From: a virus
Length of the DNA stretch: 25,737 nt
IMG/VR virus record: IMGVR_UViG_3300042397_000832
Coordinates: 1-25,737 of that record
Reading direction: 5' to 3' (one strand)
Positions 1 through 25,737 of this stretch are shown here, one piece after another (the stretch's first letter is position 1; each line of letters begins with the position of its first letter). Below the pieces are notes generated by a model, which saw only the letters and a list, made by a program, of their open reading frames with translations, was not told the origin of the DNA and did not search any database. The position numbers and the translations under genes are program-made.

Positions 1-170
1 AGCCTTACACAGAGATTACAGAAAACGAATACGACTACTACATCGGTCGCATTGCAAAGATTGACTTCTCTGCAATCTATGATGGGGTAGACAACCTTGA
101 GGCACAGGGTGAGGCATACTGCACCACTGACTACTGTGAGATCAAGATTCAGGATAAGGATGTAAAATAA
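1..170 (+). CDS. C-terminal end of a probable ribonucleotide reductase (partial)
   Basis: An open frame enters from the left edge (first whole codon at base 3) and ends at the TAA at 168-170, giving 55 visible residues. Near the end there is a YC-TTDY-C segment, a C-x4-C pair close to the C-terminus. Ribonucleotide reductases, especially the B12-dependent class II enzymes, carry a redox-active Cys pair at this place that is recycled by thioredoxin or glutaredoxin. The next gene encodes a thioredoxin-like protein and overlaps by one base (TAATG), which supports the reading. Only the tail is visible, so the catalytic domain cannot be checked and the call is an inference from the Cys pair and the neighbour. 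Confidence 0.5.
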   Translation, partial: PYTEITENEYDYYIGRIAKIDFSAIYDGVDNLEAQGEAYCTTDYCEIKIQDKDVK

Positions 171-421
171 TGAAAGAACTAATTCATTTCTCTGCTACCT
201 GGTGCCAGCCTTGCAAGCAAATGCAGCCAACCATTGACAAGTTCTTGGAAGACAATCCAGACATCTCGTACGTCAAGTATGATGCAGATAAAGATGTCAC
301 AAAGTTTACCGAAAACAACATTACTGGTGTGCCTGCCTTTGTTATTAACATCGAAGGCCAAGAACCAAAGTTCCACAAGGGACTTGCAACAGCAGAAAAG
401 TTTGCCTCTCTATTTGAATAA
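170..421 (+). CDS. Thioredoxin-like protein
   Basis: This 83-residue protein has the thioredoxin active site W-C-Q-P-C at residues 11-15 (redox pair C12/C15) and the cis-proline motif G-V-P at 53-55. It is shorter than a full thioredoxin (about 105 residues), which is usual for phage thioredoxin or glutaredoxin-like proteins. Its ATG overlaps the stop of the upstream gene, so the two are probably co-translated. The likely role is to reduce the C-terminal cysteines of the upstream reductase during dNTP synthesis in the cytoplasm. A strong terminator follows 15 bases after its stop, so this gene ends its operon. The family call is solid; the substrate is inferred. Confidence 0.88.
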   Translation: MKELIHFSATWCQPCKQMQPTIDKFLEDNPDISYVKYDADKDVTKFTENNITGVPAFVINIEGQEPKFHKGLATAEKFASLFE

Positions 422-435
422 AGGGCAATATGGGA

Positions 436-464
436 AGGGGGTATCTTCGGATACCCCTTTTCTT
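436..464 (+). terminator. Rho-independent terminator with UUCG tetraloop
   Basis: GGGGTATC (438-445) pairs perfectly with GATACCCC (450-457) around a TTCG tetraloop, and TTTTCTT follows. This is a classic intrinsic terminator, closing the reductase/thioredoxin operon just before the promoter of the PA14 gene. Confidence 0.92.
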
Positions 465-476
465 ATGCCTAAATAA

Positions 477-485
477 TGTTATAAT
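477..485 (+). promoter_or_regulatory. Extended -10 promoter for the PA14 gene
   Basis: TGT-TATAAT (477-485) is an extended -10 element directly after the terminator; no good -35 box is seen. Transcription would start near 492, inside the left arm of the hairpin at 490-511. Confidence 0.65.
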
Positions 486-489
486 AGTC

Positions 490-511
490 TTGTTAGCCTT
501 AAAACTAACAA
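490..511 (+). other. 5' leader hairpin next to the ribosome binding site
   Basis: TTGTTAG (490-496) and CTAACAA (505-511) form a 7-bp stem with an 8-nt loop. Its right arm runs into the AAGGAG ribosome binding site at 510-515. At the very 5' end of the predicted transcript it could protect the mRNA or tune translation of the exported PA14 protein. Confidence 0.5.
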
Positions 512-523
512 GGAGACCCCAAA

Positions 524-2275
524 ATTAAAAAACCCCAGATTATATTACTAACAGTTTTACTAGCCTTTGCCCCACTTTTTATGTCCAGCCTAGCATTCGC
601 AGAATCTAGAGAAGAATATGATGCACAAGTGGAAGCAGCCGAGGCTCAAGTTTCTGCTGCTCAGGAAGCCCTACAAGACGCACAGACGGCTTATAATAGT
701 GCTCTGGCAACTGGAGTGTCCCTAGATTCTCAGATAGCCCAGGCAGCCCAGAATCTTGCTAATGCACAGGCTGCATACGATCAATCTCAGATCCCAGACC
801 CATCATGGACAAGGCCAGATGTAGAGCAAGTTTATACTGTTGATGTTCCATACACAGTCCAGGTTCCTTATATTGTCCAAGAGCCAGTTGTGACAAGCGT
901 TGCAACCACAACATCCGTTCCAAATACCACCTACGTAATTACTGGTGGGGTAACTGCTCAAATGTATAATCGTCTTGGATACAACAATGCTCCACCATTG
1001 CCAACAGCAAACGAAACGCCATTAGTAACTACAACTGTTTCTAACATAGACTTCCAATGGGGAAGTGGGTTCATCTTTCCAGAAGGAAACGTTTGGCGTT
1101 CAGAGGATGTGCTTGTTAAGTTTACTGGTAATCTCATGGTTCCTGCTGATGCATACTACGAGTTCTTTGCACCAGCAGACGATGGGGTAATTCTAAACAT
1201 TGCTGGAATGGGACTGATCAACGACTGGTATGACAAAGGCGGTGGCGGAACCATCTCGCAGCCAGTATGGATTAGAGCAGGCATCCTATACCCATTTACA
1301 TTTTACTACTACGAAAATGGTGGTGGAGCATGGGTACAGTTTAATGCCAGGGTAGTTGGTGATTCAGATTTTCAAGTAGTTCCAGCAGCATGGCTAGGAG
1401 CACAGGTAACAGAAACAACCACCTATGAAGAAGTAACAACATATACCGACGTAACTACGTATGTTGATGTGACTTATTATAGAGAAGAGTTGGCCTATCG
1501 ACAGGAAGAAAGAACGAGAACGGTTCCTGACGAGAATGCTGTTCAACCAAAGATCAAAGATCCGAACCTACTTCCTTCTATAGAAAATGCACAAGATAAT
1601 TTAGATAGTCTTAATGCTAGCAAGAATGAAAACTCGGGTATAATTGAATCAGCATCTAAGGATGTAACAACTGCACAAGAGGAGTTACGTGTCGCTCAAC
1701 AAGAACTGGAAGCCATTCCACCATTCAGAGAGCCAACACCTACGCCTACGGAGACCGAGAGCACTCCTGAAGAGCCAACAGAGCCTGAGCCAGAACCGCT
1801 ACCAGAACCAGAGCAAACAGAAACCCCAGACCCAGAATCAGAATCTGAGTTACGAGTAGACGAAGCAGTATCCGAGATTGAAAATCTTGTAGAGATAGAT
1901 CCAGACGAACTTACAGAAACTCAGGTAGAAGAACTTGTTTCAGCAGCCATGATTGTTTTTGAAACAGCAGAGCAAGGCTCTGAGGAATACAACCAAGCAC
2001 TTGAGGCACTAGCAGTTGCAGCACAAGCAGACGACCCACAAGTTTCTGAAGAACTTGCAGCAATCCCACTACTAGGAGATGCTGCAGTAGTAGCCTTAGA
2101 AGTATTTAATAATCTTGGTAACGTTGGTGCAGACATGTCTCCTCAAGTTCGTGAAGAATCAGAAAAGACAATTATTGCATCTGTTATCGCAGCAGGAGCA
2201 GCAATCAACGCTGTCTCCGCAGCAGCAGTAACCGCAACATCTTCGGGTGGCGGAGCAGCAAGGAGGATAAACTAA
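524..2275 (+). CDS. Exported PA14-domain, coiled-coil surface or structural protein (AUU start)
   Basis: The first ATG of this frame is at 581, but starting there removes a clear N-terminal signal. Reading back in frame to ATT at 524 adds MKKPQIILLTVLLAFAPLF, which gives a complete Sec signal ending at A-F-A before E-S. An AAGGAG lies 8 nt before ATT, and an in-frame TAA lies just upstream (506-508), so ATT is the only codon that fits. The mature part has an Ala/Gln-rich coiled coil (about residues 30-85), beta-rich segments with many V/Y/T repeats, a PA14-type domain (about 175-280, with APADDGV and the aromatic-rich YPFTFYYYENGGG), a second coiled coil, a Pro/Glu/Thr-rich linker (about 400-445) and an Ala-rich hydrophobic C-terminus. 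PA14 domains bind glycans, so a role in adhesion or host envelope binding is likely. Starting at 581 is the conservative alternative. Confidence 0.72.
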   Translation: MKKPQIILLTVLLAFAPLFMSSLAFAESREEYDAQVEAAEAQVSAAQEALQDAQTAYNSALATGVSLDSQIAQAAQNLANAQAAYDQSQIPDPSWTRPDVEQVYTVDVPYTVQVPYIVQEPVVTSVATTTSVPNTTYVITGGVTAQMYNRLGYNNAPPLPTANETPLVTTTVSNIDFQWGSGFIFPEGNVWRSEDVLVKFTGNLMVPADAYYEFFAPADDGVILNIAGMGLINDWYDKGGGGTISQPVWIRAGILYPFTFYYYENGGGAWVQFNARVVGDSDFQVVPAAWLGAQVTETTTYEEVTTYTDVTTYVDVTYYREELAYRQEERTRTVPDENAVQPKIKDPNLLPSIENAQDNLDSLNASKNENSGIIESASKDVTTAQEELRVAQQELEAIPPFREPTPTPTETESTPEEPTEPEPEPLPEPEQTETPDPESESELRVDEAVSEIENLVEIDPDELTETQVEELVSAAMIVFETAEQGSEEYNQALEALAVAAQADDPQVSEELAAIPLLGDAAVVALEVFNNLGNVGADMSPQVREESEKTIIASVIAAGAAINAVSAAAVTATSSGGGAARRIN

Positions 2276-2446
2276 ATGAAAAAATTTCTAAATGACATTC
2301 TTGGTCAAGCCTGGACACTCCTCGGTATGTTCGTAGCCTGGGTAGTTCTAGAGGGCTCTGCCAAAACAATCGTTGGATATTGCATACTTGGGACCTTGGG
2401 TCTATGGGCAGCGACATATCCACTAAGAAATGAAAAAGAAGATTAA
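2276..2446 (+). CDS. Small two-helix membrane protein, holin candidate
   Basis: A 56-residue protein begins with ATG directly after the TAA of the PA14 gene, with AAGGAGG 9 nt upstream. It has two hydrophobic stretches (about residues 11-25 and 32-47) and a charged RNEKED tail, as in small phage holins or holin-associated proteins. It sits between an exported PA14 protein and another small membrane protein. No diagnostic motif is present, so the holin role is only suggested by size, topology and position. Confidence 0.6.
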   Translation: MKKFLNDILGQAWTLLGMFVAWVVLEGSAKTIVGYCILGTLGLWAATYPLRNEKED

Positions 2447-2472
2447 ACGCATAAAGAAAGGAGTTGTTTAAT

Positions 2473-2730
2473 ATGGTAAAACAAATCGCAGACATATTCG
2501 CAAGAATGGTAGCAGTCTTCGTAATCTCAGCACTTGGGGTTCTAGGTGCTGGTGCTATTGCTGGAGTAGAGGTTCTACAGGCAGTACTTATGGCAGGTCT
2601 ACTTGGTGTAGCACGTGTCCTTGAAGATCTAGCCAAGTCATTCCTTCAGGATGGCAAACTTACTCAGGCTGAGATTAATGCAGCATTCCGCAAGGAACAC
2701 AGCAGAGCAGAAGAAGAAGCAGAGAAGTAA
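2473..2730 (+). CDS. Small membrane protein, holin-like
   Basis: This is an 85-residue protein starting at the ATG at 2473, preceded by AAAGGAG at 9 nt spacing; the upstream TTG at 2464 is less likely. Residues 10-48 are strongly hydrophobic and Ala/Gly/Val-rich, with room for two membrane helices. The C-terminal third is charged (QDGKLTQAEINAAF, then an E/K-rich tail). Hydrophobic N-terminus plus charged cytoplasmic tail fits a class II holin. It forms a pair with the membrane protein at 2276. The lysin genes of this window are elsewhere (4644 and 18322), so the holin call is tentative. Confidence 0.6.
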   Translation: MVKQIADIFARMVAVFVISALGVLGAGAIAGVEVLQAVLMAGLLGVARVLEDLAKSFLQDGKLTQAEINAAFRKEHSRAEEEAEK

Positions 2731-2742
2731 TAGCAAAACCCC

Positions 2743-2771
2743 TTGACTACCCTCTCTATATGGTGTAAAAT
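2743..2771 (+). promoter_or_regulatory. Sigma-70 promoter
   Basis: TTGACT (2743-2748), 17 bp, TAAAAT (2766-2771). The start is predicted near 2778, upstream of the gene at 2800. A TTG inside the -35 box opens a longer frame, which is therefore not the real start. Confidence 0.85.
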
Positions 2772-2799
2772 AGATACACTACTTAGAGAGGGTTTTCAC

Positions 2800-2979
2800 A
2801 TGAGTGAAACAAACGATAACGAATTTGGAGAATGGCTCCAGATTGGCATTGACAAAGGATGGGTCTCAGATCCATTCTGCTATACGCACGATGGCGACCC
2901 ATATATGACTGAAGAAGAAGAAAGAGAATGGGAAGAGGGCGGAGACCCTTGTGCCCCTGTCATTAAGATTCTGGACTAA
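2800..2979 (+). CDS. Small acidic phage protein (GWVSDPFC/HDGDPY type)
   Basis: A 59-residue acidic protein starts at ATG 2800 behind AGAGAGGG. It contains GWVSDPFCYTHDGDPY, an E-rich stretch (EEEEREWEEGGDPC) and two cysteines. Proteins with this pattern are common and uncharacterised in actinophages; this is from memory, not a search. Cys and His spacing (C..H..C) might allow metal binding, but this is not a known zinc motif. The gene is the first of the transcript from the 2743 promoter, and its TAA overlaps the ATG of the glycosyltransferase downstream. Confidence 0.8.
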   Translation: MSETNDNEFGEWLQIGIDKGWVSDPFCYTHDGDPYMTEEEEREWEEGGDPCAPVIKILD

Positions 2980-4178
2980 TGGCTGATTTATTTTTGAGTG
3001 GCCCATTTGATTTTAAGGGCAAAGGATGGGGTTATGCACATTACTCCTATGGCTTTGCTATGGAATCATTTATGGACATTGCAAAACATACAGACAACAT
3101 TCTAGGTACATTCTCATATCCGTTTAATGTTGGTGTAGTAAAAGCATCAATTCGCAAGTCAAGAAATCCTATTAGCATTTCTTTCTTGCCACCAGACGTT
3201 TCGTTATTTGCACCCAACTCAAAAAACATTTGTGTTTTTGCCTGGGAGTTTGACAAACTGCCACCTAAGAGTGCTGGATCAAATGGTATCTTTAAAAAAG
3301 ATTATGAGAGAATGCTAAAAAGATATGACTCAGTGATTACTTTATCGTCATACTCAAAGAAAACTCTTGGAAACTATGGCATCAAAGCACACGTTTTGCC
3401 TTCGGCGGTATCCAAAAAGACCATAGAGCCAAACGAAACTATTAAAGATACAGCATGTTATCACTTTACCACTGTGCCCAATGCCTATGAGGGTAACCCT
3501 GGAATACCACTAAAAGACATACTAGACAACTCTAAATATGAGCAGAGATTTCTTTATGTTTTTAATCCGAACGACATTAGAAAAAACTTTGGAAATCTTG
3601 TGACGGCATTTACCAGGTTCACTGAAGAATATCCAAACGCAGTCTTGATCCTAAAGATGACAGCAAAGAATAGTCTAACAAAACTACAAGAGATTGCCTT
3701 TAAGAGAGAGTTTCCATCTTTCCCAAATACAGCCTTTAATAATGTTTACGTCATTGCAGATAGGCTTAGTGATAGCAAACTTCAAATGCTTATGGATTCT
3801 TGTCAGAACTATGTGTCTCCAACTAGAGCAGAGGGCCAGAACCTTCCTCTATGCGAGGCAATGCTTTCTGGAATGCTATGTATTTCACCAGATCACACAT
3901 CAATGGCAGACTTTGTAACAGATAAATCAAACATCGTCCTTGATTCATATCCATGGGTTGTAGACAAGACCACCCATAAGTATAGTGAGTTTTGGGGATT
4001 TACTTGGTATGGCGTAAGCGAGGACTCCATCCTTGACGGATTAAAAACTGCTATGACATTGACAACAGAGCAGAAAGATGCTATGATAAAAGAAGCCAAA
4101 CGGAATGTAGAAAACTTCTGTTCGCCAGAATCAGTGCTTAAAAAGTGGCAAGATATTAAGTTGCAAATTGGCATCTGA
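2979..4178 (+). CDS. Glycosyltransferase, GT4-like (GT-B fold)
   Basis: A 399-residue protein of typical GT-B length. The C-terminal half shows the features of family 4 retaining glycosyltransferases: the nucleotide-binding domain begins with RFLYVFNPNDIRKNF (about 190-204), where a K/N-rich loop follows the first strand, and the sugar-donor motif is SPTRAEGQNLPLCEAMLSG (about 285-303), the equivalent of the family E-x7-E signature. The N-terminal half would bind the acceptor. The ATG overlaps the upstream stop (TAATG) without a good ribosome binding site, so translation is probably coupled. With the sugar genes at 5690-8558, 11233 and 12920 it suggests phage-encoded glycan modification. Donor and acceptor cannot be read from the sequence. 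Confidence 0.85.
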   Translation: MADLFLSGPFDFKGKGWGYAHYSYGFAMESFMDIAKHTDNILGTFSYPFNVGVVKASIRKSRNPISISFLPPDVSLFAPNSKNICVFAWEFDKLPPKSAGSNGIFKKDYERMLKRYDSVITLSSYSKKTLGNYGIKAHVLPSAVSKKTIEPNETIKDTACYHFTTVPNAYEGNPGIPLKDILDNSKYEQRFLYVFNPNDIRKNFGNLVTAFTRFTEEYPNAVLILKMTAKNSLTKLQEIAFKREFPSFPNTAFNNVYVIADRLSDSKLQMLMDSCQNYVSPTRAEGQNLPLCEAMLSGMLCISPDHTSMADFVTDKSNIVLDSYPWVVDKTTHKYSEFWGFTWYGVSEDSILDGLKTAMTLTTEQKDAMIKEAKRNVENFCSPESVLKKWQDIKLQIGI

Positions 4179-4189
4179 TCCTGTATAAT
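4161..4189 (+). promoter_or_regulatory. Sigma-70 promoter for the tRNA cluster
   Basis: TTGCAA (4161-4166), 17 bp, TATAAT (4184-4189), located inside the end of the glycosyltransferase gene and 10 bp before tRNA-Asn. Confidence 0.8.
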
Positions 4190-4199
4190 TGAATAGTAT

Positions 4200-4272
4200 T
4201 GGTCCATAACTCAGTTGGCAGAGTGTTCGGCTGTTAACCGAAATGTCGGAGGTTCGAACCCTCCTGGACCAG
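4200..4272 (+). tRNA. tRNA-Asn (anticodon GTT)
   Basis: A complete cloverleaf of 73 nt: acceptor TGGTCCA/TGGACCA, D stem ACTC/GAGT, anticodon stem TTCGG/CCGAA around CTGTTAA, T stem GGAGG/CCTCC, discriminator G. CCA is not encoded. Confidence 0.96.
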
Positions 4273-4287
4273 CGATAGAAATATCAT

Positions 4288-4358
4288 GCGTATGTTGCAT
4301 AGTGGTAGTGCCCTATCCTTCCAAGTTAGAGGTGCAGGTTCGATTCCTGTCATACGCT
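4288..4358 (+). tRNA. tRNA-Gly (anticodon TCC)
   Basis: A 71-nt cloverleaf: acceptor GCGTATG/CATACGC, D stem GCAT/GTGC, anticodon loop CTTCCAA, T loop TTCGATT, discriminator T. The anticodon stem CTATC/GTTAG has one T-T mismatch. CCA is not encoded. Confidence 0.92.
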
Positions 4359-4361
4359 CGG

Positions 4362-4407
4362 ATGGCACCCTAGCATTACTCGTAAGATCAATTTCACTGG
4401 GTGTCAT
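4362..4407 (+). other. Stable hairpin between tRNA-Gly and tRNA-Asp
   Basis: ATGGCACCC (4362-4370) pairs with GGGTGTCAT (4399-4407), with one G-U pair; two more pairs (AG 4372-4373 with CT 4397-4398) form after a bulged T. The loop is about 23 nt. It is followed by TCTTT. It may be an RNA-processing structure of the polycistronic tRNA transcript, a weak terminator, or a decayed tRNA; it does not fold as a tRNA. Confidence 0.5.
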
Positions 4408-4412
4408 TCTTT

Positions 4413-4486
4413 GGCTTCGTAGTTCAGTTGGTTAGAACGCCACCCTGTCACGGTGGAGGTCGTGGGTTCAAGTCCCATCGGAGTCG
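4413..4486 (+). tRNA. tRNA-Asp (anticodon GTC)
   Basis: A 74-nt cloverleaf: acceptor GGCTTCG/CGGAGTC with two G-U pairs, D stem GTTC/GAAC, anticodon stem CCACC/GGTGG around CTGTCAC, T stem GTGGG/CCCAT, discriminator G. Confidence 0.95.
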
Positions 4487-4533
4487 CTAACGGTTGCCTA
4501 ACCGCTCTCAGGGGTATGAGATAAAATAGGTGT

Positions 4534-4606
4534 GCCACCTTAACTCAGTAGGTAGAGTGCCATACTTGTAATATGGATGTCAACAGTTCGATTCTGTTAG
4601 GTGGCT
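4534..4606 (+). tRNA. tRNA-Thr (anticodon TGT)
   Basis: A 73-nt cloverleaf: acceptor GCCACCT/AGGTGGC, D stem ACTC/GAGT, anticodon stem CCATA/TATGG around CTTGTAA, T stem AACAG/CTGTT, discriminator T. A TAAAAT at 4522-4527 just upstream could be a -10 element of its own, but no -35 box is seen. Confidence 0.95.
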
Positions 4607-4610
4607 CAAG

Positions 4611-4619
4611 TGGTATAAT
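4611..4619 (+). promoter_or_regulatory. Extended -10 promoter for the M23 peptidase gene
   Basis: TGG-TATAAT (4611-4619) lies 4 nt after tRNA-Thr and 24 nt before the ATG at 4644. An AAGGAGGT ribosome binding site follows at about 4630. Confidence 0.75.
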
Positions 4620-4643
4620 TAAATATACAAGGAGGTCATAACT

Positions 4644-5294
4644 ATGGCTAAAGCACAATTTCCAATTGACGGTAAACTCGGAAAAGATTTTAAAGTCACA
4701 TCACTAATGGGTATGAGAATTCACCCTGTAACAAAAGAAAAGAAGCACCACAATGGAACAGACATCTGGTCCTCACACGAACCATGCTGGATTGAAGCAC
4801 CCTACGATGGTGTCGTTCTAGAAGCAAAGAAGTCAACAAGTCCAGGCGGAGGTTTTGGAAACTACGTAATCTTGCTACACAAGATCGGTGGTAAGCAGTA
4901 CACAACCCTATACGCACACATGCAAGATGGAACTGTTAAGGTTAAGAAGGGCCAGAAGGTTGAGGCAGGAACCCCTCTAGGAAAGATGGGTACTACTGGA
5001 ATGTCAACTGGCAAGCACCTTCACTGGGAACTTCGTCTAGGTAAGCAACACATCTGGGATAAGATGGGCAAGAATTACATTGAGCCAATTGCATTCTTCA
5101 AGGCTGTTATTGCACAAGAGGCTGCTATCGCAACCGCACCAGTCGTTGCTACAGATGATGATGTAGTAGCACCAGCACCAGTTCACGGAGCAAAGGCACC
5201 AGCAGCAAAGCCAGTGCCAGCAGCAAAGCCTGTTGCAAAGCCTGCTACGAAGAAGCCTGCAGCAAAGCCTGCAACGTTAGCAGTAAAAGAGTAA
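4644..5294 (+). CDS. M23 family zinc peptidase, probable endolysin
   Basis: This 216-residue protein has the LytM/M23 signature: H36-N-G-T-D40 supplies two zinc ligands, LYAHM (89-93) carries the catalytic His, and H125-L-H127-W-E the third ligand. These enzymes cut peptide cross-bridges of peptidoglycan. There is no signal peptide, as expected for a holin-released phage endolysin. After residue 150 comes a low-complexity tail of Ala-Pro-Lys repeats (units like AAKPV, AKPAT, KKPAAKP), probably a basic linker or wall-anchoring tail. The strong AAGGAGGT site and own promoter point to high expression. It could also be a structural murein hydrolase, although the basic tail and promoter favour a soluble lysin. 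Confidence 0.88.
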   Translation: MAKAQFPIDGKLGKDFKVTSLMGMRIHPVTKEKKHHNGTDIWSSHEPCWIEAPYDGVVLEAKKSTSPGGGFGNYVILLHKIGGKQYTTLYAHMQDGTVKVKKGQKVEAGTPLGKMGTTGMSTGKHLHWELRLGKQHIWDKMGKNYIEPIAFFKAVIAQEAAIATAPVVATDDDVVAPAPVHGAKAPAAKPVPAAKPVAKPATKKPAAKPATLAVKE

Positions 5295-5298
5295 TCAA

Positions 5299-5475
5299 GT
5301 GCCAACATACGAATACGCTTGCAGAGAATGCGAAACTACCTTGGTAGAAAAGAGAAGCATTCACGACCCATCGCCAGATCACTTTTGTGATAAGTGCGGA
5401 AAGATAATGACACAGGTTGTGGGTAGCCTGGGTATTCAGTTTAAAGGCAGTGGATTCTATAGGACGGATAAGTAA
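5299..5475 (+). CDS. FmdB-type zinc-ribbon protein (GTG start)
   Basis: A 58-residue protein starts at GTG 5299, four bases after the lysin stop. It begins (M)PTYEYACRECE and ends GIQFKGSGFYRTD, both hallmarks of the FmdB putative regulatory family. Two Cys pairs, C8-x2-C11 and C30-x2-C33, form the zinc ribbon. FmdB proteins are small putative regulators of unclear function. Its TAA overlaps the ATG of the next gene (TAATG), so they are translationally coupled. Confidence 0.87.
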   Translation: MPTYEYACRECETTLVEKRSIHDPSPDHFCDKCGKIMTQVVGSLGIQFKGSGFYRTDK

Positions 5476-5690
5476 TGTTAGAGACAAAAGAGTGGGTACT
5501 TACTACCGCAGATCGTTGCGACAGTTGTGGTGCACAAGCATACGTTCAAGTTAGAGGTATCTCTGGAGAACTTATGTTTTGTGGTCACCACTACGATACG
5601 TCCAACACGGACAAACTAAAGTCATTTGCCTTTGAGGTAGTGGACGAGCGTGAACGTCTAATTGAGAATAGGTTGCAGGGGGAAGATTAA
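5475..5690 (+). CDS. Small Cys-rich protein of the actinobacterial TAADRC/CGAQAY type (DUF7455-like)
   Basis: A 71-residue protein with LTTADRCDSCGAQAYVQV (about 9-26) and MFCGHHY (34-40). The C-x2-C and C-x2-H pairs should bind one zinc. This pattern is familiar from Actinobacteria and their phages as a domain of unknown function, which I recall as DUF7455. It is one of the better host indicators here. ATG and upstream TAA overlap; its own TAA overlaps the next ATG. Confidence 0.83.
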   Translation: MLETKEWVLTTADRCDSCGAQAYVQVRGISGELMFCGHHYDTSNTDKLKSFAFEVVDERERLIENRLQGED

Positions 5691-6814
5691 TGGCAATTGA
5701 TTTTAGAAAAAAGGTTTCTAGGTTTAAAAGACAGGACAGAGATATCTCTCGTGTCCTAGAGACAAACTTTCCAGAGGGGATAAGCAATCACTTGCCATTT
5801 TGGGAAGGAATACACACAATAAAAAACATAGAAGACCATGACGTATTCAATCCAAGTAGATTAAAGATTTTTGAGTTAAACGAAAAAACAGTAACAAAGG
5901 GCTACGTTGATGCAGATAACGCCAAGGCCATTCACTTTATAAGTCCAAGAAAAAAACTTATCAAAACAATTGTTGCAAGTTATTATCACGCCATTGCCGA
6001 CGACCTTGCAGAAATTGTATATGCTTTAGATAGATATCCAAACTCAGAACTAATCATTAACGTTGGTGACATTAGATCTGGTCTTTCTAAACCCGACTGG
6101 GACTTTGTTGGATTCTTTTTAAGATGTTTGGATGACAAAAAAGTTAAATACACACTTGTAGAACTTTCAAAATTTGATGTTATCTATATGAATAACTTTA
6201 CTATGCTATCATTTCCTTTTCACTCTGGTGCAAGACTAGATATGCTTTCAGACTTTTTTAAAAAATATGTCACGAAGCCAAAGCAAAAGCCTTATAGAAA
6301 AGTGTTCGTTAGTCGTGGCAAGATGCCATTTAGAGAGCCATCGAAAGATGCAATAAACTTTTCCTATAAGAATGATAATAGGATTGATCATCCTCAAAAG
6401 ATTGAGAAGGTCTTTAGGGACCTAGGCTTTGAGATTGTTTTTCCAGAGGACTTTACATCATTCCAGGATCAATTAGACTTTTTCTATTCTGTAAAAACTT
6501 TAGCATCTGTAACCAGTTCTGGAATTGTAAACGCTGTATTTATGCAACCAGGTGGAACTATCATAGAACTTTCCACTCCACTCATAACACAGTCGCCAGT
6601 TGTCAATGACAAATATCTTATGGATAACGGAATTGATCCAAAAGACTATGAACTAGACGTAAATACCGTTCAAGAAATTCACATGTTCTATCACAATCTA
6701 GCCTTTTTCAAAGGGCATGCCTATGTAAGTATTCCAAATTATTACAGGGATACGGAAAAAATAAAAGCATTTATAGATGCAAACGCTCCGCTAAAGGAAA
6801 TGCTTGAGAAATGA
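5690..6814 (+). CDS. Glycosyltransferase, GT61-like
   Basis: A 374-residue protein starting at the ATG that overlaps the upstream TAA. Motifs of the GT61/DUF563 type are visible: ASYYHAIADDLAEIVYAL (about 100-117), where the H and D of Y-H-x3-D-x-L are conserved; KVFVSRGKMPFR (about 204-215); and a C-terminal block of the form LGFEIVFPEDFTSFQDQ, then VTSSGIVNAVFMQPGGTIIE, which matches the donor-binding half. The family includes xylosyl- and GlcNAc-transferases. It is the first gene of a four-gene overlapping sugar cassette (5690-8558). The specific sugar is not inferable. Confidence 0.82.
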   Translation: MAIDFRKKVSRFKRQDRDISRVLETNFPEGISNHLPFWEGIHTIKNIEDHDVFNPSRLKIFELNEKTVTKGYVDADNAKAIHFISPRKKLIKTIVASYYHAIADDLAEIVYALDRYPNSELIINVGDIRSGLSKPDWDFVGFFLRCLDDKKVKYTLVELSKFDVIYMNNFTMLSFPFHSGARLDMLSDFFKKYVTKPKQKPYRKVFVSRGKMPFREPSKDAINFSYKNDNRIDHPQKIEKVFRDLGFEIVFPEDFTSFQDQLDFFYSVKTLASVTSSGIVNAVFMQPGGTIIELSTPLITQSPVVNDKYLMDNGIDPKDYELDVNTVQEIHMFYHNLAFFKGHAYVSIPNYYRDTEKIKAFIDANAPLKEMLEK

Positions 6815-7428
6815 TTGGGCTAATTGTTTTTGATCTTGATGGTGTTCTGGTTGACAGCAAAGAGATACACTTTAACGCCCTTAATTTGGCATTGGGTGAG
6901 TTTGGAGACAATCTTATAATCACTAGAAACGAGCAGGACCACATCTTTGAGGGCCTTACTACAAAATCTAAACTAGATATCTTAACAAAGATTAAGGGCT
7001 TACCATCAAACTTGCACGAAGACATCTGGCAACTAAAGCAAGAGTATACAGCAAAACTATTTGAAAGCACATCCTCAGATCCAGATCTGGTTAGTTTGTT
7101 TAAAATGATAAAGTCAAGGGGTATTAAAATTGCGGTGGCTAGCAATAGCATTAGACAAACACTAGACACATGCCTAAAAGCATTGGGAGTTGCAAATTAT
7201 GTAGACTACTCTCTAAGCAATGAAGATGTAGACTTTCCCAAACCAGATCCACAGATGTATAATAGGTGTATGGATTATTTAATGGTTGGCCCAGAGGCCA
7301 CTGCTATTTTTGAGGATAGCGACATTGGGCTGAGGGCTGCAACTGCTACAGGAGCAAGGGTAGAAAAGGTTCAGAGTAGAAAAGACATCACATTTGATAG
7401 AATTGAGAAGGTTATCAATGAAGCCTAA
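6811..7428 (+). CDS. HAD-superfamily sugar phosphatase or phosphoglucomutase-like
   Basis: A 205-residue protein with all HAD motifs: motif I F-D8-L-D10-G-V-L-V-D-S, motif II A-S111-N, motif III K144-P-D-P and motif IV E168-D169-S-D171. The helical cap inserted after motif I (about residues 16-85) gives the beta-phosphoglucomutase/phosphatase subclass. D10 is the usual acid/base and D8 the nucleophile. The ATGA overlap with the glycosyltransferase stop and the 11-base overlap with the nucleotidyltransferase suggest one biosynthetic step: making or removing a sugar phosphate for activation by the next enzyme. Confidence 0.87.
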   Translation: MIGLIVFDLDGVLVDSKEIHFNALNLALGEFGDNLIITRNEQDHIFEGLTTKSKLDILTKIKGLPSNLHEDIWQLKQEYTAKLFESTSSDPDLVSLFKMIKSRGIKIAVASNSIRQTLDTCLKALGVANYVDYSLSNEDVDFPKPDPQMYNRCMDYLMVGPEATAIFEDSDIGLRAATATGARVEKVQSRKDITFDRIEKVINEA

Positions 7429-8128
7429 TGTTCTAGTCCCAATGGCTGGTCTTGGCAGTAGGTTTGCAGAGAAGGGTTACAGCCTTCCCAAACCGCTAAT
7501 TAAAATATTTGGCAAGCCAATGATTCAGCAAGTCGTAGATAGTCTTAATATTGATGGACACTACATCTTTATTGTGCAAAAAGATCACCGAGTGAGGTAT
7601 CACCTAGATGATGTTCTTGATGAAATTGCTCCAGGATGTACGATTGTAGAAGTTGACGGACTAACAGATGGTGCTGCAAGAACAACCTTGTTTGCCAAAG
7701 ACTCTATCGACAATGACACACCACTTGTAATCGCTAATTCAGACCAGGTAGTTGTGTGGTCTAGTTTAAACTTCCAGGCCCTCCTGGAGCATTCTGACGG
7801 TGCTCTGGCGGTATTTAAAGCAGATGATCCCAAGTGGTCGTATGTAAAAGTAGACAATGCATTAGTATCCGAAGTGGCAGAGAAAAAAGTCATTAGTAAT
7901 ACTGCTAATGTTGGCATCTATGGTTGGTCAAAGGGATCGGACTATGTTAAGTATGCAGAGCAGATGATTGCAAAAGACATTAAAACTAATAACGAATTTT
8001 ATGTTGCTCCTGTATACAATGAGGCTATCATAGATGGCAAAAGAATTGTTCCATTCTTTGTAGAAGAGATGCATGGCGTTGGAACTCCAGAAGATATGAA
8101 TGAGTTTCTAAGGAATAAGATTGCTTAG
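7418..8128 (+). CDS. Sugar-1-phosphate nucleotidyltransferase
   Basis: A 236-residue protein starting at ATG 7418 (AGAAGG upstream); an upstream ATT-type start at 7394 would add eight residues lacking conservation. It begins KPNVLVPMAGLGSRFAEKGY, followed by LPKPLIKIFGKPMIQQV. The G-x-G-x-R loop and the P-K-P-L motif bind the nucleotide triphosphate in GT-A-fold pyrophosphorylases. NSDQVV (about 107-112) contains the metal-binding Asp. Such enzymes make NDP-sugars from sugar-1-phosphate, as in heptose, GDP-mannose or dTDP-glucose routes. The HAD enzyme upstream may provide the matching phosphate chemistry. Which NDP-sugar is made is unknown. Confidence 0.86.
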   Translation: MKPNVLVPMAGLGSRFAEKGYSLPKPLIKIFGKPMIQQVVDSLNIDGHYIFIVQKDHRVRYHLDDVLDEIAPGCTIVEVDGLTDGAARTTLFAKDSIDNDTPLVIANSDQVVVWSSLNFQALLEHSDGALAVFKADDPKWSYVKVDNALVSEVAEKKVISNTANVGIYGWSKGSDYVKYAEQMIAKDIKTNNEFYVAPVYNEAIIDGKRIVPFFVEEMHGVGTPEDMNEFLRNKIA

Positions 8129-8558
8129 GATAGCCCACAGAGGAAACATCAATGGACCAAGCATCCACGAGAACCAGCCTTGGTATGTTCAGGAAGCCAT
8201 AGATGCTGGCTATGATGCAGAGATAGATGTTTGGGTAGTTGGAAATAACTTGTGGGCAGGTCACGACTCTGCACAGTATCTAATTAGAGAAGAATTCTTG
8301 ATTGAGAATAACTCTCGCTTATGGATTCACTGCAAAAATTTTGAAGCATTGACTCACTTTGCTGGCATGGGGAGTTCGTTTAACTACTTCTGGCACCAAG
8401 ATGACGACTTTACCATGACCAGTCAAAACTTTATTTGGACATATCCAGGCAAGACTGTTGGCCCTTGGTCAGTAATCGTTGACCTAGAGGGTAAAACAGG
8501 GTATAATTGTTATGCTATTTGTAGTGACTATGTCGCTAAGGAGGAACAAAATGTATGA
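8121..8558 (+). CDS. GDPD/PI-PLC-like TIM-barrel protein
   Basis: A 145-residue protein starting at TTG 8121 with AAGGA 7 nt upstream. It opens with LRIAHRGNINGP, the His-Arg motif of glycerophosphodiester phosphodiesterases, followed by E-N-Q-P and AGYDAEIDVW (E..D metal ligands), then WAGHDS with the second catalytic His. The length is short for a full GDPD (about 240), so this is a compact barrel seen in some polysaccharide loci. It overlaps the nucleotidyltransferase by 8 bases. It may cleave or transfer a glycerophosphate on the glycan; the role is inferred from the cassette. Confidence 0.72.
   Translation: MLRIAHRGNINGPSIHENQPWYVQEAIDAGYDAEIDVWVVGNNLWAGHDSAQYLIREEFLIENNSRLWIHCKNFEALTHFAGMGSSFNYFWHQDDDFTMTSQNFIWTYPGKTVGPWSVIVDLEGKTGYNCYAICSDYVAKEEQNV
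8479..8507 (+). promoter_or_regulatory. Sigma-70 promoter inside the GDPD-like gene
   Basis: TTGACC (8479-8484), 17 bp, TATAAT (8502-8507). It separates the nuclease/WhiB operon from the sugar cassette. Confidence 0.85.
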
Positions 8559-8958
8559 ATATTTTGTAAAAGAAGTAACCAACGTAGTAGATGGGGATAC
8601 CATTGACGTTGTAATTGACCTAGGGTTTGACATTAGTTTTAGTTCACGTGTCCGTCTGGCTGGTATTGATACCCCAGAGTCACGTACCACAAACAAGGCC
8701 GAGAAGGCACTTGGTCTAGAGTCAAAGAAGTACCTTGCTGATCGCATCAAGGCAGCAAAGACTGTTGTAATCAAAACCGAAAAGATGGACTCATCTGAAA
8801 AGTATGGTCGCATTCTAGGATGGCTATACCTTGATGGCGAGGGTAACTCAATCAACCACGAGATGATTGAAAAGGGTTATGCCTGGGGATATCTTGGAGA
8901 CACTAAAGTAAAGGACTTTGAATCACTTGCTAAGGCACGTGAAAAGTCTAAAAAGTAG
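8551..8958 (+). CDS. Thermonuclease-like (SNase) protein
   Basis: A 135-residue protein starting at ATG 8551, with AAGGAGG 6-7 nt upstream. The staphylococcal nuclease (OB) fold motifs are present: NVVDGDTIDVVID (11-23), the R-L-A-G-I-D-T-P-E (about 34-42) with the metal-binding Asp and catalytic Arg, and KYGRILGWLYLD. The conserved EKGYAWGYLG follows near the C-terminus. There is no signal peptide, so it acts in the cytoplasm, perhaps on host DNA or in nucleotide salvage. A TATAAT 4 nt before an in-frame ATG at 8512 gives a longer alternative start, but the strong ribosome site favours 8551. Confidence 0.9.
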   Translation: MYEYFVKEVTNVVDGDTIDVVIDLGFDISFSSRVRLAGIDTPESRTTNKAEKALGLESKKYLADRIKAAKTVVIKTEKMDSSEKYGRILGWLYLDGEGNSINHEMIEKGYAWGYLGDTKVKDFESLAKAREKSKK

Positions 8959-8966
8959 GGTTGACC

Positions 8967-9362
8967 ATGGAATATATTATTGGTTCGGTTATGACTATTG
9001 TTGTAGCCCTAGCAACCATGATCATTGTTAGGATAATTGTAAATAGTAGAAGCCATCCTTTGGTTATTCGTTATAGCCAAAGCAATGTATATGAAAGAAT
9101 TAAGCCAGCAATTCCATTTATGCCACCTCAGAAAAAAGAGTGCCAGTCTTCAAAGCACCAGTCCAGTCAAATGGTTAGAATAATTATGGTTGGCTCTAGG
9201 GCTTATTGGATTTCGGAGAACCAAGTTCTTGAAGCACCAGTATCGCCAGAAGGATTTGTTGATCAAACTATGGCAACGCCTATTGACACAATGGGTATGG
9301 ATAAGGTAGAATTAGAACAGATCGCTTTTATTGTTGAAAAATTGACGGAAGGAAAAAACTGA
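8967..9362 (+). CDS. Membrane-anchored phage protein of unknown function
   Basis: A 131-residue protein with one N-terminal membrane helix (about residues 4-27, rich in I/V/A/T), then a basic turn and a soluble part. Near the C-terminus it has DTMGMDKVELEQIAFIVEKL, a block I recall from uncharacterised phage proteins with the pattern DTMGMDKV. The start is ATG 8967 with a weak AGGG; TTG 8961 is the alternative. The stop overlaps the next ATG (TGATG). Function unknown. Confidence 0.72.
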   Translation: MEYIIGSVMTIVVALATMIIVRIIVNSRSHPLVIRYSQSNVYERIKPAIPFMPPQKKECQSSKHQSSQMVRIIMVGSRAYWISENQVLEAPVSPEGFVDQTMATPIDTMGMDKVELEQIAFIVEKLTEGKN

Positions 9363-9712
9363 TGATCGTAGCAATACAGGGAACCAAAACGTTTGATGAC
9401 TATCAGATATTTCTAAGAGCAATGGGAACAGCACTGCGTGATCTTCCAGAAGGAGACAAAGAGTTTATTGTCTTCTCTGCTGGACCAGTTAACATTAATC
9501 AATTTGGTATGGAGTTTATGAATGTTAACGAAAGAAGCATGAAGGGTTATGGAATCAAGACAAAGTTTGTTAAGGTTCCACCATCTTGGATTGATGAAAA
9601 CATTGATCAAATAAATTACTTTGCCTTCTTCTCTCAACCAAAAGAGACTTGGTCAAAGCAAGCACAAAACGCACACGACAAAGATGCAAATCTTTGGGTG
9701 TACAGATACTAA
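9362..9712 (+). CDS. Conserved phage protein, possible Rossmann/SLOG-like fold
   Basis: A 116-residue protein beginning MIVAIQGTKTFDDYQIF. The start resembles the first strand-loop of SLOG/DprA-type or YspA-like nucleotide-binding proteins, where G-[ST]-[RK]-[TS]-F-x-D is common. The rest (for example NYFAFFSQPKETWSKQA) fits the same fold loosely. It overlaps the membrane protein upstream. It could sense a nucleotide or a ligand; this is a weak fold-level guess. Confidence 0.65.
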   Translation: MIVAIQGTKTFDDYQIFLRAMGTALRDLPEGDKEFIVFSAGPVNINQFGMEFMNVNERSMKGYGIKTKFVKVPPSWIDENIDQINYFAFFSQPKETWSKQAQNAHDKDANLWVYRY

Positions 9713-9741
9713 TAATAATCTATACAAAATAGGAGAGTGAA

Positions 9742-9951
9742 ATGTTAATAACTTCACTTGAGAAGATGGAAGAAATTGTTAAGAATAATAACAATCTTTC
9801 ATGGGATGGCTGGACAGTCATCGAAAACAAGACCAATGAAAATGGTGCAATGTCTAAAGACGGTGCATACGTTGAAGGCAAATGGATCGTACAGAAACGT
9901 TACGAGGCAACTGCTACTGGTTGGGAGATTCCACACAAGTTAGTTGGTTGA
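9742..9951 (+). CDS. Small conserved phage protein (LSWDGW type)
   Basis: A 69-residue protein with AGGAG 7 nt upstream of the ATG. It contains NNNLSWDGWTVIE and a late WEIPHKLVG, a pattern I recall from many actinophage genomes without assigned function. Its stop region overlaps the start of the WhiB gene, so the two are coupled. Confidence 0.78.
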   Translation: MLITSLEKMEEIVKNNNNLSWDGWTVIENKTNENGAMSKDGAYVEGKWIVQKRYEATATGWEIPHKLVG

Positions 9952-10243
9952 AGTGGATAAGCATGACTGGAAAGACGATGCTGCCTGCCTCGGTATGGTA
10001 ACAAATACGTTCTTTGACGAATATGAAGAAAAGCCACAAGACAGAACATTTGTTGATTCAATCTGTGCAGAGTGCCCAGTAAGAAAACAATGTTTTGCTT
10101 CAGCCGTTACAAACAGGGCCTGGGGTGTCTGGGGTGGTATCTACTTTGAGAATGGAAAGATTTCAAGGGAATTCAACAAGCACCGCACTAAAGAGCAGTG
10201 GGCTGAAACCTGGAAGAGTTTAACTTTGGATAAAGGAAAATAA
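9944..10243 (+). CDS. WhiB-family iron-sulfur regulator
   Basis: A 99-residue protein with the four cluster cysteines C15, C41, C44 and C50 (C-x2-C-x5-C) and the family turn G-V-W-G-G at 61-65, followed by a basic C-terminal region. WhiB proteins bind a 4Fe-4S cluster and the primary sigma factor's region 4. They are found only in Actinobacteria and their phages, so this gene is a strong host marker. Phage copies such as WhiBTM4 can block host WhiB function. The start is TTG 9944 or GTG 9953; neither has a ribosome site, so translation depends on the upstream gene. Because it contacts sigma-region 4, it may shift host RNA polymerase toward the phage promoters. Confidence 0.9.
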   Translation: MVEVDKHDWKDDAACLGMVTNTFFDEYEEKPQDRTFVDSICAECPVRKQCFASAVTNRAWGVWGGIYFENGKISREFNKHRTKEQWAETWKSLTLDKGK

Positions 10244-10482
10244 TGTATACAGATGATATGCGTAGGGCTTTCAGATCGATATACCCACCTAAAAATTTTC
10301 AGGTAGACATCGTAGACAACGATCACTTTCTTAGTGTGGTTGCTAGAGAAGATGTCTTTATGAGACTTCTTGACGAAGAGAAACGTGCTGCTATTGAATA
10401 CATGGTGAACGTTAAGAAGGCCCTGGAAATGAATGGTGCTATCGTAATGTTAGTCCGAGAAGGCGGTAAGGAACAACCATGA
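10243..10482 (+). CDS. Small conserved phage protein of unknown function
   Basis: A 79-residue protein with AAAGGA before an ATG that overlaps the WhiB stop (TAATG). It has FQVDIVDNDHFLSVVAREDV and a C-terminal helix DEEKRAAIEYMVNVKKALE. No motif allows a function call. Its end overlaps the next gene by four bases. Confidence 0.75.
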   Translation: MYTDDMRRAFRSIYPPKNFQVDIVDNDHFLSVVAREDVFMRLLDEEKRAAIEYMVNVKKALEMNGAIVMLVREGGKEQP

Positions 10483-10907
10483 GATACGACATAATCGCAT
10501 TTGTATTGATAACGGTAATTGCAGTAGCATGTTTGCTACAATCTCTGTATCTTTACAACAAGAAACAAAAAATGCTAAAGACAATAATCGATCTTTATAC
10601 TGCAAACAGTGCTCTTGAAGACATGATTGCCACTCAAGCACTAGGAAACACAGAGCCAATAGAGCAGAGTGATGGGTTCGTAAAGTTCCTATCAGAATCT
10701 CGTGAGTGGGCTTTTAACTATATCGAAGATGTACAGAAGCAAATATCAGACTTTCGATCAAGTGTTTCTCCAGAACTTAAAAAGATAAAGTCTGGGAAAA
10801 AACTTGAAAAGATCGAAATGGAAATAATGTTGAACAATATTTCAACAGCGTTTCAAAAACTAGATAATGTTCTTCCTAAAGAAGATACAACAAACAAGGA
10901 GAAATAA
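10479..10907 (+). CDS. Membrane-anchored coiled-coil phage protein
   Basis: A 142-residue protein with an N-terminal membrane helix (about 4-26, IIAFVLITVIAVACLL), then a positive KKQK turn and a long helical region. It contains DGFVKFLSESREWAFNYIEDVQ, which I recall from actinophage hypotheticals. The helical tail is probably in the cytoplasm given the positive-inside turn. It lies just before a membrane protein that might be a holin, so a spanin-like or holin-regulating role is possible but not shown. Confidence 0.72.
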   Translation: MRYDIIAFVLITVIAVACLLQSLYLYNKKQKMLKTIIDLYTANSALEDMIATQALGNTEPIEQSDGFVKFLSESREWAFNYIEDVQKQISDFRSSVSPELKKIKSGKKLEKIEMEIMLNNISTAFQKLDNVLPKEDTTNKEK

Positions 10908-10908
10908 A

Positions 10909-11187
10909 ATGAATGCACAAATGAAAGCAATGCTTGCGTCATACGGACGATCAGTCCTTGGTGCAGCAGTAGCACTATACCTTGCAGGAGTTCCCCTAGA
11001 GGATCTCTTGTACTCGCTAATCGCTGCCCTGATTCCAGTAGCACTACGCTATGTGAATCCAAAGGACGCAGCATTTGGTAGAGGATTGCCTACGGCAGAA
11101 GAAGTTGCTGTAGCACTTAAGGATGTAAAGGTTGTAAAGGCTCCTGCAAAGAAGCCAGCAGTAAAGAAGACTACACCAAAGAAGTAG
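10909..11187 (+). CDS. Small membrane protein, holin candidate
   Basis: A 92-residue protein starting at ATG 10909, with AAGGAG 7 nt upstream. It has MLASYGRSVLGAAVALYLAG (8-27) and a second hydrophobic segment (about 32-47, LYSLIAALIPVALRYV), then NPKDAAFGRG and an Ala-Pro-Lys tail with repeated KKP/KKT. Two helices and a basic tail are common in actinophage holins; the NP-x-D-x-AFGR block after helix 2 is one I recall from proteins annotated this way. The same A/P/K tail composition is found on the M23 lysin (4644), which might hint that both act together at the wall. It is followed by a bidirectional terminator. Confidence 0.68.
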   Translation: MNAQMKAMLASYGRSVLGAAVALYLAGVPLEDLLYSLIAALIPVALRYVNPKDAAFGRGLPTAEEVAVALKDVKVVKAPAKKPAVKKTTPKK

Positions 11188-11201
11188 TTAAAATAAAAAG
11201 A

Positions 11202-11228
11202 TAGCCAGGGGAAACCCTGGCTTTTCTT
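11202..11228. terminator. Bidirectional intrinsic terminator
   Basis: A 7-bp stem GCCAGGG/CCCTGGC (11204-11210 and 11215-11221), plus an outer A-T pair, is closed by a GAAA tetraloop. TTTTCTTTT follows on the plus strand, and an A-rich AAAATAAAAAG precedes it, giving a T-tract for the minus strand. It separates convergent genes ending at 11187 and 11233. Confidence 0.92.
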
Positions 11229-11232
11229 TTAT

Positions 11233-11967
11233 CTAAAAGTCTTCGTGATATATTTTTGCGGTATGTACAATGTATATGTTTTCAAATCCAGCCTTGTGAA
11301 AGTTCTGACAAACAACCACGGTATCACAGTCAAACCTATTTGTGATAGGATTCATATAGCCATACCTAACACCGTCTCTAAATGGTTGTGCCCTATACAA
11401 GCAGACACCATTTGACGTAGCATAATACTTATCGTAAGGCTTAGATGTTATGTCATACTTCCTTACTTCTTCGTGACTGGTAAACCTTGGACCTTTGCGA
11501 GTAGCCCAACTATCATAAATAGGATGATTGTTTACCGTAAGGCCAGACACAATGTCAAAGTCTGGCTCTAACTTTTTAAATTCTAGAATTTGTTTTATTG
11601 TGTCCATAGAAAACTTCATATCAAACTCTACCATCATAACGTAGTCAGCCCTGTCAAGAAAGTCCTTGGTTTCTAGGGCCTTGTTCCTAGCGATAGACAG
11701 GTTCATAACCCTAGTCTTTGATTTGACAGAGCCATAGTGGGATGTCATTATTTTTTCAGAAATAAGAGAAAAGTCTTTTAAGAATGACCAGTCTTTAGCC
11801 TGTAGCAGTTTCGGGGTATCGTCAGTAGAGTCGTTTTCATAGATTGCAAGTAGGAAGTCATACTGTGGAAAGGACGTAACGATCTGCCTAATTTGATTGT
11901 AATATCTATCTACATATTTAGATTCATTTCTAACTATAGAATAAATAAAAATTGTTGGTTTTGCCAT
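11233..11967 (-). CDS. Glycosyltransferase, GT69-like (alpha-mannosyltransferase CMT1 type)
   Basis: A 244-residue protein starting at ATG 11967, with AAAGGAG 8 nt upstream; the longer frame from 11991 begins in the promoter zone and lacks a ribosome site. Y-E-N-D-S-T-D-D-T (43-51) and a DxD-like E-F-D-M-K (114-118) match the nucleotide-sugar site of the CAP59/CMT1 group (GT69), and SIVRNESKYVDRYY is the usual GT-A entry. The family transfers mannose with retention. Together with GDP-mannose 4,6-dehydratase at 12920 it suggests mannose or deoxymannose chemistry. It is divergently transcribed from the gene at 12033. Confidence 0.78.
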   Translation of the reverse strand: MAKPTIFIYSIVRNESKYVDRYYNQIRQIVTSFPQYDFLLAIYENDSTDDTPKLLQAKDWSFLKDFSLISEKIMTSHYGSVKSKTRVMNLSIARNKALETKDFLDRADYVMMVEFDMKFSMDTIKQILEFKKLEPDFDIVSGLTVNNHPIYDSWATRKGPRFTSHEEVRKYDITSKPYDKYYATSNGVCLYRAQPFRDGVRYGYMNPITNRFDCDTVVVCQNFHKAGFENIYIVHTAKIYHEDF

Positions 11968-11993
11968 GAAATTGGCTCCTTTTCTATACATCC

Positions 11994-11999
11994 ATTATA
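11994..11999 (-). promoter_or_regulatory. Minus-strand -10 element for the GT69-like gene
   Basis: TATAAT on the minus strand (ATTATA on plus, 11994-11999). The predicted transcript start, near 11987, gives a 20-nt leader containing the AAAGGAG site. The divergent -10 for the plus strand lies only 20 bp away. Confidence 0.65.
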
Positions 12000-12017
12000 T
12001 CATCTAGAACAAGACTG

Positions 12018-12026
12018 TGATATAAT
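12018..12026 (+). promoter_or_regulatory. Leaderless extended -10 promoter
   Basis: TGA-TATAAT (12018-12026) is followed by exactly six bases and the ATG at 12033. No ribosome site exists between them, so the mRNA should start at the ATG. Confidence 0.78.
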
Positions 12027-12032
12027 TAAGCC

Positions 12033-12920
12033 ATGGATAATTCACAAATGCAAGACCCAGAAGACATGGGCAAGTCGTATACTTCGGACAACGAAGAAAT
12101 GGACAAGTGGGACAACGTTACGAAGGCCTGCTGGGTAGGATATACGCAGCGAGGAATGAAGGAAAAAGACGGTCGCATGGTTCCTAATTGCGTTCCAGTG
12201 TCAAAGTCTGAAGACGTTCCAGTGTCAAAGGTCGCTCAGGCAATTACTGAGGGTGACTATGTTATGGGCAGCACATCCGAAGGAATTGTTGTTGGTCAGG
12301 TAGAGCACATTATGCGTGAGGGTGGGGTTTATGGTATTCCTGGCACAGAGTATGCCATCCAGTCTACTCCAGAAAATCCTGCTATGGCAGTTAGAATGTT
12401 TGAACAAGAAGAAGATGGAAAGTATTGCCCAACAGCATACTCAATTGGAATGCTATATAGCAACGCAACCATAGTTGATATCGAAGTTGAAATCGAAGAA
12501 GAAGATGAATACGAAGATGAGATGTCAAAGGCTGAGGGATACTCTCCACCAGCAGGTGCACGTGCAGCAGCAAGACGTGCAATTAAATTTAAGGAAGACG
12601 GCAAAGCCACAGGTGCAGGAACAGCGGTGGGCTGGACAAGAGCAGGACAACTCGCAAGAGGAGAGACACTATCTCTAAGCACTGTTAAGCGTATGTTCTC
12701 ATACTTCTCACGTCACGAAGTAGACAAGAAGGGTAAGGATTGGGGCAACCAGGCTAATCCATCAAACGGATACATCATGTGGCTTGCCTGGGGCGGAGAC
12801 GCAGGGTTCTCTTGGTCACGTGGCATTGTGAACCGCATGAAAGACAAGGCGTTGTTCTCTGAGTTTGGTAAAGACTACACCAAGCACACATCTCTGGATT
12901 CAATCTGGAAAGATCAGTAA
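12033..12920 (+). CDS. Two-domain phage protein with an acidic linker
   Basis: A 295-residue protein started by a leaderless promoter. The N-terminal part has [24 protein letters not shown] (about 33-56), a small motif (GY..xGMK.K.G+.VPNC.P) that I recall from several virus proteins. A long acidic linker ([12 protein letters not shown], about 152-163) follows. The C-terminal domain has [20 protein letters not shown] and [18 protein letters not shown], a pattern seen in T4-like cyanophage and other phage proteins. The combination suggests a structural or prohead-related role, but no catalytic site is recognised. It is coupled with gmd (TAATG). Confidence 0.68.
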
Positions 12921-13954
12921 TGAAAAAAGCGTTAATTACTGGCATTACTGGTCAGGATGGTTCATACTTGGCAGAACTTCTGCTCAACATTGGCTATCAG
13001 GTGCACGGTATCGTAAGGCGATCATCAACAGATAATCTTGTTAGACTTAAGGATGTGCTTACAAACGACAACCTATTCCTTTATCAAGGTGACCTAACAG
13101 ATTCTGCATCTATCACAAACCTAATCAAGATGATTGAGCCAGACGAGATTTATAATCTTGGTGCACAGAGCCACGTGCAGGTATCTTTTGACACAGCAGA
13201 GTTTACAGCAGACACAGATGCTCTTGGCCCACTACGCATCCTTGAAGCGATCAGAGTGCTAGGACTAAAAGACAAGACTCGTTTCTATCAGGCATCCACG
13301 TCTGAGATGTTTGGCAAGGTACAGGAAGTACCTCAGAAGGAAACCACACCATTCTATCCAAGATCTCCATACGGAGTAGCAAAACTATATGGTCACTGGA
13401 TTACCAAAAACTATCGTGAATCTTATGGTATGTTTGCTACCAGTGGAATTCTATTTAACCACGAGTCACCTAAGCGTGGTGCTAACTTTGTGACTAGCAA
13501 GATTGTTTTGTCTCTTAATGCTATTAAGAATTACAAGATGGATACCCTTGAACTTGGAAACCTAGATGCACTTCGTGACTGGGGACACGCCAAGGACTTC
13601 GTATACGCCATGTGGCTAATGCTACAGGCAGAGCAGCCAGATGACTACGTCATTGCTACAGGAGAACAGCACTCGGTTCGTGAGTTCGTAGAGATTGCTG
13701 CCAAGTACTACGGCTTTGACATTGAGTGGCAGGGCACAGGGGTAGACGAGATCGGTATCGACAGGAACACAGGCAGAACCATCGTAAGGGTAAACCCTAA
13801 GTTCTTTAGACCAGCAGAAGTAGAGACCCTTCTGGGTGACTCTAGCAAGGCTGTTAATGATCTTGGCTGGTTCCGCAAGCGTTCATTTGCTGACCTTGTA
13901 GAAGATATGTGCGAGAACGCACCAAAGATCTTCCCAAATTATTCAGCAGAATAA
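12920..13954 (+). CDS. gmd: GDP-mannose 4,6-dehydratase
   Basis: A 344-residue protein at full family length (about 330-370). It has the Rossmann G8-I-T-G11-Q-D-G14-S-Y, the substrate block ASTSEMFG (125-132) with catalytic Thr/Glu, and the SDR pair Y151-G-V-A-K155. NHESPKRG and the C-terminal [13 protein letters not shown] are family-typical. It converts GDP-D-mannose to GDP-4-keto-6-deoxymannose, the first step to GDP-fucose, GDP-rhamnose or GDP-perosamine. No GDP-fucose synthase or aminotransferase is present in the window, so the final sugar may use host enzymes or a gene elsewhere. Phage gmd is known from cyanophages and others. Confidence 0.94.
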
Positions 13955-13955
13955 C

Positions 13956-13984
13956 TTGCTTTCAGGCACCATCTTTGATACAAT
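13956..13984 (+). promoter_or_regulatory. Sigma-70 promoter for the second tRNA cluster
   Basis: TTGCTT (13956-13961), 17 bp, TACAAT (13979-13984), immediately after gmd. tRNA-Glu begins 11 bp downstream. Confidence 0.78.
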
Positions 13985-13994
13985 TGATATCTGA

Positions 13995-14066
13995 GGTCCC
14001 ATAGTTTATCGGTTAGAACGTCGCCCTTTCACGGCGGTAGGAGGGGTTCGATTCCCCTTGGGACTG
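13995..14066 (+). tRNA. tRNA-Glu (anticodon TTC)
   Basis: A 72-nt cloverleaf: acceptor GGTCCCA/TGGGACT with one G-U pair, D stem GTTT/GAAC, anticodon stem TCGCC/GGCGG around CTTTCAC, T stem AGGGG/CCCCT, discriminator G. Confidence 0.95.
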
Positions 14067-14070
14067 CGAC

Positions 14071-14144
14071 ACACCTATAGTTCAGTTGGTTAGAATGCTT
14101 CTCTGATACGGAAGAGGTCCCTGGTTCAAATCCAGGTGGGTGTA
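14071..14144 (+). tRNA. tRNA-Ile (anticodon GAT), with encoded CCA
   Basis: A 74-nt cloverleaf: acceptor ACACCTA/TGGGTGT, D stem GTTC/GAAT, anticodon stem CTTCT/GGAAG around CTGATAC, T stem CCTGG/CCAGG, discriminator A. It is the only tRNA here with CCA directly encoded (14145-14147). Confidence 0.94.
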
Positions 14145-14148
14145 CCAA

Positions 14149-14220
14149 TCCCCTTTGGTGTAATTGGCAACACTACGGTTTTTGGTGCCGTCATTCTTAG
14201 TTCGAATCTAGGTGGGGGAG
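14149..14220 (+). tRNA. tRNA-Gln (anticodon TTG)
   Basis: A 72-nt cloverleaf: acceptor TCCCCTT/TGGGGGA with an imperfect last pair, D stem GTGT/ACAC, anticodon stem ACGGT/GCCGT around TTTTGGT, T stem CTTAG/CTAGG. It begins one base after the CCA of tRNA-Ile. Confidence 0.92.
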
Positions 14221-14233
14221 CGATAGGAGAGCA

Positions 14234-14485
14234 ATGAACAAACCAGACTGGGCAGATCGCCTACAAAGAACATTTAAAAAGAAGTATCAAGAAGGATTTG
14301 ACGAAGGCTATTCCAAGGGGTATGGAGAAGGCTTTGCCGATGGCTCAAGAAAAGCCATTAATGAGTCCAGAAAAGTCTTTATAAAAAGAATACAAAAGGA
14401 ATTGACTTCCTTGCCAGAAAATGGTAAGATTGAATATAAAAGAGGCCTTGAAATGGCTATCGAACTAATTAGTAGGAGAAAATAA
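14234..14485 (+). CDS. Small Gly/Tyr-repeat helical protein
   Basis: An 83-residue protein with AGGAG upstream. After a basic KKKYQ entry it has a 4-residue periodic repeat: EGFDEGYSKGYGEGFADG (about 21-38), G every four residues with F/Y between. The C-terminal half has GKIEYKRGLEMAIELI, resembling the IGKIEYNKGFKAALETVIKLL of the protein at 18852. The repeat is like those of FliH/V-ATPase E-type stalk helices (GxxxG packing). Its TAA overlaps the start of groES. Confidence 0.72.
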   Translation: MNKPDWADRLQRTFKKKYQEGFDEGYSKGYGEGFADGSRKAINESRKVFIKRIQKELTSLPENGKIEYKRGLEMAIELISRRK

Positions 14486-14796
14486 TGATTAAACCTTTAG
14501 AAGATAAGATTGTTGTAAAGCCAATTGTTGAATCAGAAAAGACTTCAGCATCGGGACTTATCATTCAGACACTAGAAAAAGAAAAGCCAACCGAGGGCAT
14601 TGTTGTTGCGGTGGGTACTGGTGCAACCTTTGCTGACGGAAGCAAGATGACTATCGATCTCAAGAAGGGCGACAAGGTTATTTACTCTAAGTACAGTGGC
14701 ACAGAGATTGAGCACCAGGATCAGAACCTGGTAATTCTTCCTTACCGTGACATCTTTGCAGTGATTGTAGACGATGCGGTGAAGTCAAATGATTAG
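14485..14796 (+). CDS. groES: GroES-like co-chaperonin
   Basis: A 103-residue protein starting at the ATG overlapping the upstream stop, with AGGAG before it. It begins IKPLEDKIVVKP, contains the mobile-loop region SEKTSASGLIIQ (17-28), then VVAVGTGATFADG and KKGDKVIYSKYSGTEIE, all typical of Cpn10. The IIQ in place of the usual I-[VL]-[LIV] GroEL-binding triad retains hydrophobicity. Phage co-chaperonins such as T4 gp31 work with host GroEL to fold the major capsid protein. No GroEL is seen in the window, so host GroEL should be the partner. Confidence 0.93.
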   Translation: MIKPLEDKIVVKPIVESEKTSASGLIIQTLEKEKPTEGIVVAVGTGATFADGSKMTIDLKKGDKVIYSKYSGTEIEHQDQNLVILPYRDIFAVIVDDAVKSND

Positions 14797-15004
14797 CATA
14801 GAACTAGACAACCTAAGTGAAGAGCAGCAGATTGTTGTTGCATCTCTAGTGCGTGAGGGTATGCTAACTGCATACGACAAAGTAATCTCTGTATTCGTTA
14901 AAGAGTTTAACGAAACAGCAACAGAAGATCCACACTTCTCTTACTACGTAAAGCACGTTATCGAAGTGGTTCAGGAACTTGCTGAAGAAGCCAAATCAAT
15001 CTAA
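14789..15004 (+). CDS. Small helical protein of unknown function
   Basis: A 71-residue acidic protein whose ATG overlaps the end of groES by eight bases. Mostly helical: SEEQQIVVASLVREGMLTAYDKV and VIEVVQELAEEAKSI. No known motif. It may act with groES or the dNMP kinase in the same operon. Confidence 0.7.
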   Translation: MISIELDNLSEEQQIVVASLVREGMLTAYDKVISVFVKEFNETATEDPHFSYYVKHVIEVVQELAEEAKSI

Positions 15005-15019
15005 TAGGACATTGTTTAA

Positions 15020-15562
15020 ATGATCATCGGACTTAGTGGGTATGCCCAGACTGGTAAGGATACAGTCGCTAACTATCTTGTTAATAGTTATGGATATAAG
15101 CGTGTAGCATTTGCAGACCCAATTAGGCGTTCGCTATATACTCTTAATCCACTGGTTTCTGTAGCAGAGTTTAAGGCCGTGCATCTACAGCAGGCCGTAG
15201 ACGGAATGGGCTGGGAAGAGGTCAAGAGAACCTCGCCAGAGACACGTAGGTTGCTCCAAATTATGGGCACAGAAGTGGGTCGTGAGATGTTTGGAGACGA
15301 CTTCTGGGTAAACCAGGCAATGCGTGGGGTATCTAAGTTTGATAAGATCGTCTTTACAGATGTTAGATATCCTAATGAATACAAGGCTATTAAGTTACAA
15401 GAAGGCCGTATGCTAAGACTAACTAAACCATCAGTGATTGCTGTCAATGACCACTCGTCTGAAAGTGCCCTTGACAACCATGGATTTGACGGTATAATAG
15501 TTAATGATGGTTCTATAGAAGAACTTCACAGGAACATCGACCTATTTATGAAGGAATTATAA
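15020..15562 (+). CDS. Deoxynucleoside monophosphate kinase
   Basis: A 180-residue protein with the P-loop G7-Y-A-Q-T-G-K-D-T15, characteristic of phage dNMP kinases (T4 gp1 type), which phosphorylate dNMPs such as dTMP, dGMP and 5-hydroxymethyl-dCMP to diphosphates. Further family blocks are FADPIRRSLYTLNP (about 31-44), LLQIMGTEVGREMFGDDFWV (about 77-96) and IVFTDVRYPNEYKAI (about 109-123). TDVR-P-NE is diagnostic. It complements the reductase at the window's left end in supplying dNTPs. Confidence 0.92.
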   Translation: MIIGLSGYAQTGKDTVANYLVNSYGYKRVAFADPIRRSLYTLNPLVSVAEFKAVHLQQAVDGMGWEEVKRTSPETRRLLQIMGTEVGREMFGDDFWVNQAMRGVSKFDKIVFTDVRYPNEYKAIKLQEGRMLRLTKPSVIAVNDHSSESALDNHGFDGIIVNDGSIEELHRNIDLFMKEL

Positions 15563-15897
15563 TGGCAATTGCTAGCGTTAAAATTGGACCACAAATGTTT
15601 GAGGTTGAGTTCCGCTCAACTCGTGAAGATGGAATGCTAAACGACAACACATACGGATACACTCTTGATCAGGGCAACTTGATTGTTGTAGCATCTGACA
15701 TTAGTGAAGACAAGCAGAAGGTAACTCTCGTTCACGAGATACTACACTGTGCTCGTATGATTCTTGAAGGCTCTACAAAGCCCAAGAAGAAAGCGGAATA
15801 CGATGAATGGGAACATCACTTCATTGGTATTTATGAAAATGCTTTTATTATGATTATGCAAGACAACCCAGACCTAGTCAAGTGGTTAGTAAAATAG
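15562..15897 (+). CDS. Small HExxH metallopeptidase-like protein
   Basis: A 111-residue protein with VTLVH58-E59-I-L-H62-C, the HExxH zinc motif, and a later E-H-H-F-I-G-I-Y-E segment (about 83-92) that could supply a third ligand. It is far smaller than a typical zincin and has no signal peptide. ImmA/IrrE-type peptidases, which cleave phage repressors, share this simple layout. It may act on a host regulator, but similarity is limited to the motif. Coupled to the dNMP kinase (TAATG). Confidence 0.72.
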   Translation: MAIASVKIGPQMFEVEFRSTREDGMLNDNTYGYTLDQGNLIVVASDISEDKQKVTLVHEILHCARMILEGSTKPKKKAEYDEWEHHFIGIYENAFIMIMQDNPDLVKWLVK

Positions 15898-15918
15898 TTT
15901 ACCACGAAAGGGTATACA

Positions 15919-16317
15919 ATGAGTTATAAAGAAGACATCCTTCGCCTAAGAGCAGAAGGAAAAAGTTATGCAGAGATTAGTGATGAACTAGGCTGCTCTA
16001 AAGGAACCATCACCTATTATCTAAAAGAAACTAAGGATGTTGTTATTATGGATACTTTCAAAGATCCAGAATTCTATGGCAAAGTTATAGCATATGTGGA
16101 CAATTTTAAAGAGAAGCGTCCATGCATCTCCTGTGGTTCATACTTTCACAAGAGCCAACTAGATCCTCGTGACAACGAGAGCGTCATTGATATCGCTCAG
16201 TCAGTATTCGACAAGAAATCTTTTGAAGAGGCCAAGAGACGAATCTCTCAACTAAAGTTTATTTGTGCCAACTGCGATCGTCTTCGCAAGTTTAGGGAAG
16301 AGAACAAGGGTAAGTAA
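15919..16317 (+). CDS. HTH plus degenerate HNH-like zinc-ribbon protein
   Basis: A 132-residue protein. The first 36 residues form a helix-turn-helix, DILRLRAEGKSYAEISDELG then CSKGTITYYL, familiar from phage HNH proteins. The second half has C69-x2-C72 and C116-x2-C119 in the layout of an HNH zinc scaffold. Where active HNH enzymes have D-F-D-H and N-C-H-R, this one has L-D-P-R-D and N-C-D-R, so the catalytic histidines are missing. It is probably a DNA-binding protein derived from a homing endonuclease. The real function is unknown. Confidence 0.8.
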   Translation: MSYKEDILRLRAEGKSYAEISDELGCSKGTITYYLKETKDVVIMDTFKDPEFYGKVIAYVDNFKEKRPCISCGSYFHKSQLDPRDNESVIDIAQSVFDKKSFEEAKRRISQLKFICANCDRLRKFREENKGK

Positions 16318-16324
16318 TTACCAA

Positions 16325-16397
16325 GCCTCTGTAACTCAGTGGATAGAGTAGGAGCCTTCTAATCTCTTAGTCGTAGGTTCGATTCCTACCAGGGGCA
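16325..16397 (+). tRNA. tRNA-Arg (anticodon TCT)
   Basis: A 73-nt cloverleaf: acceptor GCCTCTG/CAGGGGC with one G-U pair, D stem ACTC/GAGT, T stem GTAGG/CCTAC, loop TTCGATT. The anticodon stem GGAGC/TCTCT has a C-T mismatch next to the loop CTTCTAA, and a G-T pair. It is transcribed on the plus strand; the gene on the minus strand reads antisense into it. Confidence 0.9.
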
Positions 16398-17076
16398 CTT
16401 CATATCTGCTAGGCTCTGGAAACATATCAGCCAGCAGCGTTTCCTTTAGAAGATCAAATGACTTATCTTCGCTAGATACAAACGGATACTTACTTCCAAG
16501 ATAAGACAGGTCGCTCATAGAACTTGACTTGTGATATATTTTGACATCACGCATCTTTGCTGACGTTATGTTGTAAATATTACCATATATAGACCTAGCC
16601 TGAAATGGCAGATAAGCAATCTCCAAGAACTTTTTCTTGTTGATTATCATAGGAACATGAAGGTCATAGTCTAGTGGATCTTTTATGCCAGACTTTTTTA
16701 GGTATTCCAGAGTTTTCTTCAGTGAGATTACGTATCTAGATGTTGGATCTATCTGGCGGTACTTAGCAATCTTGTCAGACAAATAGCCACCATTATAATT
16801 CCTAAGTCTTCCAACAGGCCTGATCAAAAAGAAATCATCATTCATATAAACAAAGTTCTTAGATATGCTAGGGTGGTTGGCAGCAGCCGTTAGTGCCAAT
16901 CGAATATTGTTAAACTTGTTAGATGTATCTTCTACAGGTATAAAGTCTCCTATATACCAGTCTGGTTTATATCCCACAAGCCACACACGGCTCTCTGGCA
17001 GGTTTTTGACTACAGATCGTAATGAATACCGCAGTTCTTCGTTATCGCCTTTACGGCAGATGTAGACTATGTCCAT
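16336..17076 (-). CDS. Stealth-like glycosyltransferase (sugar-phosphate transferase), 3' end antisense to tRNA-Arg
   Basis: A 246-residue protein. It begins MDIVYICRKGDNEELRYSLR and has FVYMNDDFFLIRPVG (75-89), both like the CR1 and CR2 blocks of Stealth proteins, which transfer sugar-1-phosphates in capsule synthesis. The D79-D80 region would bind metal. LDYDLHVPMIINKKKF (about 143-158) fits CR3. The last 20 residues (227-246, with VGIEPTT) are the translation of antisense tRNA-Arg, so the true C-terminus was probably lost or replaced when the tRNA came to lie there. The tail is unlikely to be functional. Confidence 0.72.
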   Translation of the reverse strand: MDIVYICRKGDNEELRYSLRSVVKNLPESRVWLVGYKPDWYIGDFIPVEDTSNKFNNIRLALTAAANHPSISKNFVYMNDDFFLIRPVGRLRNYNGGYLSDKIAKYRQIDPTSRYVISLKKTLEYLKKSGIKDPLDYDLHVPMIINKKKFLEIAYLPFQARSIYGNIYNITSAKMRDVKIYHKSSSMSDLSYLGSKYPFVSSEDKSFDLLKETLLADMFPEPSRYEVPLVGIEPTTKRLEGSYSIH

Positions 17077-17084
17077 GCTACCAA

Positions 17085-17531
17085 CTACTCGCAGATGTAT
17101 GTAAACGACATGTGAAACTTGTCTGCTGTTGTAAGGTTTATTGGGCTATTGTGGTCAAAAGGTTCGTCTTTTGCAGAACTTCCAACACTCCAGATGGTCA
17201 TGGCTGTGCTTGAATCAGATAGATGACCCTTGATGCTATAGTGGTCCACACCCTGATTTACTGAATCATGGATAGACCCACCATAAACGTCAGTGTGGTA
17301 TTTTGAAGCAAACGGTAGGGTCAGAGAGTATTGGCCAGTTCCAAAGTTTGAAACATTTGTAAAGATAACTTCTATTTGTACAGTCACAAGATTACCAATC
17401 TTGACATAAGATCCAGTTGCTGGGGTGTTGGTAAAAGTCAAACCAGTTCCAGACCATACTGGAGAATAGGATTTAACTTCGGTAGTTAGTCCATCAGTGT
17501 CACCAAAAGCAGGATGAGTAAATCTAGCCAT
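17085..17531 (-). CDS. Probable tail-fibre or receptor-binding domain protein
   Basis: A 148-residue beta-rich protein with WSGTGLTFTNTPATGSYVKI (about 26-45), FGTGQYSLTLPF and a C-terminal TTADKFHMSFTYICE. Domains of this type sit in phage tail or virion decoration proteins. Its ATG overlaps the region of the upstream gene's stop in minus-strand order. Being next to a Stealth-like glycosyltransferase could mean that it is a target of glycosylation. Confidence 0.7.
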   Translation of the reverse strand: MARFTHPAFGDTDGLTTEVKSYSPVWSGTGLTFTNTPATGSYVKIGNLVTVQIEVIFTNVSNFGTGQYSLTLPFASKYHTDVYGGSIHDSVNQGVDHYSIKGHLSDSSTAMTIWSVGSSAKDEPFDHNSPINLTTADKFHMSFTYICE

Positions 17532-17812
17532 TATACACCAGTCTCAAGATTAGTTTTAAGAACTGCTGCCTTCATATTTGATCCACTGCTAATAGCGTAA
17601 AGAGAGTCTCTTCCGTTTAGTTCTATAGATATGGCATGGTTAGGAAGAATTCGATAACCATAATTTTCAGCAGTCACGCCCTCCGAGCCAAGATAGATGT
17701 AGCCAGAGGCGTTTACATTTTGAATCGTAATGTCTATTCCAGAGTGAATTCCTGGTGGAGTAAGCCTGGTGGCAGTAGAACTGCTAAGGGTCGTAAGTGA
17801 GTGAGTAGCCAT
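17531..17812 (-). CDS. Small beta-rich virion-type protein (leaderless)
   Basis: A 93-residue protein starting MATHSLTTLSSSTATRLTP. The longer frame from 17827 translates the -10 box itself (MYNSS), so the ATG at 17812 is correct. It has GIDITIQNVNASGYIYLGS, a beta-sandwich type seen in phage structural proteins, and PNHAISIELNGRDSLYAISSG. It is followed immediately by the tail-fibre-like gene, so both may be parts of one adhesion or decoration complex. Confidence 0.7.
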   Translation of the reverse strand: MATHSLTTLSSSTATRLTPPGIHSGIDITIQNVNASGYIYLGSEGVTAENYGYRILPNHAISIELNGRDSLYAISSGSNMKAAVLKTNLETGV

Positions 17813-17818
17813 GCTACT

Positions 17819-17824
17819 ATTATA
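17819..17824 (-). promoter_or_regulatory. Leaderless -10 promoter (minus)
   Basis: TATAAT on the minus strand (17824-17819), followed by exactly six bases and the ATG at 17812. It overlaps the 3' end of the upstream gene. Confidence 0.72.
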
Positions 17825-17826
17825 CA

Positions 17827-18036
17827 TTATTTTTCAGATAGGAGTTGGTATGCCCAGTTTAAAACATCTAAGGCAATCTGATCATTAGCCATGTCTTTTT
17901 GTGCCAGAAGGGCACGAAACTTTTCAAAGAAAAGGATTCTCTGGTATCCCATAGACAGATCAAATATCTGCTCACCAGCAGGGCCAACAACATTAATTAA
18001 TCTAGTTAGTTCTTGTAGAATTTCTTCAGAATCCAT
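17827..18036 (-). CDS. Small helical protein (leaderless)
   Basis: A 69-residue protein starting MDSEEILQELTRLINVVGP. Mostly helical, with an FFEKFRALLAQKDMANDQIA segment. The -10 box is six bases before the ATG and there is no ribosome site. First gene of the minus-strand island 16336-18036. No function can be proposed. Confidence 0.68.
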   Translation of the reverse strand: MDSEEILQELTRLINVVGPAGEQIFDLSMGYQRILFFEKFRALLAQKDMANDQIALDVLNWAYQLLSEK

Positions 18037-18042
18037 GTGATA

Positions 18043-18051
18043 ATTATACCA
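18043..18051 (-). promoter_or_regulatory. Leaderless extended -10 promoter (minus)
   Basis: TGG-TATAAT on the minus strand (18051-18043), six bases before the ATG at 18036. It overlaps head-to-head with the plus-strand promoter at 18057-18065. Confidence 0.78.
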
Positions 18052-18056
18052 GCCTA

Positions 18057-18065
18057 TGTTATAAT
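18057..18065 (+). promoter_or_regulatory. Leaderless extended -10 promoter (plus)
   Basis: TGT-TATAAT (18057-18065), six bases before the ATG at 18072. The two divergent -10 elements are only 11 bp apart, so the promoters probably exclude or co-regulate each other. Confidence 0.78.
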
Positions 18066-18071
18066 TGATCT

Positions 18072-18269
18072 ATGAATAATTGTCCACTTTGTAATGGTGA
18101 CTTGGTAAACGTAATTTACGGCTACCCTACACCTGCCCTAATTGAGATGGCTAAAACCGATGGCATCGTCTTGGGCGGTACGCTAAAGGGCTTTAGACCT
18201 ACCCACTACTGTCACGCATGTCAGGAACAGTTCCCTCGTCAGGAATCCTTGTTCTCAGACCCTGAGTAG
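18072..18269 (+). CDS. Zinc-ribbon phage protein (leaderless)
   Basis: A 65-residue protein with CPLC (4-7) and C-H-A-C (47-50), a four-Cys zinc ribbon. The intervening VIYGYPTPALIEMAKTDG and IVLGGTLKG are shared with small proteins of many phages and bacteria (a YGxPxPE-like pattern) of unknown function. The gene starts with a leaderless transcript. Confidence 0.78.
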   Translation: MNNCPLCNGDLVNVIYGYPTPALIEMAKTDGIVLGGTLKGFRPTHYCHACQEQFPRQESLFSDPE

Positions 18270-18286
18270 TTCTTTATAAATAAGGC

Positions 18287-18315
18287 TAGACATTGCCTCA
18301 GATCATTGGTATAAT
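18287..18315 (+). promoter_or_regulatory. Leaderless sigma-70 promoter for the secreted lysozyme
   Basis: TAGACA (18287-18292), 17 bp, TGG-TATAAT (18310-18315) and then six bases to the ATG at 18322. Confidence 0.8.
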
Positions 18316-18321
18316 AGAACA

Positions 18322-18843
18322 ATGAATAAAACACAAATAACCCTAGCCCTTTCCGCTATCCTTACCCTATCGGTGTCTGGTAGTTCTGTTGCTGCTGGTG
18401 ACACGAACGATACTGCAACGATCGTAACTGTGCAGGCTACCGCACCAGAGTTCAAGCCCAAGGCCACAGTAAAGAAACCTGACGCTAAGAAAAGATTGTC
18501 TGCAGTAGAACTAAAGAATCTTTTGCACAAGGTAGGCTTTCGTGGCAAGGACCTCGTAGAAGCCTGGGGTACTGCGATGAAGGAATCAACAGGCAGACCA
18601 TTCGCACACAACCGTAACAGTAACACAGGAGACAACTCATATGGTCTATTCCAGATCAATATGATTGGCTCACTAGGCCCTGCCAGACTAAAGCAGTTTG
18701 ACCTAGAGAACAACAAAGATTTGTTTGACCCATACACCAACGCTAAGATTGCATTTGAAATGTCTGACGGTGGCAAGAACTGGTCAGCATGGAACGGACT
18801 TACTGAATCAACTAAGTCTTGGATGAAGAAGTTCCCACACTAA
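18322..18843 (+). CDS. Secreted SLT/lysozyme-like muramidase
   Basis: A 173-residue protein. Residues 1-25 form a signal peptide (MNKTQ then LALSAILTLSVSGSSVAA). After a Pro/Lys linker and a helical part (59-83) comes the transglycosylase SLT core, AWGTAMKESTGRPFAHNRNS (81-100) with the presumptive catalytic E88, and SYGLFQIN (106-113), the classical lysozyme-fold block. It would cut glycan strands outside the cell membrane. A signal-carrying lysozyme is unusual as a second lysin beside the M23 peptidase; it could be a SAR-like or virion-injected enzyme or a resuscitation-promoting-factor-like protein. Confidence 0.84.
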   Translation: MNKTQITLALSAILTLSVSGSSVAAGDTNDTATIVTVQATAPEFKPKATVKKPDAKKRLSAVELKNLLHKVGFRGKDLVEAWGTAMKESTGRPFAHNRNSNTGDNSYGLFQINMIGSLGPARLKQFDLENNKDLFDPYTNAKIAFEMSDGGKNWSAWNGLTESTKSWMKKFPH

Positions 18844-18851
18844 GGAGTATC

Positions 18852-19076
18852 ATGGACATAAACAGCATAGCAAACATGCGTCTGTCTGACTTTGAGCAGA
18901 TAGGCAAGATAGAATACAACAAGGGATTTAAGGCTGCACTTGAAACAGTAATTAAATTGTTAGACACACAGATGTGCGAGGACTACCTGGCTGACACGAC
19001 CTGTGATCACGATGGCTGTGCCAAGATGTCCACCCTTGCCGAAGGCCTTTCGGGCGTAAAAAATAACATCGCATAA
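18852..19076 (+). CDS. Small helical Cys-rich protein (RI[IV]xL[LI] family)
   Basis: A 74-residue protein starting at ATG 18852, with AAGGAG at good spacing. It has LSDFEQIGKIEYNKGFKAAL, ETVIKLLDTQ and then a CEDYLADTTCDHDGC segment. The helix and linker resemble those at 14234, 20150, 20693 and 20932. The Cys/His cluster could bind a metal. Function unknown. Confidence 0.7.
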   Translation: MDINSIANMRLSDFEQIGKIEYNKGFKAALETVIKLLDTQMCEDYLADTTCDHDGCAKMSTLAEGLSGVKNNIA

Positions 19077-19106
19077 AGTTCGGCGGTAAATAAGAGAAAC
19101 ATAGCC

Positions 19107-19135
19107 TTGACACAAGGCCTATTCTCCTGTATACT
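19107..19135 (+). promoter_or_regulatory. Sigma-70 promoter
   Basis: TTGACA (19107-19112), 17 bp, TATACT (19130-19135). The predicted start is near 19142, giving a 28-nt leader with AAGGAG before the ATG at 19170. Confidence 0.87.
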
Positions 19136-19169
19136 GGACATATCCAAATATCCCACAATAAGGAGCATA

Positions 19170-19406
19170 ATGCTTGTAGAAATTAAAACTGAAGGCTTTT
19201 CTGCCGTTGTACCCTATCTCCAGACACTTCCTGCCATGCTCGTAATGTCTGTATCCGCAACCAATAACCCAGCAGTCCAAATGAAAAGGACTATGGAACT
19301 ACTTAGGGACAACATTGCCCCCGATCTTGTTGATGAATTTGAGCAACTAAACTCACTCCAGATGCAAGATCTTTTGCAGCAATGGCTTGACAACGCCCTT
19401 GTCTAA
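19170..19406 (+). CDS. Small hydrophobic-start phage protein of unknown function
   Basis: A 78-residue protein starting at ATG 19170 (AAGGAG upstream); the longer frame from 19107 starts inside the -35 box. It has VVPYLQTLPAMLVMSVSATN and ends in a helical EQLNSLQMQDLLQQWLDNALV. It is transcribed from its own strong promoter. No motif recognised. Confidence 0.75.
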   Translation: MLVEIKTEGFSAVVPYLQTLPAMLVMSVSATNNPAVQMKRTMELLRDNIAPDLVDEFEQLNSLQMQDLLQQWLDNALV

Positions 19407-19415
19407 GGGTATAAT
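19387..19415 (+). promoter_or_regulatory. Consensus sigma-70 promoter for the pyrimidine-dimer glycosylase
   Basis: TTGACA (19387-19392), 17 bp, TATAAT (19410-19415): a perfect consensus in both hexamers. It lies in the end of the upstream gene. AAAGGA precedes the ATG at 19451. Confidence 0.9.
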
Positions 19416-19450
19416 TAATATATAAAGTTTCCGTTAAACAAAGGACAAAC

Positions 19451-19933
19451 ATGCAAACTTTTCTACCATATAAATCATTTGTTAATACCGCACGAACTCT
19501 AGACAATAAGCGACTCAACAAGCAGATTCTAGAGTGCTACCAGATCCTTAAGGTTATCTCGTCAAACGACCCTCACGCTGGATGGCGTAACCATCCTGCT
19601 GTCAAGATGTGGCGTGGCTATGAGAAGTCCCTATGGAACTACACTATGTGTATGGTAGATGAAGCGGTTATCCGTGGCATCAGGACAGATGGGAATATGC
19701 GAAACCTATTAGCGTTACGTGAGAATGTAGGACACACATGGGGTTCTGGTGACCCTAAGTGGATGGATGACAAGACCATCATGGCACGTGTCACAACCAC
19801 ACACAAGGCTAATCTATATCGCAAAGACCCAGAGCAGTACTTCGACTTCGCTACCGCCGTCGAATCCAAAAACAATCTACCCTGCTGCGACAGATGCCAG
19901 TACTACTGGGTAACACACAAGGAGACCGTATGA
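19451..19933 (+). CDS. Pyrimidine-dimer DNA glycosylase family protein (endonuclease V type)
   Basis: A 160-residue protein with the Pyr_excise pattern: MQTFLPYKSFVNTARTLDNK (1-20), LNKQILECYQIL, then GWRNHPAVKMWRGYEKSLWNY (44-64). T4 DenV, the family founder, nicks DNA at cyclobutane dimers. The length fits (DenV is 138). The C-terminal CCDRCQYYW adds Cys residues that may be structural. It may repair UV damage, which matters for a surface-water virus. It is driven by the strongest promoter of the window. The family match is good; the activity is inferred. Confidence 0.83.
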   Translation: MQTFLPYKSFVNTARTLDNKRLNKQILECYQILKVISSNDPHAGWRNHPAVKMWRGYEKSLWNYTMCMVDEAVIRGIRTDGNMRNLLALRENVGHTWGSGDPKWMDDKTIMARVTTTHKANLYRKDPEQYFDFATAVESKNNLPCCDRCQYYWVTHKETV

Positions 19934-20157
19934 AACTAATTATCGCAAAGGCTGTTTACTATTCTAGCCTAGCCCTTCTGACCGCTGGTCTGATTACTGG
20001 GGTTATCCTAGTCTTCTACTGGCTACTATCTAATCCACTAGCATTCCAGTTGTTTGTATCGCTGATCGGACTTGGCCTAGGCTTTATTGCTGTTGGTCTT
20101 GCATATGGTTGGTCGGAGAAATATCTGGAAAAAAAGAAGGCCTATCGTAATGATTAA
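19930..20157 (+). CDS. Small membrane protein with two helices
   Basis: A 75-residue protein starting at ATG 19930, overlapping the glycosylase by four bases (AAGGAG upstream). Helix 1 about residues 9-32, helix 2 about 38-62, then a basic SEKYLEKKKAYRND tail. Holin-like topology, but no diagnostic sequence. Its end overlaps the next ATG. Confidence 0.68.
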   Translation: MKLIIAKAVYYSSLALLTAGLITGVILVFYWLLSNPLAFQLFVSLIGLGLGFIAVGLAYGWSEKYLEKKKAYRND

Positions 20158-20362
20158 AGTAGAGAGCGATATGCTCGTATTGGATTCGTCTTTCACCAAG
20201 GAAGATGCCCTGGCTATCAACCAGTTTGTTGAGATCATTAAACGACAAGAACGTGAACGCATCGTCAAACTGCTAGAGAACATCTATGACTATCCTCAAG
20301 AGTGGGATTACGACAATCCTATTGAATCTCTAATCTCTATTATCAAAGGAGCGAACAAATGA
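20150..20362 (+). CDS. Small helical protein (RI[IV]xL[LI] family)
   Basis: A 70-residue protein starting at ATG 20150, eight bases before the upstream stop. It contains QERERIVKLLENIYDYP and ends with SLISIIKGANK. The pattern is a helix ending R-I-V-K-L-L-E, a variable linker, then a short I-x-x-I-K-G end. Similar proteins lie at 18852, 20693 and 20932. Its ATG overlaps a TCGTAAT motif. Confidence 0.68.
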   Translation: MIKVESDMLVLDSSFTKEDALAINQFVEIIKRQERERIVKLLENIYDYPQEWDYDNPIESLISIIKGANK

Positions 20363-20607
20363 TAGGCGATTACTTTGAACAGTTTAGGGAATGGCTAGCG
20401 TTCAAGATTTATCCAGAGTTTGGTTTCTATGTTAAGGTAGCCAAGGCTATGGGAGAACTGAACGAGAACGACAGAATTGTTGAACTCATTGAACAGTCTG
20501 CTTTTAAGAACAAGAAAGCCATCATAGACCTGATTGAAACTAAGTTCACACCATTGAACGATGTTATAGAGAGACTAGACGACGCTTCTGAGGATCAAAC
20601 ATCTTAG
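20359..20607 (+). CDS. Small helical protein of unknown function
   Basis: An 82-residue protein starting at an ATGA overlap. It has YFEQFREWLAFKIYPEFGF, a DRIVELIEQ helix and KAIIDLIETKFTPLNDVIER. The C-terminal part is antisense to a possible minus-strand small gene (20564-20674). No function is proposed. Confidence 0.68.
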   Translation: MIGDYFEQFREWLAFKIYPEFGFYVKVAKAMGELNENDRIVELIEQSAFKNKKAIIDLIETKFTPLNDVIERLDDASEDQTS

Positions 20608-20674
20608 GCCTTTTCTTAGAAGCCTTTCCGTTCTGACGGTCTGAGTTGCGAGAACCTTTAACTTTATTTTTCAT
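20564..20674 (-). CDS. Possible 36-residue basic protein, leaderless, antisense
   Basis: Reading the minus strand from ATG 20674 to the TAA at 20566-20564 gives a 36-residue, very basic protein (MKNKVKGSRNSDRQNGKASK, then KKRPKMFDPQKRRLVSL). The minus-strand TATACT (20686-20681) lies exactly six bases before the ATG, the same layout as the other leaderless promoters. It overlaps the last 44 bases of the plus gene at 20359-20607 and fills the otherwise empty gap 20608-20692. Composition suggests nucleic-acid binding. Its short length makes chance possible. Confidence 0.52.
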   Translation of the reverse strand: MKNKVKGSRNSDRQNGKASKKRPKMFDPQKRRLVSL

Positions 20675-20680
20675 ATAGAA

Positions 20681-20686
20681 AGTATA
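20681..20686 (-). promoter_or_regulatory. Leaderless -10 promoter (minus)
   Basis: TATACT on the minus strand, six bases before the ATG at 20674. No strong -35 box is visible. Confidence 0.5.
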
Positions 20687-20692
20687 CCACAA

Positions 20693-20932
20693 ATGAAACT
20701 ACCAAATATATTTAAATGGCGATTACGCCTAGTCCAGCAAGGCTACGACCTTGGCTGGCAACATGGCTATGAGGCAGGTATGGAAGAAAACCATAAGCAA
20801 ATCATAGACCTATTGAACAAGCACATCCACGATGTTGACTGGCTCAAGGAAGATCCATACACTCGTAAGGAACTTGTAGAGGTCGTCAGGGAACACGCAA
20901 GAGACAAAGAGCCAGTAGGATGGGAGAAGTAA
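20693..20932 (+). CDS. Small helical protein with Gly/Tyr repeats
   Basis: A 79-residue protein. GYDLGWQHGYEAGMEENHKQ (18-37) repeats the Gly-every-four pattern seen at 14234, followed by IIDLLNKHIHDVDWL and RKELVEVVREH. No ribosome site precedes the ATG; a TATACC four bases upstream suggests a near-leaderless start. Function unknown, but the sequence links it to the small-protein family of this region. Confidence 0.68.
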   Translation: MKLPNIFKWRLRLVQQGYDLGWQHGYEAGMEENHKQIIDLLNKHIHDVDWLKEDPYTRKELVEVVREHARDKEPVGWEK

Positions 20933-21180
20933 TGGAGCCAAGAGATCCAGGGTACAGTATCTTTAAAGGTGCAAAACCAGAACCAAACATAGTATACGAA
21001 CTACCAGATGGAACAACAACTATCTGGCTTAGTGAATACATTGATGCTATGGTGCAGGCAGAGCAGGATCGTATCATAAAACTGCTAGAACAAAACAACA
21101 CATGTGCGAATGAGTTGGGGCATGATTACGTTCCAGATTGCTATTGTGAGGCTATCGCTCTTATCAGGGGAGAAATATGA
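20932..21180 (+). CDS. Small protein with RIIKLLE helix and Cys linker
   Basis: An 82-residue protein; ATG 20932 overlaps the upstream TAA, with GGGAGAA before it (ATG 20920 is an alternative). It has AEQDRIIKLLEQNNTCANEL, then C-Y-C and EAIALIRGEI at the end. Helix, Cys linker, I-A-L-I-x-G-E ending is a pattern I recall in many small phage proteins of unknown function. Confidence 0.7.
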   Translation: MEPRDPGYSIFKGAKPEPNIVYELPDGTTTIWLSEYIDAMVQAEQDRIIKLLEQNNTCANELGHDYVPDCYCEAIALIRGEI

Positions 21181-21281
21181 ATGTAGGACAGGCTATGGCC
21201 TATGTAGTAGCGGTTACCTATCTCGCTACGTTTGTGTACTTGATCTTCGTCTGGAACAAAGACGACAAGAACAAGCGTTAA
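21177..21281 (+). CDS. 34-residue single-helix membrane protein
   Basis: A short ORF starting at ATG 21177 (overlapping the TGA of the previous gene) with AGGGGAGAA upstream. It has one hydrophobic helix (residues 7-26) and the charged end NKDDKNKR. The good ribosome site and overlap support it as a real gene, for example a small regulator of a membrane protein. Confidence 0.6.
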   Translation: MNVGQAMAYVVAVTYLATFVYLIFVWNKDDKNKR

Positions 21282-21326
21282 AGTTTCGGGGAATTTAAAG
21301 TGTGCTTCGTAATCCCTAGTATAAGA

Positions 21327-21332
21327 TATAAT
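21327..21332 (+). promoter_or_regulatory. Leaderless -10 promoter
   Basis: TATAAT (21327-21332) followed by six bases and the ATG at 21339. TCGTAAT-CCCTAGTATA (21307-21323) lies just upstream, the same composite that recurs at 21973 in the non-coding region. Confidence 0.72.
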
Positions 21333-21338
21333 TAATAC

Positions 21339-21521
21339 ATGAAAGACAAATACAAGTATATGATATTTCCAGATAGAACCTATGTCCTGACATTTGAGTT
21401 TGGATCAGTAGAAGTTAGTGGTGAAGATATACACGCTATGTTTCGTAGAGGTGCACTTCTAGACACTATTCTTGATAACTTATCCACAGATGAAGACTAC
21501 CTTGACATAGGCGAATTATAG
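21339..21521 (+). CDS. Small acidic protein of unknown function (leaderless)
   Basis: A 60-residue protein, MKDKYKYMIFPDRTYVLTFE and then SVEVSGEDIHAMFRRGALLD and an acidic STDEDYLDIGEL end. Last plus-strand gene before the non-coding region. Its coding sequence contains one DnaA box (21480-21488). It might regulate this locus, since its promoter carries the TCGTAAT motif. Confidence 0.68.
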   Translation: MKDKYKYMIFPDRTYVLTFEFGSVEVSGEDIHAMFRRGALLDTILDNLSTDEDYLDIGEL

Positions 21522-21858
21522 GCATAGACCCCCCATTTTTACACAAAGTTATCCACAGTTTTGACTAAGTTATCCACAGATAAATGTTACTGAAAATGGA
21601 TCAAAGTGGAGGACAGTGGAGGAAATAATATTTGTATGGGTAATGGAGCACATTATTAACAGGCTTCGTAATCATTTTCCCACATAACCCCCTATCCAAA
21701 TACCCAAATACCCCCTATCACACATATCCCCATTTGTCAAGTATGCACAATATCCCCAATTTGTCAAGTATTTTTTGTATAATTTTTGGGGAAAAATGTG
21801 CCTCTATCGTAATGTTATTTATATAAACATATATCTTTTTTGCTAAAAGTTATCCACA
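21480..21858 (+). promoter_or_regulatory. Four DnaA boxes (TTATCCACA)
   Basis: Perfect TTATCCACA at 21480-21488, 21549-21557, 21570-21578 and 21850-21858, all on the same strand. The middle pair is 21 bp apart start to start, two helical turns. Four exact copies of a 9-mer in 380 bp, mostly non-coding, is far above chance. These are the consensus sites for bacterial DnaA, which points to host-dependent replication initiation. Confidence 0.75.
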
Positions 21859-22168
21859 ATTTGGGGATAATTATATAGGGATCGTAATGTATATTATACT
21901 AGGGGGAATTGGTATCAAAGGTTGTTTGCATACCCTGGCTTCGCCAGCCCTTCGGGGGTATTTAAAGAAGGATCGTAATATCCCTAGTATAGTATATACA
22001 AATACAACATAGGCATATATGTCTGATAAGTTATTTGGGGATATTTGTTATGTGATCGTAATAAAAAGTTCAGCGATTTTTTTGGAAAGGATCGTAATGT
22101 CTTTTTCAGGAGAAATTATCTTGGGATCGTAATGATATATTGGGGAAAAAATATTTGGGGATCGTAAT
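21666..22168 (+). repeat. TCGTAAT iteron array (8 copies)
   Basis: TCGTAAT starts at 21666, 21807, 21882, 21973, 22056, 22092, 22127 and 22162, mostly as GGGATCGTAAT. The last four are spaced 36, 35 and 35 bp. Another copy is at 21307 (promoter) and one at 25554. All eight are in the same orientation. They suggest binding sites for a phage protein. Confidence 0.78.
21930..21961 (+). other. Three-way junction / tandem hairpin
   Basis: A 32-nt block folds without unpaired bases at the junction: ATACC (21930-21934) with GGTAT (21957-21961), enclosing hairpin CTGGC-TTC-GCCAG (21935-21947) and CCC-TTC-GGG (21948-21956). It sits in the middle of the TCGTAAT repeats and is GC-rich in an AT-rich region. 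Confidence 0.62.
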
Positions 22169-22207
22169 CAATTTGTTATATTGGGGTATTGACATTTGGG
22201 GATAGGT

Positions 22208-22217
22208 GGGGCGCCCC
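22208..22217. repeat. GGGGCGCCCC palindrome, left copy
   Basis: A perfect 10-bp palindrome, preceded by GGATAGGT. A second copy is at 25592-25601 after GGATAGTCAGTG. The two bracket the minus-strand gene block. Confidence 0.6.
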
Positions 22218-22223
22218 CAGAAA

Positions 22224-22242
22224 CCACCGTTGATGCTGGTGG
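22224..22242 (-). terminator. Weak hairpin downstream of the minus-strand block
   Basis: CCACC/GGTGG (5 bp, 9-nt loop), followed on the minus strand by TTTCT. It lies just past the 22252 stop and may act as a weak terminator for leftward transcription. Confidence 0.35.
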
Positions 22243-22251
22243 CCTGGTTAC

Positions 22252-22494
22252 TTACTCTGGCTTTGCTTGCTCAGAGCGAGGAACGAATGACGACATCCAA
22301 TACTCAATGTTTGGTATGAGTTGTGCGAGATAGTCGTGATAAGACGGAGTGTTCTCGTCTTCGTCATCTTCGTTAGCATTGTTGAAGTCATCTACAATGA
22401 ACTCGTATTGCTCGTCAGTAATTGGATTGCCGTTATTGAACTTGTCTTCAAGTTCTGCTTTGGTGTAGCCAATGTCTAGTCTTTGATTTTCCAT
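22252..22494 (-). CDS. Small acidic phage protein (leaderless)
   Basis: An 80-residue protein, MENQRLDIGYTKAELEDKFN, with a central IVDDFNNANEDDEDENTPSY. The promoter's GATAAT ends six bases before the ATG and no ribosome site is present. Very acidic, so a DNA-mimic or protein-binding role is possible, but nothing specific can be seen. Confidence 0.7.
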   Translation of the reverse strand: MENQRLDIGYTKAELEDKFNNGNPITDEQYEFIVDDFNNANEDDEDENTPSYHDYLAQLIPNIEYWMSSFVPRSEQAKPE

Positions 22495-22500
22495 AACTCA

Positions 22501-22529
22501 ATTATCTCACAATCTGTTTTACTTGTCAA
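22501..22529 (-). promoter_or_regulatory. Leaderless sigma-70 promoter (minus)
   Basis: TTGACA (22529-22524), 17 bp, GATAAT (22506-22501), six bases before ATG 22494. Confidence 0.85.
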
Positions 22530-22785
22530 GGACTTCTGTAAGTGTTTCGAAGCCTGTGTCTTCTACATCTACCGCTGTTAGTAGTATGTCGAATGCTTCA
22601 TTGATAAAGGTGCTGGCGAGATCGGTTCTCTCTACAATACCCTCGGATAGTGCATATGCTAATGGCAACCCTAAGTCGTTATACTCCATAAAGTCTTTGA
22701 ACTCTTCATCCTGTCGGTAGTCCATCCACAATTCAGATAGTATGCGACATCTATTGGTAAAGGTCGTTGGGCTTTTCATTTCCAT
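22519..22785 (-). CDS. Small phage protein of unknown function
   Basis: An 88-residue acidic protein, MEMKSPTTFTNRCRILSELW, with DYRQDEEFKDFMEYNDLGLP and ALSEGIVERTDLASTFINEA. The pattern 'YNDLGLPLAY' followed by 'N.AF..LL' is common in small phage proteins I recall. Overlaps the upstream gene by 35 bases. No function. Confidence 0.7.
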   Translation of the reverse strand: MEMKSPTTFTNRCRILSELWMDYRQDEEFKDFMEYNDLGLPLAYALSEGIVERTDLASTFINEAFDILLTAVDVEDTGFETLTEVLDK

Positions 22786-22966
22786 TTCTTTTCTCTTTCT
22801 CTGCTTTGGCTGCTTCTGCGATAATCATAAATCGGTTATAGATTATGGTTGGTGCTGACTTCGCAAGGTGTTCGCCAATTCGGTCAAGGTCAATGCTAAG
22901 GTGTCCAATAAGTTTAGCGATAACATTTACAACCTTTTCTTCGTCTGTGGTTATTCTTCGTCTCAT
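22751..22966 (-). CDS. Small helical phage protein of unknown function
   Basis: A 71-residue protein, MRRRITTDEEKVVNVIAKLI, then DLDRIGEHLAKSAPTIIYNR and a basic KAEKEKRNGNEK. AGGAA precedes the ATG. It is the first gene after the promoter at 22994-23022 and is co-transcribed with 22519-22785. Confidence 0.7.
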   Translation of the reverse strand: MRRRITTDEEKVVNVIAKLIGHLSIDLDRIGEHLAKSAPTIIYNRFMIIAEAAKAEKEKRNGNEKPNDLYQ

Positions 22967-22993
22967 AGTTTTCCTATTCAGTTATACTTTCCA

Positions 22994-23022
22994 ATTGTAT
23001 CAAAAATGTGGGGGAAAGTCAA
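22994..23022 (-). promoter_or_regulatory. Sigma-70 promoter (minus)
   Basis: TTGACT (23022-23017), 17 bp, TACAAT (22999-22994). Drives 22966 to 22519. Confidence 0.85.
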
Positions 23023-23055
23023 TAGCAAGAAAGTAACTACTGACCTTCCCCCTGT

Positions 23056-23123
23056 GTAGTACGATAGGCAACCCCTCACCTATTGTCGTACTACGTTCCC
23101 TAGGAGTAATCTCAACTAGGGAA
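23056..23123 (-). other. Two adjacent hairpins between operons
   Basis: Hairpin A: GTAGTACGATAGG (23056-23068) with CCTATTGTCGTACTAC (23079-23094), 13 bp with a 3-nt bulge. Hairpin B: TTCCCTAG (23096-23103) with CTAGGGAA (23116-23123), 8 bp. They lie just after the stop of the 23135-23500 gene (minus). No T-tract follows either arm, so they are more likely mRNA-stabilising or processing elements than classical terminators. Confidence 0.6.
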
Positions 23124-23134
23124 GACTATTAAGT

Positions 23135-23500
23135 TTAATATCGAACTCCGCTATTGTACAGGTCCAAGGAACCAATCTCTGGCAGTTCATTAATAAAACT
23201 ATTAAGTCTTGGTGGGATGCTCTTCGCTATGTTCTTGAAAGACTCTAGGCTTATAAAGAAATCGCTACCCCAGAAATCAACTGGGAAGTCTGGCCTGATT
23301 ACACGAGTCTCTGCAAGGTCCAACACGATCGAATCCATGTAGTGACGTGCAGTCCTACCGTCCTCGTACTCCATGTACACTGAAGGCTGTACGGTGTACA
23401 CGTCGTACTGCTCCTCCACCTGCTCGTCTGGAAGGAATAGGTTAAGGTCATACTCTGCATAGGTTACGTTATCCGACAATGTCCTCGTTGTCCTCTCCAT
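23135..23500 (-). CDS. Conserved phage protein of unknown function
   Basis: A 121-residue acidic protein. Notable stretches are EYDLNLFLPDEQVEEQYDVY, RPDFPVDFWGSDFFISLESF and SIPPRLNSFINELPEIGSLD. It overlaps the upstream gene by 32 bases in another frame. The gene is the last of an operon starting at 24582. No domain recognised. Confidence 0.72.
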   Translation of the reverse strand: MERTTRTLSDNVTYAEYDLNLFLPDEQVEEQYDVYTVQPSVYMEYEDGRTARHYMDSIVLDLAETRVIRPDFPVDFWGSDFFISLESFKNIAKSIPPRLNSFINELPEIGSLDLYNSGVRY

Positions 23501-23897
23501 AGATTGCTTTCAGGTCTTCTACTGTGTCGCAAGAAATATTGACCAAACCCTCTTCGCATTCTTCACAGTTAGGGTCATAGCCATCCGAGTATTCCAAGAT
23601 ACCATCCTGAACACGCTCTACGCAGTCGCAATCACGCCAAGCCCAAGTAGGAATTTCGGTATACTCATCATCCCAAGGCTTGTTAGTGATGTAGTAGTTG
23701 ATACGATTGACGAAGTGCCAACCTGCGACAATGTAAGTTCCGCTATCGCCATCCACCTCTGTCCAAATGTGTTTGTTGTCTTGCAGTTTTACATACTCAA
23801 CTTCTTCACCATAGGTTTCGTAGTGAAGTGTGTCGCCATCATCAACTAGATGATTGGTCATTGGCTGGAAGTTATCTACCCAGTAATCGTAGGTCAT
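23469..23897 (-). CDS. Cys-rich phage protein of unknown function
   Basis: A 142-residue protein starting at ATG 23897, five bases after the stop of the small gene 23902-24042, so probably coupled. A longer frame from TTG 23930 has no ribosome site. A C-D-C pair and C-E-E-C in the second half look like a four-Cys zinc site. The first half has WTEVDGDSGTYIVAGWHFVN and a Trp-rich ITNKPWDDEYTEIPTWAWRD. Similar Cys-rich proteins occur in other phages; the function is not known. Confidence 0.72.
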   Translation of the reverse strand: MTYDYWVDNFQPMTNHLVDDGDTLHYETYGEEVEYVKLQDNKHIWTEVDGDSGTYIVAGWHFVNRINYYITNKPWDDEYTEIPTWAWRDCDCVERVQDGILEYSDGYDPNCEECEEGLVNISCDTVEDLKAIYGEDNEDIVG

Positions 23898-23901
23898 AAA
23901 T

Positions 23902-24042
23902 TTAGACAATTCGTTGCTCCAATTCGTCAAGGGTAGGGTTGTGGAAATTCATACTGTCTTGCATTTCTTCAATTACTAATAGAACCATTTCTCTTGCGTC
24001 TTCATAGCCAAGATAGTAGTCTGGTGTGTCTGGGGTATCCAT
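23902..24042 (-). CDS. Small acidic protein (46 residues)
   Basis: A short ORF between the larger genes: ATG 24042 to TAA 23902. It has MDTPDTPDYYLGYEDAREMV and then LLVIEEMQDSM and HNPTLDELEQRIV. It fills the gap between 23897 and 24058 and overlaps nothing, so a real gene is likely. AGAGAG precedes the ATG. The -DYYLGYEDAREMV- pattern is like small phage proteins I recall. Confidence 0.65.
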   Translation of the reverse strand: MDTPDTPDYYLGYEDAREMVLLVIEEMQDSMNFHNPTLDELEQRIV

Positions 24043-24057
24043 TGGGTTTTCTCTCTC

Positions 24058-24582
24058 TTAGAAGTGGAAGTCTACATATACAAGATACCAGTTTTTCTCG
24101 CCTTTGTCAATGCTTTCTAGCATAAACTTTTGGCTGACTGACTGGTTGTGCATGTCGAAGAAGTATGAGTTGTAGTTCCATTTACCTTGTAGCATATCAA
24201 TCATCATACTGAGGTCGTATAGGTCTAGTGAGTAGTCTGTGCTACCGTCATAACTATCTAACTTAGCATTGATGTCTACCGCTCTCTCTTCGTAGTATTT
24301 GCGGTAGCGATTGAACTCGTCTACACGAGACTGCATAGCCACAGCAACCTCACTAATAAACTTATCAGGCTCTTCCTCATATGAGATAGTCATAGCGTTG
24401 TCGTCTTGGTATTGGCTATCGGGATTAGGGTTCCACCTGCCACCGCCTGCTACGAACCAGTCATACCAAGTAGAGGATGAATATTCGTTGTTACCCATTT
24501 CTTGTTCTAGGGTATACTTCACATCTCTAAAGGCTTCGTCTTTGCTATCTGACTGAATGGCAATACGCTGCAATACATGCAT
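24058..24582 (-). CDS. Conserved phage protein (WYDWFVAGGGRW type)
   Basis: A 174-residue protein. STWYDWFVAGGGRWNPNPDS (37-56) is a strongly conserved block I recall in many actinophage and other phage genomes (W-Y-D-W-x-x-x-G-G-R-W). The rest is helical and acidic, with MQSRVDEFNRYRKYYEERAV. It is the first gene of the operon from the promoter at 24614-24642. The molecular function is unknown, although the G-G-R-W core suggests a nucleic-acid or protein-binding surface. Confidence 0.8.
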   Translation of the reverse strand: MHVLQRIAIQSDSKDEAFRDVKYTLEQEMGNNEYSSSTWYDWFVAGGGRWNPNPDSQYQDDNAMTISYEEEPDKFISEVAVAMQSRVDEFNRYRKYYEERAVDINAKLDSYDGSTDYSLDLYDLSMMIDMLQGKWNYNSYFFDMHNQSVSQKFMLESIDKGEKNWYLVYVDFHF

Positions 24583-24613
24583 TAGGGTTTCTTTCTCTTA
24601 GGGTTATGTATCT

Positions 24614-24642
24614 ATTTTACAGGATTAGGCGGTAGGTGTCAA
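24614..24642 (-). promoter_or_regulatory. Sigma-70 promoter (minus)
   Basis: TTGACA (24642-24637), 17 bp, TAAAAT (24619-24614). The leader after it, AGATACATAACCCTAAGAGA, is also found in front of 25457. Confidence 0.86.
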
Positions 24643-25146
24643 GGCTTTCCAAGCATTTAGATAAGCCTCTTCATCAGGAAGTTCATCAAACTTGAAAGTG
24701 ATCGTGTCGCCATTGAACCAAGAGATGAACTCTCGTGTCTGATAGTTTAGAGTGTATACACCTTCGCAAAACAACTCATCCTTTTCGAATGAACTCTCGT
24801 CTGACAATGCAACATCTTCATTAGAATAAATAATTACCTTGAGAATGTCTACGCCTGTATCACGTGAAAGGCTTGGGTAGACAATGTGAAAGCCACTGAT
24901 TTCTTCACGAGCCTCTGCCCACTTAGTGACCTCTTGAAATCTAAAATACATCTGGTCAATCTCTGCTTGGTCAATGAAACGGCACTTAGCCAATGACAAA
25001 TGAATCTTGTCAAGCATACCGTGTTCAGAAATAAACGATAGCATACGTGTTCCTGAATAGGTTGGATAGCCATCCCATTGACCATATTGTGCTACTCGTG
25101 TGATGCCGTCTTTGTCAATTACTTTAGTGAGGTTGCGTGTTCCCAT
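24625..25146 (-). CDS. Conserved phage protein (MGTRNLT...YGQWDGYP type)
   Basis: A 173-residue protein starting MGTRNLTKVIDKDGITRVAQ, then YGQWDGYPTYSGTRMLSF. This N-terminus is shared by very many phage and some plasmid proteins of unknown role. YxQWDGYP is the hallmark. It starts with AAAGG upstream and has its own promoter. Acidic C-terminal DELPDEEAYLNAWKAL. No catalytic motif is known. Confidence 0.85.
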   Translation of the reverse strand: MGTRNLTKVIDKDGITRVAQYGQWDGYPTYSGTRMLSFISEHGMLDKIHLSLAKCRFIDQAEIDQMYFRFQEVTKWAEAREEISGFHIVYPSLSRDTGVDILKVIIYSNEDVALSDESSFEKDELFCEGVYTLNYQTREFISWFNGDTITFKFDELPDEEAYLNAWKALTPTA

Positions 25147-25181
25147 TATGGGCCTTTCTTATTAGGGTTTTGTGATATTCA

Positions 25182-25210
25182 ATTATCCCAGATTCTGGGG
25201 AAAAAGTCAA
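25182..25210 (-). promoter_or_regulatory. Sigma-70 promoter (minus)
   Basis: TTGACT (25210-25205), 17 bp, GATAAT (25187-25182). The spacer TTTTTCCCCAGAATCTGG is almost identical to that at 25487-25515. Confidence 0.86.
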
Positions 25211-25223
25211 GTCTTTCTTAATA

Positions 25224-25457
25224 CTAATTTCTAAATACGTTGTAGCCAGCCATGCCGATCAGGTCCACTGCATACCGTTGGGCCTTCATCCAGGCTGTCT
25301 CTCCAAAGAAGTACTTAGGCTTACCACCCGAGGGTACCACTTTGTAATAGTCATAGAAGTTGTCAGCCTCATAGACAGCAATACCGTTAGTGTGGAAGAA
25401 ACGTGTCCATGATGTTACTTCAGATACTTTAGGTTTCTTGTCTGCATATACTTGCAT
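25224..25457 (-). CDS. Small phage protein of unknown function
   Basis: A 77-residue basic protein, MQVYADKKPKVSEVTSWTRF, then FHTNGIAVYEADNFYDYYKV. AGAGAAAG precedes the ATG at 25457. Between two near-identical promoters. Unknown function. Confidence 0.7.
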   Translation of the reverse strand: MQVYADKKPKVSEVTSWTRFFHTNGIAVYEADNFYDYYKVVPSGGKPKYFFGETAWMKAQRYAVDLIGMAGYNVFRN

Positions 25458-25486
25458 GTTATTCTTTCTCTAGGGTTTATGTATCT

Positions 25487-25515
25487 ATTATCCCAGATTT
25501 CAGGGGAAAAGTCAA
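25487..25515 (-). promoter_or_regulatory. Sigma-70 promoter (minus)
   Basis: TTGACT (25515-25510), 17 bp, GATAAT (25492-25487). ATTACGAT (reverse of the ATCGTAAT motif, 25553-25560) and TTTACGAA (25531-25538) lie upstream of the -35. Confidence 0.86.
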
Positions 25516-25591
25516 TAGGGTTCGTAAAGAATTTGGGAAAAATAATAGGCCTATCGTAATCCACATTTGATCACTAACAGGATAGTCAGTG

Positions 25592-25601
25592 GGGGCGCCC
25601 C
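25592..25601. repeat. GGGGCGCCCC palindrome, right copy
   Basis: Same perfect palindrome as at 22208-22217, after GGATAGTCAGTG. It lies between the last promoter of the block and the partial gene at the window end. Confidence 0.6.
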
Positions 25602-25615
25602 GAAAGGATTCCTAC

Positions 25616-25737
25616 CTAGAGGAATTCAATCGGGTCTCGGTCTTGGAAGATTTCCTCAAAGTCAGCAAATGAATACTGCTCGGGGTTTGCGTAGTAGTCT
25701 TCCAACGCTTCACGAATCTCTTGTGCTTGCTCGTCCA
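25616..25737 (-). CDS. 3' end of an acidic phage gene (partial)
   Basis: An open frame enters from the right edge and ends at TAG 25618-25616, with 39 whole codons visible. It reads REALEDYYANPEQYSFADFE and then EIFQDRDPIEFL. Very acidic, like the other proteins of this block. Start outside the window. No family recognised. Confidence 0.65.
   Translation of the reverse strand, partial: DEQAQEIREALEDYYANPEQYSFADFEEIFQDRDPIEFL

Follow-up and report, generated by a model that had tools for sequence, protein, structure and literature searches.

Predicted non-AUG start codons recur in a phage family of exported PA14 proteins

Known systems and the present locus

To our knowledge, only a few bacterial genes have been documented to start naturally with AUU or AUA. 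In infC and pcnB, an AUU start limits translation (PMC5472188, PMC13009471), the codon of infC serving the autoregulation of IF3. Conserved AUU and AUA starts behind strong Shine-Dalgarno (SD) sequences gave ca 10% of the output of AUG in Staphylococcus aureus reporters, and the staphylococcal genes cvfC1 (AUU) and ccpN (AUA) combine a conserved start with an extended SD, cvfC1 being first in its operon (PMC13009471). In the sigR-rsrA operon of Streptomyces, the first gene starts with GTC, preceded by AGGAGGTG, and this start reduces its product relative to the coupled second protein (PMC5472188). Among phages, orf28 of Streptococcus phage TP-J34 has a predicted AUU start (PMC3952083), and the T4 genes e, soc and I-TevI have promoters so placed that their own transcripts are left without the strand that occludes the SD (PMC3014915, PMC2988022).

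The locus described here lies in a viral record of 25.7 kb (the whole stretch of DNA analysed, hereafter the window) and holds a gene for an exported protein with a PA14 domain, the start codon of which, from comparison with its relatives, is almost certainly AUU. Its likeness to sigR-rsrA lies in an actinobacterial setting and a first cistron whose non-canonical start follows a strong and conserved SD, with a coupled second cistron made in excess, which for the phage is predicted; sigR, however, uses GTC or GTT within one genus, encodes a regulator and is proven to be repressed through IF3 (PMC5472188), whereas the phage family draws on six near-cognate codons and encodes an exported protein, with IF3 as a candidate participant. 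Similarly, cvfC1 and ccpN are bacterial chromosomal genes with starts confirmed by Ribo-Ret, whereas the starts of the phage family interchange and are predicted from sequence; infC and pcnB are neither phage genes nor genes for exported proteins; and for orf28, one gene of the terS region, a family-wide pattern is not reported. The T4 genes use late promoters, whereas the window has a TGNTATAAT promoter, a weak start in addition, and a silencing that is predicted. As regards the protein, the fold of its central domain is that of the carbohydrate-binding PA14 domains of Marinomonas MpAFP and the Flo/Epa adhesins, but it lies between coiled coils, is followed by a C-terminal hydrophobic segment and occurs in a phage. 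We found no description of this phage PA14 family in the literature. Each ingredient alone has precedent, and what is new is the breadth, the six interchanging near-cognates, the phage setting and the combination with a 5' hairpin.

The start site of the PA14 gene

The frame of the gene, on the plus strand, is open from 509, after an in-frame TAA at 506-508, to the stop codon TAA at 2273-2275. An SD, AAGGAG, at 510-515 is separated by an 8-nt spacer from ATT at 524-526, and the in-frame TAA lies 15 nt 5' of this codon, confirming the coordinates given in a first-pass annotation of the window. Reading from ATT 524 gives a typical Sec signal peptide, (M)KKPQIILLTVLLAFAPLFMSSLAFA|ES (524-601, cleavage likely after AFA), which is kept in relatives and opens a coding sequence of 583 aa (524-2275). 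All three frames are free of ATG, GTG, TTG and CTG between 492, the predicted transcript start, and 566. The first NTG after 492 is an out-of-frame TTG at 567 and the first in frame is ATG 581, within the signal peptide, where starting would remove most of the signal. In other words, the codon at SD spacing is none of ATG, GTG and TTG, and no canonical codon could serve instead.

A start elsewhere, be it at ATG 581 (without signal peptide), at AUU 539 or AUA 542, or by way of a frameshift, is very improbable. ATG 581 is where the mechanical list of open reading frames places the start, but the residue at this position varies in relatives, being Val in loci L001 and L004 and Ser in L002, and 581 is therefore no conserved start; the signal peptide, by contrast, is conserved in relatives, contrary to what would be expected if homologues started at 581 without it, the outcome by which the first-pass annotation would have fallen. 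The SD is 23 nt away from AUU 539 and 26 nt from AUA 542, and the stretch 492-566 holds no NTG to feed a frameshift. Moreover, the codons past 524 are constrained. Across 50 family pairs, the dN/dS of the first 22 codons past the called start is ca 0.22 in frame, as against 0.79 and 2.0 in the other two frames; a stricter version, which takes ATH-started pairs and the codons before the next NTG, gives ca 0.39 from 7 pairs only. As judged from these ratios, selection acts on the protein encoded in that frame 3' of the called start.

The SD-to-ATT arrangement is itself common by chance, with 4 pairs observed in the window against 7.6 expected, such that the evidence for the start is the comparison with relatives and the AGGAG-N-ATT motif alone was set aside as uninformative. 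A phage tRNA-Ile(GAU) at 14071 was considered as the initiator and found to be unsupported. There are eight tRNA genes in the window (4200-4607, 13995-14221 and 16325-16398), for Asn, Gly, Asp, Thr, Glu, Ile-GAU, Gln and Arg, the last of them overlapping the 3' end of an open reading frame on the opposite strand (16336-17076, minus).

Start codons across the family

IMG/VR was scanned five times, with the window protein and four relatives as queries, giving ca 288 loci, with some contigs repeated. Starts were called conservatively, in that ATG, then GTG, then TTG was preferred wherever an SD stood at 4-12 nt; a recognisable SD was required, and 38 of 281 ORFs have no automatic call. The 146 distinct 5' ends so obtained have ATT (57), TTG (49), ATA (14), GTG (10), CTG (7), ATG (6) and ATC (3), counts that are not independent since the family contigs are related. 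The homologous site lies directly 3' of a strong SD and 5' of a signal peptide of the form (M)KK, and the nearest relatives of the window, L001 (93%), L004, L007 and L002, all have ATT. The non-AUG state is thus conserved across homologues, with the proviso that about a third of them have UUG, a weak but canonical start. Alignment of the start region, as had been proposed, gives non-AUG codons nearly throughout, a few members (ca 5%; 6 of 146) having ATG.

That the codon might be a sequencing error or a recent mutation from ATG was suggested in the first-pass annotation, and there only; it is rejected, since ATT, ATA, ATC, CTG, TTG or GTG stands at the same position in well over 100 contigs from many metagenomes. 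The AUU start proposed there for an exported PA14 protein instead appears, from these comparisons, to be one instance of a rule that holds across a large phage family and is larger than first reported.

A tree built from 113 non-redundant PA14 domains requires at least 47 changes of start codon, of which only 5 are between AUG and non-AUG, and at least 29 changes between the class ATG/GTG/TTG and the rest; these numbers are indications, as the tree is weakly resolved (few columns, low support) and domain shuffling may have taken place.

This pattern bears on the notion of an IF3-responsive switch, by which the protein would be made only when IF3 activity drops or ribosomes change during infection. 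AUU, AUA, AUC and CUG together make up 81 of the 146 starts, and non-canonical triplets are subject to discrimination by IF3 (PMC4611024); in actinobacteria, sigR is repressed in that manner (PMC5472188). UUG, however, is not discriminated against by IF3 (PMC4611024), and UUG and GUG, which escape such discrimination, account for 59 of 146, and the tree has at least 29 switches between them and the other class, while there is no sign that these phages alter IF3. The frequency of UUG and GUG members means that IF3 is possible but not required, and we regard the switch as unlikely. For the same reason, about a third of the family being UUG, a weak start fits the family better than a sensor of IF3 specific to AUU.

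Beyond the close family, the window protein and the 56-aa protein encoded next to it are unmatched among named phages, with distant matches only to phage DSL-LC01 and a fecal phage. The distant homologue in DSL-LC01 (OQ999401; L290, 3705-6539) is annotated with an ATG start and forms a contrast case. Seven loci found mainly via the C-terminal region (L262, L289, L256, L274, L254, L261 and L282) have quite different signal peptides, with ATA or ATT starts, mostly behind a 5' hairpin, and the non-AUG trait may therefore extend past the close PA14 family.

AUG avoidance in a single cistron

Control genes were taken from the same contigs as ORFs of at least 100 aa, reading the in-frame codon 4-10 nt behind a strong SD. 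Among 528 such codons there are 431 ATG, 54 GTG, 14 TTG and 29 others, nearly all of the latter having, by inspection, an ATG or TTG within reach and being due to chance. The corresponding 79 family codons comprise ATG 2, GTG 3, TTG 28, CTG 3, ATT 34, ATA 6 and ATC 3. Phage-wide use of AUU is ruled out by this control.

Cellular exported PA14 homologues have an ATG within signal reach in 49 of 57 cases and lack any ATG, GTG or TTG in 1 of 57; by the same rule the phage family has an ATG in reach in 9 of 110 and is without any of the three in 54 of 110. Signal-like control ORFs from the same contigs have an ATG in reach in 164 of 223, and the 28 of them without any NTG mostly resemble non-coding or misframed ORFs. 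The cellular homologues and the signal-like ORFs together rule out that exported proteins, or PA14 proteins, in general behave in this way. The gene that follows in the operon, for the 56-aa membrane protein, starts with ATG in 55 of 66 cases, usually overlapping the PA14 stop codon. Since both the same-contig genes and the operon partner mostly have ATG, the avoidance of AUG is specific to the PA14 cistron.

The protein, its operon and the host

The PA14 domain (1019-1342, plus strand) is recognised by Pfam PF07691 (E 1.8e-6; 28.3 bits, above the gathering cutoff of 24), and the modelled domain matches solved PA14 structures in Foldseek, for example 6x7z (TMt 0.70), the model of the protein being weak at both ends. 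Coiled coils stand on both sides of the domain. The C-terminus has a conserved motif, made up of GADM and an R-E-rich stretch, behind which come a hydrophobic helix and a short tail of basic residues; these last two (2141-2230), modelled with low confidence, form a probable membrane anchor. This architecture points to a type I membrane protein exposed on the outer side of the membrane.

The second cistron (2276-2446, plus strand, ATG start) encodes the 56-aa membrane protein, a homologue of which follows the PA14 gene immediately in 93 of the 113 family loci. The third (2473-2730, plus strand), present in 66 of 113 loci, encodes a holin-like small membrane protein (PHROG 443, holin, E 6e-4). 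Its better match is to PHROG 26427 (E 2e-23), labelled nuclease, a label that is unlikely for a short hydrophobic protein and may be a wrong annotation.

The hosts of the phage family are probably freshwater actinobacteria. A WhiB-like protein with four cysteines, seen by eye at 9944-10243, supports an actinobacterial host.

Terminator, promoter and leader hairpin

Between a thioredoxin gene and the PA14 operon lies an intrinsic terminator (432-463, plus strand) with a 14-bp stem, a UUCG loop and a T-rich tail, the region 425-466 folding with -20.8 kcal/mol. Terminator-like stems 5' of the promoter are found in 14 of 25 family cases as against 14 of 119 controls. The terminator is followed by an extended -10 promoter, TGTTATAAT, at 477-485 (plus strand). 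The motif TGNTATAAT occurs 7 times in the window against 1.35 expected (0/100 shuffles), and at four places (12018, 18043 on the minus strand, 18057 and 18307) an ATG stands exactly 7 nt past the -10, that is, at +1. These ATGs, at 12033 (+), 18036 (-), 18072 (+) and 18322 (+), probably belong to leaderless genes, that at 18322 being the normal ATG of a gene for an exported lysozyme-like protein; leaderless genes are common in Actinobacteria (PMC3160421). Among control sites in family contigs, 25 of 180 have an ATG or GTG at exactly this distance from the end of the -10. The same spacing sets the predicted start of the PA14 transcript at 492, which is the first base of the stem GUUAG/CUAAC.

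This stem belongs to a hairpin at 488-513 (plus strand), which in RNA from the gene's own promoter would comprise 492-496 paired with 505-509, and in read-through RNA would be extended by the pairing of 488-491 with 510-513, into the SD. In other words, the predicted 5' end makes the hairpin 5'-terminal with the SD largely free, and 4-6 extra 5' nucleotides are what let the stem grow into the SD. Of the earlier claim that a hairpin overlaps the ribosome site, the fold stands (490-496 pairs with 505-511), whereas simple covering is improbable, as the stem would reach the SD mainly in read-through RNA. In energy the 71-nt piece is ordinary relative to shuffles (z -0.57); as a class, the family leaders fold better than those of other promoters, the mean z being -2.39 as compared with -1.0 (p = 2.4e-4). 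Within the clade of the window, pairing holds in 97% of the cells of the nine pairs proposed, and covariation is thin, one pair being altered on both sides. An Rfam scan returned tRNAs only and no known leader RNA.

The leader resembles those of T4 e and soc, with a promoter directly upstream and its predicted +1 inside the 5' arm of the SD-occluding stem. This raises the possibility that timing, rather than dosage, is what is controlled, with an SD that is hidden in read-through RNA alone and a weak codon as a secondary safeguard against early synthesis of a harmful exported protein. In favour are the T4 precedent (PMC3014915, PMC2988022), the position of the hairpin at the predicted 5' end, and the pairing of the extension 5' of +1 with the SD beyond that of control promoters: family spacers pair with the SD at 2.59 as against 0.86 pairs for a null made of the spacers of 180 other same-contig promoters (p = 1.3e-5), a comparison which weighs less as it was designed after the negative outcome of a within-family test. 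In that test, permuting or swapping spacers within the family had no effect on SD occlusion (p 0.82 and 0.48). Furthermore, the upstream terminator already restricts read-through, the palindrome might serve instead as an operator in the DNA or simply stabilise the 5' end, and timing alone leaves the exclusion of AUG unexplained. Timing as the main function is accordingly a tentative reading, to which we give less weight than to dosage; with one of two tests positive, SD occlusion in read-through RNA is an unproven, secondary layer.

A weak start, probably for dosage control

The non-AUG start, the reading frame, the operon, the promoter and the leader hairpin are all conserved. We consider it likely that the conserved weak start, together with the structured leader, keeps the exported PA14 protein scarce relative to its AUG-started operon partners. 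Translation would begin at AUU 524 with the initiator tRNA, selection excluding AUG from the position and allowing AUU, AUA, AUC, CUG, UUG and GUG to interchange. The PA14 gene would stand first in an operon that is insulated by a terminator and has a good promoter of its own and an AUG at its second cistron, and the weak start would render the exported, probably membrane-anchored protein scarce in comparison with the downstream small membrane proteins, stoichiometry being the presumed purpose. A good promoter and a strong SD would be contradictory to a weak start if the aim were merely low expression; the combination makes sense if the operon is transcribed well for the sake of the downstream AUG genes whilst the first protein is held scarce.

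The hairpin would probably add a second layer to dosage control, extending into the SD in read-through RNA and so silencing the gene, the own-promoter RNA being without the occluding strand. Weak start, 5' hairpin and terminator together may also guard against premature expression. The tight translational control suggested in the first-pass annotation is in keeping with the recurrence of the non-AUG start and the leader hairpin across the family, as far as sequences can tell. That the family is defined by selection against AUG as such, that a near-cognate start, any of the six, is required, and that output follows the initiation state of the infected cell, ribosome fidelity setting the ratio of the PA14 protein to its membrane partners, is a further version of the idea which we think doubtful.

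Significance

With well over 100 sequences from which AUG is nearly excluded, the phage family constitutes a natural experiment on start-codon strength. There is a practical consequence, in that gene callers limited to ATG, GTG and TTG would lose the signal peptide or put the start in the wrong place for roughly half of the family's genes, and such miscalling hides the export of the proteins. Beyond this, the family offers simple tests of dosage control by weak starts in actinobacteria and their phages.

Follow-up and report, generated by a model that had tools for sequence, protein, structure and literature searches.

Exchange of protein parts past a conserved junction motif is a feature of the polymorphic toxin systems (CDI/Rhs), in which large secreted proteins combine a single conserved N-terminal trunk with exchangeable toxic C-terminal tips and are accompanied by immunity genes. 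In phages, two kinds of short conserved sequence at gene boundaries have been described: (i) the PeSL 'mobile regulatory cassettes' of T4-type phages (Arbiol 2010; Comeau 2014; both cited in PMC4503421), which, as far as that account goes, consist of promoter/terminator motifs between genes and serve to shuffle entire genes; and (ii) the Start-Associated Sequences (SAS/ESAS) of Cluster K mycobacteriophages, AGGAG-containing repeats at the starts of small genes (PMC3203893) that the authors suggested as possible recombination targets.

The small phage proteins analysed here follow a general plan of a head, a conserved ERERIIKLLE tract (E1), a variable and often Cys-rich tail, and a conserved IALIKGENK end (E2). 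They resemble the PeSL systems, as summarized in PMC4503421, in that short conserved gene-boundary sequences would provide the homology for shuffling small accessory genes among related phages, a role that E2 appears to share. By contrast, the E1 joint lies inside the coding sequence, half-genes are shuffled and the outer joint is a ribosome-binding site with a start/stop overlap; whereas a PeSL is recognized by an intergenic early promoter plus a stem-loop terminator, both joints here lie within or overlap coding sequence, with a 4-nt gene overlap. Judged from the description in PMC3203893 only, SAS repeats share with E2 the AGGAG core and the position at gene starts, but they lie upstream of the gene, and neither a conserved protein end nor an internal joint with reassortment of protein heads and tails is described for them there. 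As in CDI/Rhs, a conserved protein junction bounds an exchangeable C-terminal part; in the present family, however, both sides of the junction vary and the proteins are only 50–100 aa long. No Pfam or PADLOC domain is found in the family tails. Conserved joints that aid the shuffling of small phage genes are thus already known. What differs here is that one joint lies in frame, that half-genes are exchanged, and that the outer joint serves simultaneously as the protein's end, a ribosome-binding site and a start codon.

A small-protein family in the window and its relatives

The window, i.e. the whole stretch of DNA analysed, is the entire 25.7-kb IMG/VR virus record IMGVR_UViG_3300042397_000832. 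It encodes WhiB, GroES (Cpn10), an M23 peptidase, a GDP-mannose dehydratase, an SNase, a dNMP kinase, a pyrimidine-dimer glycosylase and eight tRNAs, and has a GC content of 42% (the median for the relatives' loci is 47%). WhiB has been termed a key indicator of actinophages (PMC10202952); its presence in 26 of 31 tested records, namely the window plus 30 long records from relatives, points to actinophages as carriers of the family.

A first-pass annotation had placed five to six tiny proteins of the window in one family on the basis of a shared helix motif and a short I-x-x-I-x-G end. All six ORFs are present (starting at 14234, 18852, 20150, 20359, 20693 and 20932, by which we refer to them) and a related, diversified family does exist, but only two of them are sure members by HMM and hhalign comparison. 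These two, 20150 and 20932, belong to an undescribed family of proteins of 50–100 aa that is carried (mostly) by actinophages. The features are as follows.

20150..20362, + strand: member 1, 70 aa (iterated HMM E=1.5e-14)
20150–20248, + strand: head of member 1; in relatives the same head stands on at least five other tails
20249..20278, + strand: E1 joint of member 1, GAACGTGAACGCATCGTCAAACTGCTAGAG, i.e. ERERIVKLLE
20279..20332, + strand: tail of member 1, NIYDYPQEWDYDNPIESL
20333..20362, + strand: E2 end of member 1, ATCTCTATTATCAAAGGAGCGAACAAATGA, i.e. ISIIKGANK and stop
20932..21180, + strand: member 2, 82 aa (iterated HMM E=1.2e-15)
20932–21060, + strand: head of member 2; in relatives three alternative tails occur on this head
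21061..21090, + strand: E1 joint of member 2, EQDRIIKLLE
21091..21153, + strand: tail of member 2, QNNTCANELGHDYVPDCYCEA (Cys/His)
21154..21180, + strand: E2 end of member 2, ATCGCTCTTATCAGGGGAGAAATATGA, i.e. IALIRGEI and stop
21177..21281, + strand: 34-aa hydrophobic ORF (MNVGQAMAYVVAVTYLATFVYLIF...) starting within the end of member 2, read from sequence
18852..19076, + strand: probable distant relative, YNKGFKAALETVIKLLD helix with a C-x8-C-x-H-x2-C tail (hhalign 83%)
14234..14485, + strand: possible distant relative or head donor, MNKPDWADRLQRTF head with Gly/Tyr repeat (hhalign 80%)
20359..20607, + strand: separate small-protein family, non-member, with only DRIVELIE in common (hhalign 21%, 24 columns)
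20693..20932, + strand: separate, widely conserved small-protein family (hhalign 27%)

An iterated HMM search of 20,126 ORFs assigns 289 ORFs, from 160 of the 255 loci under study, to the family at E<1e-3, and the best shuffled ORF in the same search reached E=0.89. The 255 loci combine earlier searches with IMG/VR scans using the family profile, the E2 peptide pattern (90 stretches) and the E1 pattern (at least 120 stretches). Because loci were collected through the E1 and E2 peptide motifs, conservation of these motifs is inflated; the wobble-codon, head and tail results are unaffected by this choice. The contigs are metagenomic and mostly partial. Tails are about 5–40 aa long, and heads 15–60 aa, which are upper bounds because start codons are uncertain. 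Heads often contain YxxGxxxG or a Cys pair, and one (in L024) is a glutaredoxin domain.

No fitting family match is present in Pfam, PHROGs, NCBIfam or PADLOC, and tblastn with four members gave no convincing copy among 50,697 records of deposited phages. Neither did blastn of the 30-nt E1 and 33-nt E2 tracts against the deposited phages give anything convincing. The 131 pattern matches in GTDB (84,980 bacterial and archaeal genomes) include no confirmed relative, and the E1 and E2 motif strings were not found in the literature searched. The top blastn match to E1 among deposited phages (E=0.01) is in Phocaeicola phages.

The shared helix motif itself exceeds chance: a loose RI[IV]xL[LI]E-type pattern matches four of the six proteins, whereas shuffling predicts 0.004. 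The grouping could nevertheless reflect generic helix composition, charged-hydrophobic helices looking alike. This would fit 20359 and 20693, for which profile support is weak, but it is already contradicted for 20150 and 20932, whose HMM E-values are 1.5e-14 or lower against about 1 for shuffled controls and whose kinship is visible at the DNA level, so that as an account of the family it is hardly credible. Profile comparison, a check proposed in the first-pass annotation, relates 20150 to 20932 and gives 20359 and 20693 no support beyond the helix motif.

For the remaining ORFs, the iterated HMM gives E=0.11 (18852), 0.11 (20359) and 0.62 (20693), and 14234 is absent from its list up to E=10. 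The hhalign probabilities against the family are 83% for 18852, 80% for 14234, 27% for 20693 and 21% for 20359, compared with 0.3–0.4% for two unrelated neighbour genes used as controls. As each probability comes from one comparison of few sequences (Neff about 2), the intermediate values should be taken as leads and do not prove a relationship. 20359 and 20693 each have their own orthologue family and are best not counted as members. The helix layout of 20693 is the same as in the family (YDLGWQHGYEAG...QIIDLLN), and its C-terminal half is conserved among orthologues.

By contrast, 18852 and 14234 are plausibly distant relatives. The Cys/His tail of 18852 resembles family tails (best phmmer E 0.0046 and 0.0065; 2e-4 for a near relative) and its C/C/H/C residues are conserved; 14234 has at its N-terminus a head that also occurs in a family member (L034_9944; 1e-4). 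The Gly/Tyr repeat reported earlier as common to 14234 and 20693 was recovered (hhalign 81%) and also occurs in many family heads. The GxxxG repeats of 14234 match the Yae1_N model (PF09811, deca-GX3 motif) at E=4.8e-5, and the Gly/Tyr heads of family members are similar; however, the remainder of Yae1 is missing from 14234, and the scores of 14234 (23.4 bits) and 20693 (13.7 bits) lie below the Pfam cut-off of 27.5 bits.

Exchange of heads and tails between phages

Phages have swapped these heads and tails with one another, and the breakpoints fall at the E1 tract and at the gene junction formed by E2. Each of the 32 head clusters with at least two members combines with two or more tail types, and two or more head types occur with 30 of the 33 tail clusters, the biggest of which is partly inflated by single linkage. 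Tails are unrelated in 74 of 81 same-head pairs. Compared with other small ORFs of the same contigs, the family has far more unrelated C-tails (35% vs 9%) and unrelated heads (44% vs 4%), and the real contrast is probably larger because the control ORFs are partly antisense.

Individual loci illustrate both directions of exchange. L023 and L026 have nearly identical E1-tail-E2 DNA with unrelated heads and unrelated downstream DNA, while L026 and L035 have a head in common and lose similarity past E1. In the window, the head of 20932 is close to those of L004 and L007 at the DNA level and similarity collapses after AAACTGCTAG; identity to L004 ends at E1, and similarity to L004 resumes at ATCGCTCTTATCA. 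Tails similar to that of 20932 are found on unrelated heads in L025 and L044, and tails similar to that of 20150 on unrelated heads in L032 and L064. Nine related phages keep the order lysozyme-like - 18852 - 19170 - 19451 - TM - 20150 - 20359 - 20693 - 20932 - 21339 at this locus, with some genes moved or missing, and the tails of 20150 and 20932 are switched among them. One recent recombinant contig (L130) is 100% identical to L066 over about 9341–9700 and L003-like outside this block. The crossover on the left falls within the shared head rather than E1, and that on the right near the end of the next gene, which indicates that the event transferred the tail plus one whole gene.

These observations bear on the simple duplication and divergence favoured by the first-pass annotation, under which copies would arise within each genome and the apparent swaps would be rapid tail evolution. 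Records do contain one to five members (in 28 of 30 long records), and 55 of 219 runs of members are tandem. Yet the heads of the two sure members are unrelated, near-identical tail DNA stands on unrelated heads in different phages and vice versa, the L130 contig is a recombinant, and motif similarity between paralogues of one contig does not exceed that between unrelated members; we consider this explanation very unlikely. At E1, within-genome homogenization was not seen (0.559 vs 0.539; 62 of 300 permutations were as high). Within-genome gene conversion was rejected, as there is no excess likeness of paralogues inside contigs, and exchange therefore appears to take place mainly between phages.

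Phage RecA is encoded in 15 of 28 records; RecT was considered as the recombinase and is absent from the 28 records examined. Since many family phages encode RecA, we infer that heads and tails may be exchanged by ordinary homologous recombination through the conserved E1 and E2 tracts.

Nature of the two conserved tracts

E1 has a strong codon bias, with CGC at 86% (background 23%), CTA at 70% (19%) and CTG at 59% (14%), and its DNA is near-identical across unrelated genes. Both features would be expected if E1 were a DNA-level element, such as a recombination hot spot, a promoter or a mobile cassette boundary, to which the helix is incidental. However, in pairs with the same head, conservation of the E1 codons does not exceed that of the head codons (identity 0.65 vs 0.71), and between random members the amino acids are kept (dN/dS 0.14) while synonymous sites diverge (dS about 1.4). 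The same-head comparison and dS together rule out E1 as a specially constrained DNA site. Synonymous sites of E1 diverge as fast as those of the heads, which argues that E1 is conserved for the helix it encodes; common descent by way of exchange accounts for the likeness of its DNA across genes and for the codon bias. A DNA-level role with an incidental helix is thus unlikely. As a protein helix spread by exchange, E1 could in turn supply homology for further exchange through the same DNA likeness.

E2 is of a different nature. The end IKGENK plus stop is coded ATC AAG GGA GAG AAC AAG TGA or ATC AAA GGA GAA AAC AAA TGA, with GGA used at 90% (background 20%) and ATC at 91% (35%), so that at the DNA level it contains AAGGGAG/AAAGGAG and then runs into the next gene through an overlapping ATGA or GTGA. 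A Shine-Dalgarno sequence with a downstream ORF start within 40 nt is present in 155 of the 197 E2-ended members, 116 of which have an exact 4-nt overlap with the downstream ORF, against 346 of 1500 control ORFs with Shine-Dalgarno and downstream start. KGENK also ends non-family ORFs of the same contigs. Both window members fit: the end of 20150 contains AAAGGAG and an ATGA overlap with gene 20359 (20362 overlaps the start at 20359), and that of 20932 contains AGGGGAG and an ATGA overlap with the ORF at 21177 (reaching 21180). The IKGENK end is therefore largely the next gene's Shine-Dalgarno sequence and overlapping start, not a binding motif, and the hydrophobic A-I-A-L-I stretch ahead of it corresponds to the second helix of the predicted hairpin (see below). 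The I-x-x-I-x-G end described earlier is thus real, although it is a composite of this helix and the translation signals of the neighbour, the latter making up most of it. This illustrates a trap, namely that a conserved protein end may be a disguised ribosome-binding site.

The presence of such ends on non-members and the lack of a known domain might suggest that these ORFs are near-neutral filler, the conserved ends persisting only as the neighbours' ribosome-binding sites. Purifying selection (dN/dS about 0.14 in heads and about 0.13 in tails) instead indicates working proteins. Moreover, the protein sequence of E1 is conserved far from the ribosome-binding site and the predicted fold is confident, so that we give the filler explanation little chance.

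Predicted fold, putative role and significance

AlphaFold predicts a two-helix hairpin (H3–38 and H45–58; mean pLDDT 88) for a typical member (L049), in line with the helical hairpin that had been suggested as a check. For 20932 the model shows a small beta head ahead of the two hairpin helices (34–55 and 72–78), with lower confidence (mean pLDDT 73). The family fold is thus predicted to be a helix - loop - helix hairpin, for which Foldseek returned no significant structural match.

Taken together, we regard it as fairly probable that this is a family of exchangeable halves, recombined via E1 and E2 and built on a hairpin scaffold, with a putative adaptor role. E1 would be kept as the structural helix of a fixed hairpin connector on which any joined head or loop still folds, and recombination at E1 and at the gene junction would therefore give viable proteins. 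The hairpin might serve as a docking or oligomerization platform, with swappable heads and Cys-containing loops setting what is bound; such a hairpin adaptor with exchangeable specificity parts is our best guess and the least certain part of the scheme. That members bind different host targets, as first proposed, is a reasonable guess at a putative role. The proteins may be non-essential adaptors for host takeover or counter-defence, with swapping as the means of renewing their repertoire, a suggestion based on their small size, rapid reassortment and apparent dispensability, the last of which follows from the variation in copy number and content.

A broader possibility, which we consider doubtful, is that actinophages share a combinatorial effector repertoire, with a fixed hairpin connector, DNA joints on both sides, and pooled heads and Cys-finger loops from which new small host-binding proteins would be put together. 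If true, each cassette would carry the next one's ribosome-binding site, and the array would serve the phages as a natural library of shuffled domains in their arms race with the host.

Phage genomes are full of small genes without annotation; most of these resemble nothing known, and many host-takeover functions are thought to reside in them. Our results indicate that many small proteins of uncultured actinophages that look like orphans have one connector helix in common and arose by recombining heads and tails from a shared pool, so that they can be sorted by module rather than singly.

Surroundings of the small-gene array

Other genes recognized in the window include the following:

14485-14796: phage-encoded GroES (Cpn10, 3.2e-29)
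18322-18843: lysozyme-like SLT_3 protein with a signal-like N-terminus (PF18896, 3.9e-18)

The SLT_3 gene lies immediately upstream of the small-gene array, both in the window and in its relatives. Directly after the array, and ahead of the minus-strand genes, the perfect DnaA-box sequence TTATCCACA occurs four times at 21480-21858 (chance expectation 0.24), with all four copies on the plus strand and spanning no more than 380 bp. This segment is probably a replication origin.

E1-like DNA and a recognizable head domain

Five Phocaeicola phage records contain, within hypothetical proteins, a 29-nt stretch that is 90% identical to the 30-nt E1 DNA (E = 0.01; e.g. OP172740, 25371-25399); this likeness is probably due to chance. 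Few family heads have a recognizable domain, and among these is a complete member in a related locus (L024, 8497-8931) that is fused to a glutaredoxin domain (Pfam, 1.6e-7).

A possible gene fusion and a double-motif gene

A 49-aa ORF in locus L006 (5989-6138; corresponding region 9165-9314 in the recombinant contig L130) resembles pieces of the 20693 gene, of a separate small-protein family, and the family member 20932 joined in frame. Adjoining the tail swap, it could represent a recombination scar. In locus L069, the E1 motif occurs twice, one copy after the other, within a single gene (9815-10183), an arrangement that would be expected from unequal recombination of adjacent family members.

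Follow-up and report, generated by a model that had tools for sequence, protein, structure and literature searches.

The window, that is, the whole stretch of 25,737 nucleotides of viral DNA that was analysed, contains a gene-free gap of 730 bp between an open reading frame (ORF) ending at position 21521 on the plus strand and an ORF at 22252 to 22494 on the minus strand, and the gene blocks on either side converge on it. This gap and its immediate surroundings, hereafter the module, contain the following features:

21280 to 21338, plus strand: promoter-like block TTCGGGGAATTTAAAGTGTGCTTCGTAATCCCTAGTATAAGATATAATT with an outlying TCGTAAT at 21307; aligns in L005, L006, L008, L009, L037, L303 and others
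21480 to 21488, plus strand: DnaA box 1, exact match to TTATCCACA, inside a 60-aa ORF (21339 to 21521)
21549 to 21557, plus strand: DnaA box 2, TTATCCACA, 97 bp 5' of the predicted cut (approximately −93 in Streptomyces phage relatives)
21570 to 21578, plus strand: DnaA box 3, TTATCCACA, 76 bp 5' of the predicted cut (−69 to −71 in relatives)
21583 to 21592, plus strand: core anchor AATGTTACTG, present in 75 of 103 distinct candidate modules
21606 to 21623, plus strand: GTGGAGGACAGTGGAGGA, GTGGA repeats with a period of approximately 10 bp, 5' of the cut and kept in many relatives
21635 to 21650, no strand assigned: predicted terminase cut and left end of the direct terminal repeat (DTR), between 21645 and 21646, after TATGGGTAATG and before GAGCA; placed by homology to ten Boydwoodruffvirinae ends
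21666 to 21672, plus strand: iteron 1, TCGTAAT, at +20 from the predicted cut
21802 to 21901, no strand assigned: least stable (AT-rich) 100 bp of the whole window in a nearest-neighbour stability scan
21807, 21882 and 21973 (range 21807 to 21979), plus strand: iterons 2 to 4, exact TCGTAAT
21850 to 21858, plus strand: DnaA box 4, TTATCCACA, at +204 from the predicted cut, on the side of the repeat
22056, 22092, 22127 and 22162 (range 22056 to 22168), plus strand: iterons 5 to 8, TCGTAAT, spaced 36, 35 and 35 bp apart; extended form roughly GGGGAAAAATATTTGGGGATCGTAAT

The four exact DnaA boxes lie within 380 bp, all on the plus strand, and no further copy was found in the remainder of the 25.7-kb record. 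When the window was shuffled 300 times with its dinucleotides preserved, TTATCCACA occurred 0.30 times on average and at most 3 times. TCGTAAT was found 9 times in 1 kb compared to a shuffled maximum of 2, and 17 times in the window compared to a shuffled mean of 2.3. All iterons lie on the same strand; their spacing was irregular apart from the last three or four, and the distance of 33 to 37 bp between the last three is conserved. The module is 65% AT compared to 58%, and in relatives it falls in the 98th to 99.9th percentile for least stable DNA in the nearest-neighbour scan. These results bear out the anatomy described in the first-pass annotation, namely four perfect boxes, eight same-strand TCGTAAT with the last four at 36, 35 and 35 bp, a very AT-rich stretch and a gene-free region of 730 bp between converging gene blocks, with two amendments. 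A ninth same-strand TCGTAAT at 21307 lies outside the row of eight, and box 1 falls in the 60-aa ORF, which looks conserved in an alignment of close relatives. A third repeated motif of the module, CCCTAGTATA, was observed at 21982 (plus strand) and 21895 (minus strand), in the 21895 to 21991 region, and also at 21314 (plus strand); hairpin-like sequences with a TTCG loop lie at 21935 to 21960, between the elements at 21895 and 21982, and in phage Jay2Jay a motif of the same type appears as TCCCTATATACA. An ordinary promoter or terminator region was rejected, as both scans fell under the shuffled expectation.

No direct DNA similarity was found between the window and cultured phages. The window is part of the record of an uncultured virus. 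The homologues of the protein encoded at 9944 to 10243 occupy the WhiB position in cultured actinophages, and together with the gene order this points to an actinophage. Elsewhere in the window, a protein of the pyrimidine dimer DNA glycosylase family (PF03013, E 1.5e-19) is encoded at 19451 to 19933, and eight tRNA genes occur in three places (4200 to 4607, 13995 to 14221 and 16325 to 16398).

Relatives were gathered by scanning for three TCGTAAT at a spacing of 31 to 41 bp and with the protein encoded at 24625 to 25146 as query. The iteron pattern gave 98 raw IMG/VR matches compared to at least 120 for the reversed control pattern. Because the control was at least as frequent, the raw match count was rejected as evidence, and it is the conserved arrangement that carries the argument. 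The order that recurs in relatives is DnaA boxes followed by same-strand TCGTAAT, with the last three spaced 33 to 37 bp apart. Among ten near-complete aquatic relatives (records of 78 to 125 kb, one of them clearly circular with an 8.5-kb overlap), the module was the top window of the genome for same-strand TCGTAA[AT] in all ten, with 4 to 7 copies compared to 3 or fewer in shuffles, and an exact DnaA box was present within 2 kb of it in eight. The modules of G005 and G013 contained no DnaA boxes. Many GGTTTG/CAAACC motifs are spread throughout these two modules (G005:72700-74500 and G013:76200-78000; loci L325 and L337), and they look as if they might be the sites of another protein replacing the DnaA boxes.

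The core anchor, in the form AAT[CG]TTACTG, recurs in 75 of the 103 distinct candidates, and the first TCGTAAT lies at +82 to +85 from it in most of them. The expectation that the boxes would be conserved in relatives held in part: of the 75 modules with the anchor, 51 show an exact DnaA box in the upstream 120 bp, and 23 contain none over that distance even when one mismatch is allowed. PolIII-alpha and a DTR protein, common to both, tie the lineage to the Streptomyces phages of the family Stanwilliamsviridae, and its size is evident from at least 599 IMG/VR contigs that encode a protein related to one of 181 aa from the replisome gene cluster. The module is a conserved element of one large lineage, comprising Stanwilliamsviridae phages of Streptomyces and many aquatic relatives. 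Two satellites, MiniFlayer and MulchRoom, do not carry it; primase genes are reported to be absent from both (PMC10690885). The MulchRoom left end (L399:1-40) has a GGGGTAT-type start, as in the BE-cluster phage LilMartin, with TCGTAAG at position 21, and its helper MulchMansion (L401:1-40) has TCGTAAG at 22, hinting that the two may share end recognition. In the literature found, a search that covered part of what is published, the module was not described for these phages and no function was assigned to it.

The DTR ends of Stanwilliamsviridae have been located from read pile-ups and a doubling of coverage (PMC5764925). The DTRs of the cultured relatives are 11 to 13 kb long. The left DTR end of ten Boydwoodruffvirinae records was found inside the module, directly after TGTAATN, and nine of the ten have an exact DnaA box at most 160 bp before the cut, mostly at approximately −93 and −70. 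TCGTAA repeats follow at +21 to +709 from the left end; several of these phages have no repeat at +21. In the window, TATGGGTAATG followed by GAGC, the boxes (−97 and −76) and the TCGTAAT repeats (+20 to +516) are placed as in Boydwoodruffvirinae, and the DTR of the window therefore probably starts at 21646. The ends of the Streptomyces cluster BE phages of this family, such as Jay2Jay, have homologous DnaA boxes, a cut after TGTAATN, TCGTAA repeats and the same flanking gene order. They differ from the window in having TCGTAAA or TCGTAAG in place of TCGTAAT, 50% GC and fewer repeats. At the right end, a motif G[GT]GCGCACTA or GTGTGCKCACTA is followed after approximately 30 bp by ATGTAT and CATACAT on the two sides of the end. 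This motif is shared by the two Streptomyces phage subfamilies and aquatic relatives, among them the close relative G024, and from its position the aquatic DTRs would be about 12 to 14.5 kb long; in the window's own species the DTR may perhaps be near 20 kb, if the gene order holds. By calculation, the distance from the module to the right end amounts to approximately 5 to 10% of genome length in either subfamily, regardless of how long the DTR is. On these findings, the region is a conserved junction element at the border of a long DTR, a repeat that the first-pass annotation had overlooked.

In Loccivirinae, the cut and the module lie apart. The cut region is GGGTAAT-like, the DTR measures 0.8 to 2.3 kb in these records, and neither iterons nor DnaA boxes were found at the cut sites. 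Instead, a TCGTAA pair 31 to 36 bp apart and DnaA boxes lie together in a gene-poor stretch 5 to 6 kb from the cut, and pairs at this spacing occur only one to three times per Loccivirinae genome. Since boxes and repeats stay together away from the cut, the module is more than a terminase site alone, and this arrangement led to the rejection of a pure packaging site as the sole explanation.

The relatives encode PolIII-alpha, a DnaB-like helicase, a DnaG-like primase, SSB, RecA and a resolvase. The search for a Rep protein proposed in the first-pass annotation came back empty: in 14 relatives neither a Rep_3 nor a DnaA domain turned up, and the neighbour genes of the module gave no family matches (Pfam, PHROGs) and no recognisable adjacent initiator, though an initiator from an unfamiliar family is conceivable. 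Two small conserved proteins, one of them of 181 aa, are encoded upstream of the helicase gene. The 181-aa protein (L310:17271-17816; phrog_9440), whose gene lies near that of DnaB, shows 83% mean column identity among 30 homologues, and its structural model, of medium confidence, gave weak matches to MerR-type DNA-binding folds (E at least 0.1). On the basis of this model, the protein is a candidate iteron binder and nothing more. The 102-aa protein beside DnaB gave a good fold model and no structural match.

GC skew had been put forward as a check on an origin. In the window, G001 and Jay2Jay, the cumulative skew does reach its maximum at the module (122114 in Jay2Jay, compared to the cut at 122094), which is the reverse of a normal bidirectional origin. 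The skew tracks gene orientation, however, and at third codon positions it is near zero; in Annadreamy and BillNye it is unchanged at the Loccivirinae module. As it is explained by gene orientation, the skew speaks neither for nor against an origin.

The most likely function of the module, to which we assign a probability of roughly 45%, is to start replication at the DTR junction as an iteron-type origin assisted by DnaA. Host DnaA would bind the boxes beside the edge of the repeat, and the same-strand TCGTAA iterons would be bound by a protein of the phage, possibly the MerR-like one of 181 aa. Between boxes and iterons the AT-rich stretch would open, and the phage DnaB-like helicase would be loaded onto the opened DNA. 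The terminase cut has the DnaA boxes on one side and the iterons on the other, so that a fork setting out from the module would also copy the long repeat, which needs to be duplicated before packaging. This reading is favoured by boxes and iterons above chance, by the module being the conserved top window, by its unstable DNA, by a phage replisome that comes without DnaA, and by the boxes and repeats that stay together in Loccivirinae. Against it stand the box-less modules, the lack of a Rep_3 protein or adjacent initiator, the satellites without the module, the anatomy shared with the injection stop signal (iss) of phage T5, and the direction of the forks, which would meet transcription head-on given the converging genes, as the first-pass annotation had pointed out. 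Its proposal of a DnaA-dependent iteron origin is upheld in part: the element is real and conserved, and the phages encode a replisome. No initiator was recognised, and origin function itself is read from sequence and stays tentative. DnaA boxes, same-strand iterons and an AT-rich stretch also make up P1 oriR, pSC101 and RK2 oriV. The module differs from these origins in its iterons, which are irregular save for the last three (33 to 37 bp compared to about 17 to 22 bp), and in having no adjoining Rep gene and a terminase cut inside it.

The anatomy shared with T5 (Demerecviridae) makes a stop in DNA entry a serious, if rather unlikely, rival. By analogy, the module would be the actinophage counterpart of T5 iss, in which entry would be halted by the repeats and the DNA bound by DnaA along the inner edge of the first-entering end, and the halt would last until the early proteins of the terminal segment had been made. 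T5 iss (9140 to 10149) is a gene-free convergent junction at the inner border (10219) of an early-gene DTR of approximately 10 kb, with same-strand TGCRAATCCGA repeats that straddle the border, one pair of them 35 bp apart, and an exact DnaA box at 9510. Repeats and DnaA boxes are both listed among the features of iss, the mechanism of which is called poorly understood (PMC13250531). T5 has exact DnaA boxes only in its DTR, two of them in a divergent early promoter region, and the aquatic phages likewise have a second cluster in the early region. The module's position near the right end, independent of DTR length, also fits an entry stop. On the other hand, the repeats differ in sequence (TGCRAATCCGA compared to TCGTAA[AT]) and the phages are unrelated, no homologue of T5 A1 or A2 was found in the relatives, and the DnaA box lies on the repeat side in T5 and mostly on the unique side in the actinophage module. 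We know of no two-step DNA entry in actinophages, which also counts against an entry stop. In Klebsiella phage IME260 the DnaA boxes are weak or absent. DnaA boxes at borders are not general for long DTRs either, as SPO1, another long-DTR phage, has none at its repeat borders.

A cos- or pac-like terminase recognition region, in which the small subunit would recognise TCGTAA and the DnaA boxes would have an architectural role next to the cut, is unlikely as an account of the whole module. The mapped left DTR end inside it, the boxes at approximately −93 and −70 in most of the ten Boydwoodruffvirinae records and the distance from core anchor to first iteron, much the same in most anchored modules, all agree with such a region, and so does the left end of MulchRoom (ATGGGGTAT..TTCGTAAG), which resembles those of BE phages, with the helper's TCGTAAG in the same place. 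It fits poorly with those Boydwoodruffvirinae that have no +21 repeat and with the Loccivirinae cuts, 5 to 6 kb from the boxes and iterons. For the core alone, the fixed spacing around the cut and the likeness of the MulchRoom and helper ends make a terminase role possible. The cos site of lambda (cosN and cosB) likewise combines a fixed cut with repeats that flank it on one side and a neighbouring site for a host protein. The module phages differ from lambda in having a long DTR and not cohesive ends, and in Loccivirinae the repeats and boxes are separable from the cut.

Control of transcription, with TCGTAA as an operator and with DnaA boxes that tie in early promoters or titrate host DnaA, appears improbable. 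Further DnaA-box clusters were observed in the early-gene part of the repeat (L012:1161-1181, L017:1049-1069, L018:2580-5242, L021:1646-2509 and L308:12206-12325), often as tandem pairs 12 to 22 bp apart, next to promoter-like sequences, for example ACGGCGTGTCG..TTGAC. Such tandem boxes beside promoter-like motifs in L012, L017, L018 and L021 speak for a role in transcription, as does a conserved CCCTAGTATAAGATATAAT block that adjoins the TCGTAAT at 21307; for the stretch from 21280 to 21338, we infer a promoter role. A site between converging genes is, however, a poor one for operators, and the fixed spacing of boxes to cut, the 4 to 9 iteron copies and a promoter scan under the shuffled expectation also argue against it.

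The parallel with T5 suggests convergent evolution. We regard it as doubtful, though conceivable from the analogy, that T5-like phages and actinophages independently evolved the same inner-border element, in which DnaA would mark the border and couple entry, the start of replication and end formation. If the module is an origin, a large and abundant aquatic lineage and the Streptomyces BE phages in culture would have a DnaA-linked start site at the very point at which their terminal repeat needs to be copied as well as cut, and the site to examine in cultured hosts would be predicted. Were it an entry stop instead, the little understood two-step entry of T5 would extend to phages of Gram-positive hosts. 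Either way, the question of why DnaA boxes and repeats occur at the borders of long DTRs in unrelated phages becomes testable.
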